Part shown: piece after piece, positions 1-64,000 of the stretch
How positions within the stretch are numbered: the first letter of the stretch is position 1
Layout: every line of letters starts with the position of its first letter
From: Microbispora bryophytorum
GTDB lineage: Bacteria; Actinomycetota; Actinomycetes; Streptosporangiales; Streptosporangiaceae
Reading direction: 5' to 3'
DNA: 64,000 bases
Assembly: GCF_006874465.1 (NCBI RefSeq)
Contig: NZ_VIRL01000017.1
Location: 124,001 to 188,000 of the forward strand
Notes under the pieces: generated by a model
Databases searched by the model: none
What the model saw: the letters and a program-made list of their open reading frames with translations, nothing else
Told to the model about the DNA's origin: nothing
Program-made: the position numbers and the translations under genes

Positions 1-398
1 CGCCTGTCCTGGAAGCCCGTCTGGAAGGTCTTGATCCGGCCGCCGATCCGGTTGCCGTTGGCCTCGATGACGGTGACGTGGTGCCCCGCCCGCTTCAGCA
101 GCGTCGCGGCCACCAGGCCGGAGATCCCGGCCCCGACGATCAGGACCTTCTTGGGCGTGCGGGTCTTCGGCAGGCCGTTGTCGATGAGCACCCGCAGGTA
201 ACGGTGCTTGAGGTCGTTGCCGTCCTTGTCGACGAGCAGATGGTCGCGCGCCACCTGAAGACAGGTCTGCCAGCGCTGTCCCGCGTACGGCGCGCGCGCC
301 GCCGAGGCGGGGGGCGTGCCCAGGGACGGACTCATGACCGATCCCACCGCGCCCAGCCCGGCCAGCCTGGCGAATCCCCGACGGTCGATTGAGACCAC
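1..398 (-). CDS. FAD-dependent amine oxidase, Tat-exported, N-terminal part (partial)
   Basis: Only the first 132 codons lie in the window; the gene continues beyond base 1. A GTG start at 398 follows a strong SD (ggaggaggag). The N-terminus carries a twin-arginine signal ([10 protein letters not shown], then a hydrophobic stretch and an A-S-A cleavage site near residue 35), so the enzyme should be exported folded. Around residue 90 lies the dinucleotide-binding motif [11 protein letters not shown], followed by [13 protein letters not shown], the FAD fingerprint and GG-doublet of the flavin monoamine oxidase family. The substrate (monoamine, polyamine or L-amino acid) cannot be told from this part. 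Confidence 0.85.
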
Positions 399-503
399 GA
401 ACTCCTCCTCCGCGAGTCGACTACGGACAGTGAGTGTCGGGGTCATGGTCACGCGACCGCACGCGACGCGCCGGGGGCGGGCAACTGGTGTCCCAGGCAA
501 TGG

Positions 504-1043
504 TCAAGACGAGGGGGCGTCGTCCAGTGTCCGCTCCCAGAACACCTCGTCATGCCATGCGCCGTCGAGGAAGATGTGGGCGTGGGCGACCCCCCAGGGT
601 TGGAAGCCGTTGGCGCGCAGCACCCGCTGCGAGGCCAGGTTGTCCATCCGGGTGTGCGCCTCCGCGCGGTGCAGCCCGAGCTCCTCGGTCATCACGGTGA
701 GTATCCGGCTCACCGCCCGGGTCGCGTGCCCCCGGCCGCTGGAGGCCGAGGCGACCCAGTAGCCCAGGAAGCCCTTCCGGAAGGGGGCGCGCAGGATCGT
801 GCTCACGGTCACCTGACCGACGACCTCGCCGTCCGCGAGGATGACCGCCGGCCAGCGCTCGCCCCGGTCGTGCTCACCGAGCAGCGTCTCGATGCGCCGG
901 CGCTGCCCGGCCTCGGTGTAGAACTCGTCCGGCTGGGCCGGTTCCCGGGTGGCGTTCGCCTGCCTGTCGCGGGCGCGGTGCGCCGCGATCACCCCGGCGT
1001 CGTCCACCCGGATGAGCCGGATCGTGGTCTCCTCGTCCGCCAT
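504..1043 (-). CDS. GNAT family N-acetyltransferase (RimJ/RimL type)
   Basis: 179 aa, ATG start at 1043. The fold is the RimJ/RimL-like GNAT: an N-terminal substrate half (IRLIRVDDAGVIAAHR), a central strand with ADGEVVGQVTVS, the GFLGYWVASASSGRGHATRA stretch that should hold the acetyl-CoA pyrophosphate loop (Q/R-x-x-G-x-G/A), and the C-terminal HRAEAHTRMDNLASQRVLRANGF signature typical of ribosomal-protein or small-molecule acetyltransferases. The acceptor is unknown. It is divergent from the SARP regulator, with a 123-bp gap. Other explanations, such as a resistance acetyltransferase, cannot be excluded. Confidence 0.85.
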   Translation of the reverse strand: MADEETTIRLIRVDDAGVIAAHRARDRQANATREPAQPDEFYTEAGQRRRIETLLGEHDRGERWPAVILADGEVVGQVTVSTILRAPFRKGFLGYWVASASSGRGHATRAVSRILTVMTEELGLHRAEAHTRMDNLASQRVLRANGFQPWGVAHAHIFLDGAWHDEVFWERTLDDAPSS

Positions 1044-1154
1044 GTGGCCGTTCCTCCGCTTCTGTACCGTCCGCACTGCCGGGCGATCGTAACCCCGCCG
1101 GCGCCGTGCGGCAGGCCGGGAAAGTGACGGCTGGACCGGTTCACGCCGTCTCCC

Positions 1155-1160
1155 TAGCAT
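1155..1160 (+). promoter_or_regulatory. TAGCAT -10 box of a probable leaderless promoter
   Basis: TAGCAT fits the actinobacterial TANNNT -10 consensus and lies exactly 6 nt before the GTG start at 1167. There is no Shine-Dalgarno sequence between, so transcription would start at or next to the start codon. Confidence 0.5.
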
Positions 1161-1166
1161 TGGCCC

Positions 1167-4100
1167 GTGCGGCTGAACGTCCTCGGTCCCATGGAACTCG
1201 TCGTGGCCGGGCAGGCCGTGCCGGCCGGACCGCCCAAGCAGCGGGCGCTCCTGGCCCTCCTCGTGATGAACGCCGATCGAGTGCTCCCCGCGGACGTGCT
1301 GACCGACCGGCTCTGGGGCGGCAGCCCGCCCGCGAGCGCGCAGGGCAGCCTTCAGGTGTACGTCTCGAATCTGCGCCGCCGCCTGGAGCCCGGCAGGAAG
1401 GCCGGGGCGCCGGCCACGGTCCTGGTAAGCGCGGCGGACGGATACGGCCTGATGACCGGCGGGATCGGCCTCGACACGCGGGACTTCGACGTGCTCGTGT
1501 CCACGGGGTCGGGACACCTCGGTAAGGGACGGCACGAGCAGGCGGCGGCCGTGCTCACCGAGGCGCTCGCCCTGTGGCGGGGCGACGCGTACGCGGACGC
1601 GCGGTCCGAGGAGTGGGCGCGGCCGGAGATCGCCCGCCTGGAGCAGCTCCGCCTCGACGCGGTCGAAGGGCTGGCGGAGGCGCTGCTGGGGCTGGGGCGC
1701 CACACGGACGTGGTCGCGCGGCTCGAACCGTTCGTGCACGACCACCCGCTGCGGGAGCGGGCCTGGGAGCTGCTCGCGCTGGCGCACTATCGGTCGGGCC
1801 GCCAGGCGGCGGCGCTGGCGTGCCTGCGCAGGGTGCGCGAGGTGCTGGCGGGCGAGCTGGGCATCGATCCGGGGCCCCGGCTGCGCGAGCTGGAGACCGC
1901 CGTGCTGCGCCAGGACGCCGCGCTGACCGCGGTGACCTCGCTGACCGCGGCGGCGAGACCCGCCGCGCCGCCGCCGGGACGGTCCGACTCCGGACGGTCC
2001 GACTCCGGACGACGTGACCCGGGACGACGCGACCCGGGGCGACGCGCGGACGACGGGCCGTTCGTGGGACGCGAGAGCGCGCTGGAGTTCCTGGCCGGCG
2101 CCGTGACGGCGGCGTCCACGGCCCGGCAGGTCGTGCTCGTGGACGGTGAGCCGGGGGTCGGCAAGACCCGCCTGCTCAGGAGGTTCCGCGCGACGGCCGG
2201 CGTCCCGGTGGGATGGGGGTCGAGCCCCGACCACGAGACGGCGCCCGCCCTGTGGCCGTGGGAGCAGGTGCTGCGCGACCTCGCGGACGCGGCGCCCGGC
2301 GCCGTCCTGCCCGAGGAGGTCCGCACGTTCCTGTCGGGCGGCGCGGCGGCGATCCCGGCGTACGACGCGCAGGGGGCGCGACTGCGGTTCTTCGAGGCGG
2401 TGGGGACGTTCCTGGCCGATCTCGGCCCGGTGGCCGTCGTGCTGGAGGACGTCCACGCGGCCGACGACGCGACGCTGCGCCTGCTGGTCCACGTCGCGTC
2501 CACCGCGCGGCCGGGCCTGCTGGTGGTGGCCAGCTTCCGGCGGCACGAGGCGTCGGCGCTGACCGCCACCCTGTCGGCGCTGTCCCGGCTCGGCGCGCGC
2601 CGGCTGGGGCTCGACGGGCTCGCGGTCGAGGAGGTACGCGCGCTGGTGCGGGAGCTGTCCGGCCGCGACCCCGGCAGCCGGAAGGCCGAGGAGCTGCGCG
2701 GCCGCACCGGGGGAAACCCGTTCTTCCTCGCCGAGCTGGCCCGGGCGGGTGAGGAGCTGCCGCAGGGCGTGCTCGACGTCGTGCTGCACCGGGTGGCCGG
2801 GCTGGGGGAGGAGACGGCCGCCCTGCTGGAGCTGGCCGCGGTCGCGGGCGACGAGTTCGAGGCGCGGGTCGTGGCCGAGGTCTCCGGGCGCGACCTGGGT
2901 GACCTGGTGCCGTCGCTGGAGGCGGCGCTGGCGGCCGGTCTGATCCGCGAGTCGGGCGCCAGGCTGGGCGGGTACGCGTTCGCGCACGCCCTGGTGACCG
3001 ACGCGTTGCTGTCGCGCCGCTCCCGGCTGTGGCGGGCGGGCGTGCACGCGCGGCTGGCCGGCGTGCTCACCCATGAGTACGGAGACCGGGACGACCAGGC
3101 GGCGGCCATCGCGCGGCACTGGCTGGCGGCGGCCGAGCTGGGCCCGGAGCCGGCCCGCATGGCGATGGACTACGCCGCCCGGGCCGCGCGGGCGGCCATG
3201 CGCAGGCACGCGCTCGACGACGCGGCCACCTCATGGCAGGAGGCGCTGGCGGCGGCCGAGCTCGCCGGGGCGGAGGCGGCCGAGCGGTTCGAGCTCGCGG
3301 TCGGCCTGGCGGACAGCCGCTACGCCGCCGGGCGGTACGACGAGGGTTATGAGGCGATCGAACAGGCGCTGGCCCTCGCCGGAGACGACCTGGAGCGGGC
3401 CGTCAGGGCCGCCGACATCGCGATGGGGCATGGCATCTGGGTCCCCTTCCGGCACAGCCTCGACGTGCGCGTCCTGCGGCAGTCGATGGACCGCGCCGTG
3501 CGCGAGCTGCCGCGAGACGCCTCCGCCTGGGCGTCCGCGCAGGCCGTGCGGGCCGTCGTGCTGGCCCAGACCGGCGGTGAGGACCAGGTCGAGCGGGTCT
3601 CGTCGCAGGCCGTTGCGGCGGCCGAGCGGCTGGGCGACCCCGCGCTGCTGCGGCGCGTGCTCCATCTGCGGCTACTCGCCATGCAGGGGCAGGACTTCAT
3701 CGACCAACTGGCCGAGACCGCGCAGCGCCTGCTGGCGCAGCCGGATCTGTCGTCCCAGCTCACCGCGGTCGCGCAGCTCCACCTCGTCGCTCATCTCGTC
3801 GAGTACGGCCGGGTGGCGGAGGCGCGCGAGTTGCTGACGGAGACCGACGCCCTGCTGCGCGACCTGCACAACCCGACGCTGGCGCTGCAGGCGGCGATCG
3901 CGCACGTGGGGCTCGACCTGTTCCAGGGCGTGCCGGAGCCGACCCGCCACGTCGAGCGGGCCGGGGCGACGTCGTCCTTCTCCGACCTCGCGTACTTCGA
4001 GGTGGGCATGCTCGCCGTACGGGCCGAGACGCTCCTCCAGGAGGACCGTCTCAGCGCGGAGGTGGAACAGATCGAGGAGATGTTCCGGCGTACGGGCCTG

Positions 4101-4496
4101 GCGGGGCTCGCCTACGTCCTGGCGTACGCGCTGGCGGACCTGGGCGAGCGTGAGCGCGCGCTGCGGCTGCTGCGTGAGACCCCTCTCCCGCCGCGCGACT
4201 ACCACTGGGCGATGGCCACCATGTGTCGGCTGCACGCGGCGATCCGGCTGGGTGAGCTGGACGTCGTGCGGGAGGTCTACGACGCGTTCCGTCCCTTCGC
4301 CGGCCTGCTGCACGTCAACGGCACCTGCACCACCGTCGACGGGGCGTACGACGGCCACCTGGGCGAGGCGCTGCTGGCGCTGGGAGACCACGCGGGAGCG
4401 CGGGCCCATCTGCGGGAGGCGGTGCGCCTCCTGGAGGAGGCGGGCGCCGGCTACTGGCTGACAAGGGCCCGACAAGCCCTCGACAAGTGCTCATAA
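1167..4496 (+). CDS. AfsR/SARP-type transcriptional regulator with BTAD, ATPase and TPR domains
   Basis: 1109 aa, GTG start. Residues 1-95 form an OmpR-like winged helix (FGPxEL-type start, QGSLQVYVSNLRRRLEP recognition helix); about 100-250 is the bacterial transcriptional activation domain (FDVLV... ALALWRGDAYAD...LGIDPGPRLRELE); 271-293 is a repetitive Gly/Arg/Ser/Asp linker; from 297 (FVGRESALEFL) an AAA/STAND ATPase with Walker A GEPGVGKT at 327-334 and Walker B-like VAVVLEDVHAAD; the remaining C-terminal half is alpha-helical, TPR-like. Such proteins integrate nucleotide or metabolite signals to switch on specialised metabolism. No biosynthetic cluster is adjacent, so the target is not evident. 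The following hemerythrin gene starts 43 bp later. Confidence 0.9.
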   Translation: MRLNVLGPMELVVAGQAVPAGPPKQRALLALLVMNADRVLPADVLTDRLWGGSPPASAQGSLQVYVSNLRRRLEPGRKAGAPATVLVSAADGYGLMTGGIGLDTRDFDVLVSTGSGHLGKGRHEQAAAVLTEALALWRGDAYADARSEEWARPEIARLEQLRLDAVEGLAEALLGLGRHTDVVARLEPFVHDHPLRERAWELLALAHYRSGRQAAALACLRRVREVLAGELGIDPGPRLRELETAVLRQDAALTAVTSLTAAARPAAPPPGRSDSGRSDSGRRDPGRRDPGRRADDGPFVGRESALEFLAGAVTAASTARQVVLVDGEPGVGKTRLLRRFRATAGVPVGWGSSPDHETAPALWPWEQVLRDLADAAPGAVLPEEVRTFLSGGAAAIPAYDAQGARLRFFEAVGTFLADLGPVAVVLEDVHAADDATLRLLVHVASTARPGLLVVASFRRHEASALTATLSALSRLGARRLGLDGLAVEEVRALVRELSGRDPGSRKAEELRGRTGGNPFFLAELARAGEELPQGVLDVVLHRVAGLGEETAALLELAAVAGDEFEARVVAEVSGRDLGDLVPSLEAALAAGLIRESGARLGGYAFAHALVTDALLSRRSRLWRAGVHARLAGVLTHEYGDRDDQAAAIARHWLAAAELGPEPARMAMDYAARAARAAMRRHALDDAATSWQEALAAAELAGAEAAERFELAVGLADSRYAAGRYDEGYEAIEQALALAGDDLERAVRAADIAMGHGIWVPFRHSLDVRVLRQSMDRAVRELPRDASAWASAQAVRAVVLAQTGGEDQVERVSSQAVAAAERLGDPALLRRVLHLRLLAMQGQDFIDQLAETAQRLLAQPDLSSQLTAVAQLHLVAHLVEYGRVAEARELLTETDALLRDLHNPTLALQAAIAHVGLDLFQGVPEPTRHVERAGATSSFSDLAYFEVGMLAVRAETLLQEDRLSAEVEQIEEMFRRTGLAGLAYVLAYALADLGERERALRLLRETPLPPRDYHWAMATMCRLHAAIRLGELDVVREVYDAFRPFAGLLHVNGTCTTVDGAYDGHLGEALLALGDHAGARAHLREAVRLLEEAGAGYWLTRARQALDKCS
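1977..2046 (+). repeat. 15-bp tandem repeat inside the SARP gene linker
   Basis: Two identical 15-bp units (GGACGGTCCGACTCC) are followed by two diverged units and part of a fifth. All are in frame and code for G-R-S-D-S, G-R-S-D-S, G-R-R-D-P, G-R-R-D-P in the linker between BTAD and ATPase domains. The copy number is likely to vary between strains. Confidence 0.85.
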
Positions 4497-4539
4497 GGGC
4501 AGGAAACACACGCTGTTCCCCACACACGTGAGGGAGCAG

Positions 4540-5184
4540 ATGATCACACAAGAACACCTCGCCGGCTTCCTGCTGATGCACGCCGGCTTCCGGGCGGAGT
4601 TCGGCCGCCTGGCCGAGGCGTGCCGCGGCCCCAGGGACGGCGAGCACGAGGAACTCCTGGAGGAGCAGCTCGCGCTCGTGCTGGAGATGCTCCACGCCCA
4701 CCACACCCACGAGGACGCCACGCTGTGGCCCACGCTCGTCGCCCACGCCCCGGAGGCGGCGGACGTGCTGGCCGAGCTGGAGTCCGAGCACGCGGTGCTC
4801 GACCCGCTCGTGGCGGCCGCCGCCGACCGCGCGGTGCCCCTGCCGGAGCGCGCTCCCGCGCTGCGGCGGCTGCACGAGCTGGTCAACGAGCACCTCGACC
4901 ACGAGGAGCGCACGGCCGTGCCGCTGATGCTCCGGCACCTCACACCCGACGACATCGAGGCGGACAGGCGCAAGGCGACGGCCGACTTCGGCCGCCGCAG
5001 GATCCCCGTCATCTTCGGCTGGCTCGCCTCCAGCGCCGGCCCCGCCCTGCTCACGGCCGCGTTCGCGGACCTGCCGGTCGTGGCCCGGCTGATGTTCCGC
5101 CTGTTCTGGTGGCCCGCCTACCAGCGGCGGTTCGCCCGGCTGTACGGCGCCTCCGTCTCGCTGCCCGCACCCCTGGAGTCATGA
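4540..5184 (+). CDS. Hemerythrin-domain protein
   Basis: 214 aa. I place the start at ATG 4540, 5 nt after an agggag SD, in preference to GTG 4528. The protein is mostly helical with the HHE spacing expected for a non-haem di-iron site: HAHHTHED near residue 54, EHAVLDPL near 85 and LVNEHLDHEE near 112. Family members bind O2, NO or iron in the cytosol. The C-terminal 70 residues carry a hydrophobic segment (IFGWLASSAGPALLTAAFADLPVV) and are not part of the iron site. The stop overlaps the next start (ATGA), so it is translationally coupled to the PPOX-type gene. Confidence 0.85.
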   Translation: MITQEHLAGFLLMHAGFRAEFGRLAEACRGPRDGEHEELLEEQLALVLEMLHAHHTHEDATLWPTLVAHAPEAADVLAELESEHAVLDPLVAAAADRAVPLPERAPALRRLHELVNEHLDHEERTAVPLMLRHLTPDDIEADRRKATADFGRRRIPVIFGWLASSAGPALLTAAFADLPVVARLMFRLFWWPAYQRRFARLYGASVSLPAPLES

Positions 5185-6224
5185 TGACCACCCTGATCAA
5201 CGCGACCACCCCGGCCACCCCGACCGCCCTGACCACCCTGACCACCCCGGCCGCCTGGCCGTGCGAGGCGGCCGAGCTGTTCGACCGCGCCGTCGTCTGC
5301 GAGTACGCCTCGCTCACCCGCGACGGACGGCCCGTCACCTGGCCGGTCACGCCGTACGCCGGCCGGGGCGGCACGCTCGACGTGAGCACCGGCCTCACCT
5401 ATCCCGACAAGGCGGAGCGGGCCCGCCGCGACCCGCGCGTCGCGCTGCTGTACTCCTCCGCCGAAGGCACCGGCCTCGACCGGCCGCCCGTCGTCCTCGT
5501 GCAGGGCCGGGCCGCCGTACGCGACGCCGATCTGCAGGCCAACACCGACAGGTACGTACGGGAGTCCCTGGCCAGGACGGGCTCCGGGTTCGCCGGGATG
5601 CCGTGGTTCCTGACGAAGCGGCTGGGGTGGTACTTCGCCCGCATCTATGTGGAGGTGACCCCCGAGCGGATCGTCTGGTGGCCCGAGGGCGACCTGTCCG
5701 GGACACCGAAGGTGTGGACCCGGCCCGGTGAGGCGGTCGCGCCCGTCTCCGACCCCGCTCCGAACGGCCCCCGGCTGCCGAGCCGGTCCGTCGCGCCGGC
5801 GGACTGGCGGCCCTTCGCCGGCCGCGCGGCCCGTCTGGGCGATCCCGTCGTCACCATGGTCGACGCCGGCGGCATGCCGCTGGCCGTGCGCACCCGCTCG
5901 GCCGTACGCACCGAGGCGGGCTTCGACCTGCTGCTGCCCGCGGGCGTCGAGGCCGTCGCGGGGCCGGTGTGCCTCACCTTCCATCGGCACGGCCCGAAGA
6001 TGGAGTGGCAGGAGAACGTGGTGCTCGTCGGGACCGCGACGGGGGAGGGCGACCGGCTGGCCGTACGGGTCGAGCGGGCCCTGAACGACTGGAGCCTCGC
6101 CGGGAGCGGCCGCGAGCGGTTCCGGTCGTTCCTCGGCCAGGGCAGGGTGCTCAGCAAGCGCCTGCGCGCCGAGGCCGGGCGCCGGGGCCAGCCCGTGCCC
6201 GTCGTCCGCCGCCCCCGCACCTGA
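5181..6224 (+). CDS. Pyridoxamine 5'-phosphate oxidase-like flavin/F420-binding protein, two split barrels
   Basis: 347 aa, ATG start overlapping the hemerythrin stop by 4 bp. Residues about 30-190 make one split beta-barrel of the PNPOx-like fold (EYASLTRDGRPVTWPVTP, LTYPDKAERARRDPRVALLY, PPVVLVQGRAAV), and residues about 205-300 a second, shorter one (PVVTMVDAGGMPLAVRTRS, VCLTFHRHG). This architecture is common in actinobacterial FMN- or F420-dependent oxidoreductases of unknown substrate, distinct from true PdxH, which is encoded separately at 31.4 kb. Coupling to a hemerythrin hints at an oxygen or redox task; that link is inference. The Thr/Ala/Pro-rich first 25 residues are low complexity. 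Confidence 0.75.
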   Translation: MMTTLINATTPATPTALTTLTTPAAWPCEAAELFDRAVVCEYASLTRDGRPVTWPVTPYAGRGGTLDVSTGLTYPDKAERARRDPRVALLYSSAEGTGLDRPPVVLVQGRAAVRDADLQANTDRYVRESLARTGSGFAGMPWFLTKRLGWYFARIYVEVTPERIVWWPEGDLSGTPKVWTRPGEAVAPVSDPAPNGPRLPSRSVAPADWRPFAGRAARLGDPVVTMVDAGGMPLAVRTRSAVRTEAGFDLLLPAGVEAVAGPVCLTFHRHGPKMEWQENVVLVGTATGEGDRLAVRVERALNDWSLAGSGRERFRSFLGQGRVLSKRLRAEAGRRGQPVPVVRRPRT

Positions 6225-6248
6225 TCGACCATGCGGCAGCATGGTGGG

Positions 6249-7484
6249 ATGGCGAAGGGATCACCGCTGTGGCGCGACCGGGATTTCACCGTGTTCTGGG
6301 CGTCCCAGACGCTGTCGGTCGCCGGTGACTCCTTCGCCCTCATCGCCGTCCCGCTGCTCGTGCTGCACGTGACCGGGTCGGTCGCGCAGATGGGCCTGCT
6401 GACCGGCCTGGCGAGCGCCGCGTCGGTCGCGGCGGGGGTCTTCGCCGGGGTCCTGGTCGACCGGCTCGACCGCAGGCGCCTGCTGATCTGGTGTGACGTG
6501 GCGAGGATGGCGTTGTACGGCGTCGTCCCGGTCGCCTGGGCCTTCGGCCCGAAGATCTGGCTGCTCTACGTGGTCCTGCCGCTCAGCGAGGCGATCGGCA
6601 TGGTCTTCCAGGTCGCGTACGTCACGGCGGTGCGGGGCCTGGTCGACGCGGACCGGATCACCGAGGCCAACGGGCGGCTGTACGCCACCGCCGCCGCGGC
6701 GGGAATCGGCGGGCCGCTGCTGGCCGGGGTGGTGGCGGGCTGGTTCGGGCCCACGGCCGCCGTCGCGATCAACGCGGCCAGCTTCGGGGTCTCCGCGCTG
6801 GGCGTCCTGCTGATCCGGCTCAGGCGGCAGCCGGCGCCCCCGCCCTCGGCGAAGGAGGCACGGGGGCCCTGGCACGAGCTGCTCGCCGGAGCCCGTTTCC
6901 TGTGGCGGCAGCCGGTGCTGCGTGCCCTGACCGTCCTGCTGTCGTTCTTCATCTTCCTGACCCTCGGGCTGACCGACGTGCTGATCTATCACCTCAAGCA
7001 CGACCTCGGCCAGTCCGACGGCGCCGTGGGGGTGGTGCTCGCGGCCGCCGCGCTGGGCACCGTCGCCGGCTCGCTCCTCGTCGGTCCCGTACGCCGCCGG
7101 CTGGGGTTCGGCGCGTCCTGGATCGGGGCGATCGCGGTCGCCGGGCTCGCCATCGTGGGGCTCGGCGTGTCCACCGGTGTCCCCGTGGCCGGGGCGGCGG
7201 CCGCCGCCTACCTCGCCTGCGTCAGCGTGGCCGGGATCTGCTCGATGTCGCTGCGCCAGCAGGTCACCCCCGACCACCTGCTGGGCAGGGTCACCTCGGC
7301 CTTCTGGACGATCCACTTCTCGCTGGGCCCGGCGGGGGCGGCCGTGCTGACCTGGGGCGCGCAGAGTCACGGCGTCGAGGTGGTCTGCCTGCTGGCGGGG
7401 GCGGCCTGCCTGCTGATCGCGTTCGCCGCGTTCTTCACGCCCATCCGCCAGCAGAACCCGGAGCTGTCCGGCGCCACCGGCTGA
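6249..7484 (+). CDS. MFS transporter, drug-efflux type
   Basis: About 411 aa, some 12 hydrophobic segments. The start LWRDRDFTVFWASQTLSVAGD and the loop-2 sequence AGVLVDRLDRRRLLIWCDVAR are typical of the macrolide-efflux (MefA-like/enterobactin exporter) branch of the major facilitator superfamily. An ATG at 6231 is also in frame, but the protein family usually begins a few residues before LWRDRDF, so I prefer 6249; the SD is weak for both. It follows the PPOX gene by about 25 bp on the same strand and may be cotranscribed. Substrate unknown. Confidence 0.8.
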   Translation: MAKGSPLWRDRDFTVFWASQTLSVAGDSFALIAVPLLVLHVTGSVAQMGLLTGLASAASVAAGVFAGVLVDRLDRRRLLIWCDVARMALYGVVPVAWAFGPKIWLLYVVLPLSEAIGMVFQVAYVTAVRGLVDADRITEANGRLYATAAAAGIGGPLLAGVVAGWFGPTAAVAINAASFGVSALGVLLIRLRRQPAPPPSAKEARGPWHELLAGARFLWRQPVLRALTVLLSFFIFLTLGLTDVLIYHLKHDLGQSDGAVGVVLAAAALGTVAGSLLVGPVRRRLGFGASWIGAIAVAGLAIVGLGVSTGVPVAGAAAAAYLACVSVAGICSMSLRQQVTPDHLLGRVTSAFWTIHFSLGPAGAAVLTWGAQSHGVEVVCLLAGAACLLIAFAAFFTPIRQQNPELSGATG

Positions 7485-7520
7485 CGGCTCACGTCCCGCG
7501 GCCCGGCCTGACCCCGCCCC

Positions 7521-7958
7521 TCAGCGGCCCGGCCCGGACGGCTCCCGGTCGACCAGGCGGCGAACCAGGTCCACCGCGCTCGCGAGCGTCTCCCGCTCGG
7601 AGGGGGACAGCGTGTCCTCGATCGCCTCGGCGAGCCAGTCGGCCCGCCGGGTGCGCACCTGTTCCAGGGCGTCGAGCCCGGCGGTGGTCAGCGAGACGGG
7701 GGCCTTTCGGCCGTCGACGGGATGGGTGCCGCGTTCGGCGAGCCCCTGGTCGATCAGCTGGCCGACGGTGCGCGCCATCGACTGCGGGCGCACCCCCCGG
7801 GCGGCGGCGAGGTCACTGGTGGTCATCGGGCCCTGCCGGCCGAGTAGACCGATCACCGCGATGATCCCCGGAGGCATCGGGTCGTCCTCGCGCACCCGCC
7901 TCACCAGTTGCCCGACCACGAGCCGCAGCTCGGCGGCGACCTCGGACGCGTCCCTCAT
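7521..7958 (-). CDS. MarR family transcriptional regulator
   Basis: 145 aa, ATG start at 7958. A standard MarR winged helix: LLGRQGPMTTSDLAAARGVRPQ as helix-turn-helix, then AERGTHPVDGRKAPVSLTTAGLD as the wing with the D-x-R motif, flanked by dimerisation helices. It is divergent from the isochorismatase-like gene at 8067 across a 108-bp region holding two identical palindromes, so it very likely represses both genes and is released by a small ligand. Confidence 0.9.
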   Translation of the reverse strand: MRDASEVAAELRLVVGQLVRRVREDDPMPPGIIAVIGLLGRQGPMTTSDLAAARGVRPQSMARTVGQLIDQGLAERGTHPVDGRKAPVSLTTAGLDALEQVRTRRADWLAEAIEDTLSPSERETLASAVDLVRRLVDREPSGPGR

Positions 7959-7974
7959 GGGGCTCAGCGTAACC

Positions 7975-8022
7975 GAACTGTACAGCCTTGCTGGCAATAT
8001 ATTCAGCATGACTGTACAGTTC
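7975..8022. promoter_or_regulatory. Double operator for the MarR regulator
   Basis: GAACTGTACAG (7975-7985) and CTGTACAGTTC (8012-8022) are perfect inverted copies; each holds the palindrome CTGTACAG. Between them lies a third dyad, TGCTG-N10-CAGCA around an AATATATT core, probably the overlapping divergent -10 region. The two outer sites are 37 bp apart. Confidence 0.75.
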
Positions 8023-8066
8023 AGCTGTCTATCTCTGGCCGGCTGACTATCCCTGAAGGAGCTCAC

Positions 8067-8636
8067 ATGCCCGTCACGCTGCTCGACGACCGCACGGCCG
8101 TCGTCCTGATCGACCTGCAGAAGGGGATCACCGCCCTGCCCACCGCGCATCCGGCGGCCGAGGTCGTCGCCAACGCCGCCCGGCTCGCGGGGGCCGCCCG
8201 CGAGCGCGGCCTTCCGGTCGTACGGGTGCGGGTGGCGTTCTCCCCCGACGGCGGTGACGTGCTGCGGGCCCGGACGGACGCGCCCGGGCCCGCGATCGCG
8301 CCCGCCCCGGACTTCGCCGAGTACGACGAGCGCGTGCCGGACGGGCCGACCGACATCGCGATCACCAAGCGCGGCTGGGACGCCTTCCACGGCACCGAAC
8401 TCGACCTGCAACTGCGCCGCCGGAAGATCACGGGGATCGTGCTGGCGGGGATCTCCACCAGCATCGGCGTGGAGTCCACCGCGCGCGGCGCCCGGGAGCG
8501 GGGCTACGAGATCGCGGTGGCCTCCGACGCGGTCACCGACCTGGTCGTCTCGGCCCACGAGAACGCTCTCGGGGTGATCCTGCCGAGGATCGCGCAGATC
8601 GACACGACCGAGTCGATCCTGGCCGCCTTCGCCTGA
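8067..8636 (+). CDS. Isochorismatase-family hydrolase lacking the catalytic cysteine
   Basis: 189 aa, ATG start with an aaggag SD. The fold is isochorismatase-like: VVLIDLQKG with Asp16, AITKRGWDAFHGTELD with Lys101, and AGISTSIGVESTARGARERGY. In cysteine hydrolases of this family the last motif carries a Cys before VEST; here it is Gly134. Loss of the Cys resembles the vinyl-ether hydrolases such as PhzD/EntB more than amidases like nicotinamidase. It is divergent from and probably controlled by the MarR protein. Substrate unknown. Confidence 0.85.
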   Translation: MPVTLLDDRTAVVLIDLQKGITALPTAHPAAEVVANAARLAGAARERGLPVVRVRVAFSPDGGDVLRARTDAPGPAIAPAPDFAEYDERVPDGPTDIAITKRGWDAFHGTELDLQLRRRKITGIVLAGISTSIGVESTARGARERGYEIAVASDAVTDLVVSAHENALGVILPRIAQIDTTESILAAFA

Positions 8637-8658
8637 ACAGCCTCAGCGGCCTGACCCT

Positions 8659-10218
8659 TCAGCGAGCGGCGCCGAAGGCGGAGGCCAGGGCCGTACGCAG
8701 GGTGTCGTGCTCCTTCGCGTCGGGCCGGAGGGAGTCCGACGCCCAGGCCACGTAGCAGTCGGGGCGCAGGAGCACAGCGGTGGGGGCACTGCGCAGCTCG
8801 GTGGGGGGGCCGTCCTGGCTCGTCTTGGCGGTGACGAGGTCCACGCGGTCGCGCCGGCCGTCGAGAGCCCCGGCGAGCGCGGCGTCCGGCGTGAGGTCGA
8901 TGAGGAGCGGCCGGGCGGTTCTGGTCAGCTCGGCCAGCCGCACGGAGCCGGTCGCTGTCTCCAGCACCAGGTCGGGGGCGGGGCGCCCGGTGAGGGGGTG
9001 GGTCCCTTCGAGGTCATATCTGATGTCCGCCCCGGACATCATGTCCGCGATGTGCTTGGTGGTCCGCTCGTCGCCCAGCAGCTCGGTGAACAGCGCGCGC
9101 AGCGCCGTGACCTCAGGCCCGGGGGCGATGAGCGCCGACTGCGCTTGCGTGTGCATGACCACGCGCTCCGCGGCGGGGCGCCGCTCGGTCTCGTACGTGT
9201 CGAGCAGTCCGGGCGGGGCCCAGCCGTGGATCTCCGCCGCCAGCTTCCAGCCCAGGTTGATCGCGTCCTGGAGGCCCAGGTTGAGGCCGGGGCCGCCGAT
9301 CGCGCTGTGCACGTGCGCGGCGTCGCCCAGCAGCAGCACCCGGCCGTCGCGGAAGCGCTCGGCCAGGCGGGTGTTGCCGCCGCTCACGCGGCGCAACTGG
9401 TGCGGGCCGGGGCCCTCGGGCGGGCCGAACGGCAGGTCGACGCCGAGCACGCGGCGCACGCTGTCTCTCAGCTCGTCCAGGCTCATCGGCTGGTCGCCGC
9501 CGTCCTGGTTCCACTCGGTGGCGTGCACGAGCGTTCCGGTGGGGAACGGCGCGTACACGAACAGCCCGTGGTCGGTGCGGTGGTGCATGAACGGGGGGAT
9601 CGGCCCGTAGCCGGGCACGTTCAGCCCGCCGGTGACCGGGTCGATCAGCTCGGCGGGGACGGTGACGTGCGCGCCGCGGGAGACCGAGCCGTCCCTGGTC
9701 ACTCCGGGGAAGCCGATGTCGCACAGCTTGCGGGTGATGCTGCGCCCGCCGTCCGCGCCGACGAAGTGGCGGGTGCGCAGCCGATAGGAGCCCTCGGGAC
9801 CGGCGATCTCCGCGTCGACGCCGTCCTCGTCCTGGGAGAGGCCGGTCAGCTCGTGTCCCCGGCGGATCTCCACGCCGAGTTCGAGGGCGCGCTCCGCAAG
9901 CACCTGCTCGATCCGGTGCTGCGGCACCGGCAGGCCGTACATCGGGTTGTCGTCGAGCCTGCTCAGGTCGAGGGGCATCGCACCGAACACGAAGGCCGGG
10001 CTCGGCCGGGGCGGCTCGGCGCCGCCGCTGAGGCGTTCGTAGAGCCCACGGCGGTCGAGTGCGCGTACGACCTGGCCGACGAGTCCGTTGGCCCGGTTCT
10101 CCTTGGTCTGCCCGTTCAGGCGTTCCAGCACGATCGGCCGCACTCCGGCCAGGCTCAGCTCGCAGGCGAGCATCAGCCCGTTCGGTCCGGCTCCGGCGAT
10201 CACGACGTCGGCGGTCAT
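8659..10218 (-). CDS. FAD-dependent aromatic monooxygenase, rifampicin-monooxygenase-like
   Basis: 519 aa, ATG at 10218 after a perfect aaggagg SD. Class A flavoprotein hydroxylase: ADVVIAGAGPNGLMLACELS (Rossmann FAD motif) at residues about 3-20, the GADGGRSITRK DG motif near 160, and GRVLLLGDAAHVHSAIGGPG near 275, followed by GLNLGLQDAINLGWKLAA. The C-terminal 120 residues form the thioredoxin-like domain seen in phenol hydroxylases and in Rox (rifampicin monooxygenase). A resistance or polyketide-hydroxylation role is possible; the assignment as Rox itself is inference. A TetR gene lies upstream on the same strand. Confidence 0.8.
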   Translation of the reverse strand: MTADVVIAGAGPNGLMLACELSLAGVRPIVLERLNGQTKENRANGLVGQVVRALDRRGLYERLSGGAEPPRPSPAFVFGAMPLDLSRLDDNPMYGLPVPQHRIEQVLAERALELGVEIRRGHELTGLSQDEDGVDAEIAGPEGSYRLRTRHFVGADGGRSITRKLCDIGFPGVTRDGSVSRGAHVTVPAELIDPVTGGLNVPGYGPIPPFMHHRTDHGLFVYAPFPTGTLVHATEWNQDGGDQPMSLDELRDSVRRVLGVDLPFGPPEGPGPHQLRRVSGGNTRLAERFRDGRVLLLGDAAHVHSAIGGPGLNLGLQDAINLGWKLAAEIHGWAPPGLLDTYETERRPAAERVVMHTQAQSALIAPGPEVTALRALFTELLGDERTTKHIADMMSGADIRYDLEGTHPLTGRPAPDLVLETATGSVRLAELTRTARPLLIDLTPDAALAGALDGRRDRVDLVTAKTSQDGPPTELRSAPTAVLLRPDCYVAWASDSLRPDAKEHDTLRTALASAFGAAR

Positions 10219-10270
10219 GGCGGTCCTCCTTGGGGATTCGGCGGGCATGGCGAATGAAGGCGTGGCGAAG

Positions 10271-10331
10271 GGAAGGCGTGGCGGGTGGAAGGCGTGGCGG
10301 GTGGAAGGCAGGGCGGGTGGAAGGCAGGGCG
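10271..10331. repeat. 16-bp tandem repeat between TetR and monooxygenase genes
   Basis: The unit ggaaggcgtggcgggt is present twice exactly (10271-10302), then once as ggaaggcagggcgggt and once truncated. A related unit lies just upstream (10256-10270). The repeats sit in the 271-bp leader of the monooxygenase gene, which otherwise holds no ORF I can support. Confidence 0.85.
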
Positions 10332-10489
10332 AATTCGCGGCATGGCGAACGACGGGACGGCGTGGTCGCCTACGGCGCCCCGCGTCAGTCAGGGCGTGAA
10401 AGGCCGAGCGGCGGGCCGGCGTGGCACGTCACTTCGCGAGTGGGGGAAAGCCCCCGCGGGGGCGTCCTTCTGTCAGGGCCGCGCTTCTG

Positions 10490-11113
10490 TCAGGGCTCGG
10501 GCAGCCCGGCGGACAGCCGGTCGAGCGCGTCCTCGATGAGTGGTTTGACGGGCACGGGCGGGTCGCTCCGCAACCAATGGTCCATCGCCACCCTGATCGC
10601 GGCCCCGGCCGCGCCCGCCACCAGGCGCGGGTAGAGGTCGCGGGCGACGTCGGTGCCGGTCCGCTCGGCGATGGCCGCCGCCAGCTCGTCCTCGGCGATG
10701 GCGTCGGCCTTGAGCATCTCGCCCTGCAGCGAGGGCTCGCTGATCATGAGCCGGATGCCGGTCTGCCACTGCTGGTCCGGCTGCCTGGCGTCGTACTCCG
10801 CACCCATCGCGAGCTGGGTGACTACGGCGATCTTGATGGCCTCCCACAGGGACTCCGACGCCGGACGGCGGCGCAGCTCCTGTGCGATCAGGCGGGCGCG
10901 GTCGAGGTGCCTGGCGGCAATCGCCTCGCCCTTGCTGGAGAAGTAGTTGTTGAAGGTCCGCGGAGCCACGCGGGCCTCCGCGGCGATGTCCTCCACGCGT
11001 ACGTTCTCCAGTCCGCGCTCCACGGCGAGCCGGATCGCCGCCCAGCTCAACGCGATGCGCGTCTCCTGTTTCTTGCGCTCGCGCAGCCCCGGACGCTCGC
11101 CTTCCCTGCTCAC
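10490..11113 (-). CDS. TetR family transcriptional regulator
   Basis: 207 aa. I use the GTG at 11113 (M-S-R-E-G-E-R-P...) rather than a TTG at 11128. The N-terminal HTH is typical: RKKQETRIALSWAAIRLAVERG, VEDIAAEARVAPRTFNNYFSSKGE, with the conserved F-x-x-Y-F-x-x-K recognition helix; the C-terminal ligand domain is diverged. It lies upstream of the monooxygenase on the same strand, so it probably controls that gene and itself. Confidence 0.88.
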   Translation of the reverse strand: MSREGERPGLRERKKQETRIALSWAAIRLAVERGLENVRVEDIAAEARVAPRTFNNYFSSKGEAIAARHLDRARLIAQELRRRPASESLWEAIKIAVVTQLAMGAEYDARQPDQQWQTGIRLMISEPSLQGEMLKADAIAEDELAAAIAERTGTDVARDLYPRLVAGAAGAAIRVAMDHWLRSDPPVPVKPLIEDALDRLSAGLPEP

Positions 11114-11132
11114 AGGACCACCATACAACTAC

Positions 11133-11147
11133 TTGCGTACAACGCAA
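11133..11147. promoter_or_regulatory. Palindrome, probable TetR operator
   Basis: TTGCGT-ACA-ACGCAA is a perfect 6-bp dyad about 20 bp upstream of the TetR start, a typical place and size for autoregulation. Confidence 0.5.
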
Positions 11148-11199
11148 AGATGCGTGAGACGTAAATTTGCGCGAGCCGCACTTTGTGCCGAGGGATGCT

Positions 11200-11421
11200 T
11201 CAGTCGCGGGCGCCGGTCAGGCGGATGAACTCCTCCAGGGAGAACCGGCCGTCGGCGTCCACGTCGGCGTCCCGGTCGAGCGCGCCGATCGCCTCCGGCG
11301 GCAGGGCGGGAAAGTGTGACCGCAGCTCCGCCTCGGTGATGAAGCCGTCGCCGTCGCCGTCGATCGCGTCGAATTCACGCTTGAGGGTCTCGAACCGCTC
11401 GTGGCTGAGTTCGTGAGTCAC
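11200..11421 (-). CDS. Small EF-hand calcium-binding protein
   Basis: 73 aa, GTG start at 11421. Two EF-hand loops: D-G-D-G-D-G-F-I-T-E-A-E and D-A-D-V-D-A-D-G-R-F-S-L-E-E. The first matches the 12-residue D-x-D-x-D-G-x-I-x-x-x-E pattern exactly; the second is likely also functional. No signal peptide or membrane segment, so a cytosolic calcium buffer or sensor like actinobacterial calmodulin-like CabD. Transcribed alone; the ECF41 gene begins downstream of a 93-bp gap. Confidence 0.85.
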   Translation of the reverse strand: MTHELSHERFETLKREFDAIDGDGDGFITEAELRSHFPALPPEAIGALDRDADVDADGRFSLEEFIRLTGARD

Positions 11422-11514
11422 AACGACCTGCCTTCGCACCGGGGGACGACACCAGACAACCTATGCCGTACGGCGCAAAAGTTCGATGGCGGGCCAGGTT
11501 CGCCACCAGCGGCC

Positions 11515-12507
11515 TCAGCGGCTCACGGCGATCTCCCGCTCCACGTGCGACAGCTTCTCGGGATTGCGCACGTGGTAGACGCCGGTGACGTAGCCGTTCT
11601 CGATCCGCATCGCCAGCACGCCGTCGATCTCCCCGTCGACTCGGACGAGCAGCCCAGGGCCGCCGTTGATCTGCACCACTTCGACCGACCTTACGGCGTC
11701 GCGCCGCCACCAGCGGACGGCCAGCAGGCGAGCCACCTGGCGGACCCCCACGATGGGCTGAAGCAGGGCGTGTCTGATGCCGCCGCCGTCGCTCAGGGCG
11801 ACGACGTCCGGGGCGAGGATGTCGAGCAGGCTCTGCAGGTCGCCGGTCTCCACCGCTCGCTGGAAGGCGTGGAGTGCGGCTTGGGTCTCGGCCGGTGAGG
11901 CCATGCCGCGTGGCCGGCGCACGGCGACGTGTGCGCGTGCCCGGTGGGCGATCTGGCGGACCGCGGCCTGGCTCTTGCCGACGGCCTCGGCGATCTCGTC
12001 GTAGTCCAGGTCGAACACCTCACGCAGCACGAACACCGCTCGCTCGGTCGGTGACAGCGTCTCCAGCACCAGCAGCATCGCCATCGAGACACTGTCGGCC
12101 AGCTCGACGTCCTCGGCCACGTCGGGCGCGGTCAGCAGCGGCTCGGGCAGCCACGGGCCGACGTAGGACTCCCTGCGCCGCCCGAGCGCACGCAGCCGGT
12201 CAAGCGCCTGCCGAGTGACGATCCGCACCAGAAAGGCGCGCTTGTCCCGCACGGTGTCCAGGTCGACGCTCGCCCATCGGAGCCAGGTCTCCTGCAACAC
12301 GTCCTCGGCGTCGGCGGCCGAACCGAGCATCTCGTAGGCGACGGTGAACAGCAGGTTGCGGTGGGCGACGAACGCCTCCGTGGCCGACTCCACGGCGTCC
12401 AAGGCGTCCTGGGTGTCGAAGGTGTCCGCGGTGTCGGCGGGGTCGGCGGGGTCGGCGCGATCGCGTGGCGCGGCTGTGTATGCGGATCGATCGCCTCGCT
12501 CGCTCAT
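11515..12507 (-). CDS. ECF41-type RNA polymerase sigma factor with SnoaL-like C-terminal domain
   Basis: 330 aa, ATG at 12507 (an in-frame ATG at 12534 is possible). Sigma region 2 (LFTVAYEMLGSAADAEDVLQETWLRW) spans about 50-110, region 4 (LSPTERAVFVLREVFDLDYDEIAEAVG) about 150-195. Between them is GPWLPEPL, the ECF41 hallmark, and in the extension is DGGG, a second ECF41 motif. The C-terminal 120 residues form a SnoaL/NTF2-like domain that in characterised ECF41 proteins tunes activity in place of an anti-sigma factor. The divergent gene is the expected COE-type target, and both have matching promoters. Confidence 0.93.
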   Translation of the reverse strand: MSERGDRSAYTAAPRDRADPADPADTADTFDTQDALDAVESATEAFVAHRNLLFTVAYEMLGSAADAEDVLQETWLRWASVDLDTVRDKRAFLVRIVTRQALDRLRALGRRRESYVGPWLPEPLLTAPDVAEDVELADSVSMAMLLVLETLSPTERAVFVLREVFDLDYDEIAEAVGKSQAAVRQIAHRARAHVAVRRPRGMASPAETQAALHAFQRAVETGDLQSLLDILAPDVVALSDGGGIRHALLQPIVGVRQVARLLAVRWWRRDAVRSVEVVQINGGPGLLVRVDGEIDGVLAMRIENGYVTGVYHVRNPEKLSHVEREIAVSR

Positions 12508-12551
12508 GCCGTGGCTTCTCCTGTCCGCTTCCATCCCTGCCACACGCACAG

Positions 12552-12578
12552 GACGCCGGTGTCCGCCGGTTTGTGACA
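12552..12578 (-). promoter_or_regulatory. ECF41 promoter of the sigma factor gene (autoregulation)
   Basis: On the minus strand TGTCACA (12578-12572) is followed after exactly 16 bp by CGTC (12555-12552). This matches the published ECF41 target motif TGTCACA-N16-CGTC. Confidence 0.85.
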
Positions 12579-12612
12579 CCCATGATCGGTGGTTCACGTC
12601 ACACGAGCGCGT

Positions 12613-12639
12613 TGTCACAGGGGCCGGAGCGCCGGCGTC
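12613..12639 (+). promoter_or_regulatory. ECF41 promoter of the divergent epimerase gene
   Basis: TGTCACA (12613-12619), 16 bp, then CGTC (12636-12639): the same exact motif as on the other strand, directed at the gene starting at 12722. Confidence 0.88.
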
Positions 12640-12721
12640 TCGTGTTCGTCAGGACGCCGCGCGAACGATCGGGCGGCACGCGACACCACGAATGGTGATC
12701 GAGAGAAGGGAAGGCATCGCC

Positions 12722-13504
12722 ATGCCCGCACCCACGACGAGCATCGGCAAATTCGCAGTGGCGGGAGCGACCGGGCGGCTGGGACGCCACGTCGTCGACG
12801 TCCTCGCTGAACGGGGCTACCAGGTCGTTCCGATGTCCCGAGCCACCGGCGTGGACGTCGTCACCGGTGAAGGCCTCGCCGAGGCGATCACGGGGGTCGA
12901 CGTCATCGTCGACGTCGCGTCGTGGCATGCCTCCGAGCAGGAGGCGGCGACGGAGTTCTTCCGCACCTCGACCCGCAACCTGCACGAGACCGGCCGGAAG
13001 GCGGGAGCCGGCCGGATCGTCATCGCCTCCATCATTGGCGTGGACAAGGCCACCGCCGGTTTCGGCGTCGCCAAGCAGGTGCACGAGGAGCTCAACCTGT
13101 CCGGCCCGCTGCCCGCTCGCATCCTGCGGGCCGCGCAGTTCCACGAATTCGTCGGTCAGCTCCTGGACTGGCAGCAGGGCGAGGTCGCCTACGTCCCGAA
13201 GTGGCCCAGCCAGCTCGTGGCCTGCCGTACGGTGGCCGAGGCGCTGGTCGACCTGGCCACCGACCCCGGCGCGCCCGCCCAGCCCGCTTCCGGAACGCCG
13301 ATCCCCGAGATCGCCGGGCCGCGCAAGGAGATCATTTCCGAGGCGGCCGGGCTTCTCGGCGCCCGCCGGGGCATCAAGGTCGTCGGCGTCGACGACCCCG
13401 GCCTGCCCGATGCCGAATACGCCGCCGGCGGCGGCCTCCTGCCCGGCCCGCACGCCAGGCTCGCCGGCCCCACCTTCCAGGAATGGCTCGCCACCCAGCC
13501 CTGA
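12722..13504 (+). CDS. NAD(P)-binding epimerase/reductase, ECF41 target
   Basis: 260 aa, ATG with an aagggaagg SD. An NmrA/atypical SDR protein: KFAVAGATGRLGRHVVDVLAERG (GxxGxxG nucleotide motif at about 14-20), VDVIVDVASW, then HEELNLSGPLPARILRAAQFHEF. The COE group (carboxymuconolactone decarboxylase, oxidoreductase, epimerase) are the genes classically linked to ECF41 sigma factors; this is the epimerase/oxidoreductase kind. Substrate unknown. Confidence 0.85.
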   Translation: MPAPTTSIGKFAVAGATGRLGRHVVDVLAERGYQVVPMSRATGVDVVTGEGLAEAITGVDVIVDVASWHASEQEAATEFFRTSTRNLHETGRKAGAGRIVIASIIGVDKATAGFGVAKQVHEELNLSGPLPARILRAAQFHEFVGQLLDWQQGEVAYVPKWPSQLVACRTVAEALVDLATDPGAPAQPASGTPIPEIAGPRKEIISEAAGLLGARRGIKVVGVDDPGLPDAEYAAGGGLLPGPHARLAGPTFQEWLATQP

Positions 13505-13568
13505 CACGGACGGAGCCGGCCGGGCCGGGCATCCTGTGGTTCCCTGGCAGTCATCCCGCCCGCGAGGG

Positions 13569-15923
13569 TCAGGTCGTGGCGCGGACCACCAGGCGCGTGG
13601 GGAGGACGACGGAGCTGGTGTGGCGGCCGTCGAGGCGGGACAGGAGCAGTCGCGCCAGGGCCAGGGCCTGGTCCGCGACGGGCACCCGGACGGTGGTGAG
13701 CGCCGGGGTCGTGCAGGAGGCGGCGTGGATGTCGCCGAAGCCGACGACCGCCAGGTCTTCCGGCACCCGCAGTCCTTCTTCACGCGCCGCTCGCATCGCG
13801 CCGATCGCCAGCTCGTCCGAGGTGGCGAACAGGGCATCCAGGTCCTGGCCGCCAGACAGCAGCTCGCGGGCCGCGGCGGCGCCCGATCCGCTGTCCAGAC
13901 CGGCGGGCGCGATCACCGGTCGCAGCCCGTCCTCGTGGAGCGTGGCCAGGTGCCCGGCGAGGCGGTCCTGTACGGCGACGAGGTCAAGGGGGCCGCAGAT
14001 CACCCCGATGCGGCGGCGGCCCCGGTCGAGAAGGTGCCGGGCGGCCTCCCTCGCACCGCCCCCGTTGTCCACGTCCACATGCGGCACGAGGGAGGCGATC
14101 GCGGGCTTGCCGAGCAGCACCACCGGCACCCCGGTGCGGGCGAGCCGCTCGGTGAGCGTGTCCGGGCCGTCCGGGGGAACGAGCACGACCCCGTCGACCT
14201 GCCGCGCCTCCACATGCCGGATGATGCGCCGATGGCTTTCGGGCGTGTCGGCGAGCATGAGGGTGATCTGCTTGCCGGCTCCTTCCAGGACGCTGGTGAC
14301 GTACTGCACGACCGCGGAGGTCAGCGCCTCACCGCCGTGCCGGGGGACCGACAGGACGAGCGCGACCGAGTCGGTCCGCCGGGTGACGAGGCTCCTGGCG
14401 GCGGCGTTGGGCACGTAGCCCAGCTCCTGCACGGCGCGCAGCACCGTGGCGCGCACATCGGGGCTGACCCGCGCCTCGCCGTTCACCACCCGCGAGACCG
14501 TGGCCCGGGAGACGCGCGCGCGGGCGGCGACGGTCTCGAGAGTGGGCCGCTTCGGCCGCTCCGCGCCGAGTCCGTTGCGCTTGACGACGTCGCGATACCA
14601 CAGCGCGCTGTCCTTGAGCAGCCGCCGCTGGGTGGTGAAGTCGACGTGGACGATGCCGAACTTGCGCCGGTAGCCGTCCGCCCATTCGACGCAGTCGAGC
14701 AGCGACCACAGCAGGTAGCCGCGGACCCGGGCGCCCTCGTCGATCGAGGTGCGCAGGGCCCGCAGGTGCTCCTCGACGAAGCTGATCCGGTCGACGTCGT
14801 GGATGCCGTCGCCGGTCACGACGTCCTCGAAGTCGGCGCCGTTCTCGGTGATCATCAGCTCGGTCTCGGGATACTCCTCGGACAGGCGCCGCAGGAGCAG
14901 GGACAGGCCGCTCGGCATGATGGGCCAGCCCATCGCGGTGACGGCCGTCGGCACACTGCAGAACAGGACGCCCTCGCTGCCCGGGAAGGCCGGGTCGGCC
15001 GGGGCGCTGGGCTGGGCCTGCACCGCGATGGGCGTGTAGTAGTTGACCCCGAGCAGGTCGACGGGCCGCCCGATGACGTCGAGGTCCCCGTCGCGGATGT
15101 GGCCGAGCCCGGCGGTCCTCTCGATCAGGGGCAGCAGCTCGGCGGGGTAGCGGCCACGCAGCAGCGGCTCCAGGAACTGCCGGTTGTGCAGGGCGTCGAT
15201 CCTCGCCACCGCCGCGGCGTCCTCGTCGGGGATGCCGGCGGACATGTCCCCGAGCTGCGCGGGGGTGAGGACAGGGGAGAGGTTCAGCACGACGCCGGCC
15301 CTCGCGGCGCCCTGCGCGCGCAGCGCCTCCAGGCCGAGCCCGTGCGCGAGCAGCATGTGGTGAGCGCTGACGAACGCGTCGGCCGCCGACCGTAGGCCGG
15401 GGGCGTGCACCCCCGAGCCGTAGCCGAGGAAGGCGGCGACCCACGGCTCGTTGAACGTGAACCAGGTGTCCACGCGGTCGCCGATCCTGTCGTACACGAC
15501 GCGGGCGTAGTCGGCGAAGTGGCGGGCCGTATCTCGCGAGGTCCACCCGCCGCCGTCCTGCAGCGCCTGCGGCAGGTCCCAGTGATACAGCGTCGCGTAC
15601 GGCGCGATGCCCGCCTCCAGCAACTCGTCCACGAGCCTGTCGTAGAAGTCGAGCCCCGGGCCGTTGACGCGGCCGTGCCCCTCCGGCAGCACCCGCGGCC
15701 AGCTGACCGAGAACCGGTAGGCGGCGATGCCCAGGTCCTGCATCAGCCGGACGTCCTCCGGATGGCGCGCGTAGTGGTCGCAGGCCGGGTCGCCGTACTC
15801 CCCACCCGCGAAGGCGTCCCAGATGGAGGGGCCCCGGCCGTCGCGGTCGGTGGCGCCCTCGATCTGGAACGCGGACGTGGACACTCCCCAGACGAAACCC
15901 TCTGGGAACAACGCGGTGCGCAT
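13569..15923 (-). CDS. Fusion of GH1 beta-glucosidase with LacI-family transcriptional regulator
   Basis: 784 aa, ATG at 15923, one uninterrupted frame. Residues 1-452 are a full GH1 beta-glucosidase: FVWGVSTSAFQIEG at 10-23, acid/base Glu159 in TFNEPW, NYYTP at 294, nucleophile Glu360 in ITENGAD, and the usual end LWYRDVVKRNGL. Residues 460-784 are a full LacI protein: HTH TLETVAARARVSRATVSRVV at 461-480, hinge VPNAAARSLVTRR, and a periplasmic-binding-like sensor ending VRVPVADQALALARLLLSRLDG. Only about eight residues separate the two, with no internal ATG or GTG at the junction. Enzyme and repressor are normally separate adjacent genes; here one protein could both hydrolyse and sense beta-glucosides. 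Confidence 0.92.
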   Translation of the reverse strand: MRTALFPEGFVWGVSTSAFQIEGATDRDGRGPSIWDAFAGGEYGDPACDHYARHPEDVRLMQDLGIAAYRFSVSWPRVLPEGHGRVNGPGLDFYDRLVDELLEAGIAPYATLYHWDLPQALQDGGGWTSRDTARHFADYARVVYDRIGDRVDTWFTFNEPWVAAFLGYGSGVHAPGLRSAADAFVSAHHMLLAHGLGLEALRAQGAARAGVVLNLSPVLTPAQLGDMSAGIPDEDAAAVARIDALHNRQFLEPLLRGRYPAELLPLIERTAGLGHIRDGDLDVIGRPVDLLGVNYYTPIAVQAQPSAPADPAFPGSEGVLFCSVPTAVTAMGWPIMPSGLSLLLRRLSEEYPETELMITENGADFEDVVTGDGIHDVDRISFVEEHLRALRTSIDEGARVRGYLLWSLLDCVEWADGYRRKFGIVHVDFTTQRRLLKDSALWYRDVVKRNGLGAERPKRPTLETVAARARVSRATVSRVVNGEARVSPDVRATVLRAVQELGYVPNAAARSLVTRRTDSVALVLSVPRHGGEALTSAVVQYVTSVLEGAGKQITLMLADTPESHRRIIRHVEARQVDGVVLVPPDGPDTLTERLARTGVPVVLLGKPAIASLVPHVDVDNGGGAREAARHLLDRGRRRIGVICGPLDLVAVQDRLAGHLATLHEDGLRPVIAPAGLDSGSGAAAARELLSGGQDLDALFATSDELAIGAMRAAREEGLRVPEDLAVVGFGDIHAASCTTPALTTVRVPVADQALALARLLLSRLDGRHTSSVVLPTRLVVRATT

Positions 15924-16003
15924 CTACGCGAAACCCCCGGTGACTCGGTGAGCGCTCAGTCTGCCGCGTCGCGTGCCGGACCCGCCACTCAGACGGCCGC
16001 CAC

Positions 16004-16624
16004 TCAGTCGGCCGCCGCCGGTCCCGGCCGGGAGGAGCGCGAAGCCTCCAGTGAGCGGGCCGCGGCCTCCACCGTGTCGCCCGCGCCCACGGCGAAGTCC
16101 CGGAGCAGGCCCTCGAAGCACTGCTCGGCGAGCGAGGAAGGAAAGAAATACCCCCCGAGTTCGAGCGTGACGAGACCGTGCACACCGCACCACGCCTGGT
16201 GCGCGAGCAGCAGCGGCTCGGCGGGACGGAACCGCCCGCTCGCGAGGCACCGCCGGATCGCCGAAAGCGGCGCCTGCAACGCCTGAGCCCCCCACCGCTG
16301 ATCGTCGGATGTGGGAGTGAAGCCGAGCATCGTGGCGTACAGGCTGGTGTTCGCGAGCGCGTTGCGCCGGTAGGCGCGGCACAGCGCCATGAGGTCCGTC
16401 ACCGGATCGGCGGTCTCCTGCACGCCGGCCAGGGCCCGGCCGAGCCTGGCGTAGCTCTCCCGTACGACCTCTGTGACCAGCTCGTCCATGCCGCCGAAAT
16501 GCGTGTAGACCGCCATGGTCGACACCCCGACCTCGGCGGCCAGCCTGCGGGTGGTGAGCGCCTGGCGGTCTTCGGCCTCCAGCAGCCGGGCGGCGGCCTG
16601 CGGCTGGACCGGCGGGTGGCTCAT
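16004..16624 (-). CDS. TetR family regulator with rebuilt N-terminus
   Basis: 206 aa, ATG at 16624. AAARLLEAEDRQALTTRRLA then EVGVSTMAVYTHFGGMDELV is a textbook TetR HTH, and the C-terminal ligand domain (MLGFTPTSDDQRWGAQALQ...) is complete. The usual first helix residues before AAARLLE (about ten) are missing and replaced by M-S-H-P-P-V-Q-P-Q, just where an unrelated STAS remnant begins on the other strand. So the 5' end was probably cut and restarted by recombination. It may still be functional. Confidence 0.8.
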   Translation of the reverse strand: MSHPPVQPQAAARLLEAEDRQALTTRRLAAEVGVSTMAVYTHFGGMDELVTEVVRESYARLGRALAGVQETADPVTDLMALCRAYRRNALANTSLYATMLGFTPTSDDQRWGAQALQAPLSAIRRCLASGRFRPAEPLLLAHQAWCGVHGLVTLELGGYFFPSSLAEQCFEGLLRDFAVGAGDTVEAAARSLEASRSSRPGPAAAD

Positions 16625-16766
16625 CCTGGCCGGGGTCGCGCCGCGGCTGGCCCGCCACCTGCATGTCGCCGGCCTGCTGGGGCGGTTCGAGGTGTGCGGC
16701 ACGGCGGACGAGGCGGTCGCCCGGGTGCGAGAGCCGTACGGGGGCGAACGTGGCGAGCAGGGGTGA
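16614..16766 (+). pseudogene. C-terminal remnant of an STAS-domain (anti-sigma antagonist) gene
   Basis: Read from 16614 the frame gives ILAGVAPRLARHLHVAGLLG then RFEVCGTADEAVARVREPYG up to a TGA at 16764. This has the shape of the last two helices of an STAS/SpoIIAA domain (compare ARILRTTGLDRRIKVYPDVD in the intact STAS gene at 21.6 kb). No start or N-terminal half exists upstream, where the TetR gene runs the other way. Confidence 0.6.
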
Positions 16767-16820
16767 ACGGCGGTGAACGGCGCTGAACGGCGCTGAACGG
16801 CGGTGAACGGCGGTGAACGT
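16764..16820. repeat. 10-bp tandem repeat
   Basis: TGAACGGCGG or TGAACGGCGC repeated five times plus a partial sixth copy, directly after the STAS remnant and before the glycosyltransferase promoter. Every unit contains TGA, so it closes this reading frame several times. Confidence 0.9.
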
Positions 16821-16887
16821 GGTGAGACGCGCCCGAGGCGCGGCGAAGGCGGGGTCGGGGCGGGTCGTCGGCACATAATGAAGGGCG

Positions 16888-18795
16888 ATGGATACGGACA
16901 GTGACCAGCGCGCCGATCGGGGGATCGACGTCAGCGTCGTCGTCCCGGCGTACAACCGCCGGGCGTCACTCGACCGTTGCCTCACCTCGCTGCTCGTGCA
17001 GCGAGTCGCCAAGGAGATCATTGTGGTCGACGGCGGCTCGCGGGACGGAACCCGCGCGCTGCTCCGCCTCTACGCCGCGCACCACCCCCGGCTGATCACC
17101 GTGATCCGGGACGCCCAGCCCGGCACGCCCGGCGGCGCCCGCAACCGCGGACTGGAACGAGCCGCCGGCAGATACGTCTTCTTCTGCGACGCGGGGGACC
17201 ACCTCGCCCCCGACGCGCTGGCCCGCCTAGTCGCCGCGGCCGACGTGAACGGCGCCGACGTCGTTGTGGGGAAGGTCTCCGGGGCGCGCCGGGGATTGCG
17301 GGACAGCGCCGACAGGGCCTCCTTAGCGGCCGCCTACGACGATCTGTCCTGCTTCAAGCTCTTCCGCCGGGATTTCCTGGCACGGCACGCCATCCACTTC
17401 GACGAGACGCAGCGGCGCGGCGCGGACATGACCTTCACCGTCCACGCGTACTGCCACGCGCGGGTGATCTCGGTGGTCGCGGACGGGGACTGCTACCACG
17501 CGGAGGGCGGGGGCGAGGCGTCCACGCGGGATCCGCTCGGCTGGCTGCGCGTGGTCCGCACGCCCATCGAGGTCATGACGCGGCACGTGCCGCCCGGCGC
17601 GCTGCGCGACCGCCTGCTCCTACGGCACATACGCCGCGACGTGCTGGCCCAGCTCGGGACGCCGTTCCTGGCGGCCTGCGAGGCCGAGCGCGAGAAGATC
17701 GCCGTAGAGGTGGCCGACATCTGCGGCCAATGGGTGACGCCGGGCGTGCGCGCGGGTCTCGACGGCGTGGACGCCGCTCGTGTCGCCGCGCTCGACGACC
17801 CCGACCGGCTCGTACGGCTCGCGCTCGTCGAGGCGGCCCCGCTGCGGCACCGGCTGAATCGCGTCGAGTGGCGGGACGACCGCCTGGTGATCGAGGGGTG
17901 GGCCGCCCTCGTCGGCGCGGACGCCGGCGCGGACGGCGAATCGGACGACGCAGGTGCGAGCGGCGCGGCGCTGGCCTGCGCAGGTACGAACGGCGCAGGT
18001 ACGAACGGCGCAGGGCTGGACGGCGCGGCGCTGACCGGCGCTGTCGGCCTGGTGGTGCGCGAACGCATGTCGCGTGAGGAGCGGGTGCCCTTCGTGACCC
18101 GCGGCGCGGCCGGATCCTTCACCGCCGTGCTCGACGTGGCCGCGCTGTCGCCCGGAGTGTGGGACGTCCACGTGGTCGTCGAGTGCGAGGGCGCGCGGAG
18201 GCTCGCCCGGCTGGGCTCCCGCCGCGACCCCGGAGCCGGCGTTCCGTCCGCTCATCTGGTGGGCGGGGTCGTCGCGGTGCCCTTCCTCACCCGGTCGCAC
18301 GGCCACCTGGGCCTCGACGTCGGGGGGCACGTCGTCCGGGTCCCCGCCGTCGTACGGCTGTCGCGGGCGTGGTGGCGGGGCAGACGGCTGCGGGTCGAGG
18401 GACAGGCGCTGATGGGCGAGGAGGACGCCGCCGCGGCCGTACGGCACCTGATCTGGCGCGAGCGGGCGTCGGGGCGGGAACACCGCGAACGGGCGGTGGC
18501 TGTCGGGCCACGGGAGTTCGCGGCCGAGACGGCCGGCCTGCGGCCCGGCACCTGGGACGCCTACCTCGAACTCGCCCTCGGTGGTCCTCCGGTGCGCTTC
18601 CCGGTCAAGGTCGCCGACGCGGACGCGCTGGGCCGGCCGCTGCGGTGGTGGTGCGGCGCGCTGAGATGGGGAGGGGCGCAGTGGACCGTCCGGCCGTACG
18701 CCACGGCGGTCAACCGGCGGCTCAGCGTGTCGGTGCGGGTGGCGACCCCGTTGACCGTGGTCAGGCGGATGGTCAGGCTCCTGCGCCGGCACTAA
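16888..18795 (+). CDS. GT2 family glycosyltransferase with C-terminal beta-domains
   Basis: 635 aa, ATG start; CATAAT lies 8 nt upstream and could drive a leaderless transcript. Residues 14-230 are a GT-A fold: VSVVVPAYNRRASLDRCLTS, IIVVDGGSRDGTRALL, and YVFFCDAGDHLAPDAL in place of the usual D-x-D line. The C-terminal 330 residues hold two similar beta-rich modules (HRLNRVEWRDDRLVIEGWAA; VVRLSRAWWRGRRLRVEGQA), like those of teichoic-acid glycosyltransferases (TarS/TagF type), so a wall-polymer or glycan role is likely. Between them is an Ala/Gly/Asn-rich linker with repeated A-G-T-N-G. Acceptor unknown. Confidence 0.82.
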   Translation: MDTDSDQRADRGIDVSVVVPAYNRRASLDRCLTSLLVQRVAKEIIVVDGGSRDGTRALLRLYAAHHPRLITVIRDAQPGTPGGARNRGLERAAGRYVFFCDAGDHLAPDALARLVAAADVNGADVVVGKVSGARRGLRDSADRASLAAAYDDLSCFKLFRRDFLARHAIHFDETQRRGADMTFTVHAYCHARVISVVADGDCYHAEGGGEASTRDPLGWLRVVRTPIEVMTRHVPPGALRDRLLLRHIRRDVLAQLGTPFLAACEAEREKIAVEVADICGQWVTPGVRAGLDGVDAARVAALDDPDRLVRLALVEAAPLRHRLNRVEWRDDRLVIEGWAALVGADAGADGESDDAGASGAALACAGTNGAGTNGAGLDGAALTGAVGLVVRERMSREERVPFVTRGAAGSFTAVLDVAALSPGVWDVHVVVECEGARRLARLGSRRDPGAGVPSAHLVGGVVAVPFLTRSHGHLGLDVGGHVVRVPAVVRLSRAWWRGRRLRVEGQALMGEEDAAAAVRHLIWRERASGREHRERAVAVGPREFAAETAGLRPGTWDAYLELALGGPPVRFPVKVADADALGRPLRWWCGALRWGGAQWTVRPYATAVNRRLSVSVRVATPLTVVRRMVRLLRRH

Positions 18796-18834
18796 TTGCG
18801 AATCATTTGCAACTACAACCTGGTGCTCTAAAGT
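18796..18834 (+). promoter_or_regulatory. Nur-like metal box and promoter of the nickel/cobalt transporter operon
   Basis: TTGCGAATCATTTGCAA (18796-18812) is a 17-bp dyad with one mismatch and fits the Streptomyces Nur (nickel uptake repressor) box TTGCaa-N5-ttGCAA. Its right half is TTGCAA, usable as -35, followed after 16 bp by TAAAGT (18829-18834) as -10. Binding would block the polymerase. It begins at the base after the glycosyltransferase stop; no cobalamin riboswitch would fit in this 75-bp gap. Confidence 0.7.
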
Positions 18835-18870
18835 GAGGGGAGATTCGCCCGTTTCGAAGGGGTTATAGCC

Positions 18871-19929
18871 GTGCACGTGCCCGATGGGTTCTTCGACGTC
18901 CCCGTGTCCGTCGGTGCCGGGGTCTTCGCGGCCGCCGGAGTGGCCGTCTGCCTTCGGGGCGCCAAACGGGAGCTCGACGACCGGACCGCCCCCATGGCGG
19001 GCCTGGTGGCCGCGTTCATCTTCGCGGCGCAGATGCTCAACTTCCCCGTGGCGGCCGGCACCAGCGGTCACCTGCTCGGCGGGGCCCTTGCGGCGATACT
19101 CGTCGGGCCGTACACCGCCGTGTTGTGCGTCGCGGTCGTGCTGCTCGTCCAGGGGTTCTTCTTCGCCGACGGCGGGCTGACCGCGCTGGGCGTCAACATC
19201 ACGCTGATGGCGATCGTGACATCGGTCGTCGGCTGGGCGGTGTTCCGGCTGATCACCCGGGGCGCGCCACGCGGGCGGACGGCGCTGGTGGCCGCATCGT
19301 TCGTGGCGGCGCTGGTCTCCGTTCCGACGGCGGCGCTCGTGTTCACGGGCCTGTTCTGGCTCGGCGGCACCGCGCCGATCGAGGTGGGCTCCGTGGCCGC
19401 CGCGATGGGCGGTGTGCACCTGCTCATCGGGCTCGGCGAGGGCTTCATCACCGCGCTCACCGTGAGCAGCGTGCTGGCCGTGCGTCCCGATCTCGTGTAC
19501 GGCGCGCGCGGGATGACCAGGACGCTGACGCTGCGCACCGCCGATGGGGATGTCCAGGTCGGGCCGGCGGCTCCGGAGGCTCCCTCGGCCGGGACCGGCC
19601 TGCGGGGTCTGCGTCCGGTCCTGGTGGGCGGCGCGCTCGTGGCCGTGCTGCTGGCCGGCGTCGTCTCGTTCTACGCCTCCAGCGCCCCCGACGGTCTGGA
19701 GAAGGTGGCGGCCGACAAGGGCCTGAGCGCGCAGGAGAAGCCGCACACGGCGGAGCACGGCCCGCTGTCCGGATACAGCATCAAGGGCGTGGAGAACCAG
19801 CGGCTGTCCGGCGGCCTGGCCGGTGTGGCGGGCGTCGCGCTGACGGTCGTGGCCGGAGGCGGTGTGTTCTACCTCATCCGCCGGCGCCGGCGGGCGACCG
19901 ACGCGATGGCGCCCGCGAGCGCCCGGTGA
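18871..19929 (+). CDS. CbiM/NikM-type metal-binding ECF transporter subunit fused to CbiN/NikN-like domain
   Basis: 352 aa, GTG start. The N-terminus is M-H-V-P-D-G-F-F-D: the second-residue His is the metal ligand that identifies CbiM/NikM. Six to seven membrane helices follow, including AAQMLNFPVAAGTSGHLLGG and NITLMAI. The C-terminal 110 residues hold two further helices around SFYASSAPDGLEKVAADKGL, the PDGL module equivalent to NikN/CbiN. Together with CbiQ and CbiO it forms an energy-coupling-factor importer for Ni2+ or Co2+. The Nur-like box upstream argues for nickel. Confidence 0.9.
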   Translation: MHVPDGFFDVPVSVGAGVFAAAGVAVCLRGAKRELDDRTAPMAGLVAAFIFAAQMLNFPVAAGTSGHLLGGALAAILVGPYTAVLCVAVVLLVQGFFFADGGLTALGVNITLMAIVTSVVGWAVFRLITRGAPRGRTALVAASFVAALVSVPTAALVFTGLFWLGGTAPIEVGSVAAAMGGVHLLIGLGEGFITALTVSSVLAVRPDLVYGARGMTRTLTLRTADGDVQVGPAAPEAPSAGTGLRGLRPVLVGGALVAVLLAGVVSFYASSAPDGLEKVAADKGLSAQEKPHTAEHGPLSGYSIKGVENQRLSGGLAGVAGVALTVVAGGGVFYLIRRRRRATDAMAPASAR

Positions 19930-20009
19930 GTGCGCCGATGAACCCCGCGATGACGGGCATCGCGCCGATGGGCACCGCGGCGATGAGCCCCGCGCCGATG
20001 AGGCCGTGA
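19926..20009 (+). CDS. Candidate 27-aa methionine-rich peptide, translationally coupled
   Basis: A GTG start overlaps the cbiMN stop by 4 bp (GTGA). The 27-residue product has six Met at nearly regular spacing and many Pro and Ala (for example M-S-A-P-M-N-P-A-M). Met-rich peptides can bind soft metals, which is suggestive between metal-transport genes, but the underlying DNA is also a loose repeat (gcgccgatg), so it may be an accident. No SD beyond coupling. Confidence 0.3.
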   Translation: MSAPMNPAMTGIAPMGTAAMSPAPMRP

Positions 20010-20067
20010 TCGCCCTGTCCGCGTGCGGGGCGGGGCGGGTCGGCCATGATGAGACGGTGAGTGTGAA

Positions 20068-20832
20068 GTGAGCGGCGGGCACCATCATCCGATCTACCGG
20101 CCCGCCGACACGCCCGTCCACCGGCTGCCGCCCCAGTGCAAGCTGGCGGCGGTCGTCACGTTCGCGGTGTTCGTGGTCGCCACACCGCGCGAGCGCCTGT
20201 GGGCGTTCGCCGTCGACGCGCTGCTGCTGGCCGCCGTCGCGGCCGCCGCCCGGGTGCCGGCGGGCATGATCGTGCGGCGTATGGCGATCGAGGTGCCGTT
20301 CGTGCTGTTCGCGCTGGCGATTCCGCTGATCGGCACGGGTGAGCGGGTCCAGGTGCTCGGCCTGTCGTTGAGCGCCCCGGGTCTGTGGGCGGCCTGGAAC
20401 ATCCTGGCCAAGGCCTCACTGGGTGTGGTCGCCTCGATCCTGCTGGCGGCCACGACCGAGCCGCGCATGATGCTGCTCGGCGCCGAACGGCTGCGGTTGC
20501 CCCGGCTGCTCGTGCAGATCGCGACGTTCATGCTGCGCTATCTGGACGTGATCCTCGATCAGATGCGGCGCATGCGGATCGCCAGGGAGTCACGGGGCTT
20601 CGTCGCCCGTGACCTCAGGCAGGCCCCTGTGCTGGCGAAGTCGGCGGGAGCCCTGTTCATCCGCTCGTACGAGCGGGGGGAGCGGGTCCACCTCGCCATG
20701 CTGAGCCGCGGCTACATCGGTGAGATGCCGACGATTAGGGATATATCAGCGACTGGGCGAGACTGGGCGATGGCGGGCGTGCTGCCTTGCCTCGCCGCGG
20801 TGACGGCCCTACTGGCGTGGAGCACGACATGA
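20068..20832 (+). CDS. cbiQ: CbiQ/NikQ-type ECF transporter transmembrane (T) subunit
   Basis: 254 aa, GTG start. Five to six hydrophobic segments, and the two T-component coupling motifs that dock on the ATPase: ARESRGF near residue 170 and LSRGYIG near 212. The N-terminus begins M-S-G-G-H-H-H-P-I-Y. The stop overlaps the cbiO start (ATGA). It transmits ATP-driven movement to the CbiM substrate unit. Confidence 0.92.
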   Translation: MSGGHHHPIYRPADTPVHRLPPQCKLAAVVTFAVFVVATPRERLWAFAVDALLLAAVAAAARVPAGMIVRRMAIEVPFVLFALAIPLIGTGERVQVLGLSLSAPGLWAAWNILAKASLGVVASILLAATTEPRMMLLGAERLRLPRLLVQIATFMLRYLDVILDQMRRMRIARESRGFVARDLRQAPVLAKSAGALFIRSYERGERVHLAMLSRGYIGEMPTIRDISATGRDWAMAGVLPCLAAVTALLAWSTT

Positions 20833-21581
20833 CCTCCGGCAGCCCCTCGCTCACGGTGAGCAGGCTCGCGTACGCCTACCCCGACGGGACGCAGGCGTTG
20901 TACGGAGTGGACCTGACGATCGAGCGGGGGGAGCGGGTCGCCCTGCTCGGCCCGAACGGCGCGGGCAAGACCACGCTCGTCATGCACCTCAACGGCATCC
21001 TCACGGCCGGGCACGGGACGGTGGAGGTGGCCGGGCTCCCCGTGCGCGCGGACACCCTGCGGGAGATCCGCCGCCGGGTCGGGCTGGTGTTCCAGGATCC
21101 GGACGACCAGCTCTTCATGCCGACCGTACGCGAGGACGTCGCCTTCGGCCCGGCCAACCTCGGGCTGCGCGGCGCGGAACTCGACCGCCGCGTGCGCGAC
21201 GCGCTGGAACGGGTCGGCATGCTGGACGCGATCGACCGGCCGCCGCACCACCTGTCCTTCGGCCAGCGCCGGCGGGTGGCCGTGGCCACGGTGCTGGCGA
21301 TGGAGCCGGAGATCCTCGTCCTCGACGAGCCGTCGTCCAATCTCGACCCGGCGTCCCGCCGCGAGCTGGCCGAAATCCTCAAAAGCCTGGACGTGACGGT
21401 GCTGATGGTCACCCACGACCTGCCGTACGCGCTGGAGTTGTGCGAGCGTTCGCTCATCATGTCCGAGGGGGTGATCGCCGCCGACGGGACGACGCACGCG
21501 CTGCTCGCAGACGAGCGGTTGCTCGCCGCACACCGGCTGGAACTCCCCTACGGCTTTGCCGTCCCTGCTCAGCCGGGGTGA
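20829..21581 (+). CDS. cbiO: CbiO/NikO-type ECF transporter ATPase
   Basis: 250 aa, ATG start overlapping cbiQ by 4 bp. Complete ABC ATPase: Walker A GPNGAGKTT, Q-loop VFQDPDDQLFMPTVREDVAFGP (the DDQLF form is diagnostic of ECF transporters), signature LSFGQRRRVA, Walker B ILVLDEPSSNLDP, and H-loop VTHDL. Last gene of the nickel/cobalt importer operon. Confidence 0.95.
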   Translation: MTSGSPSLTVSRLAYAYPDGTQALYGVDLTIERGERVALLGPNGAGKTTLVMHLNGILTAGHGTVEVAGLPVRADTLREIRRRVGLVFQDPDDQLFMPTVREDVAFGPANLGLRGAELDRRVRDALERVGMLDAIDRPPHHLSFGQRRRVAVATVLAMEPEILVLDEPSSNLDPASRRELAEILKSLDVTVLMVTHDLPYALELCERSLIMSEGVIAADGTTHALLADERLLAAHRLELPYGFAVPAQPG

Positions 21582-21621
21582 TGAATAAGTAAAGTGGGCC
21601 GGAGCTGAGGAGGTCCCGACG

Positions 21622-21969
21622 ATGAAGCTGCGGCTCGCGCGCCAATCGCTTTCCAACGCCGTGGTGGTGGTGGCCGTGGAGGGGGAGCTCGACCTGTTCA
21701 CCGCCCCGTTCCTGCGAGACGAGATACGGGACGCCATACGCGACGACGGCCCGAAGCTTGTGCTGGACCTCGCCGAGCTGTCGTTCATGGACTCCAGTGG
21801 GCTCAGCGTGCTCATCGAGGCCTGGCGGCTCGCCACGAGCGAGGGCGGCGGGGTGTGCCTCGCCTCACCGCAGCCTCCGGTGGCCCGCATCCTGCGCACG
21901 ACCGGCCTGGACCGGCGGATCAAGGTCTACCCCGACGTCGATACCGCGATTTTGCAGCATCCCGAGTAG
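21622..21969 (+). CDS. STAS-domain anti-sigma factor antagonist
   Basis: 115 aa, ATG after a strong gaggaggt SD; TAAAGT at 21590-21595 may be the -10. A single STAS domain of the SpoIIAA/RsbV type: VVVAVEGELDLFTAPFLRDE, then LDLAELSFMDSSGLSVLIEA, where the D-S-S-G loop (57-60) bears the Ser phosphorylated by a partner kinase, and ARILRTTGLDRRI. No kinase gene adjoins it; the HATPase-bearing phosphatase at 33.6 kb is a conceivable partner. Confidence 0.9.
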   Translation: MKLRLARQSLSNAVVVVAVEGELDLFTAPFLRDEIRDAIRDDGPKLVLDLAELSFMDSSGLSVLIEAWRLATSEGGGVCLASPQPPVARILRTTGLDRRIKVYPDVDTAILQHPE

Positions 21970-21990
21970 AACTTCATTCGGTTCGCGCGT

Positions 21991-21996
21991 TAAGGT
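21991..21996 (+). promoter_or_regulatory. TAAGGT -10 box of a probable leaderless promoter
   Basis: TAAGGT lies 6 nt before the ATG at 22003 with no SD between, the geometry expected for leaderless mRNA. Confidence 0.5.
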
Positions 21997-22002
21997 CCGG
22001 CT

Positions 22003-22782
22003 ATGGATCTGAACGGAGCAGCAGCAATCATCTCGGGCGGTGCCAGCGGCCTCGGTGAGGCATCGGCCCGCGAGCTGGCCCGTGTCGGTGCGACCGTGGT
22101 CGTGGCCGACCTGAACGTGGAGCGCGGCAAGGCGCTGGCCGACGAGATCGGCGGCGTGTTCGCCCACACCGACGTGTCCGACGAGGCGTCGGTGCAGGCC
22201 GCGGTGGAGGCCGCGGTGGCCACCGGCAAGCCGCTGCGCGCCGTGATCAGCAGCGCCGGCATCGGCTGGGCCCAGCGCACCGTCGGACGGGACGGCTCGC
22301 CGCACGACCTGGCGTCCTACCGCAAGGTGATCGACGTCAACCTGATCGGCACCTTCAACCTCATGCGCATCGGCGCGGCGGCCATGGCCAAGACCGAGCC
22401 GGTGGACGAGGACGGCGCCCGCGGCGTCGTCATCAACACCGCGTCGGTCGCCGGGATCGAGGGCCAGACGGGCCAGGTGGCGTACTCCGCGTCCAAGGGC
22501 GGCATCATCGGCATGACCCTTCCCGCCGCCCGCGACCTCGCGGCCATCGGCGTCCGCGTGCTGACCATCGCCCCGGGCATCATCGACACCCCGATCTACG
22601 GGAAGATCGGCGACAAGAACGCCGAGGAGTTCAAGGCCAAGCTCATCGGGCCGGTGGCGTTCCCCAAGCGGCTCGGCAAGGCCTCCGAGTTCGGCCACCT
22701 GGTGCGCACGCTGATCGAGAACGACTACATGAACGGCGAGGTCATCCGTTTCGACGGCGGCATCCGCTTCCAGCCCAAGTAA
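22003..22782 (+). CDS. SDR-family 3-hydroxyacyl-CoA dehydrogenase-like oxidoreductase
   Basis: 259 aa. Classical short-chain dehydrogenase: ISGGASGLGEASARELA (T/S-G-x-x-x-G-x-G), AVISSAGIGWAQRTVG (NAG-type), catalytic VINTASVAGIEGQTGQVAYS with Y-S-A-S-K. The wording GIIGMTLPAARDLAAIGVRV and PGIIDTPIYG is that of type-II 3-hydroxyacyl-CoA dehydrogenases (HSD17B10-like). An enoyl-CoA hydratase follows after 15 bp, so the pair probably supplies two beta-oxidation steps. Confidence 0.88.
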   Translation: MDLNGAAAIISGGASGLGEASARELARVGATVVVADLNVERGKALADEIGGVFAHTDVSDEASVQAAVEAAVATGKPLRAVISSAGIGWAQRTVGRDGSPHDLASYRKVIDVNLIGTFNLMRIGAAAMAKTEPVDEDGARGVVINTASVAGIEGQTGQVAYSASKGGIIGMTLPAARDLAAIGVRVLTIAPGIIDTPIYGKIGDKNAEEFKAKLIGPVAFPKRLGKASEFGHLVRTLIENDYMNGEVIRFDGGIRFQPK

Positions 22783-22797
22783 GCCGAGTGAGGTCAG

Positions 22798-23595
22798 GTG
22801 TCCGAGGTGAACTCCGGGACGGCCGCTGAGCCGGACGAGGTGCTCGTAGAGATCGTCGACGGCGGCGTGGCCGTCGTCACCATCAACCGGCCCAGGGCCA
22901 GGAACGCCGTGAACGGCGCGGTCGCGCGCGGGATCGCGGCCGCCCTGGACGAGCTGGACGAAAGCCCCGACGTGTCCGCGATCGTCCTCACCGGGGCCGG
23001 CGGCACGTTCTCGGCAGGCATGGACCTGAAGGGCTTTCTCACCGGGGACATGCCGGTGGTCGAGGGCCGGGGCTTCGGCGGTGTCACCGAGGCGCCGCCG
23101 AAGAAGCCGATCCTCGCCGCGGTCGAGGGGTACGCGCTGGCCGGCGGGTTCGAGCTGGCGCTGTCGTGCGACATCATCGTCGCCTCCGAGGAGGCCAAGT
23201 TCGGCCTGCCGGAGCCCAAACGCGGCCTGGTCGCCGGCGCGGGCGGGGTCATGCGGCTGCCGCGCCGGATCCCGTACCACGTCGCCATGGAGATCGCCCT
23301 CACCGGCGATCACTACCCGGCCGCCCGGCTGTACGAGCTGGGGTTGGTCAACCGGATCACGTACCCGGGCGAGGCGCTCAACGGCGCGCTCGAACTGGCC
23401 CGCACGATCGCCGCGAACGCGCCGCTGGCGCTCGCCGCGACCAAGCGGGTCATCGTCGAGTCGGCCGACTGGCCGCTCGACGAGATGTTCCGCAGGCAGG
23501 GTGAGATCGTGGGCCCGGTCTTCACCTCGAAGGACGCGATGGAGGGCGCCGCCGCCTTCGCCGAGAAGCGCGCCCCCGTCTGGAAGGGCGAGTAA
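22798..23595 (+). CDS. Enoyl-CoA hydratase/isomerase (crotonase) family protein
   Basis: 265 aa, GTG start. Crotonase fold: RPRARNAVNGAVARGIAAAL, first oxyanion segment TGAGGTFSAGMDLKGFL, second segment CDIIVASEEAKFGLPEPKRG with AGAGGVMRLPRRI. The Glu of LPEP is kept at the position used by hydratases. Actinobacteria have many paralogues; chain-length preference cannot be read from sequence. Likely cotranscribed with the preceding SDR. Confidence 0.88.
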   Translation: MSEVNSGTAAEPDEVLVEIVDGGVAVVTINRPRARNAVNGAVARGIAAALDELDESPDVSAIVLTGAGGTFSAGMDLKGFLTGDMPVVEGRGFGGVTEAPPKKPILAAVEGYALAGGFELALSCDIIVASEEAKFGLPEPKRGLVAGAGGVMRLPRRIPYHVAMEIALTGDHYPAARLYELGLVNRITYPGEALNGALELARTIAANAPLALAATKRVIVESADWPLDEMFRRQGEIVGPVFTSKDAMEGAAAFAEKRAPVWKGE

Positions 23596-23608
23596 CCCTC
23601 GCCTCATA

Positions 23609-23648
23609 GGCGACCGGCGGCGCCCCGCGCAGGGCGATGGCGGTCGCC
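23609..23648. terminator. Convergent terminator-like stem-loop
   Basis: GGCGACCG (23609-23616) pairs perfectly with CGGTCGCC (23641-23648), with an inner CGCCC/GGGCG stem. It lies between the convergent crotonase and SDR genes. Confidence 0.6.
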
Positions 23649-23661
23649 TTCCAGCCGGGGG

Positions 23662-24570
23662 TCAGAGCGGGTCGCCGAGGGGGCCGTGCTCCTCCTCCAG
23701 GACGTCGGCCCAGTGGGCGGCCCAGTCCGGCTGGGTGCCGTCCGCGTCGGTGAAGCCGTACTCCCGGTACAGCCCCCAGGTGGCCAGGGCGCGTCCGGTC
23801 TTGGCCATGACGCCGGGGTCGGCGGCCAGGGCGGCGACGGCCCGTCCCAGGTAGGCGGGGGTCTCCGAGTGGGCGAAGTGCGGATCCTCCGCCACCGCGT
23901 TACGCCAGTCGGCCTCGGTCACGCCGAAGTGGTCGAGCACGGCCTCCGAGCGAAGGAACCCCGGGGTGACGGCCACGGCCGCGACGCCGTACGGCTTGAG
24001 CTCCGCCGCCTGGGCGACGGCGAGGCGGATCACCGTGGACTTGGCGATGTCGTAGAAGAACGAGCCGCGATAGCGGGCGGTGTTGCCGTCGGTGACCTCC
24101 ACGACCAGGCCGCTCCGGCGGGCCACCATCAGAGGCAGCGCGAACCGGCTCGTGACGATGTGGGTCTCCACCGCCCGGTGCAGCAGCCGCAGGCCGGTGT
24201 CGAGGTCCTGCTCCCACAGCGGGTGCTCCCAGTCGGTCAGCCCGTCGCCGCCCCACACCGAGTTGACCAGGACGTCGAGCCGCCCGTCCTGCTCGGCGGC
24301 GATCCGGTCGACCAGGGCGCGCACCTCCTCCGGGTCGCTGTGGTCGGTGCGTACGGCGATGCCGGTGCCGCCGGCCGCGGTGACCCGTGCGGCGGTCTCC
24401 TCGACGGTCTCCGGGCGGTCCAGGTCGGAGCGGCCGGCCGTGCTGCTGCGGCCGGTGACGTAGACCGTGGCGCCCGCGGCCCCGAGTTGGACGGCGATGC
24501 CACGCCCGCCGCCCCGCGTGCCTCCCGCGACCAGGGCGACCTTCCCGGCGAGCGGCTGTGTCTCGTTCAC
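23662..24570 (-). CDS. SDR family oxidoreductase
   Basis: 302 aa, GTG start at 24570 after an aaggag SD. KVALVAGGTRGGGRGIAVQL is the nucleotide motif, NSVWGGDGL the NAG-like segment and FFYDIAKSTV the Y-x-x-x-K; the usual catalytic Ser is not obvious (VVEVTDGN). The resemblance is to the long SDRs annotated as DHRS1-like. It overlaps the TetR gene by 4 bp, so repressor and enzyme are one operon and the reaction is likely controlled by its own substrate. Confidence 0.85.
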   Translation of the reverse strand: MNETQPLAGKVALVAGGTRGGGRGIAVQLGAAGATVYVTGRSSTAGRSDLDRPETVEETAARVTAAGGTGIAVRTDHSDPEEVRALVDRIAAEQDGRLDVLVNSVWGGDGLTDWEHPLWEQDLDTGLRLLHRAVETHIVTSRFALPLMVARRSGLVVEVTDGNTARYRGSFFYDIAKSTVIRLAVAQAAELKPYGVAAVAVTPGFLRSEAVLDHFGVTEADWRNAVAEDPHFAHSETPAYLGRAVAALAADPGVMAKTGRALATWGLYREYGFTDADGTQPDWAAHWADVLEEEHGPLGDPL

Positions 24571-25169
24571 GACATCTCCTTCGAACGGGCATGAGGCGAG
24601 AGGAGGGCGGTGACCGCCCGCCGTAGCCGCTCCGGCAGCGTGTCCTGCCGGTCGAGCGCCCACGTCAGGCCGGTGCCGGCGATCAGCGCCTGGACGGATC
24701 CGGCCAGTGCGGCGGTGTCGGTGCCGATCCGCAGTTCTCCCTCGGTCACCGCCTCGTCGAGCAGGGCCAGGATCGCCCTTCGCTGCGTCTCGTGGATGAC
24801 CAGGGCGTACTCGTGCAGCTGGGGATCGGTGAGATCCATGCACAGGAACGCCAGGTGATTGGCGAAGCGCTCCGGGGTGTCCATGAGGGCCATCGACTCC
24901 TCGGCCAGCGCCACCAGCGCCGCCAACGGGGAGGGACGTCCCTGTCGCAGCCGCTCGTGGTGGGCCTGCGCCTCGTGCGCGGACTGCCGCGCCAGCGCCA
25001 CCAGCAGGCCGCGCTTGGACCCGAAACGCTGCACGAGAGTGCCGGGCACGAGCCCCACCTCGTCGGCGACCGCGGCGAGGGTCAGCCCGGTGGGCCCCAC
25101 CCGGCCGATCACCTCGGCCGCCGCACGCAGGATCACCGAATCGTCCACTCCGCGGGGTCGTCCCGCCAC
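24567..25169 (-). CDS. TetR family transcriptional regulator
   Basis: 200 aa, GTG start at 25169 after aggagga. HTH: ILRAAAEVIGRVGPTGLTLA, AVADEVGLVPGTLVQRFGSK, RGLLVALARQS. The C-terminal ligand domain is of the kind found with SDR partners. First gene of a two-gene operon; a palindrome lies 16 bp upstream of the start. Confidence 0.9.
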   Translation of the reverse strand: MAGRPRGVDDSVILRAAAEVIGRVGPTGLTLAAVADEVGLVPGTLVQRFGSKRGLLVALARQSAHEAQAHHERLRQGRPSPLAALVALAEESMALMDTPERFANHLAFLCMDLTDPQLHEYALVIHETQRRAILALLDEAVTEGELRIGTDTAALAGSVQALIAGTGLTWALDRQDTLPERLRRAVTALLSPHARSKEMS

Positions 25170-25184
25170 CGGTTCCTCCTGTTT

Positions 25185-25204
25185 ATAAATGACTTTTCAT
25201 TTAT
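25185..25204. promoter_or_regulatory. Perfect palindrome, probable TetR operator
   Basis: ATAAATGA-CTTT-TCATTTAT has perfect 8-bp arms and stands out as AT-rich in this GC-rich DNA. It overlaps where the TetR operon promoter must be. Confidence 0.7.
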
Positions 25205-25292
25205 TAATACAGCCGCTCCGCCTGTTGTCGCAAGTCGACCGGCATGATCCGGGTGGATCCGGGCAGTCCGCTCGTTTGTGAGCAGGACTGCG

Positions 25293-25298
25293 TACGGT
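25293..25298 (+). promoter_or_regulatory. TACGGT -10 box of a probable leaderless promoter
   Basis: TACGGT is 6 nt before the rhomboid ATG at 25305; no SD in between. Confidence 0.5.
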
Positions 25299-25304
25299 GA
25301 AACC

Positions 25305-25922
25305 ATGAGTGATTCCGGGCCCGGGCTTCCCCGGCCGGGCCGGTCGATGCGGGAGCGGACGTCCACGCTGCTCACCGGCGCCCTCGGCAGCGCGATCCTG
25401 ATGATCGTGCTCGTGGCGGTGATGTGGGCGATCGAGATCGTCGACTACATGGAGGACGGGCGGCTCGACAGGTATGGCATCGTCGCCCACGAGCCTGACG
25501 GTCTGCCCGGGATCCTGTTCGCGCCGTTCCTGCACGCGGGGTTCGCCCATCTGATGGCGAACTCGGTGCCGCTGCTGATCCTGGGGTTCGTGGCCGCGAT
25601 CAGGGGGATCGGCAGGTTCCTCGCGGCGAGCCTGGTCATCATCCTGGTCAGCGGGCTGGGCGTGTGGTTCACCAGCGCGCCGGACACGCTGACGATCGGC
25701 GCGAGCGGCCTCGTCTTCGGATATTTCGGTTATGTGGTGGCACGGGGGTTGTTCGACCGCCGTGCCCTCGACATCGTGCTCGGCGTCGTGGTGGCCGTGC
25801 TCTACTACTCGATCCTGTGGGGGGCCCTGCCCACCCAGCCGGGTGTCTCCTGGCAGGGCCACCTGTTCGGCCTCATCGGCGGAGTGATCGCCGCCTGGCT
25901 GCTACGCCGCCGCAGGACCTGA
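25305..25922 (+). CDS. Rhomboid family intramembrane serine protease
   Basis: 205 aa with six predicted membrane helices. The catalytic dyad is visible: Ser in TIGASGLVFGYFGY (G-x-S-G) and His in WQGHLFGLIGG. HAGFAHLMANSVPLLILG is the conserved H-x-x-x-N segment of helix 2. It cleaves membrane-anchored proteins within the bilayer; no substrate is evident. Monocistronic, convergent with serC. Confidence 0.93.
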   Translation: MSDSGPGLPRPGRSMRERTSTLLTGALGSAILMIVLVAVMWAIEIVDYMEDGRLDRYGIVAHEPDGLPGILFAPFLHAGFAHLMANSVPLLILGFVAAIRGIGRFLAASLVIILVSGLGVWFTSAPDTLTIGASGLVFGYFGYVVARGLFDRRALDIVLGVVVAVLYYSILWGALPTQPGVSWQGHLFGLIGGVIAAWLLRRRRT

Positions 25923-25972
25923 CGCGCGGACGGCTGCCGCATACCGATACCGGGCCGGAGGAAAAAGAAAAA

Positions 25973-26027
25973 GCCGACGGCCCGGAGACCGTCGGCGACA
26001 TCGGCGGCCGCCGGAGGGGCGGCCGCC
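25973..26027. terminator. Two consecutive perfect hairpins between rhomboid gene and serC
   Basis: GCCGACGG/CCGTCGGC (25973-25996, 8-nt loop) follows an A-rich tract (gaaaaagaaaaa), and GGCGGCCGCC/GGCGGCCGCC (26003-26027, 5-nt loop) follows. They serve the two convergent genes. Confidence 0.8.
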
Positions 26028-26037
26028 GTGAGAATCG

Positions 26038-27156
<1,119 letters not shown>

Positions 27157-27159
27157 TCA

Positions 27160-27165
27160 AGCCTA
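27160..27165 (-). promoter_or_regulatory. TAGGCT -10 box of serC, probable leaderless promoter
   Basis: TAGGCT on the minus strand, 6 nt from the GTG start, with no SD. Confidence 0.5.
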
Positions 27166-27275
27166 GTGAGACCTGCGGATGCTCTAGACCATGGTCCGGA
27201 TGGTGAGACATCATGGTCTCGTTTTAAGATCACGCACCATCCCAGCATGGACTCCACCCCCCGGGAGAAATCCGC

Positions 27276-30026
27276 GTGACCGATCCGCACGCTGTCATCG
27301 AGGCACTGGTTCGCAGGCCGTTCTTCTGGCGCGCCGACCGCCCCCTGCCCCTCGTCCTCGTGGTCGGCCGCGACGGCGGCGCCTTCGACGCGGCCCGGCG
27401 GCTCGCCGAGCCCTTCGAGGACTCCCTTCCGCAGGCCACCGTCCGAGCGGGGGAGTACGACACGCTGCGTGAACTCGTCACGGCGCTGGCGGGGGAGCAC
27501 GGGCAGCTCGGCAAGCCCGTCGGCGGCTCGTTCCTGCCCCCGCCGCGGTTCCCGCTCGTCCAGTTCGTGCTGTGGGCGCGCCGCCAGCGCGAGGAGCCGC
27601 CTCCCGGGGAGCCGGTCGACGTGCCCGGCCGCACCTGGCCGCCCGACCCGCAGTCGCGTACGGGCCAGGAGGAGTTCAAGGACCGGCTCAAGGACTGGCG
27701 CAGGGGCAGGTACGGCGGGGACCGGGGGCGCAGGACCGCGGCGGACTTCCTCGGCCGCGCGGCCACCACCTGGGTGCCGGTCGGCACGCTCGCCGCCTGG
27801 TCGCTCGGCGGCGCCTCCGACCTGGTCGGCCTGATCCCGTGGGCGCTCGGCGTGCTCGTCGCCGTCGTCGGCACGTTGATCCAGGCCATGCTGTCGATCA
27901 GGGGGTCCTTCTTCAACGGCTGGTTCAGGAAGCAGCCCTACCTGGCCAGGAAGCCCTTCGAGCGCCTGCCGAAGTACGCGCTGCGCATCGCCAACGCGAG
28001 CGAGGCGGAGGTCGAGGGGCTGCTCGTCCACGCCCTGTGCCAGGACCTGCGCCAGGCCTACCAGAAGTGGCTGATCCCGTGGCCGAGCTGGGGGCGCGGC
28101 CTCTACGCGATGATGGTCCTCGACGCGCGATGGTCCGGCGACGTCAACGAGCGGTTCCTGCGAACGCTGGAGGAGTCGGTCGAGGAGACGGGGCTGCTGC
28201 CGCCGCTCCTGGTGCTGGCCGCGGTGCCCGATTCGTTCACGCCGGGCATCCGGCCGGTCACCGCGGGCCGGATGTCGGACCTGTCCACGCTGGTGGAGTC
28301 GTGGCGGACGGCGGCCCGGCGGCGGGTGCCGCCGTTGCGGCTGATGGTCAGCACGCCCGAGATCCCGCTGGACGACGACTACCGGCCGCGCCTGCTGGGC
28401 AGCCGGATGCGGGCGATCGGCTACTGGTGCGTGATGGCGCTCCTGCTCATCGGTCCTGTCGTCCTGCTCGGGCGCATCCAGCAGGACCGTGACGCGCACT
28501 GCGGCGGCCTGTCCTGGGGGGAGCGCGTCGGCAAGGAGTGCATCGGCGTCGTGAACGCCGATGGGCCGGCCCCGGGCGATCTCTTCCCCTCGGACGAGAT
28601 AAGGAATCTCGTCGGCAAGATCGATAAGCACAACGCCGATGCCAGGAACGCCGGGACGTACGTGAGTGTGGTGCTGTTCGGCGAGTACTCGATCGCGCAG
28701 GACCAGAACGACAGCGCGTTCGTCGGGGCACGGGCGGAGCTCACGGCGGTGGAGGAGTACCAGGATGACGCCAATGGCACGCCCCGTCTTGAGGTGCTGG
28801 TGGCCAACGCGGGCACGAACTTCCAGCAGGGGGAGCGTACGGCGCAGCTCGTCAGCGAGATGGCGGCCGAGGACCCCCGGGTGCTCGGGGTGATCGGCTT
28901 CCAGCGCAGCGTCGGCGGCGTCGAGGACGCCATCCGGACGCTCGACGCGGCGAAGCTCCCGATGCTGGTGACCACGGCGACCGCCGACCGGCTCGCCTAC
29001 GTGCCGGACGGCCCCGCCGACTCCGGGTCGAGCTACCCCTCGCCGTACGTGTTCCGCCTCGGGTCGTCGAACCAGCGGCAGGCGCGGCTGGCCGCCCGGT
29101 TCGCCCGCACGCGGCTTCTCGGCGGGGTGGACAAGCCGTCGGCGGTGGTCGTCAAGGACCAGACGGACGACGACAACTACACGAACAATCTCGCCGACGA
29201 CTACGCGGACGAGGCGGGCGCGGTGGGGATCGCGGTCAGCGGTGCCGTCGGGTACAAGGACCGGGGGACGGGCATGGATCTGGCGGTGAGCCAGGCCTGC
29301 GGGCGCGAGCCCGACCTGATCTTCTACGCGGGCCGCGCGGCCGACTTCCTCGGCTTCCTGCAGTACGTCGAGGCCAAGGACTGCGGCAAGGAGCCGATCA
29401 AGGTCCTCGCGGGCGACGACGTCATCAAGGCGGTGGCCAACAGCGGCGCCGCGATCGGCGGCTACCGGCGCGTCCAGGTCTACTACGCGGCGCTGGCGAG
29501 CCGCGAGCTGTGGCGCGACCGCTCCTTGAAGGCGACGGGCTTCGTGCAGAGCCTGCTGAACGGCCGGCATCCGAAGGAGTCCGACGACAACCTCATCCTC
29601 AGCTACGACGCCGTGAGGCTCTTTTACGAACGCGTCAACGCGGCCTATCGGGGCGGCCTGCCCAGCAGGGGAGACGTGCTCTACCAGATCTCCCTCGTCT
29701 CCCCGCGGGGCAGATGGAACGGCTCGGGCGGGGTGATCTCCTTCGGCGCCACCACCCACGAGCCCGAGAACAAGGCCATCGCGATCCTGAAGGTGAACAG
29801 CTCCGGCAGGTCCGAGGTCGCGGAGCGCTGCGGGCGCCTGGCGGCCACCGAGCCCGAGGACACCAAGGAGATCTGCCGCAACCTCGACGGGGACGCCGAG
29901 GATCGGGAGGCCGCGAACGCCCCGGCGGCGGTCCCGTCCGTTCCCCCGTCGGCTCGCCCGTCCGTCCACCCGTCCGTTCGCCCATCCGCGAGCCCGCGCG
30001 ACGCCGCCGCGGACTCCGGCCGGTGA
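27276..30026 (+). CDS. Large membrane receptor-like protein with extracellular PBP1 (branched-chain amino acid-binding type) domain
   Basis: 916 aa, GTG start after cgggaga. Residues 1-160 are cytosolic with no recognised motif (FFWRADRPLPLVLVVGRDGG looks Rossmann-like but lacks a P-loop). Residues about 165-207 form two hydrophobic helices and about 381-399 a third (YWCVMALLLIGPVVLLG). From 420 outward (KECIGVVNADG...) it reads as a type-1 periplasmic binding fold: TNFQQGERTAQLVSEMAAED, VLGVIGFQRSVGGVEDAIRT, LPMLVTTATADRLAYV, PDLIFYAGRAADFLGFLQYV. The tail 885-916 is Pro/Ser low complexity. No ABC permease or ATPase gene is near. It looks like a ligand sensor with an inner signalling or effector part rather than a transporter subunit. 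Confidence 0.75.
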   Translation: MTDPHAVIEALVRRPFFWRADRPLPLVLVVGRDGGAFDAARRLAEPFEDSLPQATVRAGEYDTLRELVTALAGEHGQLGKPVGGSFLPPPRFPLVQFVLWARRQREEPPPGEPVDVPGRTWPPDPQSRTGQEEFKDRLKDWRRGRYGGDRGRRTAADFLGRAATTWVPVGTLAAWSLGGASDLVGLIPWALGVLVAVVGTLIQAMLSIRGSFFNGWFRKQPYLARKPFERLPKYALRIANASEAEVEGLLVHALCQDLRQAYQKWLIPWPSWGRGLYAMMVLDARWSGDVNERFLRTLEESVEETGLLPPLLVLAAVPDSFTPGIRPVTAGRMSDLSTLVESWRTAARRRVPPLRLMVSTPEIPLDDDYRPRLLGSRMRAIGYWCVMALLLIGPVVLLGRIQQDRDAHCGGLSWGERVGKECIGVVNADGPAPGDLFPSDEIRNLVGKIDKHNADARNAGTYVSVVLFGEYSIAQDQNDSAFVGARAELTAVEEYQDDANGTPRLEVLVANAGTNFQQGERTAQLVSEMAAEDPRVLGVIGFQRSVGGVEDAIRTLDAAKLPMLVTTATADRLAYVPDGPADSGSSYPSPYVFRLGSSNQRQARLAARFARTRLLGGVDKPSAVVVKDQTDDDNYTNNLADDYADEAGAVGIAVSGAVGYKDRGTGMDLAVSQACGREPDLIFYAGRAADFLGFLQYVEAKDCGKEPIKVLAGDDVIKAVANSGAAIGGYRRVQVYYAALASRELWRDRSLKATGFVQSLLNGRHPKESDDNLILSYDAVRLFYERVNAAYRGGLPSRGDVLYQISLVSPRGRWNGSGGVISFGATTHEPENKAIAILKVNSSGRSEVAERCGRLAATEPEDTKEICRNLDGDAEDREAANAPAAVPSVPPSARPSVHPSVRPSASPRDAAADSGR

Positions 30027-30047
30027 CGCGTCCTCCGGACACGGAAA

Positions 30048-30077
30048 CGGCCCGCCCCTCGGGGAAAGGGCGGGCCG
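30048..30077. terminator. Perfect 10-bp hairpin terminator
   Basis: CGGCCCGCCC (30048-30057) and GGGCGGGCCG (30068-30077) with a 10-nt loop, between the receptor gene and the convergent citrate synthase. Confidence 0.8.
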
Positions 30078-30161
30078 CCACGGGTGCTGACGGTGCGCGG
30101 GCGGGCCCGGCGGCCTCTCGGAGTTTGTGGCACGCCGCAGGGCCACGACCCGCGCTGACGC

Positions 30162-31268
30162 TCAGACCTTGCCGATGACCTCGGAGGCGCCGGGCACGTC
30201 GCTGATGGAGCGCTGCTTCGGGCCCACGTAGTCGGCGCTGGGGCGGACAAGCCTGCCCGTGCGCTTCTGCTCCAGGACGTGAGCGGCCCAGCCGGCGGTC
30301 CGGGCGCAGGTGAACATCGAGGTGAACATGTTCGACGGCACCTCGGCGAAGTCGAGGATCACCGCGGCCCAGTACTCCACGTTGGTCGCGAGGACCCGGT
30401 CCGGCTTGCGGGCGTGCAGCTCCTCGAGCGCGGCGGTCTCCAACGCGGCCGCGACCTCGTAGCGGGGCGCGCCCAGCTCCTTGGCCGTACGACGCAGCAC
30501 GCGGGCACGCGGGTCCTCGGCCCGGTAGACCCGGTGGCCGAAGCCCATGAGCCGCTGGCCCTTGTCCAGCTCGCTCTGGACGTACTTACGGGCGTCACCC
30601 ATCTTCTCGACGCCCTCGATCATGTGCAGCACCCGAGCGGGCGCGCCGCCGTGCAGCGGGCCGGACATCGCGCCGACCGCACCCGACAGGGCGGCCGCCA
30701 CGTCGGCGCCCGTGGACGCGATCACACGGGCGGTGAACGTCGAGGCGTTCATGCCGTGCTCCGCGGCCGAGGTCCAGTAGGCGTCGATGGCCTTCACGTG
30801 CTTGGGATCGGGCTCACCGCGCCAGCGGACCATGAAGCGCTCGACGATGCTCTCGGCCTCGTCGACGCGCTTCTGCGGGACCATGGGCAGGCCCAGGCCA
30901 CGAGCCGACTGCGCGACGAACGACAGAGCGGTCACCGAGGCGCGTGCGAGATCGTCGCGGGCCTGGTCGTCGTCGATGTCGAGCAGCGGGCGGAAGCCGT
31001 ACGAGGGCGCGAGCATGGCCAGCGCGCTCTGTACGTCTACTCGGATGTCGCCGGAATGGACGGGAAGTGGGTACGGCTCCGCCGGGGGCAGCCCCGGCTG
31101 GAACGTGTTGTCGACGAGCAGGCCCCAGACGTGTCCATAGGAGACGTTGCCCACGAGCTCTTCGATGTCGACGCCCCGGTATCGCAGGGCGCCCCCTTCT
31201 TTGTCCGGTTCCGCGATCTCGGTCTCGAACGCCACCACGCCTTCGAGCCCGGGTTTGAAGTCGGACAT
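30162..31268 (-). CDS. citA: Citrate synthase 2 (CitA type)
   Basis: 368 aa, ATG at 31268. Typical of the second actinobacterial citrate synthase: GLEGVVAFETEIAEPDKEGG, LRYRGVDIEELVG, catalytic His in AEHGMNASTFTARV, SGPLHGGAPARVL, MGFGHRVYRAEDPRA, and the Asp region ATNVEYWAAVILDFAEVP. It condenses acetyl-CoA with oxaloacetate. Divergent from pdxH across 170 bp that contain a 19-bp palindrome. Confidence 0.93.
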   Translation of the reverse strand: MSDFKPGLEGVVAFETEIAEPDKEGGALRYRGVDIEELVGNVSYGHVWGLLVDNTFQPGLPPAEPYPLPVHSGDIRVDVQSALAMLAPSYGFRPLLDIDDDQARDDLARASVTALSFVAQSARGLGLPMVPQKRVDEAESIVERFMVRWRGEPDPKHVKAIDAYWTSAAEHGMNASTFTARVIASTGADVAAALSGAVGAMSGPLHGGAPARVLHMIEGVEKMGDARKYVQSELDKGQRLMGFGHRVYRAEDPRARVLRRTAKELGAPRYEVAAALETAALEELHARKPDRVLATNVEYWAAVILDFAEVPSNMFTSMFTCARTAGWAAHVLEQKRTGRLVRPSADYVGPKQRSISDVPGASEVIGKV

Positions 31269-31321
31269 TCTCGGCCGCCTCCCTCTCTTGTGAAGTCCAG
31301 AGCCTTGATGTCGAGATACCG

Positions 31322-31340
31322 GCGGGTCAATTTAACCCGC
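31322..31340. promoter_or_regulatory. 19-bp near-perfect palindrome between citA and pdxH
   Basis: GCGGGTCAATTTAACCCGC: 9-bp arms with one mismatch. It could serve either divergent promoter. Confidence 0.5.
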
Positions 31341-31438
31341 AGCGCCCGACTGCCGCGCCCCCGGCCCTACCCAACGGGGTTCCCCCAGGTAGGGGCCAGC
31401 GAGCGAGACATACATAGAGCACGGGAGAATATCTTTCC

Positions 31439-32083
31439 GTGGACAGCGCTTCGCACCTCCCCGGGCTCCGGCACAGCTACGAAGGTGAGCCCCTGCTCGA
31501 ATCCGGCATGGCCGCCGACCCGGTGACGCAGTTCGCGCTGTGGTTCGCGGACGCGGTCGGCGCGGGCCTGCCCGAGCCGAACGCCATGGTCGTCGCCACC
31601 AGCTCCGCCGGTGGCCGTCCCTCCGCCCGCACCGTCCTCCTCAAGGGCTTCGACGAGCGCGGGTTCGTCTTCTTCACCAACTACGAGTCCCGCAAGGGCC
31701 GCGACCTCGGTGAGAACCCACGGGCGTGTCTGCTGTTCCCGTGGCATCCCATCAGGCGGCAGGTCCGCGTGGAGGGCTCCGTCGTACGGCTCCCGCGCGA
31801 GGACAGCTCCGCCTACTTCCACTCTCGCCCGTACGGCTCCCGCATCGGCGCGTGGGCCTCCCGTCAGTCGGCGGTCGTGGAGTCGAGGGAGCAGCTCGAC
31901 GTGAGGTTCCGGGAGCTGGCCGAGCGCTGGCCGCAGGATCCGCCGCTGCCGGACTTCTGGGGCGGGTTCCGCGTGGTGCCGGCGGAGGTCGAGTTCTGGC
32001 AGGGCCAGACCGACCGCATGCACGACCGGCTCCGCTACCGGCGGACCGGCGGAACCTGGACGCTGGAGCGCCTCGCCCCCTGA
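31439..32083 (+). CDS. pdxH: Pyridoxamine 5'-phosphate oxidase
   Basis: 214 aa, GTG start. Full-length PdxH: NAMVVATSSAGGRPSARTVL, LLKGFDERGFVFFTNYESRK (FMN), PWHPIRRQVRVEGSVVRLP, SRPYGSRIGAWASRQS, and the C-terminal W-G-G-F-R-V-V-P, EFWQGQTDRMHDRLRYRR. Oxidises pyridoxine or pyridoxamine phosphate to PLP. GAATAT 6 nt before the start suggests a leaderless transcript. Confidence 0.96.
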   Translation: MDSASHLPGLRHSYEGEPLLESGMAADPVTQFALWFADAVGAGLPEPNAMVVATSSAGGRPSARTVLLKGFDERGFVFFTNYESRKGRDLGENPRACLLFPWHPIRRQVRVEGSVVRLPREDSSAYFHSRPYGSRIGAWASRQSAVVESREQLDVRFRELAERWPQDPPLPDFWGGFRVVPAEVEFWQGQTDRMHDRLRYRRTGGTWTLERLAP

Positions 32084-32133
32084 GGCCTCGCCCCCTGAGG
32101 TCCCGCGTCCTGAGGTCCCGGGCCGTGATCTGA

Positions 32134-32745
32134 TCAGGGCAGCCCGGCCGCGACCGTGAGATCGGCGAGGAAGCCGGAGTACGCCTCGTCCCTGTCGGGC
32201 GCGCGCAGGATCGCCGAGGGGTGAATCGTCGCCACGTAGTAGGCCCCCTCACGCCGGGGGACCGGCTGTCCCCGATGCCGGGTGACGCGGAAGTCCGGCC
32301 CCAGCAGGGCCCGGGCGGCCGTGGCCCCCAGCACCACCGTCACCTCCGGGTCCACCAGGCGCATCTCGGCATCGAGCCAGGGCCGGCAGGCGTCGATCTC
32401 TCCAACGGTGGGTTTCTGGTGAATTCTGCGTTTGCCGCGGGGCTCGTACTTGAAGTGCTTGACCGCGTTGGTAACGTACACCGCCTCGCGCTCGATGCCC
32501 GCCTCTTCGAGCGCCTTGTCGAGCATGCGCCCCGCGGGTCCGACGAACGGCGCGCCCTCGCGGTCCTCCTGGTCGCCCGGCTGCTCGCCGACCAGCATGA
32601 ACCGCGCGTCGGGAACACCCTCGCCGAAGACCGTCTGCGTGGCGGCGCGGTGGAGGTCGCAGCCTTCGCAGTGTCGTGCGGCCTCCCTGAGCGCGGGCAG
32701 GCTGATCTCCTCTGGAAGGAATCGCTGGGCTCCGATGTTTCCCAC
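32134..32745 (-). CDS. UdgX-type uracil-DNA glycosylase
   Basis: 203 aa, GTG start at 32745. C-x-x-C near the N-terminus (CEGCDL) plus two further Cys suit the Fe-S cluster of family 4/5-like glycosylases. Motif A is GEQPGDQEDREGAPFVGPAG; the loop GKRRIHQKP is the K-R-R-I-H signature specific to UdgX, in which the His attacks the sugar and leaves the protein covalently bound to the abasic site. Motif C is IHPSAILRAP. Divergent from ideR with a 79-bp gap. Confidence 0.92.
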   Translation of the reverse strand: MGNIGAQRFLPEEISLPALREAARHCEGCDLHRAATQTVFGEGVPDARFMLVGEQPGDQEDREGAPFVGPAGRMLDKALEEAGIEREAVYVTNAVKHFKYEPRGKRRIHQKPTVGEIDACRPWLDAEMRLVDPEVTVVLGATAARALLGPDFRVTRHRGQPVPRREGAYYVATIHPSAILRAPDRDEAYSGFLADLTVAAGLP

Positions 32746-32824
32746 CCTGGGTCGCTTCCCCAATAAGGTCGGCTGCGAACACGCGGGGAGGTCGTAGCAT
32801 CGATTGACAAGGACTGGAGGAGCC

Positions 32825-33529
32825 TTGACCGCACACGGCCTGATCGACACGACGGAGATGTATCTCCGGACGATATTCGAGCTCGAAGAGGAGGGCATCG
32901 TCCCGCTCCGCGCTCGGATCGCCGAGCGCCTGCAGCAGAGCGGTCCGACCGTCAGCCAGACGGTGGCGCGCATGGAGCGCGACGGCCTGGTCAAGGTCGA
33001 GGGGGACAGGCACCTCAGCATGACCGCGCTGGGCCGCACGCTGGCCATCCGCGTGATGCGCAAGCACCGCCTGGCCGAGTGCCTGCTGACCCAGGTGATC
33101 GGCATGCCCTGGGAAGAGGTCCACATCGAGGCGTGCCGCTGGGAGCACGTGATGTCGGAGTCGGTGGAGACGCGGCTCGTGAACCTTCTCAAGAACCCCC
33201 GGGTGTGCCCGCACGGCAACCCGATTCCGGGCCTGGACGAGCTGGGAGTGCCGCAGTCCGGTTCGGCCGCAGATGAGATGGTGTCTCCTATGGTGACCCT
33301 CGCAGGTCAGGCTCCTGTGCCCGTTGTAGTGCGCCGAATCAGCGAACAAGTGCAAAGCGACCCGGCCGTGATGCTTAAACTCAAGCAAGTTGGGATACAA
33401 CCCGGACGCGAGGTCACGCTCGCGGCGAGTGACAACGGTGTAACGGTGACTGGTGATGGTGAGGTGGGGACGACGACCGCCGATCTTCCGAGGGACGTCG
33501 CCTCACACGTTTTTGTCACCAGACGATGA
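32825..33529 (+). CDS. ideR: Iron-dependent transcriptional repressor, DtxR/IdeR family
   Basis: 234 aa. I place the start at TTG 32825, 4 nt after ggaggag. IDTTEMYLRTIFELEEEG and ARIAERLQQSGPTVSQTVAR are the DtxR winged helix; MRKHRLAECLLTQVIG and PWEEVHIEACRWEHVMS hold metal ligands and the dimerisation domain; the C-terminal third is an SH3-like FeoA domain (VQSDPAVMLKLKQVGIQPGRE). It represses siderophore and iron-uptake genes when Fe2+ is plentiful. TAGCAT at 32796-32801 may be its -10. Confidence 0.93.
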   Translation: MTAHGLIDTTEMYLRTIFELEEEGIVPLRARIAERLQQSGPTVSQTVARMERDGLVKVEGDRHLSMTALGRTLAIRVMRKHRLAECLLTQVIGMPWEEVHIEACRWEHVMSESVETRLVNLLKNPRVCPHGNPIPGLDELGVPQSGSAADEMVSPMVTLAGQAPVPVVVRRISEQVQSDPAVMLKLKQVGIQPGREVTLAASDNGVTVTGDGEVGTTTADLPRDVASHVFVTRR

Positions 33530-33649
33530 CGGAATGAGTTGTGCCTGGTTGAATCCCCTAGGGAGTCCTTTCATTTCTCGCGACCCAGCCTTCGCAGGAG
33601 CGCCCGTGCCCGGCATAGCGAACCCACCTCGTCAAGGGACGGTCGTGGC

Positions 33650-35878
33650 ATGAGGCGATGGGGAGATCTGTCACAGGACGCCGACGACCACCTTTCGGCG
33701 GGTTCCGTTCTCGACCACGCGGAGATGGCCGTGGTCGTGACCGACCGGTTCAGCAATGTCCTGTACTGGAACCCCTTCGCCGAGCAGTTGTTCGGCCGTG
33801 TGGGCGCGCCTGCGGGCAAGGAGTCGCTGCACACCCTGGGGATTTCGGAGAAGGACCACCCGCTCGCGGCCGAGCTGGCCAAGCACGTGCTGCGCGGCGG
33901 CGTGTGGGAGGGCACGTTCGACGTGGCCCGCGGCGACGGCTCCACGATCTACGTGCGCGCGCAGGCCGTGCCGCTGCGACACCCCTCCGGCTCCGTGAGC
34001 GGCATCGTGATCACCGCCCGCGAGGCGATGCGCAGCAACGAGCGTGAGAAGGACCGCTTCGGCCTGCTTGAGCGGATCGGCGAGCGGCTCGCCGGCTCCC
34101 TGTACGTCGAGGAGACGCTCAACCGGGTCGCGGAGATGCTCGTCCCGCAGTTCGCCGACCACTGCTTCATCGAACTGGTCGAGGGCGACCGCCTGGTGCG
34201 CAAGGTCTCCACCCACGTGAACGGCTGGACCCCGCCGCCGGACACCTGGCGGCCGGTGGGCGCGGAGATCAGATACCCCCTCGGGCACTACGCCGAGAGC
34301 GCCGTGCGCCGCCAGGAGACGATCCTCGTCGAGGATCTCTCCCAGGTCAGCTACCCGGCGCCGAGCGAGGGCGCGGCCCGGCTGTGCGGCGAGATCGGGA
34401 TGACCTCGGCCATCGTCGCCCCGCTGTGTGTGCGCGGCGAGACACTCGGCCTGATGTATCTCGGCCTGTCGAACCTCACGAACCGGCGCTCGCCCCACTA
34501 CGACACCTTCGACCGCGACTTCGTCGGCGCCATCGCCACCCGCGTCGCGCTCGCCGTCGACAACGCGTTGCTGTTCGAGGAGGAGCGGCACACCGCCGAG
34601 TCGTTCCAGAAGCACCTGCTCCCGCGCCAGCCGCTGCCGTCGCTCGACGGCCTGGAGATCGCGGTCCGCTACTACCCGGCCGCCCCGCTCGCCTCGCACG
34701 GTCAGGGCATCCAGACCCAGGTGGGCGGCGACTGGTACGACGTGATTCCGTTGTCGGCCGGCCGCGTCGGCATAGTGATCGGAGACGTCGAGGGCCGGGG
34801 AGCCAAGGCGGCGGCGGTCATGGGCCAGCTCAGGGCCGCGTTGCGGGCCTTCGCCCAGGACGACAAACCGCCCGCCGACATCCTCGCCCGCCTGGACGAG
34901 TGGACCAGGATCGTCGCCGCGCCGGAGCACGACGACTTCGGCGCCGACATCACCAACCCGCCGATCGTCACCTGCCAGTACATGGTGTACGACGCGTGGT
35001 CGAGGCAGCTGTCGTTCGCCAACGCCGGGCACGCGCCCCCACTGCTGATCGTGGAGGGCGAGGTCAGAGACCTGGACATCACCGAGGTCGGCCAGCCGCT
35101 CGGGGTGCGGGCCAAGGGCATGCACGCCGACCTGGTCTACAAGGAGGAGACGAGGGTTCTGCCGCCCGGCGCGACCCTGCTTCTCTACACCGACGGCCTG
35201 GTCGATCGCAGGCCGCCGCGCGACTCCGCCACGGGCGTCCCCGGCGACGACGAGGCGCTCGACATCCTGCGGGAGAAGCTCGCCAAGGCGTCGGGGGAGA
35301 CCATCGAGCGCATCGCCGACCTGGCCACGGTGGCCGTCCCCGGCGAGATCGACGACGACATGGCCATCCTCGTCGTCCGTTCCGCTGGCGCGGAGCTGCA
35401 GTCCCAGGAGCGCACGTTCCCGGCCCAGCCGATCATGGTGAGCGAGGCGCGGCGGATGGCGTCGGAGGCCTTCGCGGGATGGCAGGTGCCCGAGGAACGC
35501 GCGGAGCTGGCCTGCCTGCTCGTCTCCGAGGTCGTGACCAACGTGGTCCTGCACGCCGCCAGCGCCAGCGTGCCGCGCCGCGAGCTGGTCTTCGACGGGC
35601 CCCCGCTGCCGTTCGACGAGTCGTGGGACGTGCCGGGCTTCGAGGAGGAGATCGCGGGCGACAAGGAGTTCACCCTGCGGCTGCGCAGGGGCGGGGAGTC
35701 CGTCTGGGTCGAGGTCTTCGACCAGGATCTGCGCCTGCCCCGCATCCGCAGCGCGGGGGAGAACGACGAGGGCGGCCGTGGCCTCTACCTCGTCGACCAG
35801 TTGGCGCGACGCTGGGGCTCCCGCCCCACCCACGAGGGCAAGGCGGTCTGGTTCGAGATCCCCATAGGCGGTCGTTAG
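33650..35878 (+). CDS. PAS-GAF-PP2C (SpoIIE/RsbU-type) phosphatase with C-terminal HATPase kinase-like domain
   Basis: 742 aa from ATG 33650. Domains in order: PAS about 20-130 (AVVVTDRFSNVLYWNPFAEQ), GAF about 150-305, PP2C/SpoIIE about 325-590 (QVGGDWYDVIPLSAGRVGIV, GDVEGRGAKAAAVMGQLR, LLLYTDGLVDRR, DDDMAILVVR), and an RsbW-like HATPase about 610-742 (ACLLVSEVVTNVVLHA, GGRGLYLVDQLARRWG). Such proteins dephosphorylate STAS antagonists and rephosphorylate or hold them, switching stress sigma factors. The STAS gene at 21.6 kb is a possible substrate. The 110 bp upstream after ideR hold no gene. Confidence 0.92.
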   Translation: MRRWGDLSQDADDHLSAGSVLDHAEMAVVVTDRFSNVLYWNPFAEQLFGRVGAPAGKESLHTLGISEKDHPLAAELAKHVLRGGVWEGTFDVARGDGSTIYVRAQAVPLRHPSGSVSGIVITAREAMRSNEREKDRFGLLERIGERLAGSLYVEETLNRVAEMLVPQFADHCFIELVEGDRLVRKVSTHVNGWTPPPDTWRPVGAEIRYPLGHYAESAVRRQETILVEDLSQVSYPAPSEGAARLCGEIGMTSAIVAPLCVRGETLGLMYLGLSNLTNRRSPHYDTFDRDFVGAIATRVALAVDNALLFEEERHTAESFQKHLLPRQPLPSLDGLEIAVRYYPAAPLASHGQGIQTQVGGDWYDVIPLSAGRVGIVIGDVEGRGAKAAAVMGQLRAALRAFAQDDKPPADILARLDEWTRIVAAPEHDDFGADITNPPIVTCQYMVYDAWSRQLSFANAGHAPPLLIVEGEVRDLDITEVGQPLGVRAKGMHADLVYKEETRVLPPGATLLLYTDGLVDRRPPRDSATGVPGDDEALDILREKLAKASGETIERIADLATVAVPGEIDDDMAILVVRSAGAELQSQERTFPAQPIMVSEARRMASEAFAGWQVPEERAELACLLVSEVVTNVVLHAASASVPRRELVFDGPPLPFDESWDVPGFEEEIAGDKEFTLRLRRGGESVWVEVFDQDLRLPRIRSAGENDEGGRGLYLVDQLARRWGSRPTHEGKAVWFEIPIGGR

Positions 35879-35879
35879 G

Positions 35880-35915
35880 CCGTGGCCGCGCCCCCGCAGC
35901 GGGGGCGCGTCACGG
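35880..35915. terminator. Strong GC-rich convergent hairpin
   Basis: CGCGCCCCCGC and GCGGGGGCGCG flank one base; outer CCGTG/CACGG extends the stem. It ends at the base before the stop of the convergent gene. Confidence 0.8.
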
Positions 35916-36806
35916 TCAGTTCTCCTGCTTCAAGCAGCTGTAGCCGCTCGGCCGCTCGGGTTCGAGCGTCACCTGCCGCAGCACGGTGGCCTCCATGGAG
36001 ATGCGGAAGGTCTCCTGGTGCGCGCAGTCGTACAACGCGTACGTGCCTTCGCGCTCGCCGAGCAGCAGCACCTCCGCCCCGCCGCGCAGCACCTTGCCGC
36101 TTTCGCGGTCGTTGAGCACCACCCACTGGTCCTGGAAGCCCACCATCGACAGGAGCAGGCTGGCAGGCCGGCCCTTCTCGGCGACGGCGATCGCGTCGCT
36201 CTCCATCTGCCCCATCAGCGCGAAGCCCAGCCCGATGCCGGTGAACGCGGCCACCACGATCTTCATGCCCGCGCGGCCGGCCGGGCGCCGCCGCAGCAAC
36301 CGGAACGGCACGAGGAAGGCCAGGGCGCCGATCACCGCTGCGGTGATCACGACGCCGGCCATCGACACGCCCTCGCCCAGCCCGAGGTATCCGAGGAAGC
36401 CCCAGTAGCTCACTCCGCACCACAGCGCGCCGGCGGTCGCGGCGGCCCACGGGCGCACGCGTACGGCCCGGGTCAGGCGGGACATATGGCCGAGGGTGGC
36501 CTTGTCGAGCAGCCAGACGGCCGCCACGAAGACGCCCGCGAGCAGCGCGCCGGCGATGACGAGCAGGATCAGTGTCCCCACCAGGCGGCCGAACATGGTG
36601 GCCTGGTCGATGCCCGCCTGCTCCGGGCTGATGTTGAAGATGCCGTACACCTGCTGGATGCCGAGATATAGCAGGGCGTAGAGGGCGATGCCGACGGGCA
36701 CCACGACCGATCCGCCGCGTTCCAGCAAGTCGATGACGCCGGCTTTCACGTCCGGCTCCGGCAGGTCGGCGAGGCCGGTGTGTTCCTCCGGCTTAGTCAA
36801 GGTCAT
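35916..36806 (-). CDS. Multi-spanning membrane protein, unknown function
   Basis: 296 aa, ATG at 36806. A cytosolic start is followed by hydrophobic segments at about 34-55, 75-98, 122-140, 148-168 and 183-200, then an outside or soluble domain of 95 residues (QDQWVVLNDRESGKVLRGGA, EVLLLGEREGTYALYDCAHQ) that ends in a Cys-containing tail (GYSCLKQEN). I do not recognise the family. Divergent from the hydrolase at 36963. Confidence 0.7.
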   Translation of the reverse strand: MTLTKPEEHTGLADLPEPDVKAGVIDLLERGGSVVVPVGIALYALLYLGIQQVYGIFNISPEQAGIDQATMFGRLVGTLILLVIAGALLAGVFVAAVWLLDKATLGHMSRLTRAVRVRPWAAATAGALWCGVSYWGFLGYLGLGEGVSMAGVVITAAVIGALAFLVPFRLLRRRPAGRAGMKIVVAAFTGIGLGFALMGQMESDAIAVAEKGRPASLLLSMVGFQDQWVVLNDRESGKVLRGGAEVLLLGEREGTYALYDCAHQETFRISMEATVLRQVTLEPERPSGYSCLKQEN

Positions 36807-36962
36807 TGATCAGTTTCTTTTCGTATTCAACTATTGCGACGGAACATGATTGCAGCCCGCATAAACGATCATGCAGCGGCTCCGCCGCAACGGACGGCGG
36901 CGGACGCGACGCGCTGCGCTGCGCGCTTTTTTCCTGCCGTCCCGGGTGCTTGACTCGGACGT

Positions 36963-37754
36963 ATGGAGCTCGCCCACGACCGTCGCGGCAGCGGCCCGCC
37001 GCTGATCCTTCTCCACGGCATCGGTCACCACCGGCGCGGCTGGCTGCCGGTCCTCGATCTGCTCGCGGAGCGGCACGACGTCATCGCGGTGGACCTGCCC
37101 GGCTTCGGCGACTCCCCGCCGCTGCCGTACGGCACGCCGTACAACGTGGAGACGCTGGGGCGGGCGGTGCGGGACTTCTGGATCGGGCTCGGCCTGAACC
37201 GGCCGCACGTCGCCGGAAACTCGCTGGGCGGCTACATCGCGCTCGACCTGGCGTCCAGCGGCGACGTCCGCACGGCTGTCGCGTTGTCTCCCGCAGGGTT
37301 CTGGTCCCGGGCCGAGCACGCGTACTCGCGGGCCGTGCTGCGCCTGCTGCGGCTGGCGGCGCAGGCGGACGGACTGCCCGCGTTCGCGGCCGGCACGGAC
37401 GGGGGGAAGGCGCTCGCCTTGGGCCTGTTGGTGGCCCGTCCGGAGCGGCTGCCGCGTGAGGCCGTGCTGGCGGCGGCCACGGCGCTGCGCGAGTGCGTGG
37501 GGTTCGAGGAGACGCTGGACTCGCTGGCCTGGGCAGCGCCGCCCGCGCCGCCTCAGGTGCCGGTCACCATCGCCTGGGGCGACCGCGACCGGCTGCTGCC
37601 GCGCCGCCAGGCCGTACGGGCGGCGCGGTGGGCGGGGCAGCGGACGCTGCTGCTGCGGGGCTGCGGCCACGTGCCGATGAGCGACGACCCGGAGCTGGTC
37701 GCGCGGGTGATTCTCGGAGGCAGCATCCTCGAAGGCGGCGAAGATCCCCGCTGA
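36963..37754 (+). CDS. Alpha/beta hydrolase
   Basis: 263 aa, ATG start. Oxyanion LLHGIGHHRRGW, nucleophile elbow VAGNSLGGYIALDL (Ser), acid in IAWGDRDRLLPRR, and His in RGCGHVPMSDDPELVA complete the triad. No lid of note. Substrate unknown; family members include esterases, haloalkane dehalogenases and C-C hydrolases. Confidence 0.87.
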   Translation: MELAHDRRGSGPPLILLHGIGHHRRGWLPVLDLLAERHDVIAVDLPGFGDSPPLPYGTPYNVETLGRAVRDFWIGLGLNRPHVAGNSLGGYIALDLASSGDVRTAVALSPAGFWSRAEHAYSRAVLRLLRLAAQADGLPAFAAGTDGGKALALGLLVARPERLPREAVLAAATALRECVGFEETLDSLAWAAPPAPPQVPVTIAWGDRDRLLPRRQAVRAARWAGQRTLLLRGCGHVPMSDDPELVARVILGGSILEGGEDPR

Positions 37755-37820
37755 GTCTCTGCGCGCCGGCTTGTGCCGAGGGGCACGCGGGGACGGGGAA
37801 ACCCGCGCATACTGATCAGT

Positions 37821-37982
37821 GTGGACACCGGACTCATCCTTCTGGTCTTCCTGGCGCTCCTGTTCGCGTGGCTGCTGAACAAGGTGCGCCGGTTCTTCCG
37901 GCTGAGCCCGGTGGCCTATGGAGGCGTGATGGTCGTGTTCGTGGTGGCCATGCTGCTGATCTGGGGACAGCAGCACAGCTGA
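37821..37982 (+). CDS. Small two-helix membrane protein
   Basis: 53 aa, GTG start; CATACT lies 7 nt upstream, so probably leaderless. Helix 1 is LILLVFLALLFAWLL, then a basic loop NKVRRFFRL, then helix 2 GGVMVVFVVAMLLIW. It looks like a genuine small protein because the hydrophobic and basic pattern is ordered, but I know no family for it. Confidence 0.6.
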   Translation: MDTGLILLVFLALLFAWLLNKVRRFFRLSPVAYGGVMVVFVVAMLLIWGQQHS

Positions 37983-38085
37983 TCGGCTGCTGATTCTCGG
38001 GAGTCAGAAGCGGGCCGCCAGAAGCAGCCGCCCGAAGCGGGCCGCCAGGCGCGGGGCGTCGGGTGTGGGGCGTCGGGAGCGCGGC

Positions 38086-39231
38086 TCAGAAGCCGAAGGA
38101 CCGGCCGATGATCTCCTTCATGATCTCCGTGGTGCCGCCGTAGATCGTCTGCACGCGGCTGTCCAGCCAGGCCTTGGCCACCGGATACTCCAGCATGTAG
38201 CCGTAGCCGCCGTGTAGCTGGACGCACCTGTCGATGACCTTGTTCTGCAGCTCGGTCGTCCACCACTTGGCCTTCGCGGCGTCCACCGCCGTGAGCTCCT
38301 TGGCGTTGAGCGCCCGCACGCACTTGTCCACGTAGTGGCGGGCGATCTCCACCTCCGTCGCCAGCTCGGCCAGGAGGAACCGGGTGTTCTGGAACTTGCC
38401 GATGCTGCGGCCGAAGGCCGTGCGGTTGCGGCAGTACTCGATCGTCTCCTCCAGCACCGTCTCCGCCGCGGCCACGGCCGCCACCGCGATCGACAGCCGC
38501 TCCTGCGGCAGGTTGTGCATGAGCTGGAAGAAGCCCTGGCCCTCCTCGCCGCCCAGGAGATTGGCCACCGGCACCCGGACGTTGTCGAAGAACAGTTCGG
38601 CGGTGTCCTGCGCGTGCATGCCGACCTTCTCCAGGTTGCGGCCGCGGGTGAAGCCCTCCATGCCGCGCTCCACCACCAGCAGCGAGGTGCCGCGCGCGCC
38701 CGCCGAGGGGTCGGTCTTGGTCACGACCACGACGAGGTCGGAGTTGATGCCGTTGGTGATGAAGGTCTTCTGCCCGTTCACCACGTAGTGGTCGCCCTCG
38801 CGGACGGCGGTGGTCCGGATGCCCTGCAGGTCGCTGCCGGCCCCCGGCTCGGTCATCCCGATCGCCGTGATCAGCTCGCCGGACGCGAAGCCGGGCAGCC
38901 AGCGCTGCTTCTGCTCGTCGTCGGTCAGATCGACCATGTACGGCGCCATGATGTCGTTGTGCAGGCCGAATCCCAGGCCGCTGGCGCCGACGCGGATGAC
39001 CTCCTCGACGATCACCATGTTGTAGCGGAAGTCGGTGATCCCCGAGCCGCCGTACTCCTCCGGCACGGAGAAGCCGAACATCCCCAGCTCGCCCGCCTTC
39101 TTCCACACCTCGCGGGGGACGATGCCGTCCTTCTCCCACTGCGCGTGGTGGGGGACGACCTCACGGGCCATGAACTCACGGACGGTCTCACGGAAGAGGT
39201 CGTGCTCCTCGTCGAAGAGGTCTCGCCGCAT
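38086..39231 (-). CDS. Acyl-CoA dehydrogenase
   Basis: 381 aa, ATG at 39231. Standard four-helix/beta/four-helix ACAD: RDLFDEEHDLFRETVREFMA, AIGMTEPGAGSDLQGIRTTA (FAD and substrate contact), QDTAELFFDNVRVPVANLLG, QLHGGYGYMLEYPVAKAWLD, and the catalytic Glu in VQTIYGGTTEIMKEIIGRSF. First step of beta-oxidation. A 19-bp palindrome lies 36 bp upstream. Confidence 0.94.
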   Translation of the reverse strand: MRRDLFDEEHDLFRETVREFMAREVVPHHAQWEKDGIVPREVWKKAGELGMFGFSVPEEYGGSGITDFRYNMVIVEEVIRVGASGLGFGLHNDIMAPYMVDLTDDEQKQRWLPGFASGELITAIGMTEPGAGSDLQGIRTTAVREGDHYVVNGQKTFITNGINSDLVVVVTKTDPSAGARGTSLLVVERGMEGFTRGRNLEKVGMHAQDTAELFFDNVRVPVANLLGGEEGQGFFQLMHNLPQERLSIAVAAVAAAETVLEETIEYCRNRTAFGRSIGKFQNTRFLLAELATEVEIARHYVDKCVRALNAKELTAVDAAKAKWWTTELQNKVIDRCVQLHGGYGYMLEYPVAKAWLDSRVQTIYGGTTEIMKEIIGRSFGF

Positions 39232-39266
39232 CGGGTACGCCTTCCGGCTCAGAATCTGTTGGCCGC

Positions 39267-39285
39267 ACCAGAATACGATTCTGGT
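39267..39285. promoter_or_regulatory. Perfect palindrome upstream of acyl-CoA dehydrogenase
   Basis: ACCAGAAT-ACG-ATTCTGGT, 8-bp perfect arms. A further CAGAATC lies at 39250-39256. Probably a TetR-type fatty-acid regulator site. Confidence 0.65.
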
Positions 39286-39436
39286 CGTCCGCCGGTCGAT
39301 CGGCTTCGCATCGTACGGACGGTCACAACTACGAAACCTTCGTGATAATGGCCACTTTGACCGCTTCGGTTGCCCCTAAGATCTACCTTCGGTTTGCTAT
39401 AGGCCCGCCAGGGCGGTCCTGTGATCGGAGTATGCG

Positions 39437-40885
39437 GTGATTCGGTGGAAAGCTGGTCTTCCTAGGACCGTGGCTGCCTTGGCCCTCGGCCTCGCTGGTA
39501 CGGCGGCGATTGTCGTACCGGCGGTGACGGCGCAGGCCAATACCGCCGATCTCGTCGTCGACTACGCCTGCAACGGCGGCATCGCCGGAACGGGCTCCGG
39601 GACCGTGAATCTCCGGACGAAGCTCACTGTCCCCACGACGCTGAACGTCGGCGACCCGCTCAACGTCTCCTGGAAGCTCGGCTACAAGGACGCGACGCGC
39701 TTGGGAGCGCCCGCGCTCCTGCCCAACGGCGGCCGCGTCGAGGTGACCGGACGGGTCAACCTCAGCGGCAGCTGGATCGGGCAGCTTCAGCCGAAGGGAT
39801 TCGTGGACCAGCCGGGGGCGATGGTCAAGGGCACCCCGCTCAAGCTTCCCGAAGGCATCGCGGACTTCGCCTACACGGATCGGGAGGGCACCCTCACGGT
39901 CAAGCCCGGCAAGCTGTTCATCGACTTCCGCCCGCCCGCCTCGGAGGTCGTGGTCAACGACGACGATCCGCGGATTTCCTACGGACCCGGGTGGGAAGAC
40001 CTCAACGACCAGCCGAGCCAGAACAACGACAATCATCTGGACCTGCACAGGACCACGGCCAAGGACGCGTGGGCGTCGTTCACCTTCACGGGCACCGGGA
40101 TCGACTACATCGCGCAGAGGGACCAGCGCGCCGGACCGGTCGACATCTACGTCGACAACGAGCCGGGCACCCCTCCGCGTGTCGACCCCTCCAGGAACGA
40201 CGACGGCACGGTGGTCAACGACGCCAACAAGGGCGGACAGACCCTGTGGAAGTTCCGGGGCCTGAAGTTCGGCGAGCACACGATCAGCATCAAGAACGTC
40301 GAGGACGGCAAGTGGGGCCAGCTTGACGCCTTCCGCGTGGTCACGCGGGAGGTGGCCAACCCGCCTCAGGAGTACCGCGCCACGTGCGAGATCGTCAGCG
40401 CGCCGGTCGCCGTTCAGGTCAAGATCGGCGGCGGTGGTGACAACCCCGCCAGCCCGTCGCCTGACACGTCCGCTTCGCCGAGCGCATCGCCCAGTGCTTC
40501 CGCCAGTCCCACGGATGAGAACCCGGGCGGCGGCGGCGAGTCGCCGTCGCCTTCCCCGTCGACCTCTCCTTCGCCTTCGCCTTCTCCGTCGGCCAGCCCG
40601 TCGCCGGCTGCGGCGCAGACGCAGAACTACATCGTGACGGCGGTGGTGACGCAGGGCAGTCCGTCGCCGACGGCGACGCGGACGGTGACGCTGACCGCGA
40701 CACCGAGCGTGGCGCAGGTGGCGATCACGCCGCAGGGCGGCGCGCAGACCGGTGAGGCTCCCGAGCGCGTGTCGTCCTCGGCCATGCTGCTGATCGGCTC
40801 GGGCGGCGCACTGTTGATGATCGGCATGCTCAGTGGTGTGGCCATGCTCCGGCGCAGGGCGGCGCACTCGGGCGAGCGGGGCTGA
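39437..40885 (+). CDS. Secreted cell-surface protein with sortase-type tail (PQGGAQTG), substrate 1
   Basis: 482 aa, GTG start. Signal peptide 1-34 (RTVAALALGLAGTAAIVVPA, cleavage after Q-A-N or A-Q-A). Residues 37-180 are a beta-rich domain opening with D-L-V-V-D-Y-A-C; 185-310 resembles a carbohydrate-binding beta-sandwich (DAWASFTFTGTGIDYIAQRD, EHTISIKNVEDGKWGQLDAF). Residues 335-400 are Ser/Pro/Gly-rich wall-spanning linker. The tail is T-P-Q-G-G-A-Q-T-G-E, a hydrophobic helix (LLIGSGGALLMIGMLSGVAML) and RRR. A class F sortase starts 5 bp after the stop, so the pair is an operon. Confidence 0.85.
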   Translation: MIRWKAGLPRTVAALALGLAGTAAIVVPAVTAQANTADLVVDYACNGGIAGTGSGTVNLRTKLTVPTTLNVGDPLNVSWKLGYKDATRLGAPALLPNGGRVEVTGRVNLSGSWIGQLQPKGFVDQPGAMVKGTPLKLPEGIADFAYTDREGTLTVKPGKLFIDFRPPASEVVVNDDDPRISYGPGWEDLNDQPSQNNDNHLDLHRTTAKDAWASFTFTGTGIDYIAQRDQRAGPVDIYVDNEPGTPPRVDPSRNDDGTVVNDANKGGQTLWKFRGLKFGEHTISIKNVEDGKWGQLDAFRVVTREVANPPQEYRATCEIVSAPVAVQVKIGGGGDNPASPSPDTSASPSASPSASASPTDENPGGGGESPSPSPSTSPSPSPSPSASPSPAAAQTQNYIVTAVVTQGSPSPTATRTVTLTATPSVAQVAITPQGGAQTGEAPERVSSSAMLLIGSGGALLMIGMLSGVAMLRRRAAHSGERG

Positions 40886-40890
40886 GGAGG

Positions 40891-41772
40891 ATGACGATGA
40901 ACGACGCTCCTGACGGTGGCGTCCCCGAGCAGGGTGACGCGGGCACCGAGGCCAAGAAGACGCGCAAGCCGCTGCCCCAGCCGGTCCTCGCGACCCTGCT
41001 CGTGGCCGGGTCGTTCGGCGGCATCGCGGCGGTGATGGCCGGGATGCTCGTCGTGCTGAGCCCCTCGGACTCTCCGGAGAGCGGACCGGTCGCGGGTACG
41101 GTGAACGTTCAGGACGCGGGCAACGTGGCCCTCCTGCCGCCGACAGTCGGCCCGGGCGGGCCCGGTGTCCCGCTCACGGCGGCGGACCCGGCCGCCCCGC
41201 CGCCGTCTCCCGTGATGCAGCCGATCGCCCCGCTGACCCTCACGAGCGCGGCCTCGTCGTCGACGAAGCCGCTGTCGTCCGGCGCGAAGAAGACGACGAC
41301 CAAGCAGGTCACCGGCAGGCCGCTGAAGATCAGCATTCCGGCGATCGGCGTGAAGGCCGCGGTGGGCTCGGTGGGCGTGGACAAGTCCGGCGTCATCCAG
41401 ACGCCGCCGCTGAGCAAGCCCAGCCTCACCGGCTGGTACCGCTACGGACCGGCCCCCGGCGACCAGGGGCCGTCGATCATTCTCGGGCACGTGAACACCC
41501 GCAAGGGCGCCGCCGTCTTCAGCCGCCTGCGCGAGCTCAAGCGCGGCAACAAGATCGCCGTTCTCCGCGCGGACGGCAAGATGGCGATCTTCACGGTGGA
41601 CGGGATCGAGCAGGTCAGCAAGTCGACGTTCCCGACCAAGCGTGTCTACAGCAACACGATCACATCGTCGCTGCGGCTGATCACCTGCGGCGGGGTCTAC
41701 AACGCCAAGCAGCACCACTACACCGACAACATCATCGTCTACGCGACGCTGACCGAGACCAAGGGCAAGTGA
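40891..41772 (+). CDS. Class F sortase 1
   Basis: 293 aa, ATG start after gaggagg. Membrane anchor at 31-55 (VLATLLVAGSFGGIAAVMAG), a Pro/Ser/Lys linker to about 145, then the sortase barrel: LKISIPAIGVKAAVGSVGVD, GWYRYGPAPGDQGPSIILGH with catalytic His, and SSLRLITCGGVYNAKQHHYT with catalytic Cys. The third sortase residue, Arg, usually 10-15 positions after Cys, is not seen; D-N stands there. It should join surface protein 1 to the cell wall or another acceptor. Confidence 0.88.
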   Translation: MTMNDAPDGGVPEQGDAGTEAKKTRKPLPQPVLATLLVAGSFGGIAAVMAGMLVVLSPSDSPESGPVAGTVNVQDAGNVALLPPTVGPGGPGVPLTAADPAAPPPSPVMQPIAPLTLTSAASSSTKPLSSGAKKTTTKQVTGRPLKISIPAIGVKAAVGSVGVDKSGVIQTPPLSKPSLTGWYRYGPAPGDQGPSIILGHVNTRKGAAVFSRLRELKRGNKIAVLRADGKMAIFTVDGIEQVSKSTFPTKRVYSNTITSSLRLITCGGVYNAKQHHYTDNIIVYATLTETKGK

Positions 41773-41783
41773 TCGCGGGCTGA

Positions 41784-42554
41784 TCAGCCCGTGCTGATCA
41801 CCTCTTCGCCGTCCCGCGTCTCGCGCTCGGGCGGATCGTGCGGCCTGCGCCGTACGGCCGCCCGAGCCGTGCGCTGGACCAGCAGCGTGCCCGCCACCGC
41901 CGCCACCGCGACGATCACCAACGCGTACGGCTGACGCCACGGCGAGGAATCACCGACGGCCGCGGAGACCTGGGCCGGTTGCGTGGCCCCGGCCGGCTGC
42001 GCGGACGCCACTGACGCCACGGACGCCACGGACGCCACGGGCGTCGCGGCGGGAAGACGGTTGGGGATGACGGACGCCGCCTTCCAGGGGAATCCGGGCG
42101 GCTTCACGGGCCCCCAATAATCCATGACCTCGGAGCCGGCGGGCACCGGGAACTGCGGCGGAGCCGCCTTCAGCCCGCCCGGCACCGTGAGCGTGCCGAT
42201 CTCGTACGGCGCGAACATGCCCTGCAGGCCCTGCACCCGCCACCGTCCGGCCGGCACCTTGACGGACGTGGCGTAGTGGGCGGGTTCCGGCAGCGGCGTT
42301 CCGCCGAACGTCAGCGTCGTGCCGTCCTCCCCGGTCAGGCGCAGGCCGATCGGATCGAGGCCGCCGGGCCCCTCGTACGGATGGGTGCCGTGCTGGAGCA
42401 CCCAGAAACCCACCGTGTAGGGGACGTCGGGCCGCACCTCGGCGGGAAACGGGTCGAGTTCGGTCACGGCCCAGAAGCCGGCCCGCGCGTGAGCGGGCAG
42501 GGCCGGCGCGAGGATCGCGGCCATCGCCGCGAGGGCCACGAGTAGTCGTCTCAT
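41784..42554 (-). CDS. Secreted, C-terminally membrane-anchored protein of unknown function
   Basis: 256 aa, ATG at 42554. Signal peptide LLVALAAMAAILAPALPAHA; residues 30-130 make a beta-sandwich-like domain (YTVGFWVLQHGTHPYEGPGG, LPEPAHYATSVKVPAGRWRV, YEIGTLTVPG) recalling FixH/YtkA-type domains, though I am not certain. A V-A-S repeat (VASVASVASVAS) links to a membrane helix (YALVIVAVAAVAGTLLV) and a basic tail. It sits inside the sortase region but on the other strand and has no sorting motif. Confidence 0.65.
   Translation of the reverse strand: MRRLLVALAAMAAILAPALPAHARAGFWAVTELDPFPAEVRPDVPYTVGFWVLQHGTHPYEGPGGLDPIGLRLTGEDGTTLTFGGTPLPEPAHYATSVKVPAGRWRVQGLQGMFAPYEIGTLTVPGGLKAAPPQFPVPAGSEVMDYWGPVKPPGFPWKAASVIPNRLPAATPVASVASVASVASAQPAGATQPAQVSAAVGDSSPWRQPYALVIVAVAAVAGTLLVQRTARAAVRRRPHDPPERETRDGEEVISTG
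42013..42045. repeat. 9-bp tandem repeat coding V-A-S
   Basis: Units of the type gacgccacg occur about four times in frame in the preceding minus-strand gene and give its V-A-S-V-A-S linker. Confidence 0.6.
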
Positions 42555-42703
42555 CTCGATACCTCCACCCTCACTACCGTGGGAGGGCGATGAAGGTTCC
42601 CTGAGAATTTCCTGACATAGGGGGCCCGCCGGTTATGGCGGTGGTCGACTGCTGGGAGACTGTTCGTTACTTCGTACGTGACTGTGGTGGCAGGAGAGAC
42701 GTC

Positions 42704-43882
42704 GTGCCCGACCCCAGTGCCCGGCGCAGGAGTGCCAGGCGTCGCATCGCGGCCCGGTCGGCGGCGGGAGCGACGGCCGCACTGGCCCTGATGACGTGGC
42801 CCGTGCTCGCGGCGACCAAAACCACGACCGTGCCGTATTCCTGCACTCCGGCGGGCGGCGTCGCCGCGACCTACCCGGTGGACGTGACCCTGGTCGCGCC
42901 CGACGACCCGGTGGTGAGCAGTGCGGCGACCGTGACCTGGCGGATCGCTCCCGCGTCGCCGCCGAGCGGCCAGAGCGCGATGGTGGCGCCGGCGACGGGC
43001 ATCGCACCGAACGACGTCATGGTCGCCGAGGGCCTGATGGAGGTGACCGGCGCTCCCGTCGTGAGCGGGTCCGCCACTCCCAGCCCATCGCCGACTCCCA
43101 CGCCCTCTCCGTCGGCGTCGCCGTCCGCATCGGCCGCTCCCTCCCCGAGTGCGAGCCCCTCCCCGAGCGCGTCACCCTCCCCGAGCGCGTCGCCCTCAGC
43201 CAGTGCGACTCCCTCCGACGAGGACACCGGCTCGGCCACGGACGACACCGAGACCGGCACGCAGGAGGAAAGTCCCTCGGCCATCACGCTGAGCCCGTCC
43301 GCCTCAACGGTGCTTGCGTCGACCGTCTCCCCGTCGGCCACGCTGACGCCGATCCCCGAACTGCTCGTCACGCTGACTCCGACGGCGGTGGGCACGATCG
43401 GAGTCGCGGCAGGGGACTTCACGCTCAAGCTGCGACCGGCCGGGGACACCGCCGGCACGGGCGAGGCGCTCTACACGTGCACGCTGCCGGAGTCCGCGAC
43501 GCGGGCGTCGCTCGCGCTCACCGTCGTCGCCTCCTCGTCTCCCTCGCCGTCCGCCACGCCGTCCCCTTCGCCGAGCCCGGCCGGTAACACGAACACCTCG
43601 CCCAGTCCCAGCGCCGGAGCCTCGACGACCCCGAGCCCGAGCCCGAGCCCGAGGACCACGACGACCACCACGGTCACGGCGACCGCGACGGCCTCCCATA
43701 CGGCCACCAAGCAGATCAAGACGACGCCGCTCGGCGGTGCGCAGACCGGGGCCGGGGGCGACGCGGGCCCGGACGCCCGGCTCGTCGTGCTCACCGGCCT
43801 GGCGCTGATGGCCGCGGCGGCGGTGGGAGGGCTGCTGCTGCGGCGCTTCGGCCCGAACTCCGGCTCGTACGGCGGGCACTAG
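42704..43882 (+). CDS. Secreted cell-surface protein with sortase-type tail (PLGGAQTG), substrate 2
   Basis: 392 aa. GTG 42704 is chosen for its aggaga SD and because the signal peptide (arginine-rich n-region, ATAALALMTWPVLA) then starts normally. The first mature domain opens K-T-T-T-V-P-Y-S-C, paralogous to substrates 1 and 3; a second half follows after a Ser/Pro/Ala linker (130-210) and ends ALYTCTLPES. A second Ser/Pro/Thr linker leads to T-P-L-G-G-A-Q-T-G, helix LVVLTGLALMAAAAVGGLLL, and RRFG. Low-complexity S-P-S-A-S-P stretches are coded by imperfect 18-bp repeats. Confidence 0.82.
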   Translation: MPDPSARRRSARRRIAARSAAGATAALALMTWPVLAATKTTTVPYSCTPAGGVAATYPVDVTLVAPDDPVVSSAATVTWRIAPASPPSGQSAMVAPATGIAPNDVMVAEGLMEVTGAPVVSGSATPSPSPTPTPSPSASPSASAAPSPSASPSPSASPSPSASPSASATPSDEDTGSATDDTETGTQEESPSAITLSPSASTVLASTVSPSATLTPIPELLVTLTPTAVGTIGVAAGDFTLKLRPAGDTAGTGEALYTCTLPESATRASLALTVVASSSPSPSATPSPSPSPAGNTNTSPSPSAGASTTPSPSPSPRTTTTTTVTATATASHTATKQIKTTPLGGAQTGAGGDAGPDARLVVLTGLALMAAAAVGGLLLRRFGPNSGSYGGH

Positions 43883-44039
43883 CGTCCGGCTGGACGCGGA
43901 CATGCCGAAGAAGCAAGAAAGTTTGAGCAACTGGAGGCGGTCTTGGGGTTTTTGTCCGTAAGATCTCTACCTGACCGTGACCGTATGCTGGAATGCTGGT
44001 ACGCCTGTTGACTGCGAGCATCGAAGTGGAGAGAAGTCA

Positions 44040-44966
44040 GTGCTGAAGTCAAAGGCGCGGGGCCGAGTCGCCGGAAGGGCCGCCGCGGCCGGAGTGGTCA
44101 GCGCGGGCCTTCTCCTGGGCCTGAGCGCGCTCGGCGCGCGAGCCGACACGAAGACCGTGACATACACGTGCAGCCCGGGGACCTCCGGTGGCACCGCCGT
44201 CACACACGATTTCACCGTGACGCTCAACGCGAGCACCTCGGCGGTGACCGGCACTCAGTACACCGCGACCCTGAGCATCCAGCCGCTCACGACTTCGCCG
44301 TTCCCCGTGCCGGTGCAGATCGCGAGCGGCGCGACGATCGAGTTGCAGCCCACCGTGTCGGCGTCGGTGCTGCCGGTCGGCATGACCGCGGGAGTGTCCA
44401 CGCCCTCGCCGACCGGCACGGCGTTGACCGCGGTCGTCGCGGCCCAGGGGCCTATGCCGGCGCTTCCCACCGCGACGCTGACCGTGACGCCGTCGGCCGG
44501 GGCCACCTCCGTCGTGCTGACGGCGAAGGACTTCAAGATCAGCATGATCGCGCCGGCCGGCACGGGCACGACCACCACCACGCCCACCGCGCTCTACAAC
44601 TGCGCGGTCGCGACGACAGGCGCCAACACGATTCCCGCGGTCGCGACGATCGCGGTGGCGAGCCCCTCGGCGTCCCCGAGCGCGAGTGCCAGCGCCAGCC
44701 CCAGTCCCTCCGCGAGCGCCTCGCCCTCGCCGCGTAACACCCGGACGGTGTTCGAGACGGTCTTCGCGTCGCCCACGCCGTCCAAGACGAAGACCACGAA
44801 GTCCGCCCAGGTCGAGAGCACGCCCGGAGGTGGCGCGGCCACCGGCGGCGGAGGCGAGGCGGGCCCCGACGCTCGCCTCTTCGTGCTCACCGGCACCGCG
44901 CTCATGCTGGCGGCGGGGGCCGGCGGACTCGTGCTCCGGACCCGTCGCCGCCCGGTGAGGCGGTAG
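44040..44966 (+). CDS. Secreted cell-surface protein with sortase-type tail (PGGGAATG), substrate 3
   Basis: 308 aa; GTG 44040 with a ggagag SD. Signal peptide RAAAAGVVSAGLLLGLSALG, A-R-A cleavage. Mature part opens T-K-T-V-T-Y-T-C, like substrate 2, and has a second Cys near LYNCAVATTG. A short Ser/Ala/Pro linker leads to T-P-G-G-G-A-A-T-G-G-G-G, helix LFVLTGTALMLAAGAGGLVL, and RTRRRPVRR. Start of an operon with the second sortase, which begins 8 bp after the stop. Confidence 0.83.
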   Translation: MLKSKARGRVAGRAAAAGVVSAGLLLGLSALGARADTKTVTYTCSPGTSGGTAVTHDFTVTLNASTSAVTGTQYTATLSIQPLTTSPFPVPVQIASGATIELQPTVSASVLPVGMTAGVSTPSPTGTALTAVVAAQGPMPALPTATLTVTPSAGATSVVLTAKDFKISMIAPAGTGTTTTTPTALYNCAVATTGANTIPAVATIAVASPSASPSASASASPSPSASASPSPRNTRTVFETVFASPTPSKTKTTKSAQVESTPGGGAATGGGGEAGPDARLFVLTGTALMLAAGAGGLVLRTRRRPVRR

Positions 44967-44974
44967 GACGAGCC

Positions 44975-45886
44975 ATGACCACCCCGCCACCTGGACAGTA
45001 CCCGCCGGGCCAGCCGTACGGCGTGCCTCTCGGGCCGGGCGGGCAGGGCTACCCCCAGCCGGTTTACGGCCAACCGGTCTTCCAGCCGGTCATGCTGCCT
45101 CACATGCAGCACATGCAGCCGCCGCCACAGCCGCCGGAGGAGAAGCCGCCGGGCGGCGGCGCGGAGACCATCCGGCGCGTGCTGATCACGGCGGCCATCC
45201 TGGGTCTGGTCGTCGTGATCGTGGGCGTAGTGATCATGGTGAACAACCCCGACGAGTACGCCGCGTCGACCCGTGAGACGGTGAAGCTCGCGGCGCCGCA
45301 GAACGGGCTCGCCCCCTCCGTGGGCCCGGGCGGCGCCGGTCAGCCGCTGACGCAGGCGGTCGCCACCGCGCCTCCGCCGGTGCCGAAGATCCCGGCGGCT
45401 CCGGCGATGCAGCCCTCGACGCCCAAGCGCCTGGTCATCCCCAAGATCGGCGTGAACGCCCCGATCAATTCGGTCGGCCTCGACCGCAGCGGCGCGATCC
45501 AGACGCCCCCGATCAGCAACCACAATCTGGTCGGCTGGTACCGCGGTGGCCCGACGGCGGGTGAGGCGGGCCCGGCCGTCATGCTGGGGCACAAGGACAC
45601 AACCTCGCGCAGCGCCGTCTTCAGCCGCCTGCACGAACTGTCGTACGGCGACAAGATCGAGGTGTACCGCCTCGACGGGACCGTGGCCATCTTCACCGTG
45701 GGCGGGATCGAGCAGGCGGACAAGCAGACGTTCCCCACCAACCGGGTGTACGGGCACGCCGACAACGCCGAGCTCAGGCTGATCACCTGCGGCGGCACAT
45801 ACAACCACATGACCGGCCACTACATCGACAACGTCATCGTCTACGCCACGATGACCGGCACGCGTCTGGCGAAGTCGAAGTCCTGA
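44975..45886 (+). CDS. Class F sortase 2
   Basis: 303 aa, ATG start. Unlike sortase 1 it has a Pro/Gln/Tyr/Gly-rich cytosolic N-terminus (about 60 residues) before the anchor VLITAAILGLVVVIVGVVIM. Sortase domain: RLVIPKIGVNAPINSVGLDR, AGPAVMLGHKDTTSRSAVFS (His), NAELRLITCGGTYNHMTGHY (Cys). Again no Arg after the Cys; I-D-N stands where it is expected. Near-identical in plan to sortase 1, so the two substrate-sortase units look like a duplication. Confidence 0.88.
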   Translation: MTTPPPGQYPPGQPYGVPLGPGGQGYPQPVYGQPVFQPVMLPHMQHMQPPPQPPEEKPPGGGAETIRRVLITAAILGLVVVIVGVVIMVNNPDEYAASTRETVKLAAPQNGLAPSVGPGGAGQPLTQAVATAPPPVPKIPAAPAMQPSTPKRLVIPKIGVNAPINSVGLDRSGAIQTPPISNHNLVGWYRGGPTAGEAGPAVMLGHKDTTSRSAVFSRLHELSYGDKIEVYRLDGTVAIFTVGGIEQADKQTFPTNRVYGHADNAELRLITCGGTYNHMTGHYIDNVIVYATMTGTRLAKSKS

Positions 45887-45967
45887 GCCGAGGCACCTCG
45901 CCGAGAGGGCTCGTGGTGAGCGGCCGTCGAGGGCTATGGTCTCTTCGACCGATCATGAGGAGGGCCT

Positions 45968-47035
45968 ATGGGCTGGTTGTCGAAACTCCTGTTGCCCGGC
46001 CGGCTGCGCACGGGGCCTACGGCGCTGCTGCCCGCCCGGCCGGATCCGAAGACACTGCTGGCGGTCGCGCAACTCGCCGATCCCGAGGCGAGGACCGACG
46101 GCGACGACATCCTCGCGGGCGGGTCGCGCATCGAGTCGCCCGTCGAACTGACCGGAGACGTCCTCGCCAAGCTCGGCGTGCCCGACGAGGACAGGCTCTG
46201 GGCGTGCCGGATCGCCGCCGAGGGCCCGCTGCCGGTGGACTTCTTCGACAAGAGCCTCGCCGAGGGCATCGCCTACCGTCTGGGCGGCTGGTCGCTCTGC
46301 CAGGGTGAGCCGCTCGATCCGGCGGAGGACGGCGGAGACCCGCTGGTCTATCTGCCGGCCGTGCCGGAGCCCGAGGAGATCCTGCCGATCCTGGCCGAGT
46401 CACTGCGGCACGCCGACGCCGTGGACACCGCACGGTGGCCGGAGGGCGAGCTGATCGAGGGCGTCGTCCACGTCCCCGTCCGCCGTGGCAGGGTGGCCGA
46501 CGTCTACGCGGGCGCCGACGTGCTGGTCACGGTGGAGGAGGGGCATCGCCTGCCGCCTGCCGCCCAGACCCGCTGGCCGTACCTGACGGAAGTCGCGATC
46601 GCCCGGGTCTCCCCGGTCGCGCGTACGGAGGAGGAGGCGGGCGAGGACGCCGAGCCTGCCGGTGCGGCCTCCGGAGCTGCGGCCGACGACCGGACGGAAG
46701 ACGTGACGAGTGCGGAGGCGGCCCCGGGTCCGCTGGATGCCGGCTCGGACAGCGAAGACGCCGGCACGGGCGCGAGCACGGGCGCCGGCTCCGACGCGGA
46801 GGGCGCGCAGGCCGCGACGAGCCGGAACGACGCGGAGGGCACGGAAGACACGACGGACAGCGAGGACAGCCAGGACAGCGAGGACAGCGAGGACACGGAT
46901 GAGGCGCGGGGGGCGCTGCTCGCGCGGGCGGCCGTGGCGCTCGCGCTCGCGGACGGGCTCCGGGGGATCGCGGCCGACAGCCGGGGTTTCCAGATCGCCG
47001 AGGTCGCCGACGTGCTTCCGGGGGGTCACGCCTGA
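45968..47035 (+). CDS. Acidic protein of unknown function
   Basis: 355 aa, ATG after aggaggg. The N-terminal 230 residues look like an ordered cytosolic domain (PVELTGDVLAKLGVPDEDRL, WSLCQGEPLDPAEDGGDPLV, WPYLTEVAIARVSPVA). Residues 220-320 are highly acidic and disordered (EDSQDSEDSEDTDEARG), and the last 40 are helical. No membrane segment. I do not recognise a family; the acidic tail is coded partly by a 9-bp gacagcgag repeat. Confidence 0.65.
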   Translation: MGWLSKLLLPGRLRTGPTALLPARPDPKTLLAVAQLADPEARTDGDDILAGGSRIESPVELTGDVLAKLGVPDEDRLWACRIAAEGPLPVDFFDKSLAEGIAYRLGGWSLCQGEPLDPAEDGGDPLVYLPAVPEPEEILPILAESLRHADAVDTARWPEGELIEGVVHVPVRRGRVADVYAGADVLVTVEEGHRLPPAAQTRWPYLTEVAIARVSPVARTEEEAGEDAEPAGAASGAAADDRTEDVTSAEAAPGPLDAGSDSEDAGTGASTGAGSDAEGAQAATSRNDAEGTEDTTDSEDSQDSEDSEDTDEARGALLARAAVALALADGLRGIAADSRGFQIAEVADVLPGGHA

Positions 47036-47071
47036 ACCATGACGCCAACGCGCCCGCCATTGGGCCCACCA

Positions 47072-47138
47072 GCGTGCCGATCGACCACGGTCATCGACCG
47101 TAACCCGCCAACACGCCCTTCGGCGTGCCGATCGACCA
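47072..47138. repeat. 16-bp direct repeat in the thiolase upstream region
   Basis: GCGTGCCGATCGACCA occurs at 47072-47087 and 47123-47138, 51 bp apart. The 185-bp gap before the thiolase otherwise holds only the palindrome below. Confidence 0.7.
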
Positions 47139-47186
47139 GGGCTACCGCCGCCTCCCCCGACGAAAGTTCTGAGGTAACCTCTCACT

Positions 47187-47205
47187 AACCGAACATTGCT
47201 CGGTT
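47187..47205. promoter_or_regulatory. 19-bp palindrome, probable TetR-type operator of the thiolase gene
   Basis: AACCGAACATTGCTCGGTT: eight of nine base pairs of the dyad match. It sits 15 bp before the start, over the expected promoter. Confidence 0.7.
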
Positions 47206-47220
47206 TCCTATGGAGGCACT

Positions 47221-48366
47221 GTGGCAGAGGCGTACATCGTCGGGGCGGTCCGCACGCCGGTCGGCAAGAAGAAGGGCGGGCTCTCCGCGGTCCACCCGGT
47301 CGACCTGGCCGCCCACACTCTTCAAGCGCTCGTCGAGCGCACCGGCGTCGATCCCGCCGCCGTCGATGACGTGATCATGGGCTGCGTCATGCAGTTCGGC
47401 CCGCAGTCCATGGACATCGCGCGCAACGCGTGGCTCAGCGCGGGCCTCCCGGAGACCGTGGCAGGAGTCACGATCGACCGGCAGTGCGGCTCGTCGCAGC
47501 AGGCCATCCACTTCGCCGCGCAGGGCGTGCTGTCGGGCACGCAGGACCTGGTCGTGGCGGCCGGCGTCGAGTCGATGTCCATCGTCCCGATGGGGTCGAG
47601 CATCTCGGCGGCGCTGGAGAAGGGCATGCCGTTCCCGTTCGGCGACAAGTGGGTCGAGCGGTACGGCAAGCAGGAGATCTCCCAATTCCGCGGCGCGGAG
47701 CTGATGTGCGAGAAGTGGGGCCTGGAGCGTGACGAGCTGGAGCGTTACGCCTACGAGAGCCACCAGCGGGCCGCCAAGGCGATCGCCAACGGCCACTTCA
47801 GGGACGAGATCGCCCCGGTGAACGGCGTGGCCGACGACGAGGGCCCGCGGCCGGACACCACGCTGGAGAAGATGGCCGGGCTGAAGACCCTGCGCGAGGG
47901 CGGCCGGATCACCGCGGCCACCTCCTCGCAGATCTCCGACGGCTCCGGGGCGCTGCTCATCGCCTCGGAGCAGGCGGTGCGCGAGCACGGGCTGGTCCCG
48001 CGCGCGCGGATCGTCACGCTCGCGCTGACCGGTGACGACCCGGTCTACATGCTCACGGCGCCGATCCCGGCCACCCGCAGGGCGCTGGCAAAGGCGGGGC
48101 TCACGATCGGGGACATCGACGTCATCGAGATCAACGAGGCGTTCGCCCCGGTGCCGCTGGCCTGGCTCAAGGAGATCGGGGCCGACCCGGCGCGGACCAA
48201 CCCCAACGGCGGCGCGATCGCGCTGGGGCACCCGCTGGGCGGCACCGGCGCGATCCTCATGACCAAGCTCCTCCATGAGCTTGAGCGCACCGGCGGGCGG
48301 TACGGCCTGCAGACGATGTGCGAGGGCGGCGGCCAGGCCAACGTCACGATCATCGAGCGTCTCTGA
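47221..48366 (+). CDS. Acetyl-CoA acetyltransferase (thiolase)
   Basis: 381 aa, GTG start after tggagg. Catalytic Cys89 in TIDRQCGSSQQAIHFAAQG, His in GGAIALGHPLGGTGAILMTK, and second Cys in QTMCEGGGQANVTIIERL: all thiolase residues present. N-E-A-F-A is also intact. Whether it degrades 3-ketoacyl-CoA or makes acetoacetyl-CoA cannot be told; the lone setting with its own operator favours fatty acid degradation. Confidence 0.94.
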   Translation: MAEAYIVGAVRTPVGKKKGGLSAVHPVDLAAHTLQALVERTGVDPAAVDDVIMGCVMQFGPQSMDIARNAWLSAGLPETVAGVTIDRQCGSSQQAIHFAAQGVLSGTQDLVVAAGVESMSIVPMGSSISAALEKGMPFPFGDKWVERYGKQEISQFRGAELMCEKWGLERDELERYAYESHQRAAKAIANGHFRDEIAPVNGVADDEGPRPDTTLEKMAGLKTLREGGRITAATSSQISDGSGALLIASEQAVREHGLVPRARIVTLALTGDDPVYMLTAPIPATRRALAKAGLTIGDIDVIEINEAFAPVPLAWLKEIGADPARTNPNGGAIALGHPLGGTGAILMTKLLHELERTGGRYGLQTMCEGGGQANVTIIERL

Positions 48367-48395
48367 CCGTTCGCGCGAGGATCCGACCGTTCACG

Positions 48396-48435
48396 CGGAA
48401 AGGGCACCCCGGGCTTACCCGGGGTGCCCTTTCCG
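48396..48435. terminator. 18-bp perfect hairpin terminator
   Basis: CGGAAAGGGCACCCCGGG and CCCGGGGTGCCCTTTCCG face each other across a 4-nt loop. It separates the convergent thiolase and small basic protein genes. Confidence 0.9.
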
Positions 48436-48448
48436 GTCACGAAGCGGC

Positions 48449-48598
48449 TTACTTGGCTCTCGGCAGCCGCCGCGGCTGCCGCACCGGCCGCATGGGCGGC
48501 GCCGGGATCTGGCGCGGCGGCGGAGGGAAGGAACGCTGGGGCTGCGGCGTGCGCGGGTTCTGCCGCTTGCCGCCCTTGCTGGACGCGCGAGTACGCAT
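48449..48598 (-). CDS. Small basic Arg/Pro-rich protein
   Basis: 49 aa, ATG at 48598, preceded at 7 nt by a perfect aaggag SD, which is why I accept it. M-R-T-R-A-S-S-K-G-G-K-R-Q-N-P-R opens it and PPPPRQIPAPPMRPVRQPRR follows. Net charge is strongly positive, no Cys, probably disordered: a nucleic-acid or ribosome binder is possible, but I know no function. The gap on to 48891 holds no other gene. Confidence 0.65.
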   Translation of the reverse strand: MRTRASSKGGKRQNPRTPQPQRSFPPPPRQIPAPPMRPVRQPRRLPRAK

Positions 48599-48891
48599 AC
48601 GGGATCTCCTTGTACGTCGGGAACGCGGCACCGAGGTGCCGTCACTCAGCTGCCGCGTCGAATGGACAGGGCCGGAAAGCTGAGCGGATCAGCCACTCAG
48701 AGGGCTGATCAGCGGTCGCCGTACAGAATCCACATGCGGGTGACAGTAACAAGTCGCCGTATCGCCGGACAAAGGGTTTTCGCTCCGTCCAAGGCGACCA
48801 AGCCGTCTCCAAGTGGATCACCAGACGTCGACAAGTGGGGCGTTGTGTACTCGAACACGTCAAACAGACGTTCCCTGCACAGGAGATACCA

Positions 48892-49053
48892 GTGAAGTCA
48901 ATCAAGCGCGTCGCCGCCGTTCTCGCCACCACCGCCGTCGCGGTCACCACCTTCGGCGTCCTGTCCGCCCCGGCGCACGCCATGAAGCCCGGCGACGGGT
49001 GGTACCGCTGCTGGATCCCCGACTACGGCTACATGTGGTGCTACGACGTCTGA
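48892..49053 (+). CDS. Tiny secreted peptide, aromatic with two cysteines
   Basis: 53 aa, GTG start 5 nt after aggagat. Signal peptide: KSIKRVAAVLATTAVAVTTF, then S-A-P-A-H-A as a clear signal peptidase site after residue 30. The mature peptide has 23 residues, of which three are Trp and four Tyr, with two Cys ten apart that could form one disulfide (GWYRCWIPDYGYMWCYDV is its end). No immunity or modification gene is nearby. Unknown family; extracellular signal, morphogen or bacteriocin-like roles are open. Confidence 0.7.
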   Translation: MKSIKRVAAVLATTAVAVTTFGVLSAPAHAMKPGDGWYRCWIPDYGYMWCYDV

Positions 49054-49070
49054 TCCCCACCACCACGGAC

Positions 49071-49110
49071 CACGGCCCCGCCCCCCGCACCCACCGGGGG
49101 CGGGGCCGTG
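49071..49110. terminator. 15-bp perfect hairpin terminator
   Basis: CACGGCCCCGCCCCC and GGGGGCGGGGCCGTG with a 10-nt loop; it lies between the peptide gene and the convergent acyl-CoA dehydrogenase. Confidence 0.9.
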
Positions 49111-49119
49111 CCGTTCCCG

Positions 49120-51000
49120 TCAGCCGATGCGCCGGTGGACGTCCTCGAACATGGACGGGCCGGTGCGCTGAGAGGCGATCCACGGGCCCTCCAGCGACGG
49201 GTCGACGATCCCGTTCTCCATGAACGTGTACCGCCCGTCGAGCACCCGCCGGGCCAGCCGCACGTCCTCGTCGTCGGTGTTGTCCCACAGCCGGTCGAAC
49301 AGCGCCTCGGCCCGCTGCCTGGCCTGGTGGCAGAAGGTGTCGGCCAGCTCGTACGGCTTGCGCCCGTGCTCGGCCGAGTCCTCCTGGGCGCGCACGCAGA
49401 CCGCGGTGATGGCGAACAGCTCGGCGCCGATGTCCACGATCCGCGACAGGAATCCCTGCTTGTGCTCCAGCCGCGCCTGCCAGCGCGACATGCCGTAGAA
49501 GGTCGATCGGGCGAGCTTGCGGCTGGTCCGCTCGACGAACCGCAGGTGCTGGGCCAGCGGGCCGAACTCGGCGTACGACGTGGGCACCTGACCGGGCCCG
49601 GTCACCAGGCTCGGCAGCCACCGGGCGTAGAAGGCGCCGGCCCGGGTGGCCGCCCGTCCCTTGGCCCGCAGGCCGGCCTTCGGATCGACGAGCTCGCCCG
49701 CCACCGACAGGTGGGCGTCCACCGCCTCGCGGGCGATGAGCAGGTGCATGATCTCGGTCGAGCCCTCGAAGATGCGGTTGATCCGCAGGTCGCGCAGCAT
49801 CTGCTCGGCGGGTACGCCGCGCTCGCCGCGGGCGTGCAGCGACTCGGCGGTCTCGTAGCCGCGCCCGCCCCTCATCTGCACCAGCTCGTCCATGAGCCGC
49901 CAGGCCATCTCCGTGCTGTACAGCTTGGCGAGCGCGGCCTCGATGCGGATGTCGTTGCGCTCGTCGTCGGCCATCCGGCTGGCCAGGTCCACCACCGACT
50001 CCAGTGCGTACGCGGTGGCGGCGATGAAGGCGACCTTGCGGGCGATGGCCTCGTGCCGGCCGACCGGCCGGCCCCACTGGACCCGCTCGCACCCCCACTC
50101 GCGGGCGATCTTCGTCGCCCACTTCGCCGCGCCGACGCAGGTCGCCGGCAGGGAGAGGCGCCCGGTGTTGAGCGTGGTCAACGCGATCTTGAGGCCCTGG
50201 CCCTCGCGGCCGATCAGGTTCTCCACCGGCACGCGCACCTGGTGGAAGCGGGTGACGCCGTTCTCGATGCCCCGCAGGCCCATGAACTGGTTGCGGTGCT
50301 CCACGGTGATGCCGGGGGAGTCCGCCTCGACCACGAAGGCCGAGATCTTGGCCCCGGTCCGTGCCATCACGACCAGCAGGTCGGCCACGACGCCGTTGGT
50401 CGTCCACAGCTTCACGCCGTTGATCACGTACGCGTCGCCGTCCCGGACGGCGGTCGTCGACAGCCGGGCGGGGTCGGACCCCACGTCCGGCTCGGTCAGC
50501 AGGAAGGCGGAGATCTCGCCCCGGGCGCAGCGGGGCAGGAAGCGGCGCTTCTGCTCGGGGGTGCCGAACAGCCGCAGCGGCTGCGGAACCCCGATGGACT
50601 GGTGGGCCGACAGCAGCGCGCTGAGCGCGGGGGAGCACGACGTCACGAGTGCCAGCGCGCGGCAGTAGTACAGATGGCTCAGCCCCAGCCCGCCGTACTC
50701 CTCCTCGGTGGTCATGCCGAACGCGCCGATCGCCGCCAGGCCCTTGACCACCTCGTCCGGGATCACAGCGGTGCGCTCGATGAGGGAGGGATCGACCTTC
50801 TCCTGCAGGAACGCGCGCAGCGCGCGCAAAAAGTCGTCTCCCTTCTTGATCTCCTCCTCGGAGAGGCGGCGGGCGGGATACACGAGATCCAGCTGGAAGT
50901 CCCCGAGGAAGAGCTGCTTGCCGAAGCTCGGGCGGGTCCACTCCGTCTCGCGCGCCTGCTCGGCCACCTCCCTGGCCTTGGCGTACTCGGTCGTCATCAT
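49120..51000 (-). CDS. Long-form acyl-CoA dehydrogenase family protein
   Basis: 626 aa, ATG at 51000 after gaggagg. ACAD core at about 60-430 (FLLTEPDVGSDPARLSTTAV, VINGVKLWTTNG, RFHQVRVPVENLIGREGQGL, VQMRGGRGYETAESLHARGE), catalytic Glu in RIFEGSTEIMHLLIAREAVD. An extra 190-residue helical C-terminal domain gives it the size and order of VLCAD/ACAD9-like or mycobacterial long FadE enzymes that handle long or branched chains. Palindrome 19 bp upstream. Confidence 0.92.
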   Translation of the reverse strand: MMTTEYAKAREVAEQARETEWTRPSFGKQLFLGDFQLDLVYPARRLSEEEIKKGDDFLRALRAFLQEKVDPSLIERTAVIPDEVVKGLAAIGAFGMTTEEEYGGLGLSHLYYCRALALVTSCSPALSALLSAHQSIGVPQPLRLFGTPEQKRRFLPRCARGEISAFLLTEPDVGSDPARLSTTAVRDGDAYVINGVKLWTTNGVVADLLVVMARTGAKISAFVVEADSPGITVEHRNQFMGLRGIENGVTRFHQVRVPVENLIGREGQGLKIALTTLNTGRLSLPATCVGAAKWATKIAREWGCERVQWGRPVGRHEAIARKVAFIAATAYALESVVDLASRMADDERNDIRIEAALAKLYSTEMAWRLMDELVQMRGGRGYETAESLHARGERGVPAEQMLRDLRINRIFEGSTEIMHLLIAREAVDAHLSVAGELVDPKAGLRAKGRAATRAGAFYARWLPSLVTGPGQVPTSYAEFGPLAQHLRFVERTSRKLARSTFYGMSRWQARLEHKQGFLSRIVDIGAELFAITAVCVRAQEDSAEHGRKPYELADTFCHQARQRAEALFDRLWDNTDDEDVRLARRVLDGRYTFMENGIVDPSLEGPWIASQRTGPSMFEDVHRRIG

Positions 51001-51018
51001 CGACCTCCTCGGCGGTGA

Positions 51019-51035
51019 AACGAGCTCTCCTCGTT
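51019..51035. promoter_or_regulatory. Palindrome upstream of the long acyl-CoA dehydrogenase
   Basis: AACGAG-CTCTC-CTCGTT, perfect 6-bp arms, between the start codon and the end of the histidine kinase gene. Confidence 0.5.
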
Positions 51036-51037
51036 AA

Positions 51038-52423
51038 CTACCCGCCAGTAGCCTCTCGCATCGCGGGAAGCGCGATGTGTATGGCCGTCCCTCCGCCCAG
51101 GGAGGAGACGATGCGGCACCGGCCGCCGTGCGCCTCAACGATGGCCTTCACGATCGACAGGCCGAGCCCCGATCCGCCGGACAGGTGGTCCTCTCCGCGC
51201 TGGAAGCGGTCGAAGGCGCGTGCGGCCTGCTCCGGGCTCATCCCCGGACCGGTGTCGCGCACCTCGATCGCCACCGACTCCGGGACGCGCTGCAGCCGTA
51301 CGGTGGCCCGGGTACCCTCGGGCGTGTGCGCCCGCACGTTGCCGAGCAGGTTGACGAGCACCTGGCGGACCCTGGCCTCGTCCACCGTCGCCACCAGGGA
51401 CGGCGGCGCCTCCACCGTGACGGGGTAGGCAGGATCGAGGGCGGCCGAGTCGGCGGCCACCTCGCGGGCCATCTCGGCCAGGTCGGTCGCGTCGAGCGCG
51501 AGGGCGGTGCCCCGGTCGAGCCGCGCGAGTTCCAGCATCTCGCCCACCAGGCGGCCCATGCGGTCGGCCTCGGCCTCGATCCGTCCCATGATCTTGGGCA
51601 GATCCGCGGGCGGGATCGCCCCGGCCCGGTACAGCTCCGCATACCCGGAGATGGTCGACAGCGGGGTGCGCAGTTCGTGGGAGGCGTCGGTGGCGAAGCG
51701 GCGCACGCGGTCCTCCGACGCCTGGCGGTCGCGGAAGGCGTCGGCGATCCGGTCGAGCATGAGGTTGACCGCGGCGCCGAGCCTGCCGACCTCCGACGAA
51801 CCCTCGGGCATCCGGGCCGACAGGTCGACTCGCTCGGCCACGAGATGGGCGGTGCGCGCCATCTTGCCGAGCGGCGCCAGGCCGCCGGCGATCAGCAGCC
51901 GGCCACCCGCGGCGAGCAGCAGGATCAGCACCCCGCCGGTGGCCAGTTCGCTGATCAGGAGGTGGCGAACCGGGTCGTCCACCGCGTCCAGGGGCACCGC
52001 GATGACCATCAGCCGAAGGCCGCTCGGCGACATCGCCGCGGCCGCGATCAGTTGGTGGCCGCCGCTCGGGTCGAGGTCGAAGGTGCGGCCCTGCGCCGCG
52101 TACGCCAGCAGTCTGTCCTTGCCCAGCGCCTCGGTCAGGCCGGGTACGGCCTCGGCCTCGTCGGCGTCACCGCCGACCAGGTGCGCGTGCTGCTCGGTGA
52201 GGTTGTAGACCGCGACGGCGTAGGTGGAGCCGGTCAGCGCCTGGTCGAGCGGGTCTCCCTCGACCACCCGGCGCGCCGCCGTGACGGTCGCGGCCACCAC
52301 CTGCCCCTCCAGCCGCGTGCGCAGGTGGCCGCGCAGGACGACGACGCTGACGAGGGAGAAGACGACGAGCAGGACCGCGCTCACGCCGAGGAGCCCGGCG
52401 AGCAGGCGTGTCCTGAGCGACAT
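51038..52423 (-). CDS. Sensor histidine kinase
   Basis: 461 aa, ATG at 52423 (a GTG just before is also in frame). TM1 LLAGLLGVSAVLLVVFSLVS, an extracytoplasmic sensor of about 120 residues, TM2 near 155-180, HAMP, then DHp with phospho-His in FATDASHELRTPLSTISGYA; N-box NLLGNVRAHTPEGT; DTGPGM; GLGLSIVKAIVEAHGG. Layout and partner resemble the TrcS/MprB group. It follows the response regulator with 10 bp between. Confidence 0.94.
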   Translation of the reverse strand: MSLRTRLLAGLLGVSAVLLVVFSLVSVVVLRGHLRTRLEGQVVAATVTAARRVVEGDPLDQALTGSTYAVAVYNLTEQHAHLVGGDADEAEAVPGLTEALGKDRLLAYAAQGRTFDLDPSGGHQLIAAAAMSPSGLRLMVIAVPLDAVDDPVRHLLISELATGGVLILLLAAGGRLLIAGGLAPLGKMARTAHLVAERVDLSARMPEGSSEVGRLGAAVNLMLDRIADAFRDRQASEDRVRRFATDASHELRTPLSTISGYAELYRAGAIPPADLPKIMGRIEAEADRMGRLVGEMLELARLDRGTALALDATDLAEMAREVAADSAALDPAYPVTVEAPPSLVATVDEARVRQVLVNLLGNVRAHTPEGTRATVRLQRVPESVAIEVRDTGPGMSPEQAARAFDRFQRGEDHLSGGSGLGLSIVKAIVEAHGGRCRIVSSLGGGTAIHIALPAMREATGG

Positions 52424-52433
52424 CACCGGTCCG

Positions 52434-53132
52434 TCACATGTCCTGGGGCGGGCGCAGGGAGTATCCGATGCCGCGCTGGGTGTGGATCAGCGGCGGGCCG
52501 AGCGGGTCGAGTTTGCGGCGCAGGTAGGAGATGTAGGTCTCCAGCACCTGCGAACTCCCGCCGTAGCCCCAGACCTCCTCCAGCAGGCGCCGCTTGGTGA
52601 GCACCAGGCCGGCGTTGGCCATCAGGAAGGCCAGCAGGCGGAACTCGGTCGGCGACAGCTCCACCGGGACGCCGCCGCGCCGCACCTCCCAGCGTGCCTC
52701 GTCGAGCTCCAGGTCGCCGACCTGGAGGATCGGCCCGTGCGCCCGCTCGGCCGCCTCCGGCACGGTCGTACGGCGCAGCACGGCGCGGATCCGCGCTACC
52801 AGTGCCTCGACCGAGAACGGTTTGGTGACGTAGTCGTCGCCGCCGAGGGTCAGCCCGCGCACGGTGTCGGCGACCGCGTCGCGGGCGGTCAGAAAGATCA
52901 CGGGAGGGTGCACGCCGTCGGCCCGGATTCGCCGGCAGACCTCGAAGCCGTCGATGTCGGGCAGCATGACGTCGAGGACGACCAGGTCGGGCTGGTTCGT
53001 CAGCACCTCGCCGAGCGCCGCGGCTCCCGTGCCCACGGCCGTCACCCGGAAGCCGTGGAACCTGAGGGCGACTTCCACGATGTCCCGGATGTTCGGCTCG
53101 TCCTCGACGACGAGGATCCTGGTTTCACTCAT
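52434..53132 (-). CDS. OmpR/PhoB-family response regulator
   Basis: 232 aa, ATG at 53132. Receiver: ILVVEDEPNIRDIVEVALRF, phospho-acceptor Asp54 in VVLDVMLPDIDG, Lys in GDDYVTKPFSVEALVARI. DNA-binding winged helix at 135-230: ELSPTEFRLLAFLMANAGLV, VWGYGGSSQVLETYISYLRR. TrcR-like. A perfect inverted repeat starts 9 bp upstream and is probably its own binding site. Confidence 0.95.
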   Translation of the reverse strand: MSETRILVVEDEPNIRDIVEVALRFHGFRVTAVGTGAAALGEVLTNQPDLVVLDVMLPDIDGFEVCRRIRADGVHPPVIFLTARDAVADTVRGLTLGGDDYVTKPFSVEALVARIRAVLRRTTVPEAAERAHGPILQVGDLELDEARWEVRRGGVPVELSPTEFRLLAFLMANAGLVLTKRRLLEEVWGYGGSSQVLETYISYLRRKLDPLGPPLIHTQRGIGYSLRPPQDM

Positions 53133-53140
53133 GGGGGACC

Positions 53141-53174
53141 CATTGTGCAGGTAGAAGGCATTTGTTGCACAATG
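53141..53174. promoter_or_regulatory. Inverted repeat upstream of the response regulator
   Basis: CATTGTGCA (53141-53149) and TGCACAATG (53166-53174), perfect 9-bp arms 25 bp apart centre to centre. A likely autoregulatory site. Confidence 0.65.
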
Positions 53175-53211
53175 CGGGTCTCCGGGGGCCGCTCCGCGCG
53201 GCATTCGTGGG

Positions 53212-53943
53212 TCAGCGCGGGACGCGGGCCACGCAGAACACGGTCTGGCCGAACGGGGGACGGACGAACCGCTCGATGAGCCGGGTCAGCGGCACGACGG
53301 TGCGGTCGTAGATCTTGACGAGCCGGGGGTCGGGGTAGCCCACGCCACCCCGCCGCACGGCCGCCCACCAGGCGATGCCGCCGAGGAAGTTGATCGGCTT
53401 GAGCACCTGCACGTCGAGGCCGGCGTCGGTGACCGTCTTGCGCAGGGTAGCGGGGGTGTAGCGGGTGACGTGCCCCACCTTGCGGTCGAAGTCCCCGTAG
53501 AGCTGCATGTAGCCGGGCACCCAGATGACGATGCGCCCGCCGGGAGCGGTCACCTTGGCCAGCGACCGCAGCGCCTCGGCGTCCTCCTCGATGTGCTCGA
53601 GGACGTTCATCATCACGACGGTGTCGACCGGGTCGGAAAGGGGGATCTCGGTCGGCAGGCCGAACTGGAGCACCGACACGTCGTCGCGGTCGGCGAACCT
53701 CTGGCGCAGTTGCTCCACGCAGTAGGGATCGAAGTCGCTCACCACGAGCCTGTCCAGGCGCGGCAGAAACTGCTCGGCGAAATGCCCGAGACCCGACCCG
53801 ATCTCCAGGAGCGACCGCCCGACGTGCGGCGCGACCATGTCGAACTCGTACTGCCGGTAGTTCTTGGCCTCGTCGCCGCCGAGGTGGTTCTCCAGAGCCT
53901 CGTCCCCGGCCGCCGGCTGGACTACTCGGTCATACCCAGACAT
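53212..53943 (-). CDS. SAM-dependent class I methyltransferase
   Basis: 243 aa, ATG at 53943. SAM-binding LLEIGSGLGHFAEQFLPRLD, acidic loop VVSDFDPYCVEQL, VDTVVMMNVLEHIEEDAEAL, PGGRIVIWVPGYMQLYGDFD. This pattern is that of small-molecule or sugar/lipid-linked methyltransferases (UbiE/SmtA-like). The C-terminal basic segment GYPDPRLVKIYDRTVVPLTR is also common near glycosyltransferases. Substrate unknown. Confidence 0.87.
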   Translation of the reverse strand: MSGYDRVVQPAAGDEALENHLGGDEAKNYRQYEFDMVAPHVGRSLLEIGSGLGHFAEQFLPRLDRLVVSDFDPYCVEQLRQRFADRDDVSVLQFGLPTEIPLSDPVDTVVMMNVLEHIEEDAEALRSLAKVTAPGGRIVIWVPGYMQLYGDFDRKVGHVTRYTPATLRKTVTDAGLDVQVLKPINFLGGIAWWAAVRRGGVGYPDPRLVKIYDRTVVPLTRLIERFVRPPFGQTVFCVARVPR

Positions 53944-54067
53944 AGGATCCTCGATCTGCACGCTGACGGTCGTGGAAAGTGTAGTGCCCGACCCATCGGC
54001 GGGCGTCCGCTTCGCCGGAGGGGCCGCGGATGGGAGCTTCGCGCGGCTCTGTTCTTCTGGCGGCTCC

Positions 54068-54099
54068 GTTCTTCGGACAGCACGGTTCTTCGGACAGCA
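54068..54099. repeat. 15-bp direct repeat in the divergent promoter region
   Basis: GTTCTTCGGACAGCA at 54068-54082 and 54085-54099, with a weaker copy starting at 54051, between the methyltransferase and the ECF gene. The 17-bp spacing puts the copies about 1.6 helical turns apart. Confidence 0.6.
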
Positions 54100-54183
54100 T
54101 GGGGAATCCGTCGACACCCCTGTGGACGGAATGCCCGCCTGATCGTAGGCTTCACCTCCGCCCCGATCCCCCGATTGCCCTTT

Positions 54184-54735
54184 ATGGACGACGACGAAGC
54201 AGTGACCCGCGCTCTGGCCGGTGACCTCGACGCCTACGAGGTGCTGGTCACCCGTTACAGCGCGGTCGCCCACCGTACGGCGAGCCTGCTCGGCGCGGCC
54301 GACGAGGCGCAGGACGTCGTTCAGGAGGCGTTCGTCAAGGCGTTCCGCCACCTCAAGGGCTTCCGCCGGGGCTCGTCCTTCCGCCCCTGGCTGCTGCGTA
54401 TCGTGGCCAACGAGACCCACGACCTCACCCGGTCGCGTGGCCGCCGCTCCGACCTCGCCGTACGGCTGGGCCGCGAGCGGGAGCCGTACGGACCCGGGGA
54501 CCCCGGGGACCCGGAGAGCGCGGCGGTGGACGCCGACGGCCGGGCCCGCCTGCTGGAGGCGGTACGCGCGCTGTCCGACGGGGAACGCGAAGCCGTGGTC
54601 TGCCGGTATTTCCTGCAGTTGTCCGAGGCGGAGACGGCCGAAGTCCTCGGCGTGCGGCTCGGCACGGTCAAGTCACGGACGTTCCGGGCCCTGCGGCGTC
54701 TGCGGGAGGAGGTGGGCCGTGAGCACTTCGGATGA
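54184..54735 (+). CDS. ECF-type RNA polymerase sigma factor
   Basis: 183 aa, ATG 54184. Region 2 DLDAYEVLVTRYSAVAHRTA, EAQDVVQEAFVKAFRHLKGF, RPWLLRIVANETHD; region 4 LSDGEREAVVCRYFLQLSEA, EVLGVRLGTVKSRTFRALRR. The downstream gene overlaps by 17 bp and has one membrane helix, so it is probably the cognate anti-sigma factor. Confidence 0.93.
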   Translation: MDDDEAVTRALAGDLDAYEVLVTRYSAVAHRTASLLGAADEAQDVVQEAFVKAFRHLKGFRRGSSFRPWLLRIVANETHDLTRSRGRRSDLAVRLGREREPYGPGDPGDPESAAVDADGRARLLEAVRALSDGEREAVVCRYFLQLSEAETAEVLGVRLGTVKSRTFRALRRLREEVGREHFG

Positions 54736-55468
54736 CAGAGATCCGATCGCGCCGGAGGACCTCGAGACGCGGCTGCGGGACCTCGGCGAGGAACTGGCCA
54801 TGGCCCCCGTGCCGCCTCCCGCCGACGTGGCGCGTGCCGTACGCGCCCGCATCGAGGACGGCGGGGCCGGCGACAGGGTACGGCCGCGGGCCGCGTGGCG
54901 GCCGTCGCCGCGCGTCGCGGCAGCGGCGGTGGCGGTGCTGACGGCCGTGCTGCTCGGGGCCACACCGCAGGGCCGGGCCGCTGTCGTGTCGGTGCTGCGC
55001 ATCGCGGGCGTCGAGATCCACGTGGGCGGCGCCGGGCCGCTGCCCACGGGAGTGCCGAGTCCGTTGCCCGGCGAGCGCCGGGTGACGCTGGAGGAGGCGC
55101 GGCGCGGCGCCCGCTTCCCCGTGGCCGTGCCGTCCGCGCTCGGCGAGCCGTCCGACGTCCGCCTCGCCGACGGCGGCCGGGTGGTGACACTGCTGTGGCC
55201 GGGCGTCCGGCTCGACGAGTTCGACGGCACGCTGGGCGTCGTCTGGCACAAGGAACTCGGAGAACCGTTCCCGGAGCAGGTGGGCGTCGTCGGCGGATGG
55301 TGGATTCCGCGCTCTCACGGCGTGTCGTACGTGCCGGGGGACGGCGGCGCGCCTCGGGAGGAGCGGGTGGCCGGGCCGACGCTCATTTGGCAGCACAAGC
55401 TGGTCGGGCTGCGACTGGAGGGGCCGGACCGCGTCGAGGCCATGCGGATCGCCTCCTCGGTCCGGTGA
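54719..55468 (+). CDS. Membrane-anchored protein, probable anti-sigma factor
   Basis: 249 aa, GTG 54719 with gggagga SD, inside the end of the sigma gene. Cytosolic part 1-60 (EDLETRLRDLGEELAMAPVP), one helix at 63-80 (VAAAAVAVLTAVLLGATPQG), then an outside beta-rich domain of about 165 residues (RRVTLEEARRGARFPVAVPS, LWPGVRLDEFDGTLGVVWHK, GVVGGWWIPRSHGVSYVPGD). No zinc H-x-x-x-C-x-x-C. Position and topology, not motif, support the role. Confidence 0.7.
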   Translation: MSTSDDRDPIAPEDLETRLRDLGEELAMAPVPPPADVARAVRARIEDGGAGDRVRPRAAWRPSPRVAAAAVAVLTAVLLGATPQGRAAVVSVLRIAGVEIHVGGAGPLPTGVPSPLPGERRVTLEEARRGARFPVAVPSALGEPSDVRLADGGRVVTLLWPGVRLDEFDGTLGVVWHKELGEPFPEQVGVVGGWWIPRSHGVSYVPGDGGAPREERVAGPTLIWQHKLVGLRLEGPDRVEAMRIASSVR

Positions 55469-55477
55469 GCCGGGGAC

Positions 55478-56498
55478 TCACTCGGGGGAGGCGAGCCAGG
55501 CGTCGGCCTCGCTCAGCAACTCCTTCTTGACCGCTTCGGGCGCCGTCGACGACCGGATCGACTGCCGGGCGAGCTCGGCGATCTCCGCGTCGCCGAAGCC
55601 GTAGACGTCCCGCGCGAGCTCATACTGCGGCAGCAGCCGGGCGCCGAACAGCAGCGGGTCGTCGGCGCCGAGAGCGATCGGCACCCCGGCCTCGAACAGC
55701 CGCCGCAGCGGCACGTCCTCGGGGCGTTCCGCCACCCCGAGGCCCACGTTGGACAGCGGGCACACCTCGCAGGTGACCTGCCGGTCGGCCAGCCGCTCCA
55801 TCAGGCGGGGCGACTCGGCCGCGCGCACGCCATGGCCGATCCGATCGGCGTCCAGGTCGTCGAGGCATTCGGCGACGCTCGCCGCGCCCAGCAACTCGCC
55901 GCCGTGCGGCACGGCGAGCAGCCCCGCGCCCCTGGCGATCCGGAAGGCGTGCTCGAAGTCCCTCGCCCGGCCGCGCCGCTCGTCGTTGGACAGGCCGAAG
56001 CCCACCACGCCCCTGCCCTGGTAGCGGGCCGCCAGGCGGGCCAGCGTCCTGGCGTCGAGCGTGTGCCGGATGCGGTTGGCGGCCACGATCACCGCCATGC
56101 CGATCCCGGCCTGCCTGGCCGCCTTGTCCGTCGCGTCGAGGACGAGTTCGAGTGTCTCGGTCAGCCCGCCGAAACGCTGGGCGTACCCGGAGGGATCGAC
56201 CTGGATCTCCAGCCAGCGCGAGCCTTCCCGGGCCTCGTCCTCGGCGGCCTCGCGCAGCAGCCGGTAGACGTCCTCGGGGCGGCGCAGCACCGACCGCGCG
56301 ATGTCGTACAACCGCTGGAACCGGAACCAGCCGCGCTCGTCGGTCGCCCGCAGTTTCGGCGGCCAGTCCTCCACCAGCGCGTCGGGGAGGTGGACGCCCT
56401 GCTCCCGGGCGAGCTCGATCAGCGTCGAATGCCGCATCGAGCCGGTGAAGTGCAAGTGCAGGTGTGCCTTGGGGAGCGTGTTTAGTGGACGTGCCATC
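55478..56498 (-). CDS. add: Adenosine deaminase family protein
   Basis: About 339 aa. I use ATG 56498 (M-A-R-P-L-N-T-L-P-K-A-H-L-H-L-H); ATGs at 56504 and 56515 are also in frame and none has a good SD. Zn ligands: H-L-H-L-H, HGGELLGAASVAEC, LGADDPLLFGARLL; RIGHGVRAAE is the catalytic His region. Family reaction: adenosine to inosine. The S-L-N-T-D-D-P of classical Add reads A-L-G-A-D-D-P here, as in the actinobacterial branch, so the substrate may differ. Confidence 0.85.
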
Positions 56499-56571
56499 TC
56501 CATATGTTGCCGCATGTCGCTCTCAACCTGTCGCCGGGTTGGCGCGTTGGGGAGGGACGAAAGGGGAGCCC

Positions 56572-57072
56572 ATGACCGAAGAAGACGAGGCGGCTTTCGA
56601 CGAGTTCCTGGCCGCGCGCAGCACCGCCCTCCTGCGCACCGCGATCCTTGTCTGCGGCGCCTCCGAGTCCGACGCCGAGGACATGGTCCAGAACGCGTTG
56701 GAGAAGGTCTACCGGCACTGGCCGCGCATCCGGCACGACAACCCCGAGGCGTACGCGCGCCGGGTCGTGGTGAACGGCGCGATCAGCAAGGCCAGGCGGC
56801 GCAAGGTGCTCCGGGAGATCACCTTCGCCCAGCCGCCGGAGACACCCGTGGAGTCGCCCGACCTCGGCCTGCGGGACGTGCTCATCACCGAACTCAGGAA
56901 GCTGCCGGCCCGGATGCGGGCCGTACTGGTCCTGCGCTACTGGGAGGACCTGTCGGAGGCCGAGACCGCGGCGCTGCTCGGCTGCTCCGTCGGCACCGTC
57001 AAGAGCCAGGCCGCCCGCGGTCTGGCACGCGTGCGCGCACATATGGAGAACTTGGAAGGAGCGTCCGCATGA
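56572..57072 (+). CDS. SigE-family ECF RNA polymerase sigma factor
   Basis: 166 aa, ATG after aagggga. FDEFLAARSTALLRTAILVC is the typical start of the actinobacterial SigE-family group; ESDAEDMVQNALEKVYRHWP, NPEAYARRVVVNGAISKARR; region 4 LPARMRAVLVLRYWEDLSEA, ALLGCSVGTVKSQAARGLAR. Its stop overlaps the next start (ATGA), which encodes the probable membrane partner. Confidence 0.94.
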   Translation: MTEEDEAAFDEFLAARSTALLRTAILVCGASESDAEDMVQNALEKVYRHWPRIRHDNPEAYARRVVVNGAISKARRRKVLREITFAQPPETPVESPDLGLRDVLITELRKLPARMRAVLVLRYWEDLSEAETAALLGCSVGTVKSQAARGLARVRAHMENLEGASA

Positions 57073-58088
57073 ACGTCGAAGAGGCGCTGAGAGACGCCAT
57101 GGCCGCCGAGGTCGTCGGCGTGCAGGCGCCGCCGTCACTGGGCCAGGCCGTCCGGCGGCGCAACCGGCGGCACGTGGTGCGATTTCGCGTGGCGGGAGTC
57201 GCCGTGCTCGCCGCGGCGGCCGCGGTGGCCGTGCCCGTGGCGTTGACCGCCGGGCCCGGCGCCGTCCCGGACGCCGGCGTTCTCGCCGGGGCCGGCGCCA
57301 CCGGCTCGGGAACTCCGGCCGCGTCCGCGTCCGCGACCGCGACCGGCTCCGGCGACACGGTCGCCGTGCCCGGGAACGTTGTTCCCGACATGGTCGGCAA
57401 GAGCGCCGCGCAGAGCGACGCCGTCCTGAAGGAGGCCGGCTACACGGTGCGGGTCACGAAGGTCGTCAGCGACGGGGCCCCGGCGGGGACGGTCGTCGGC
57501 CAGACGCCGGCCCCCGGGACGACCGCTCCCGCCGGGGCGGCGGTCACGATCATCATCGCCACGGCGGCCGGCCCGGCCCCGTCCGCCACGGCGGGCACGG
57601 AGGGCGCGCAGGACCCGTCGATGCCCCAGGACCTCGGCGATCTGGGGGACGGCCGGACGCTCGGCGGCGTGCACGTCGGCTACCTGCCCAAGGGGCTCGA
57701 ATGGGGCAAGTGGTCAGGCAAGGACGGGTTCGGCAAGCGGAGCTACACCACGAGCTGGGTGGAGCCCGGGCTCGAACCCGGCATGTACAGCGTCCAGATG
57801 GTCGTCTATCGGAAGGAGGCCGCAGAACAGTTCGCGAAGCGGCTTCAGAGCTTCGCCGCGCAGGGCGCGAAGCCGGTCGAAATCGGCGGCAGGAAGGCCT
57901 ACCTGGTCAGCCTGTCGGATGGGGGCGAGCGGCTCAACGACGGGGGCACCCCGACGATCGCGTGGACCATCGCTCCCGGAGTCGGGGTCGAGGTCATGAT
58001 GAGCCCTGACTACGCGGCCAAGCTCGGCAAGGCGGTGGCCGACAAGGAGCTCAACAAGATCGCCGCCGGGGCCACCCTCGACAAGTGA
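57069..58088 (+). CDS. Membrane-anchored protein with one extracellular PASTA domain, SigE-family partner
   Basis: 339 aa, ATG overlapping the sigma gene. Short cytosolic start (MNVEEALRDAMAAEVVGVQA, PPSLGQAVRRRNRRHVVR), helix VAGVAVLAAAAAVAVPVALT at 41-60, a Ser/Ala/Thr linker, then a PASTA domain about 103-168 (PDMVGKSAAQSDAVLKEAGY, TVVGQTPAPGTTAPAGAAVT), and a C-terminal globular domain (KGLEWGKWSGKDGFGKRSYT). PASTA domains bind peptidoglycan stem peptides, so this looks like a wall-sensing anti-sigma device. Confidence 0.8.
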   Translation: MNVEEALRDAMAAEVVGVQAPPSLGQAVRRRNRRHVVRFRVAGVAVLAAAAAVAVPVALTAGPGAVPDAGVLAGAGATGSGTPAASASATATGSGDTVAVPGNVVPDMVGKSAAQSDAVLKEAGYTVRVTKVVSDGAPAGTVVGQTPAPGTTAPAGAAVTIIIATAAGPAPSATAGTEGAQDPSMPQDLGDLGDGRTLGGVHVGYLPKGLEWGKWSGKDGFGKRSYTTSWVEPGLEPGMYSVQMVVYRKEAAEQFAKRLQSFAAQGAKPVEIGGRKAYLVSLSDGGERLNDGGTPTIAWTIAPGVGVEVMMSPDYAAKLGKAVADKELNKIAAGATLDK

Positions 58089-58278
58089 CCCTGCCCCGTT
58101 CCGCGCCTCCGTGCCTCTTCACACCTCAGCGCCTCTGTGGCTCCGTGCATCGGTGCCTCCGGCCGGGCCCGGAGGCGCCGGCCGTACCGGCCCGGCCTGA
58201 TCGCCGCAGGGATTCGTCTTTGACGCCGGTGCCCGTCACCTGCCTCTGGGAGACGGGGCGCATCCGCCTCCGCGCATG

Positions 58279-58318
58279 ACGAAGGCCCGGTCCCACATGG
58301 TGGGGACCGGGCCTTCGT
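58279..58318. terminator. 16-bp perfect hairpin terminator
   Basis: ACGAAGGCCCGGTCCC and GGGACCGGGCCTTCGT with an 8-nt loop. The 342-bp gap 58089-58430 between convergent genes otherwise holds only C/T-rich low complexity and short imperfect repeats (gcccttgcccgac); I see no gene in it. Confidence 0.9.
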
Positions 58319-58430
58319 GGCAGATTCGCGACGTCCTGGTGGCCTCGATGCTCGACGGGCCCCTGCCCGACTGGCTTCTGTTCGACAGGCCCTTGCCCGA
58401 CGGCCCCTGATGCTCGGTCGGCCTCGGTTC

Positions 58431-59636
58431 TCAGTGCGACTCGGCCAGGAGCTTGGCCACCCGGCTGACGCCCTCGACGAGGTCGTCGTCGCCCAGCGCG
58501 TACGACAGGCGGAAGTAGCCCGGGGTGCCGAACGCCTCGCCGGGCACCAGCGCGACCTCGGCCTCTTCCAGGATGAGCTCGGCCAGCTCGGCCGAGGTCT
58601 GCGGGCGCCTGCCGCGGATCTCCTTGCCCAGCAGCGCCTTGACCGACGGGTAGGCGTAGAACGCGCCGAACGGCTCGGGGCAGAGCACACCGGGGATCTC
58701 GTTGAGCATCCGGACCATGGTCTGGCGGCGCCGGTCGAACGCCGCGCGCATCTCGGCGACGGCCGACAGGTCGCCGGAGACGGCCGCGAGCGCGGCGGCC
58801 TGGGCGACGTTGGAAACGTTCGAGGTGGCGTGGGACTGCAGGTTCGTCGCCGCCTTGACCACATCGGACGGGCCGATCAGCCAGCCCACCCGCCAGCCGG
58901 TCATCGCGTACGTCTTGGCCACGCCGTTCAGCACGACGACCCGGTCGCGCAGCTCGGGCACGGCGGTCGCGATGCTGGAGAACTCCGCCTCGCCGTAGAC
59001 CAGGTGCTCGTAGATCTCGTCGGTCACGACCCACAGGCCCTTGTCCAGCGCCCAGCGGCCGATCTCCTCGACCTGGGCGGGGGAGTAGACGGCCCCCGTC
59101 GGGTTGGACGGCGAGACGAACAGCAGGACCTTGGTGCGGTCGGTCAGCTTCTCCTCGAGCTGCTCGACCGAGGCCAGGTAGCCGGTCGTCTCGTCGGTGA
59201 CCACGTCGACCTGGACGCCGCCCGCGAGCTTGATCGCCTCCGGGTACGTCGTCCAGTAGGGCGCCACGACCAGGACCTCGTCACCGGGGTCGAGCAGCGT
59301 GGCGAACGCCTCGTAGACCGCCTGCTTGCCGCCGTTCGTCACCAGGATCTGGGCGGCCTCGACCCGGAACCCGCTGTCGCGCAGCGTCTTGTCGGCGATC
59401 GCCTGCTTGAGCTCGGGCAGGCCCCCGGCCGGGGTGTACTTGTGGAACCTGGGGTTCCGGCACGCCTCGACGGCCGCCTCGACGATGTAGTCGGGCGTGG
59501 GAAAGTCGGGCTCGCCGGCGCCGAAGCCGATGACCGGGCGACCGGCCGCCTTCATCGCCTTGGCCTTGGCGTCCACGGCCAGAGTCGCGGACTCGGAGAT
59601 CGCGGATATGCGCGCGGAGATGCGAGGTCGGGTCAT
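58431..59636 (-). CDS. Pyridoxal phosphate-dependent aminotransferase, aspartate aminotransferase type
   Basis: 401 aa, ATG at 59636. Class I fold: [73 protein letters not shown]-Lys in [19 protein letters not shown], and [18 protein letters not shown] at the C-terminus with the substrate Arg. Matches the AspC/PatA-like enzyme that lies next to secE in actinobacteria. Transfers amino groups between aspartate and 2-oxoglutarate, perhaps prephenate too. Confidence 0.93.
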
Positions 59637-59871
59637 GCCTCCATCGTTCCAGACGCGCCGCGCGGTTTCGTATCCATATCCAGGATGCGGACGGGTTCGC
59701 ACGGTAGCTTTAGACCGCACAGGAACGGCACCCGGGCCGCCTCCGGGCGGTGCGGCGACCGTGTGGTTCGACGGAGTGGTGAATCCCGCGTACACTTCAC
59801 CGACTAGTGGGCCACATGAACGCCACGACGGACGCTTCTACGCGTTTCTCGGGTATCGTGGTGCACGGCTT

Positions 59872-59944
59872 AGGGCACTAGCGCAATTGGTAGCGCACCG
59901 GTCTCCAAAACCGGCGGTTGGGGGTTCGAGTCCCTCGTGCCCTG
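59872..59944 (+). tRNA. trnW: tRNA-Trp (anticodon CCA)
   Basis: 73 nt. Acceptor AGGGCAC pairs with GTGCCCT, discriminator G; D-arm TAGCGC...GCGC; anticodon stem CCGGT/ACCGG with loop CTCCAAA, anticodon CCA at 59905-59907; T-arm GGGGGTTCGAGTCCC. 3' CCA is not encoded. The position before secE is conserved in actinobacteria. Confidence 0.97.
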
Positions 59945-60019
59945 CGGAGTGCGGTCCGCGCAACAATGGCGTGAAAGCGCGCCGCAACTGCGACGGACAC
60001 GACGGATCAGGTGAGGACT

Positions 60020-60277
60020 GTGGCGATCGACACCCGCGGTGAAACCGCTGGCAAGCCAGGCAAGCCGACCAGTGAGAAGAAGGCAAAGCGCACCTCGCCC
60101 GCTCTGTTCTACCGGCAGGTTGTCGCCGAGCTGCGCAAGGTCATCTGGCCCCGGCGCAATGACCTTATTTCGTACACGGTAGTTGTCCTGGTCTTCGTTG
60201 TGATCATGGTTGGGCTCGTGTTCGGGATCGATACGCTGCTGGGTAAGGCAGTGCTCTGGCTCTTCGGCGGATCCTGA
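60020..60277 (+). CDS. secE: Preprotein translocase subunit SecE
   Basis: 85 aa; GTG 60020 is chosen because aggtgagg precedes it, against GTG 60011 with no SD. One C-terminal helix (LISYTVVVLVFVVIMVGLVF) and the amphipathic FYRQVVAELRKVIWPRRNDL, the universal SecE signature. Essential part of SecYEG. The Lys-rich start is typical of the actinobacterial form. Confidence 0.97.
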   Translation: MAIDTRGETAGKPGKPTSEKKAKRTSPALFYRQVVAELRKVIWPRRNDLISYTVVVLVFVVIMVGLVFGIDTLLGKAVLWLFGGS

Positions 60278-60333
60278 TCCCCCGCGAGACGTCATAGCAC
60301 GTCAAGACACCAAGCGAAGTAAGGAAGAGTCCC

Positions 60334-61170
60334 GTGTCCGAGTCCCCGATGCCGACCGACCGCTCCCATGACGAGCATGACGAGTGGGGCACCGAGCAGG
60401 ACGAGGCCGTAGCAGAGGCCGAGGAGACCACGGTCGCCGACTCAGACGGCGATGACGCCGCTGACACCGATGACGCCGGCGACGCCGCTGACACCGATGA
60501 CGCCGCTGACACCGGCGACGGCGGCGAAGAATCGGCCGAGGCCGCCGCGCAGGTCGACGAGGACGGTGACGTCCTTCCGGACGTCGACCCGGTCGAGGAG
60601 TTCAAGCGTCAGCTTCGCGGCCAGTTCGGCGAGTGGTACGTCATCCACTCGTACGCCGGTTACGAGAACCGCGTGAAGCAGAACATCGAGAGCCGTATCG
60701 GGTCCCTCAACATGGAGGACTTCATCTTCCAGGTCGAGGTGCCGACCCACACGATCACGGAGTTCAAGGGCGGCAAGAAGACTCCGATCAAGGAGCGAGT
60801 GCTTCCCGGTTACGTTCTGGTCCGGATGGACCTGACCGACGAGTCCTGGGCCGCGGTGCGTAACACGCCCGGTGTGACCGGCTTCGTCGGCCTGTCCAAC
60901 AAGCCGAGCCCCCTGAACCTCGACGAGGTCGCCAAGCTGCTCGCTCCGGAGCCTTCCGAGGAAGTCAAGAAGGCCACGGCCAAGGCGACCACCGCGACCG
61001 TCGACTTCGAGGTCGGCGAGTCCGTCACGGTCATGGACGGGCCGTTCGCCACGCTGCCGGCCACGGTCAGCGAGATCAGCGCCGAGTCGCAGAAGCTCAA
61101 GGTCCTTGTTTCGATCTTCGGTCGTGAGACCCCGGTTGAGCTGTCGTTCAACCAGGTCTCGAAGATCTGA
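60334..61170 (+). CDS. nusG: Transcription termination/antitermination protein NusG
   Basis: 278 aa, GTG start. The first 95 residues are an acidic, disordered extension with an A-D-T-D-D repeat; NGN domain from about 98 ([40 protein letters not shown]); KOW at about 225 ([20 protein letters not shown]). It binds RNA polymerase and couples to Rho or ribosome. The acidic arm is common in actinobacteria. Confidence 0.97.
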
Positions 61171-61196
61171 CCGCCTCGCGTAGACTCGATAGCCGT

Positions 61197-61248
61197 CCTC
61201 ACGCACGCCCTGCTTCGGCGTGCCTGTGAGGCTTTTGTAGGACAAAAG
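61197..61248 (+). promoter_or_regulatory. rplK leader hairpins, candidate attenuator/L1 site
   Basis: First hairpin 61197-61231 (CCTCAC..GCACGCC / GGCGTGC..GTGAGG with a small bulge), followed at once by CTTTTGT-AGG-ACAAAAG (61232-61248). TAGACT at 61181-61186 may be a -10 box. Leader structure before rplK-rplA would suit feedback by L1. Confidence 0.5.
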
Positions 61249-61265
61249 GACCCGGAGAAGGACGA

Positions 61266-61697
61266 ATGCCTCCAAAGAAGAAAGTCGCGGCACTGGTGAA
61301 GGTCCAGCTTCCCGCTGGACAGGCCACCCCCGCGCCGCCGGTCGGTACCGCGCTCGGTCCGCACGGCGTCAACATCATGGACTTCGTCAAGCAGTACAAC
61401 GCGGCGACGGAGGCCCAGCGGGGCAACATCATCCCCGTCGAGATCACCATCTTCGAAGACCGCTCCTTCACCTTCATCACGAAGACGCCGCCGGCGCCCG
61501 AGCTGATCAAGAAGGCCGCCGGTCTGCAGAAGGGCAGCTCGAACCCGCACAAGGACAAGGTGGGCAAGCTGACCCGCGAGCAGCTTCGCCAGATCGCCGA
61601 GACCAAGATGCAGGACCTCAACGCGAACGACGTCGAGGCCGCCGAGAAGATCATCGCCGGCACCGCCCGTTCCATGGGCATCACCATCGCCGACTGA
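61266..61697 (+). CDS. rplK: 50S ribosomal protein L11
   Basis: 143 aa, ATG after ggagaagg. [77 protein letters not shown]: complete L11, part of the GTPase-associated centre. Confidence 0.99.
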
Positions 61698-61771
61698 CTC
61701 TCAGCCGCAATCAAACGCAGTGGGAGGGCCGACGCGCGGGCCCGGACCACGATCTCCACGAGGAGCATGAA

Positions 61772-62485
61772 GTGAAGCGCAGCAAGAACTGGAAGAACGC
61801 GGCGGCCGAGGTCGACCGCGCGGCCCTGTACAACCCGCTCGACGGCGTACGGCTGGCCAAGAAGACCGCGACCACGAAGTTCGACGCGACCGTCGAGGTC
61901 GCCCTGCGGCTGGGCGTCGACCCGCGCAAGGCCGACCAGATGGTCCGCGGCACCGTCAACCTCCCGCACGGCACCGGCAAGACCGCCCGGGTCCTGGTCT
62001 TCGCGACCGGTGACCGTGCCGAGGAGGCCCGCGCGGCCGGCGCCGACATCGTCGGCTCCGACGAGCTGATCGACGAGGTGTCCAAGGGCCGTCTCGACTT
62101 CGACGCGGTCGTCGCCACCCCGGACATGATGGGCAAGGTCGGTCGTCTGGGCCGCGTGCTCGGCCCCCGCGGCCTCATGCCGAACCCGAAGACCGGCACC
62201 GTCACGCCCGCCGTGGCCAAGGCCGTCAGCGACATCAAGGGCGGAAAGATCGAGTTCCGGGTCGACCGGCACGCGAACCTGCACTTCATCATCGGCAAGG
62301 CGTCCTTCGACGAGCGTCAGCTCGTGGAGAACTACGCCGCGGCGCTGGACGAGGTGCTGCGTCTCAAGCCGTCGGCGGCCAAGGGCCGTTACCTCAAGAA
62401 GGTCACCTTCACCACGTCCATGGGCCCCGGCATCCCGGTCGACCCGAACGTGACGCGGGCGTTGACCGCCGAGATCGACGCCTGA
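61772..62485 (+). CDS. rplA: 50S ribosomal protein L1
   Basis: 237 aa, GTG after aggagcatgaa. [60 protein letters not shown] are the L1 signatures. Forms the L1 stalk and in other bacteria represses its own operon. Confidence 0.99.
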
Positions 62486-62511
62486 GCCGTCACCCAGGCC
62501 GATAACGACGA

Positions 62512-62546
62512 CGGAAGCCCCCGCCCTTTCCGGGCGGGGGCTTCCG
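62512..62546 (+). terminator. 15-bp perfect hairpin after rplA
   Basis: CGGAAGCCCCCGCCC and GGGCGGGGGCTTCCG with a 5-nt loop. Ends the rplK-rplA unit. The following 350 bp (to 62896) show no gene I can support on either strand. Confidence 0.9.
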
Positions 62547-62896
62547 CGCGTCTACCGGCAAACCAGCCCCCGCCGACAGGTCCAGGTCGGCCTGCGCTCC
62601 GGGGACTTCGATGTGCCGGCCGCACTGCGTCGTTCCGGCCCGCCCTGCGCGCTGATCCCGTCCGAGCCGTCGGACATGGTGATGATGTCGCGTGCCGGCA
62701 TGACCAGCCGGCGCGATCCGCCCCCGATCGCGTGACGCGGGACAGCCGCGCGGAGGCCGACTCTCAGGAGACCGACAAGGGCGATGTAGAGGTTTTGTGC
62801 ACAGCTCATGAGGGTTCGCCCCGTAGCAGCGCACTGGTGGCGTTAGGCGCATAGGGTCAAGGGCAGGTAAAGGGGGACACCGAAGGGATGGAAACA

Positions 62897-63754
62897 ATGC
62901 GACGACTACTGGTGGCCACCGGGGCGATGGCCGCGCTCACGGTCGCGGGATGCGGGACGACCGCGGCTCCGTCTCTCCAGAACGCGCAGCTCTCGGCGGC
63001 CGAGGTCATCCAGCAGACCGCGCAGAAGGCCGACGACGTCAACACCTATGCCGCGGACCTCGTGGTGAACGTGACCGACGCCAAGGGGGGTCAGGGAGGG
63101 GTCGTTCAGGGCACGATGCTCTACCAGAAGACCCCGCAGATCGCCTCCGACATCAACCTCAGCCAGGTGGCGTTCAACGGGCAGAGCGTGCCCGGCGGCG
63201 TACGGGTGATCCTTCAGGGCGACGTGGCGTTCGTGAAGGTCGACATGCTCAAGACCCTGGTGGGCGCCACCAAGCCGTGGATCAGGCTCGACCTGAAGCA
63301 GCTCGGCTCGCAGGCCGGCGTGAACGTCGACCAGTACCTCGCCCAGGCCCAGCAGTTCGACCTGAAGACGAGCGTCGCCATGCTCACCGCGTCCAAGGAC
63401 GTCAAGTCGGTGGGCAGTGAGCAGGTCGGCGGGGTGGACACGACCCACTACTCGGGCTCGTTCCCGGTGGACGAGGCCGTCAAGCAGCTTCCCGAGGACC
63501 GGCGCGGCCGCATGCAGGGCGAGCTCGCGAACGCCAAGGACGTCAAGTTCGACGCCTGGATCGACACTCAGGGCCTGCCGCGCAAGGTCGAGCTGAACGG
63601 CGGCAAGCCGGACGCCGGTACGTTCAAGGCCACGGCGATGTTCAAGTCGTTCAACGAGCCCGTTTCGATCAACGCGCCGGCCGCCGACCAGGTCGGTGAC
63701 CTGCCGCAGACGCTGCCGCACATGACGCAGCAGCCGTCCGGCGCGGGAAGCTGA
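62897..63754 (+). CDS. LppX/LprAFG-type lipoprotein
   Basis: 285 aa; ATG 62897 gives a good SD spacing (ATG 62888 also in frame). Signal with lipobox L-T-V-A-G-C, then a domain with QNAQLSAAEVIQQTAQKADD, VNTYAADLVVNVTDAKGG, LYQKTPQIASDINLSQVAFN, WIRLDLKQLGSQ. This is the LprG-like hydrophobic-pocket fold that carries lipids or lipoglycans across the cell envelope. TAGGGT at 62851-62856 may be the -10. Lying between rplA and rplJ seems usual for the phylum. Confidence 0.88.
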   Translation: MRRLLVATGAMAALTVAGCGTTAAPSLQNAQLSAAEVIQQTAQKADDVNTYAADLVVNVTDAKGGQGGVVQGTMLYQKTPQIASDINLSQVAFNGQSVPGGVRVILQGDVAFVKVDMLKTLVGATKPWIRLDLKQLGSQAGVNVDQYLAQAQQFDLKTSVAMLTASKDVKSVGSEQVGGVDTTHYSGSFPVDEAVKQLPEDRRGRMQGELANAKDVKFDAWIDTQGLPRKVELNGGKPDAGTFKATAMFKSFNEPVSINAPAADQVGDLPQTLPHMTQQPSGAGS

Positions 63755-63844
63755 TTTGGCGTCCTGCCGGTTGACAACGTAGTGTGTCTCCTGCCAAAGA
63801 CCGCCGGTCGTCATCGGGCTGTACAGCCTGGTGACCGAAGGATC

Positions 63845-63940
63845 CACGTGAGTGGACGGCCCGCGTAGGTGTGGAGATGCTTGAGGACGTTCGACGTCCA
63901 TCCAAGCCCCGTGCGCCTGCGCCGGGGCTTGTCTGTTTTT
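63845..63940 (+). promoter_or_regulatory. rplJ leader with L10-type structure and attenuator
   Basis: TCCAC-gtga-GTGGA hairpin at 63842-63855, then CAAGCCCCG (63903-63911) pairing with CGGGGCTTG (63923-63931) followed by a T-run (63936-63940), a classical intrinsic terminator 40 bp before rplJ. Fits an L10(L12)4 autoregulatory leader. Confidence 0.65.
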
Positions 63941-63979
63941 CGGAGGCCCTTCGCCGGCGGCACATCTGGAAGGAGGCCC

Positions 63980-64000
63980 ATGGCGAAGGCGGAGAAGAGC
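63980..64000 (+). CDS. rplJ: 50S ribosomal protein L10, first seven codons (partial)
   Basis: ATG 63980, 5 nt after aaggagg, codes M-A-K-A-E-K-S and runs off the window. Position after rplA-lipoprotein and the L10-like leader make rplJ the only sensible call. Confidence 0.85.

Follow-up and report, generated by a model that had tools for sequence, protein, structure and literature searches.

The question raised by this locus is whether a single reading frame in Microbispora bryophytorum really joins a whole glycosidase to a whole transcriptional repressor, and what a repressor carried by an enzyme would do in the cell. The window (the entire 64,000-nucleotide stretch of DNA that was analysed) contains on its minus strand a 784-codon frame at 13569-15923 that is uninterrupted by stops, starts with ATG, and has an in-frame TAG immediately 5' of that ATG (Table 1). 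Three Pfam domains lie above their curated cut-offs (Glyco_hydro_1, residues 4-451, E 4.7e-149; LacI HTH, residues 461-506, E 2e-13; Peripla_BP_3, residues 628-784, E 1e-30), and the protein is assigned to the NCBIfam BGL equivalog (GH1 beta-glucosidase), also above cut-off. The first-pass annotation had proposed a complete GH1 enzyme and a complete LacI repressor in one 784-residue frame, which these assignments bear out. The C-terminal half follows the LacI/GalR order of HTH, hinge and periplasmic-binding-protein-like sensor, with VSRATVSRVVNG as the recognition helix and YVPNAAARSL as the hinge. Since the GH1 domain starts at residue 4, the protein is presumably intracellular. Our tentative view is that the gene may well encode a single bifunctional protein, a predicted GH1 beta-glucosidase with a LacI-type repressor on its C-terminal side. 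A sigma-70-family gene with a C-terminal extension lies nearby (11515-12618, minus strand), and beside it, on the opposite strand and adjoining the fused gene, an NAD(P)H-binding protein is encoded (12344-13504, plus strand).

Table 1. Position in the window of the fused gene, its parts and a candidate upstream site.
Feature	Position	Strand	Basis
GH1 beta-glucosidase/LacI fusion gene, 784 aa	13569..15923	-	Reading frame, Pfam, NCBIfam, homologue survey
GH1 catalytic domain, residues 1-452	14568..15923	-	Pfam, NCBIfam, alignment, fold comparison
Acid/base Glu159 codon	15447-15449	-	Alignment
Nucleophile Glu360 codon	14844-14846	-	Alignment
Linker, residues 453-458	14550..14567	-	Variable sequence, near-fixed length, low pLDDT
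LacI-type HTH and hinge, residues 459-515	14379..14549	-	Pfam, alignment, structure model
LacI-type periplasmic-binding-protein-like sensor, residues 521-784	13572..14363	-	Pfam, alignment
Candidate operator, perfect palindrome TGAGCGCTCA	15949..15958		25 bp upstream of the start codon; weakly inferred

The fusion is neither a chance frame nor peculiar to one strain. A protein search gave 7060 proteins that passed the E-value, and among the matches listed both Pfam domains are present in all of the best 120 of 7060 (53-99% identity), which come from Microbispora, Microtetraspora, Nonomuraea, Streptosporangium, Sphaerisporangium and other sources. We also surveyed 341 genomes belonging to the family, with about three candidates scored per genome and matches listed to about 1e-195, which gives a lower bound: by hand count, at least 79 of them carry a near full-length fusion without a stop. 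By genus, the fusion is found in 9 of 15 genomes of Microbispora, 3 of 4 of Microtetraspora, 47 of 54 of Nonomuraea, 7 of 16 of Streptosporangium and 8 of 11 of Sphaerisporangium, and in the one genome each of genus codes g65, g10, g84, g13 and g66. Four further genomes (G200, G219, G247 and G034) have partial matches, two of which, when read out, are unbroken (L090 and L091). Across the class, sampled evenly with 394 genomes (E <= 1e-170, two scored candidates per genome), the unbroken full-length fusion occurs in five genomes, all of this family, while in the four matching genomes of other families the GH1/LacI pair is split by stops. The fused architecture sought in relatives is thus found, and orthologues that are all separate genes, which had been set as the refuting outcome, are not what we see. 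Both halves are under purifying selection, with dN/dS values (Nei-Gojobori) of 0.15-0.39 for GH1, HTH and sensor in four genome groups (0.15-0.22 for the HTH and 0.21-0.39 for the sensor). An assembly error or chance frame is ruled out by the 79 or more genomes together with this selection. Among the gene calls made at the fused loci, no neighbour gene is common to all genera.

For the origin of the fusion, we built GH1 and LacI trees of the "quick" type, with SH-aLRT support only and midpoint roots. The GH1 tree contains 34 fused rows picked from 65 and 35 unfused rows; 36 unfused pairs were tried, and one (L033) was dropped as it had no LacI match. Most of the unfused pairs were taken from rows aligning in a single frame, and they therefore give no estimate of how common in-frame pairs are. 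With the midpoint root, the fused rows of the GH1 tree are set apart from the unfused ones by a single branch (support 94) and lie within the unfused diversity. In the LacI tree a single branch again separates them (support 99, starred), the midpoint root falls between fused and unfused rows, and several fused rows have long branches. No unfused row lies within the fused clade of either tree, at a sampling that is compatible with re-separation. Because a single branch splits off the fused rows in either tree, the sequences fit a single fusion of a GH1->LacI gene pair, and a recent single-strain fusion is ruled out by the trees and the 341-genome survey. The junctions of unfused pairs point to the route. 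In two unfused Microbispora pairs (L022 and L024), the stretch corresponding to residues 444-470 comprises the same 27 codons as in the fusion, and in these pairs two of the 27 are TGA ATG; five more unfused pairs have the identical junction spacing, and others are in different frames or further apart. A single event in the Streptosporangium-Microbispora-Nonomuraea family would have produced the fusion: GH1 and LacI were neighbours in an operon, in that order, and the stop and start that separated them turned into sense codons. Loss of the stop and start between neighbours was also the origin first proposed, and the L022/L024 junctions and the GH1 tree with its midpoint root bear it out.

To compare residues, we used 65 fused rows (the window's protein and 64 distinct proteins, with duplicate loci and identical proteins removed; one row, L051, is truncated by a contig end) and a second alignment, A1, of 80 rows. 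Glu159 and Glu360, the catalytic residues named in the first-pass annotation, fall within FNEP and TENG; both are invariant in 65/65 fused rows and 80/80 rows of A1. The catalytic residues of the GH1 half are therefore intact, and beta-glucosidase activity is predicted. In what follows, we call a column invariant if at least 94% of 35 unfused repressors share one residue, and changed if that residue is found in fewer than 70% of the fusions. By this definition, changed columns number 0 of 37 in the HTH and hinge, 27 of 95 in the sensor and 17 of 174 in GH1 (Fisher test for the sensor, p 6e-5 versus HTH and 1e-4 versus GH1, values that serve as guides only, columns and rows being non-independent). 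The unchanged HTH columns extend to the DNA-contact positions. For the sugar pocket, the rows were mapped on E. coli LacI, with R197, W220 and D274 as reference positions. The R197 equivalent (R654 in the window) is kept in 64/64 ungapped fused rows, and the pocket differs from that of unfused relatives at the other two. The W220 equivalent, Leu676 in the window, is Phe in 35/35 unfused and 5/65 fused rows (in A1, Phe in 10/80 and Tyr in 3/80). The D274 equivalent, Gly730 in the window, is Asp or Glu in 35/35 unfused rows; the fused rows have Gly in 29/64 and Asp in 35/64 (24/80 and 56/80, respectively, in A1), with Gly in all nine Microbispora rows. These substitutions suggest a remodelled sensor, which probably binds a different ligand or responds more weakly than the unfused repressor.

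The linker between the halves drifts in sequence while its length stays nearly fixed. The 444-470 span is 27 residues long in 63 of the 65 fused rows and 25 in two; in A1 it is 27 in 77 of 80, 25 in two and 28 in one. A structure prediction made from 80 alignment rows has a mean pLDDT of 82.4 and a pTM of 0.61, and contains GH1-like and then LacI-like elements in order. The pLDDT falls below 50 at the linker (456-459) and the hinge (504-516, modelled as a helix at 506-513 with pLDDT <50), and therefore the relative placement of the two halves is not reliably predicted. In a Foldseek comparison, the model matches 7bbs with a TM of 0.92 normalised to the target. The best 50 matches listed are all GH1 enzymes, and the fold search is thus uninformative on the LacI half. 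GFP-LacI constructs show that LacI tolerates N-terminal extensions, so an N-terminal GH1 domain alone does not rule out DNA binding.

To which operators, then, might the fused HTH bind? The unfused pairs fall into two recognition-helix classes of 9 and 26 pairs. Class A (GRG; VGRGTVSRV/I) is accompanied by TGGGAGCGCTCCCA 3.3-3.7 kb upstream of GH1 in 9/9 pairs, and class B (SRA/SRS/SKS helix) by GAGAGCGCTCTC roughly 0.1-4.8 kb upstream in 24/26, the exceptions being L026, without a GAGCGCTC site in the scanned stretch, and L162, with mixed half-sites. The match of class to site is not exact, since three class A loci (L170-L172) also carry a downstream GAGAGCGCTCTC site; some class B loci carry mixed sites. 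The pairing of helix class with operator class (L022-L041, L157-L176) provides a simple rule for regulon prediction in these actinobacteria. The fused proteins are class B in 65/65 at LacI positions 16-18 (Ser-Arg-Ala/Ser), and no TGGGAGCGCTCCCA site occurs within 400 bp before the fused gene at the loci scanned. We infer that the fusion HTH belongs to the beta-1,3-glucan (GAGAGCGCTCTC) branch and not to the CelR class, because its recognition residues match a paralogous repressor class, the one that goes with GAGAGCGCTCTC at beta-1,3-glucan genes. A cellobiose/CelR regulon was considered and rejected, as class B helix and sites do not fit it. Cellobiose, the signal first suggested, finds no support: the HTH is of a non-CelR class and the sensor pocket is altered.

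The genomic context of GAGAGCGCTCTC is as follows. The window's genome has 17 TGRGAGCGCTCYCA sites (reversed control, 0) and nine GAGAGCGCTCTC sites (control, 0), the latter preceding, among others, a GH16-like CBM6 gene, a GH3 gene and the GH1 gene of a GH1->LacI pair. This unfused pair, with its upstream GAGAGCGCTCTC, lies near the GH16-like CBM6 gene with the same site (G000:C71:543570-549700; L039, L183) and is likely a beta-1,3-glucan locus belonging to the same genome as the window. At G000:C50:52006-54836 (L178, L179), GH1 and LacI (SRATVSRVING) genes face each other with GAGAGCGCTCTC upstream of each. A further gene behind a GAGAGCGCTCTC site (L177:1602-3012) is matched by nothing in Pfam at 1e-5 or in the PDB at 0.001; its product may be an unrecognised glucan-active enzyme. 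In the main clade of Nonomuraea, 17 of 19 long-flank loci (all except L107 and L110) have a GH16-CBM6 endo-1,3-glucanase-like gene near the fused gene on the opposite strand; 29-195 bp upstream of this gene lie one or two GAGAGCGCTCTC sites. As the synteny is inherited, the arrangement should be counted as roughly a single event, and no GH16 gene is found beside the fused gene in the eight Microbispora relatives or in the other fused loci scanned. The GH16-like genes of the Nonomuraea loci were called by motif, and Pfam lists no GH16 domain at 1e-5; a PDB comparison supports the identity for L094 (Nonomuraea), the sole protein tried, and the identity of the gene in the window's genome rests on that relative. 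A CAGCCTGGCCAGGCTG palindrome or near form also occurs about 80 bp before many Nonomuraea fused genes (L050, L063, L070), on the side of the upstream neighbour.

The fusion has not displaced the ordinary repressor. Separate repressors, called by identity, are present in 52 of the 53 fusion genomes checked, which are a subset of the fusion genomes. In 17/17 Nonomuraea genomes with the GH16 arrangement, a class B LacI lies elsewhere (89-98% identical to an unfused Nonomuraea reference), and 35 of the 36 other fusion genomes have a separate LacI 77-100% identical to the C71 copy of the window's genome; the exception, G034, is a genome that is 83% complete. All of these 36 genomes have GAGAGCGCTCTC sites. 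Because the separate repressor is retained in 52/53, the fusion would add a layer to a circuit that already exists. In Nonomuraea the separate repressor, present in all 17 genomes, can account for the GH16 operators, and a role of the fused LacI as the sole GH16 regulator is inseparable from it. Sites alone cannot assign which of the repressors uses them.

An operator between 15924 and 16003, immediately before the fused gene, had been expected, and the result is mixed. In Microbispora there is a candidate, the palindrome TGAGCGCTCA, which was spotted by eye before it was tested. The exact match ACTGAGCGCTCA occurs once in the genome, at this site, and the GAGCGCTC core is intact in 7/8 Microbispora relatives and one Microtetraspora genome. 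The surrounding block is conserved (mean ungapped identity to the window across eight relatives of 0.96 at -20..-1 and 0.85 at -45..-21, with 0.34 at -110..-81) and may be promoter or ribosome-binding sequence. Against the candidate, the Microbispora site has three mismatches to GAGAGCGCTCTC in most rows, a score that about 7% of background stretches equal, and in Nonomuraea, Streptosporangium and Sphaerisporangium the best GAGAGCGCTCTC-class match upstream of the fused gene is no better than background. A genome search for the Microbispora site with one mismatch allowed gave 90 matches versus 88 for the control, and no wider regulon was found. An own-gene operator is thus weakly plausible, and only in Microbispora and its one Microtetraspora relative; general autoregulation was rejected, as no site rises above background outside these.

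The reading that we favour, tentatively, is that the fusion serves as a second, enzyme-borne repressor with altered sensing, retained beside a separate repressor of the same kind. Its HTH would bind the GAGAGCGCTCTC operators of the beta-1,3-glucan regulon or, as an alternative target in Microbispora, the TGAGCGCTCA variant before its own gene. As the enzyme accumulated it would consume the inducing glucoside, and the same molecules would then restore repression; the fused sensor would probably differ from that of the unfused repressor in its ligand or in responding less strongly. The sequences directly show the fusion and its conservation, a single clade, catalytic and DNA-reading residues that are intact, and altered sensor positions; the choice of operator, the ligand, the feedback role and dimerisation are predictions.

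An explanation that we consider rather unlikely, and take seriously all the same, is that the LacI half works alone as an ordinary repressor with a changed ligand, the fusion merely fixing a 1:1 ratio of enzyme to repressor. The modelling of both domains as normal folds agrees with this, as do the drifting linker sequence and a sensor that retains the R197 equivalent and is under purifying selection. A passive tether, however, would not need a linker whose length is nearly fixed over 65 rows, and the fused clades of both trees contain no unfused rows (again at a sampling compatible with re-separation).

We are more doubtful of a strict trigger enzyme, a class that the predicted domain make-up fits. 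Here the GH1 active site would be the sugar sensor and gate the HTH via the linker, with the LacI sensor reduced to a dimerisation scaffold. Such a division of labour would account for the 27/95 changed sensor positions while HTH and GH1 hold better, for the scarcity of Phe at the W220 equivalent (5/65, versus 35/35 unfused) and the Gly at the D274 equivalent (29/64), and for a linker of near-fixed length despite its sequence drift. A mere scaffold would not be expected to show a sensor omega of 0.21-0.39, or an R197 equivalent kept in 64/64 rows as for a fold that still binds something; moreover, the D274 equivalent is still Asp in 35/64 rows (56/80 in A1), 13 of 80 rows of A1 keep an aromatic residue at 676 (Phe 10, Tyr 3), and the linker is of low confidence in the model. 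Similarly doubtful is a transfer of sensing out of the LacI pocket and into the attached enzyme, with enzyme occupancy or substrate depletion gating repression across the length-fixed linker. If this were true, the HTH would still read beta-1,3-glucan operators, key residues of the former sugar pocket would be gone, and the moved sensing would act atop an ordinary repressor in the same cell, possibly as mixed dimers.

It is also improbable that the LacI half is a non-regulating tail, whose sole use would be to dimerise or stabilise the enzyme or to keep it at the nucleoid. The lack of an operator common to all fused genes, the remodelled sensor and the separate repressor in 52/53 genomes checked are what such a tail would predict, but a tail relieved of DNA binding should not have 0/37 invariant HTH columns changed, DNA-contact positions included, nor an HTH omega of 0.15-0.22. 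Finally, it is very improbable that an internal start or linker cleavage frees a separate LacI, for although GTG codons occur at residue 446 in 18/65 fused genes, 465 in 21/65 and 471 in 23/65, and a start at 446 would keep the entire HTH, Val446 is nearly invariant as part of GH1 itself, a start at 465 or 471 would remove the first HTH helix, and 44/65 genes lack ATG, GTG and TTG altogether in residues 440-463. The window's gene is among these 44, as the first-pass annotation had said of ATG and GTG at its joint.

Enzymes that double as regulators are already known. PutA and BirA are enzymes with a DNA-binding domain in one chain, and proteins of this kind, BzdR included, are not known to join an enzyme to more than a DNA-binding domain. 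The fusion differs from these in carrying an entire LacI protein, sensor fold included, on an entire glycosidase. Its closest solved LacI relative is 5ysz, which we take to be T. fusca CelR; the two share the LacI fold and the RPTLE.VA start of the HTH, and differ in the helix (VGRGTVSRV in 5ysz, the TGGGAGCGCTCCCA class here, versus VSRATVSRV, the GAGAGCGCTCTC class). BzdR itself (PMC3602430) has a catalytic or enzyme-derived domain and a DNA-binding domain in one chain. Anderson et al. 2012 (PMC3377646) describe CelR-type operons of actinobacteria made up of ABC transporter, beta-glucosidase and LacI genes, and a CelR site with variants such as TGAGAGCGCTCTCA, the variant under which Catenulispora GH16 genes are placed. 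As described there, these operons have the same two gene families adjoining and are headed by operators with the GAGCGCTC core, but consist of separate genes and include an ABC transporter; the fusion is one polypeptide with a remodelled sensor, and its loci have no common transporter. GlyR3 of Clostridium thermocellum (PMC5483248) is a LacI repressor of a beta-1,3-glucan cluster that is released by laminaribiose and, unlike the fusion, is a separate protein without a fused enzyme.

A GH1-LacI fusion was not described in the literature that we searched by title and the start of the abstract, a scope outside which most subscription journals fall, and a check by term of a comparative LacI regulon study (PMC4052901) finds neither "fused" nor "fusion". 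A whole LacI repressor joined to a whole glycosidase and kept over about 10 genera is thus a form found in no paper searched. It also corrects the automatic annotation of such proteins, which are mostly named merely beta-glucosidase or beta-galactosidase. The related genomes provide a natural series of separate genes, same-frame neighbours and fusion, in which the route from an enzyme and a repressor to one protein, and the fate of the old sensor, are directly testable.
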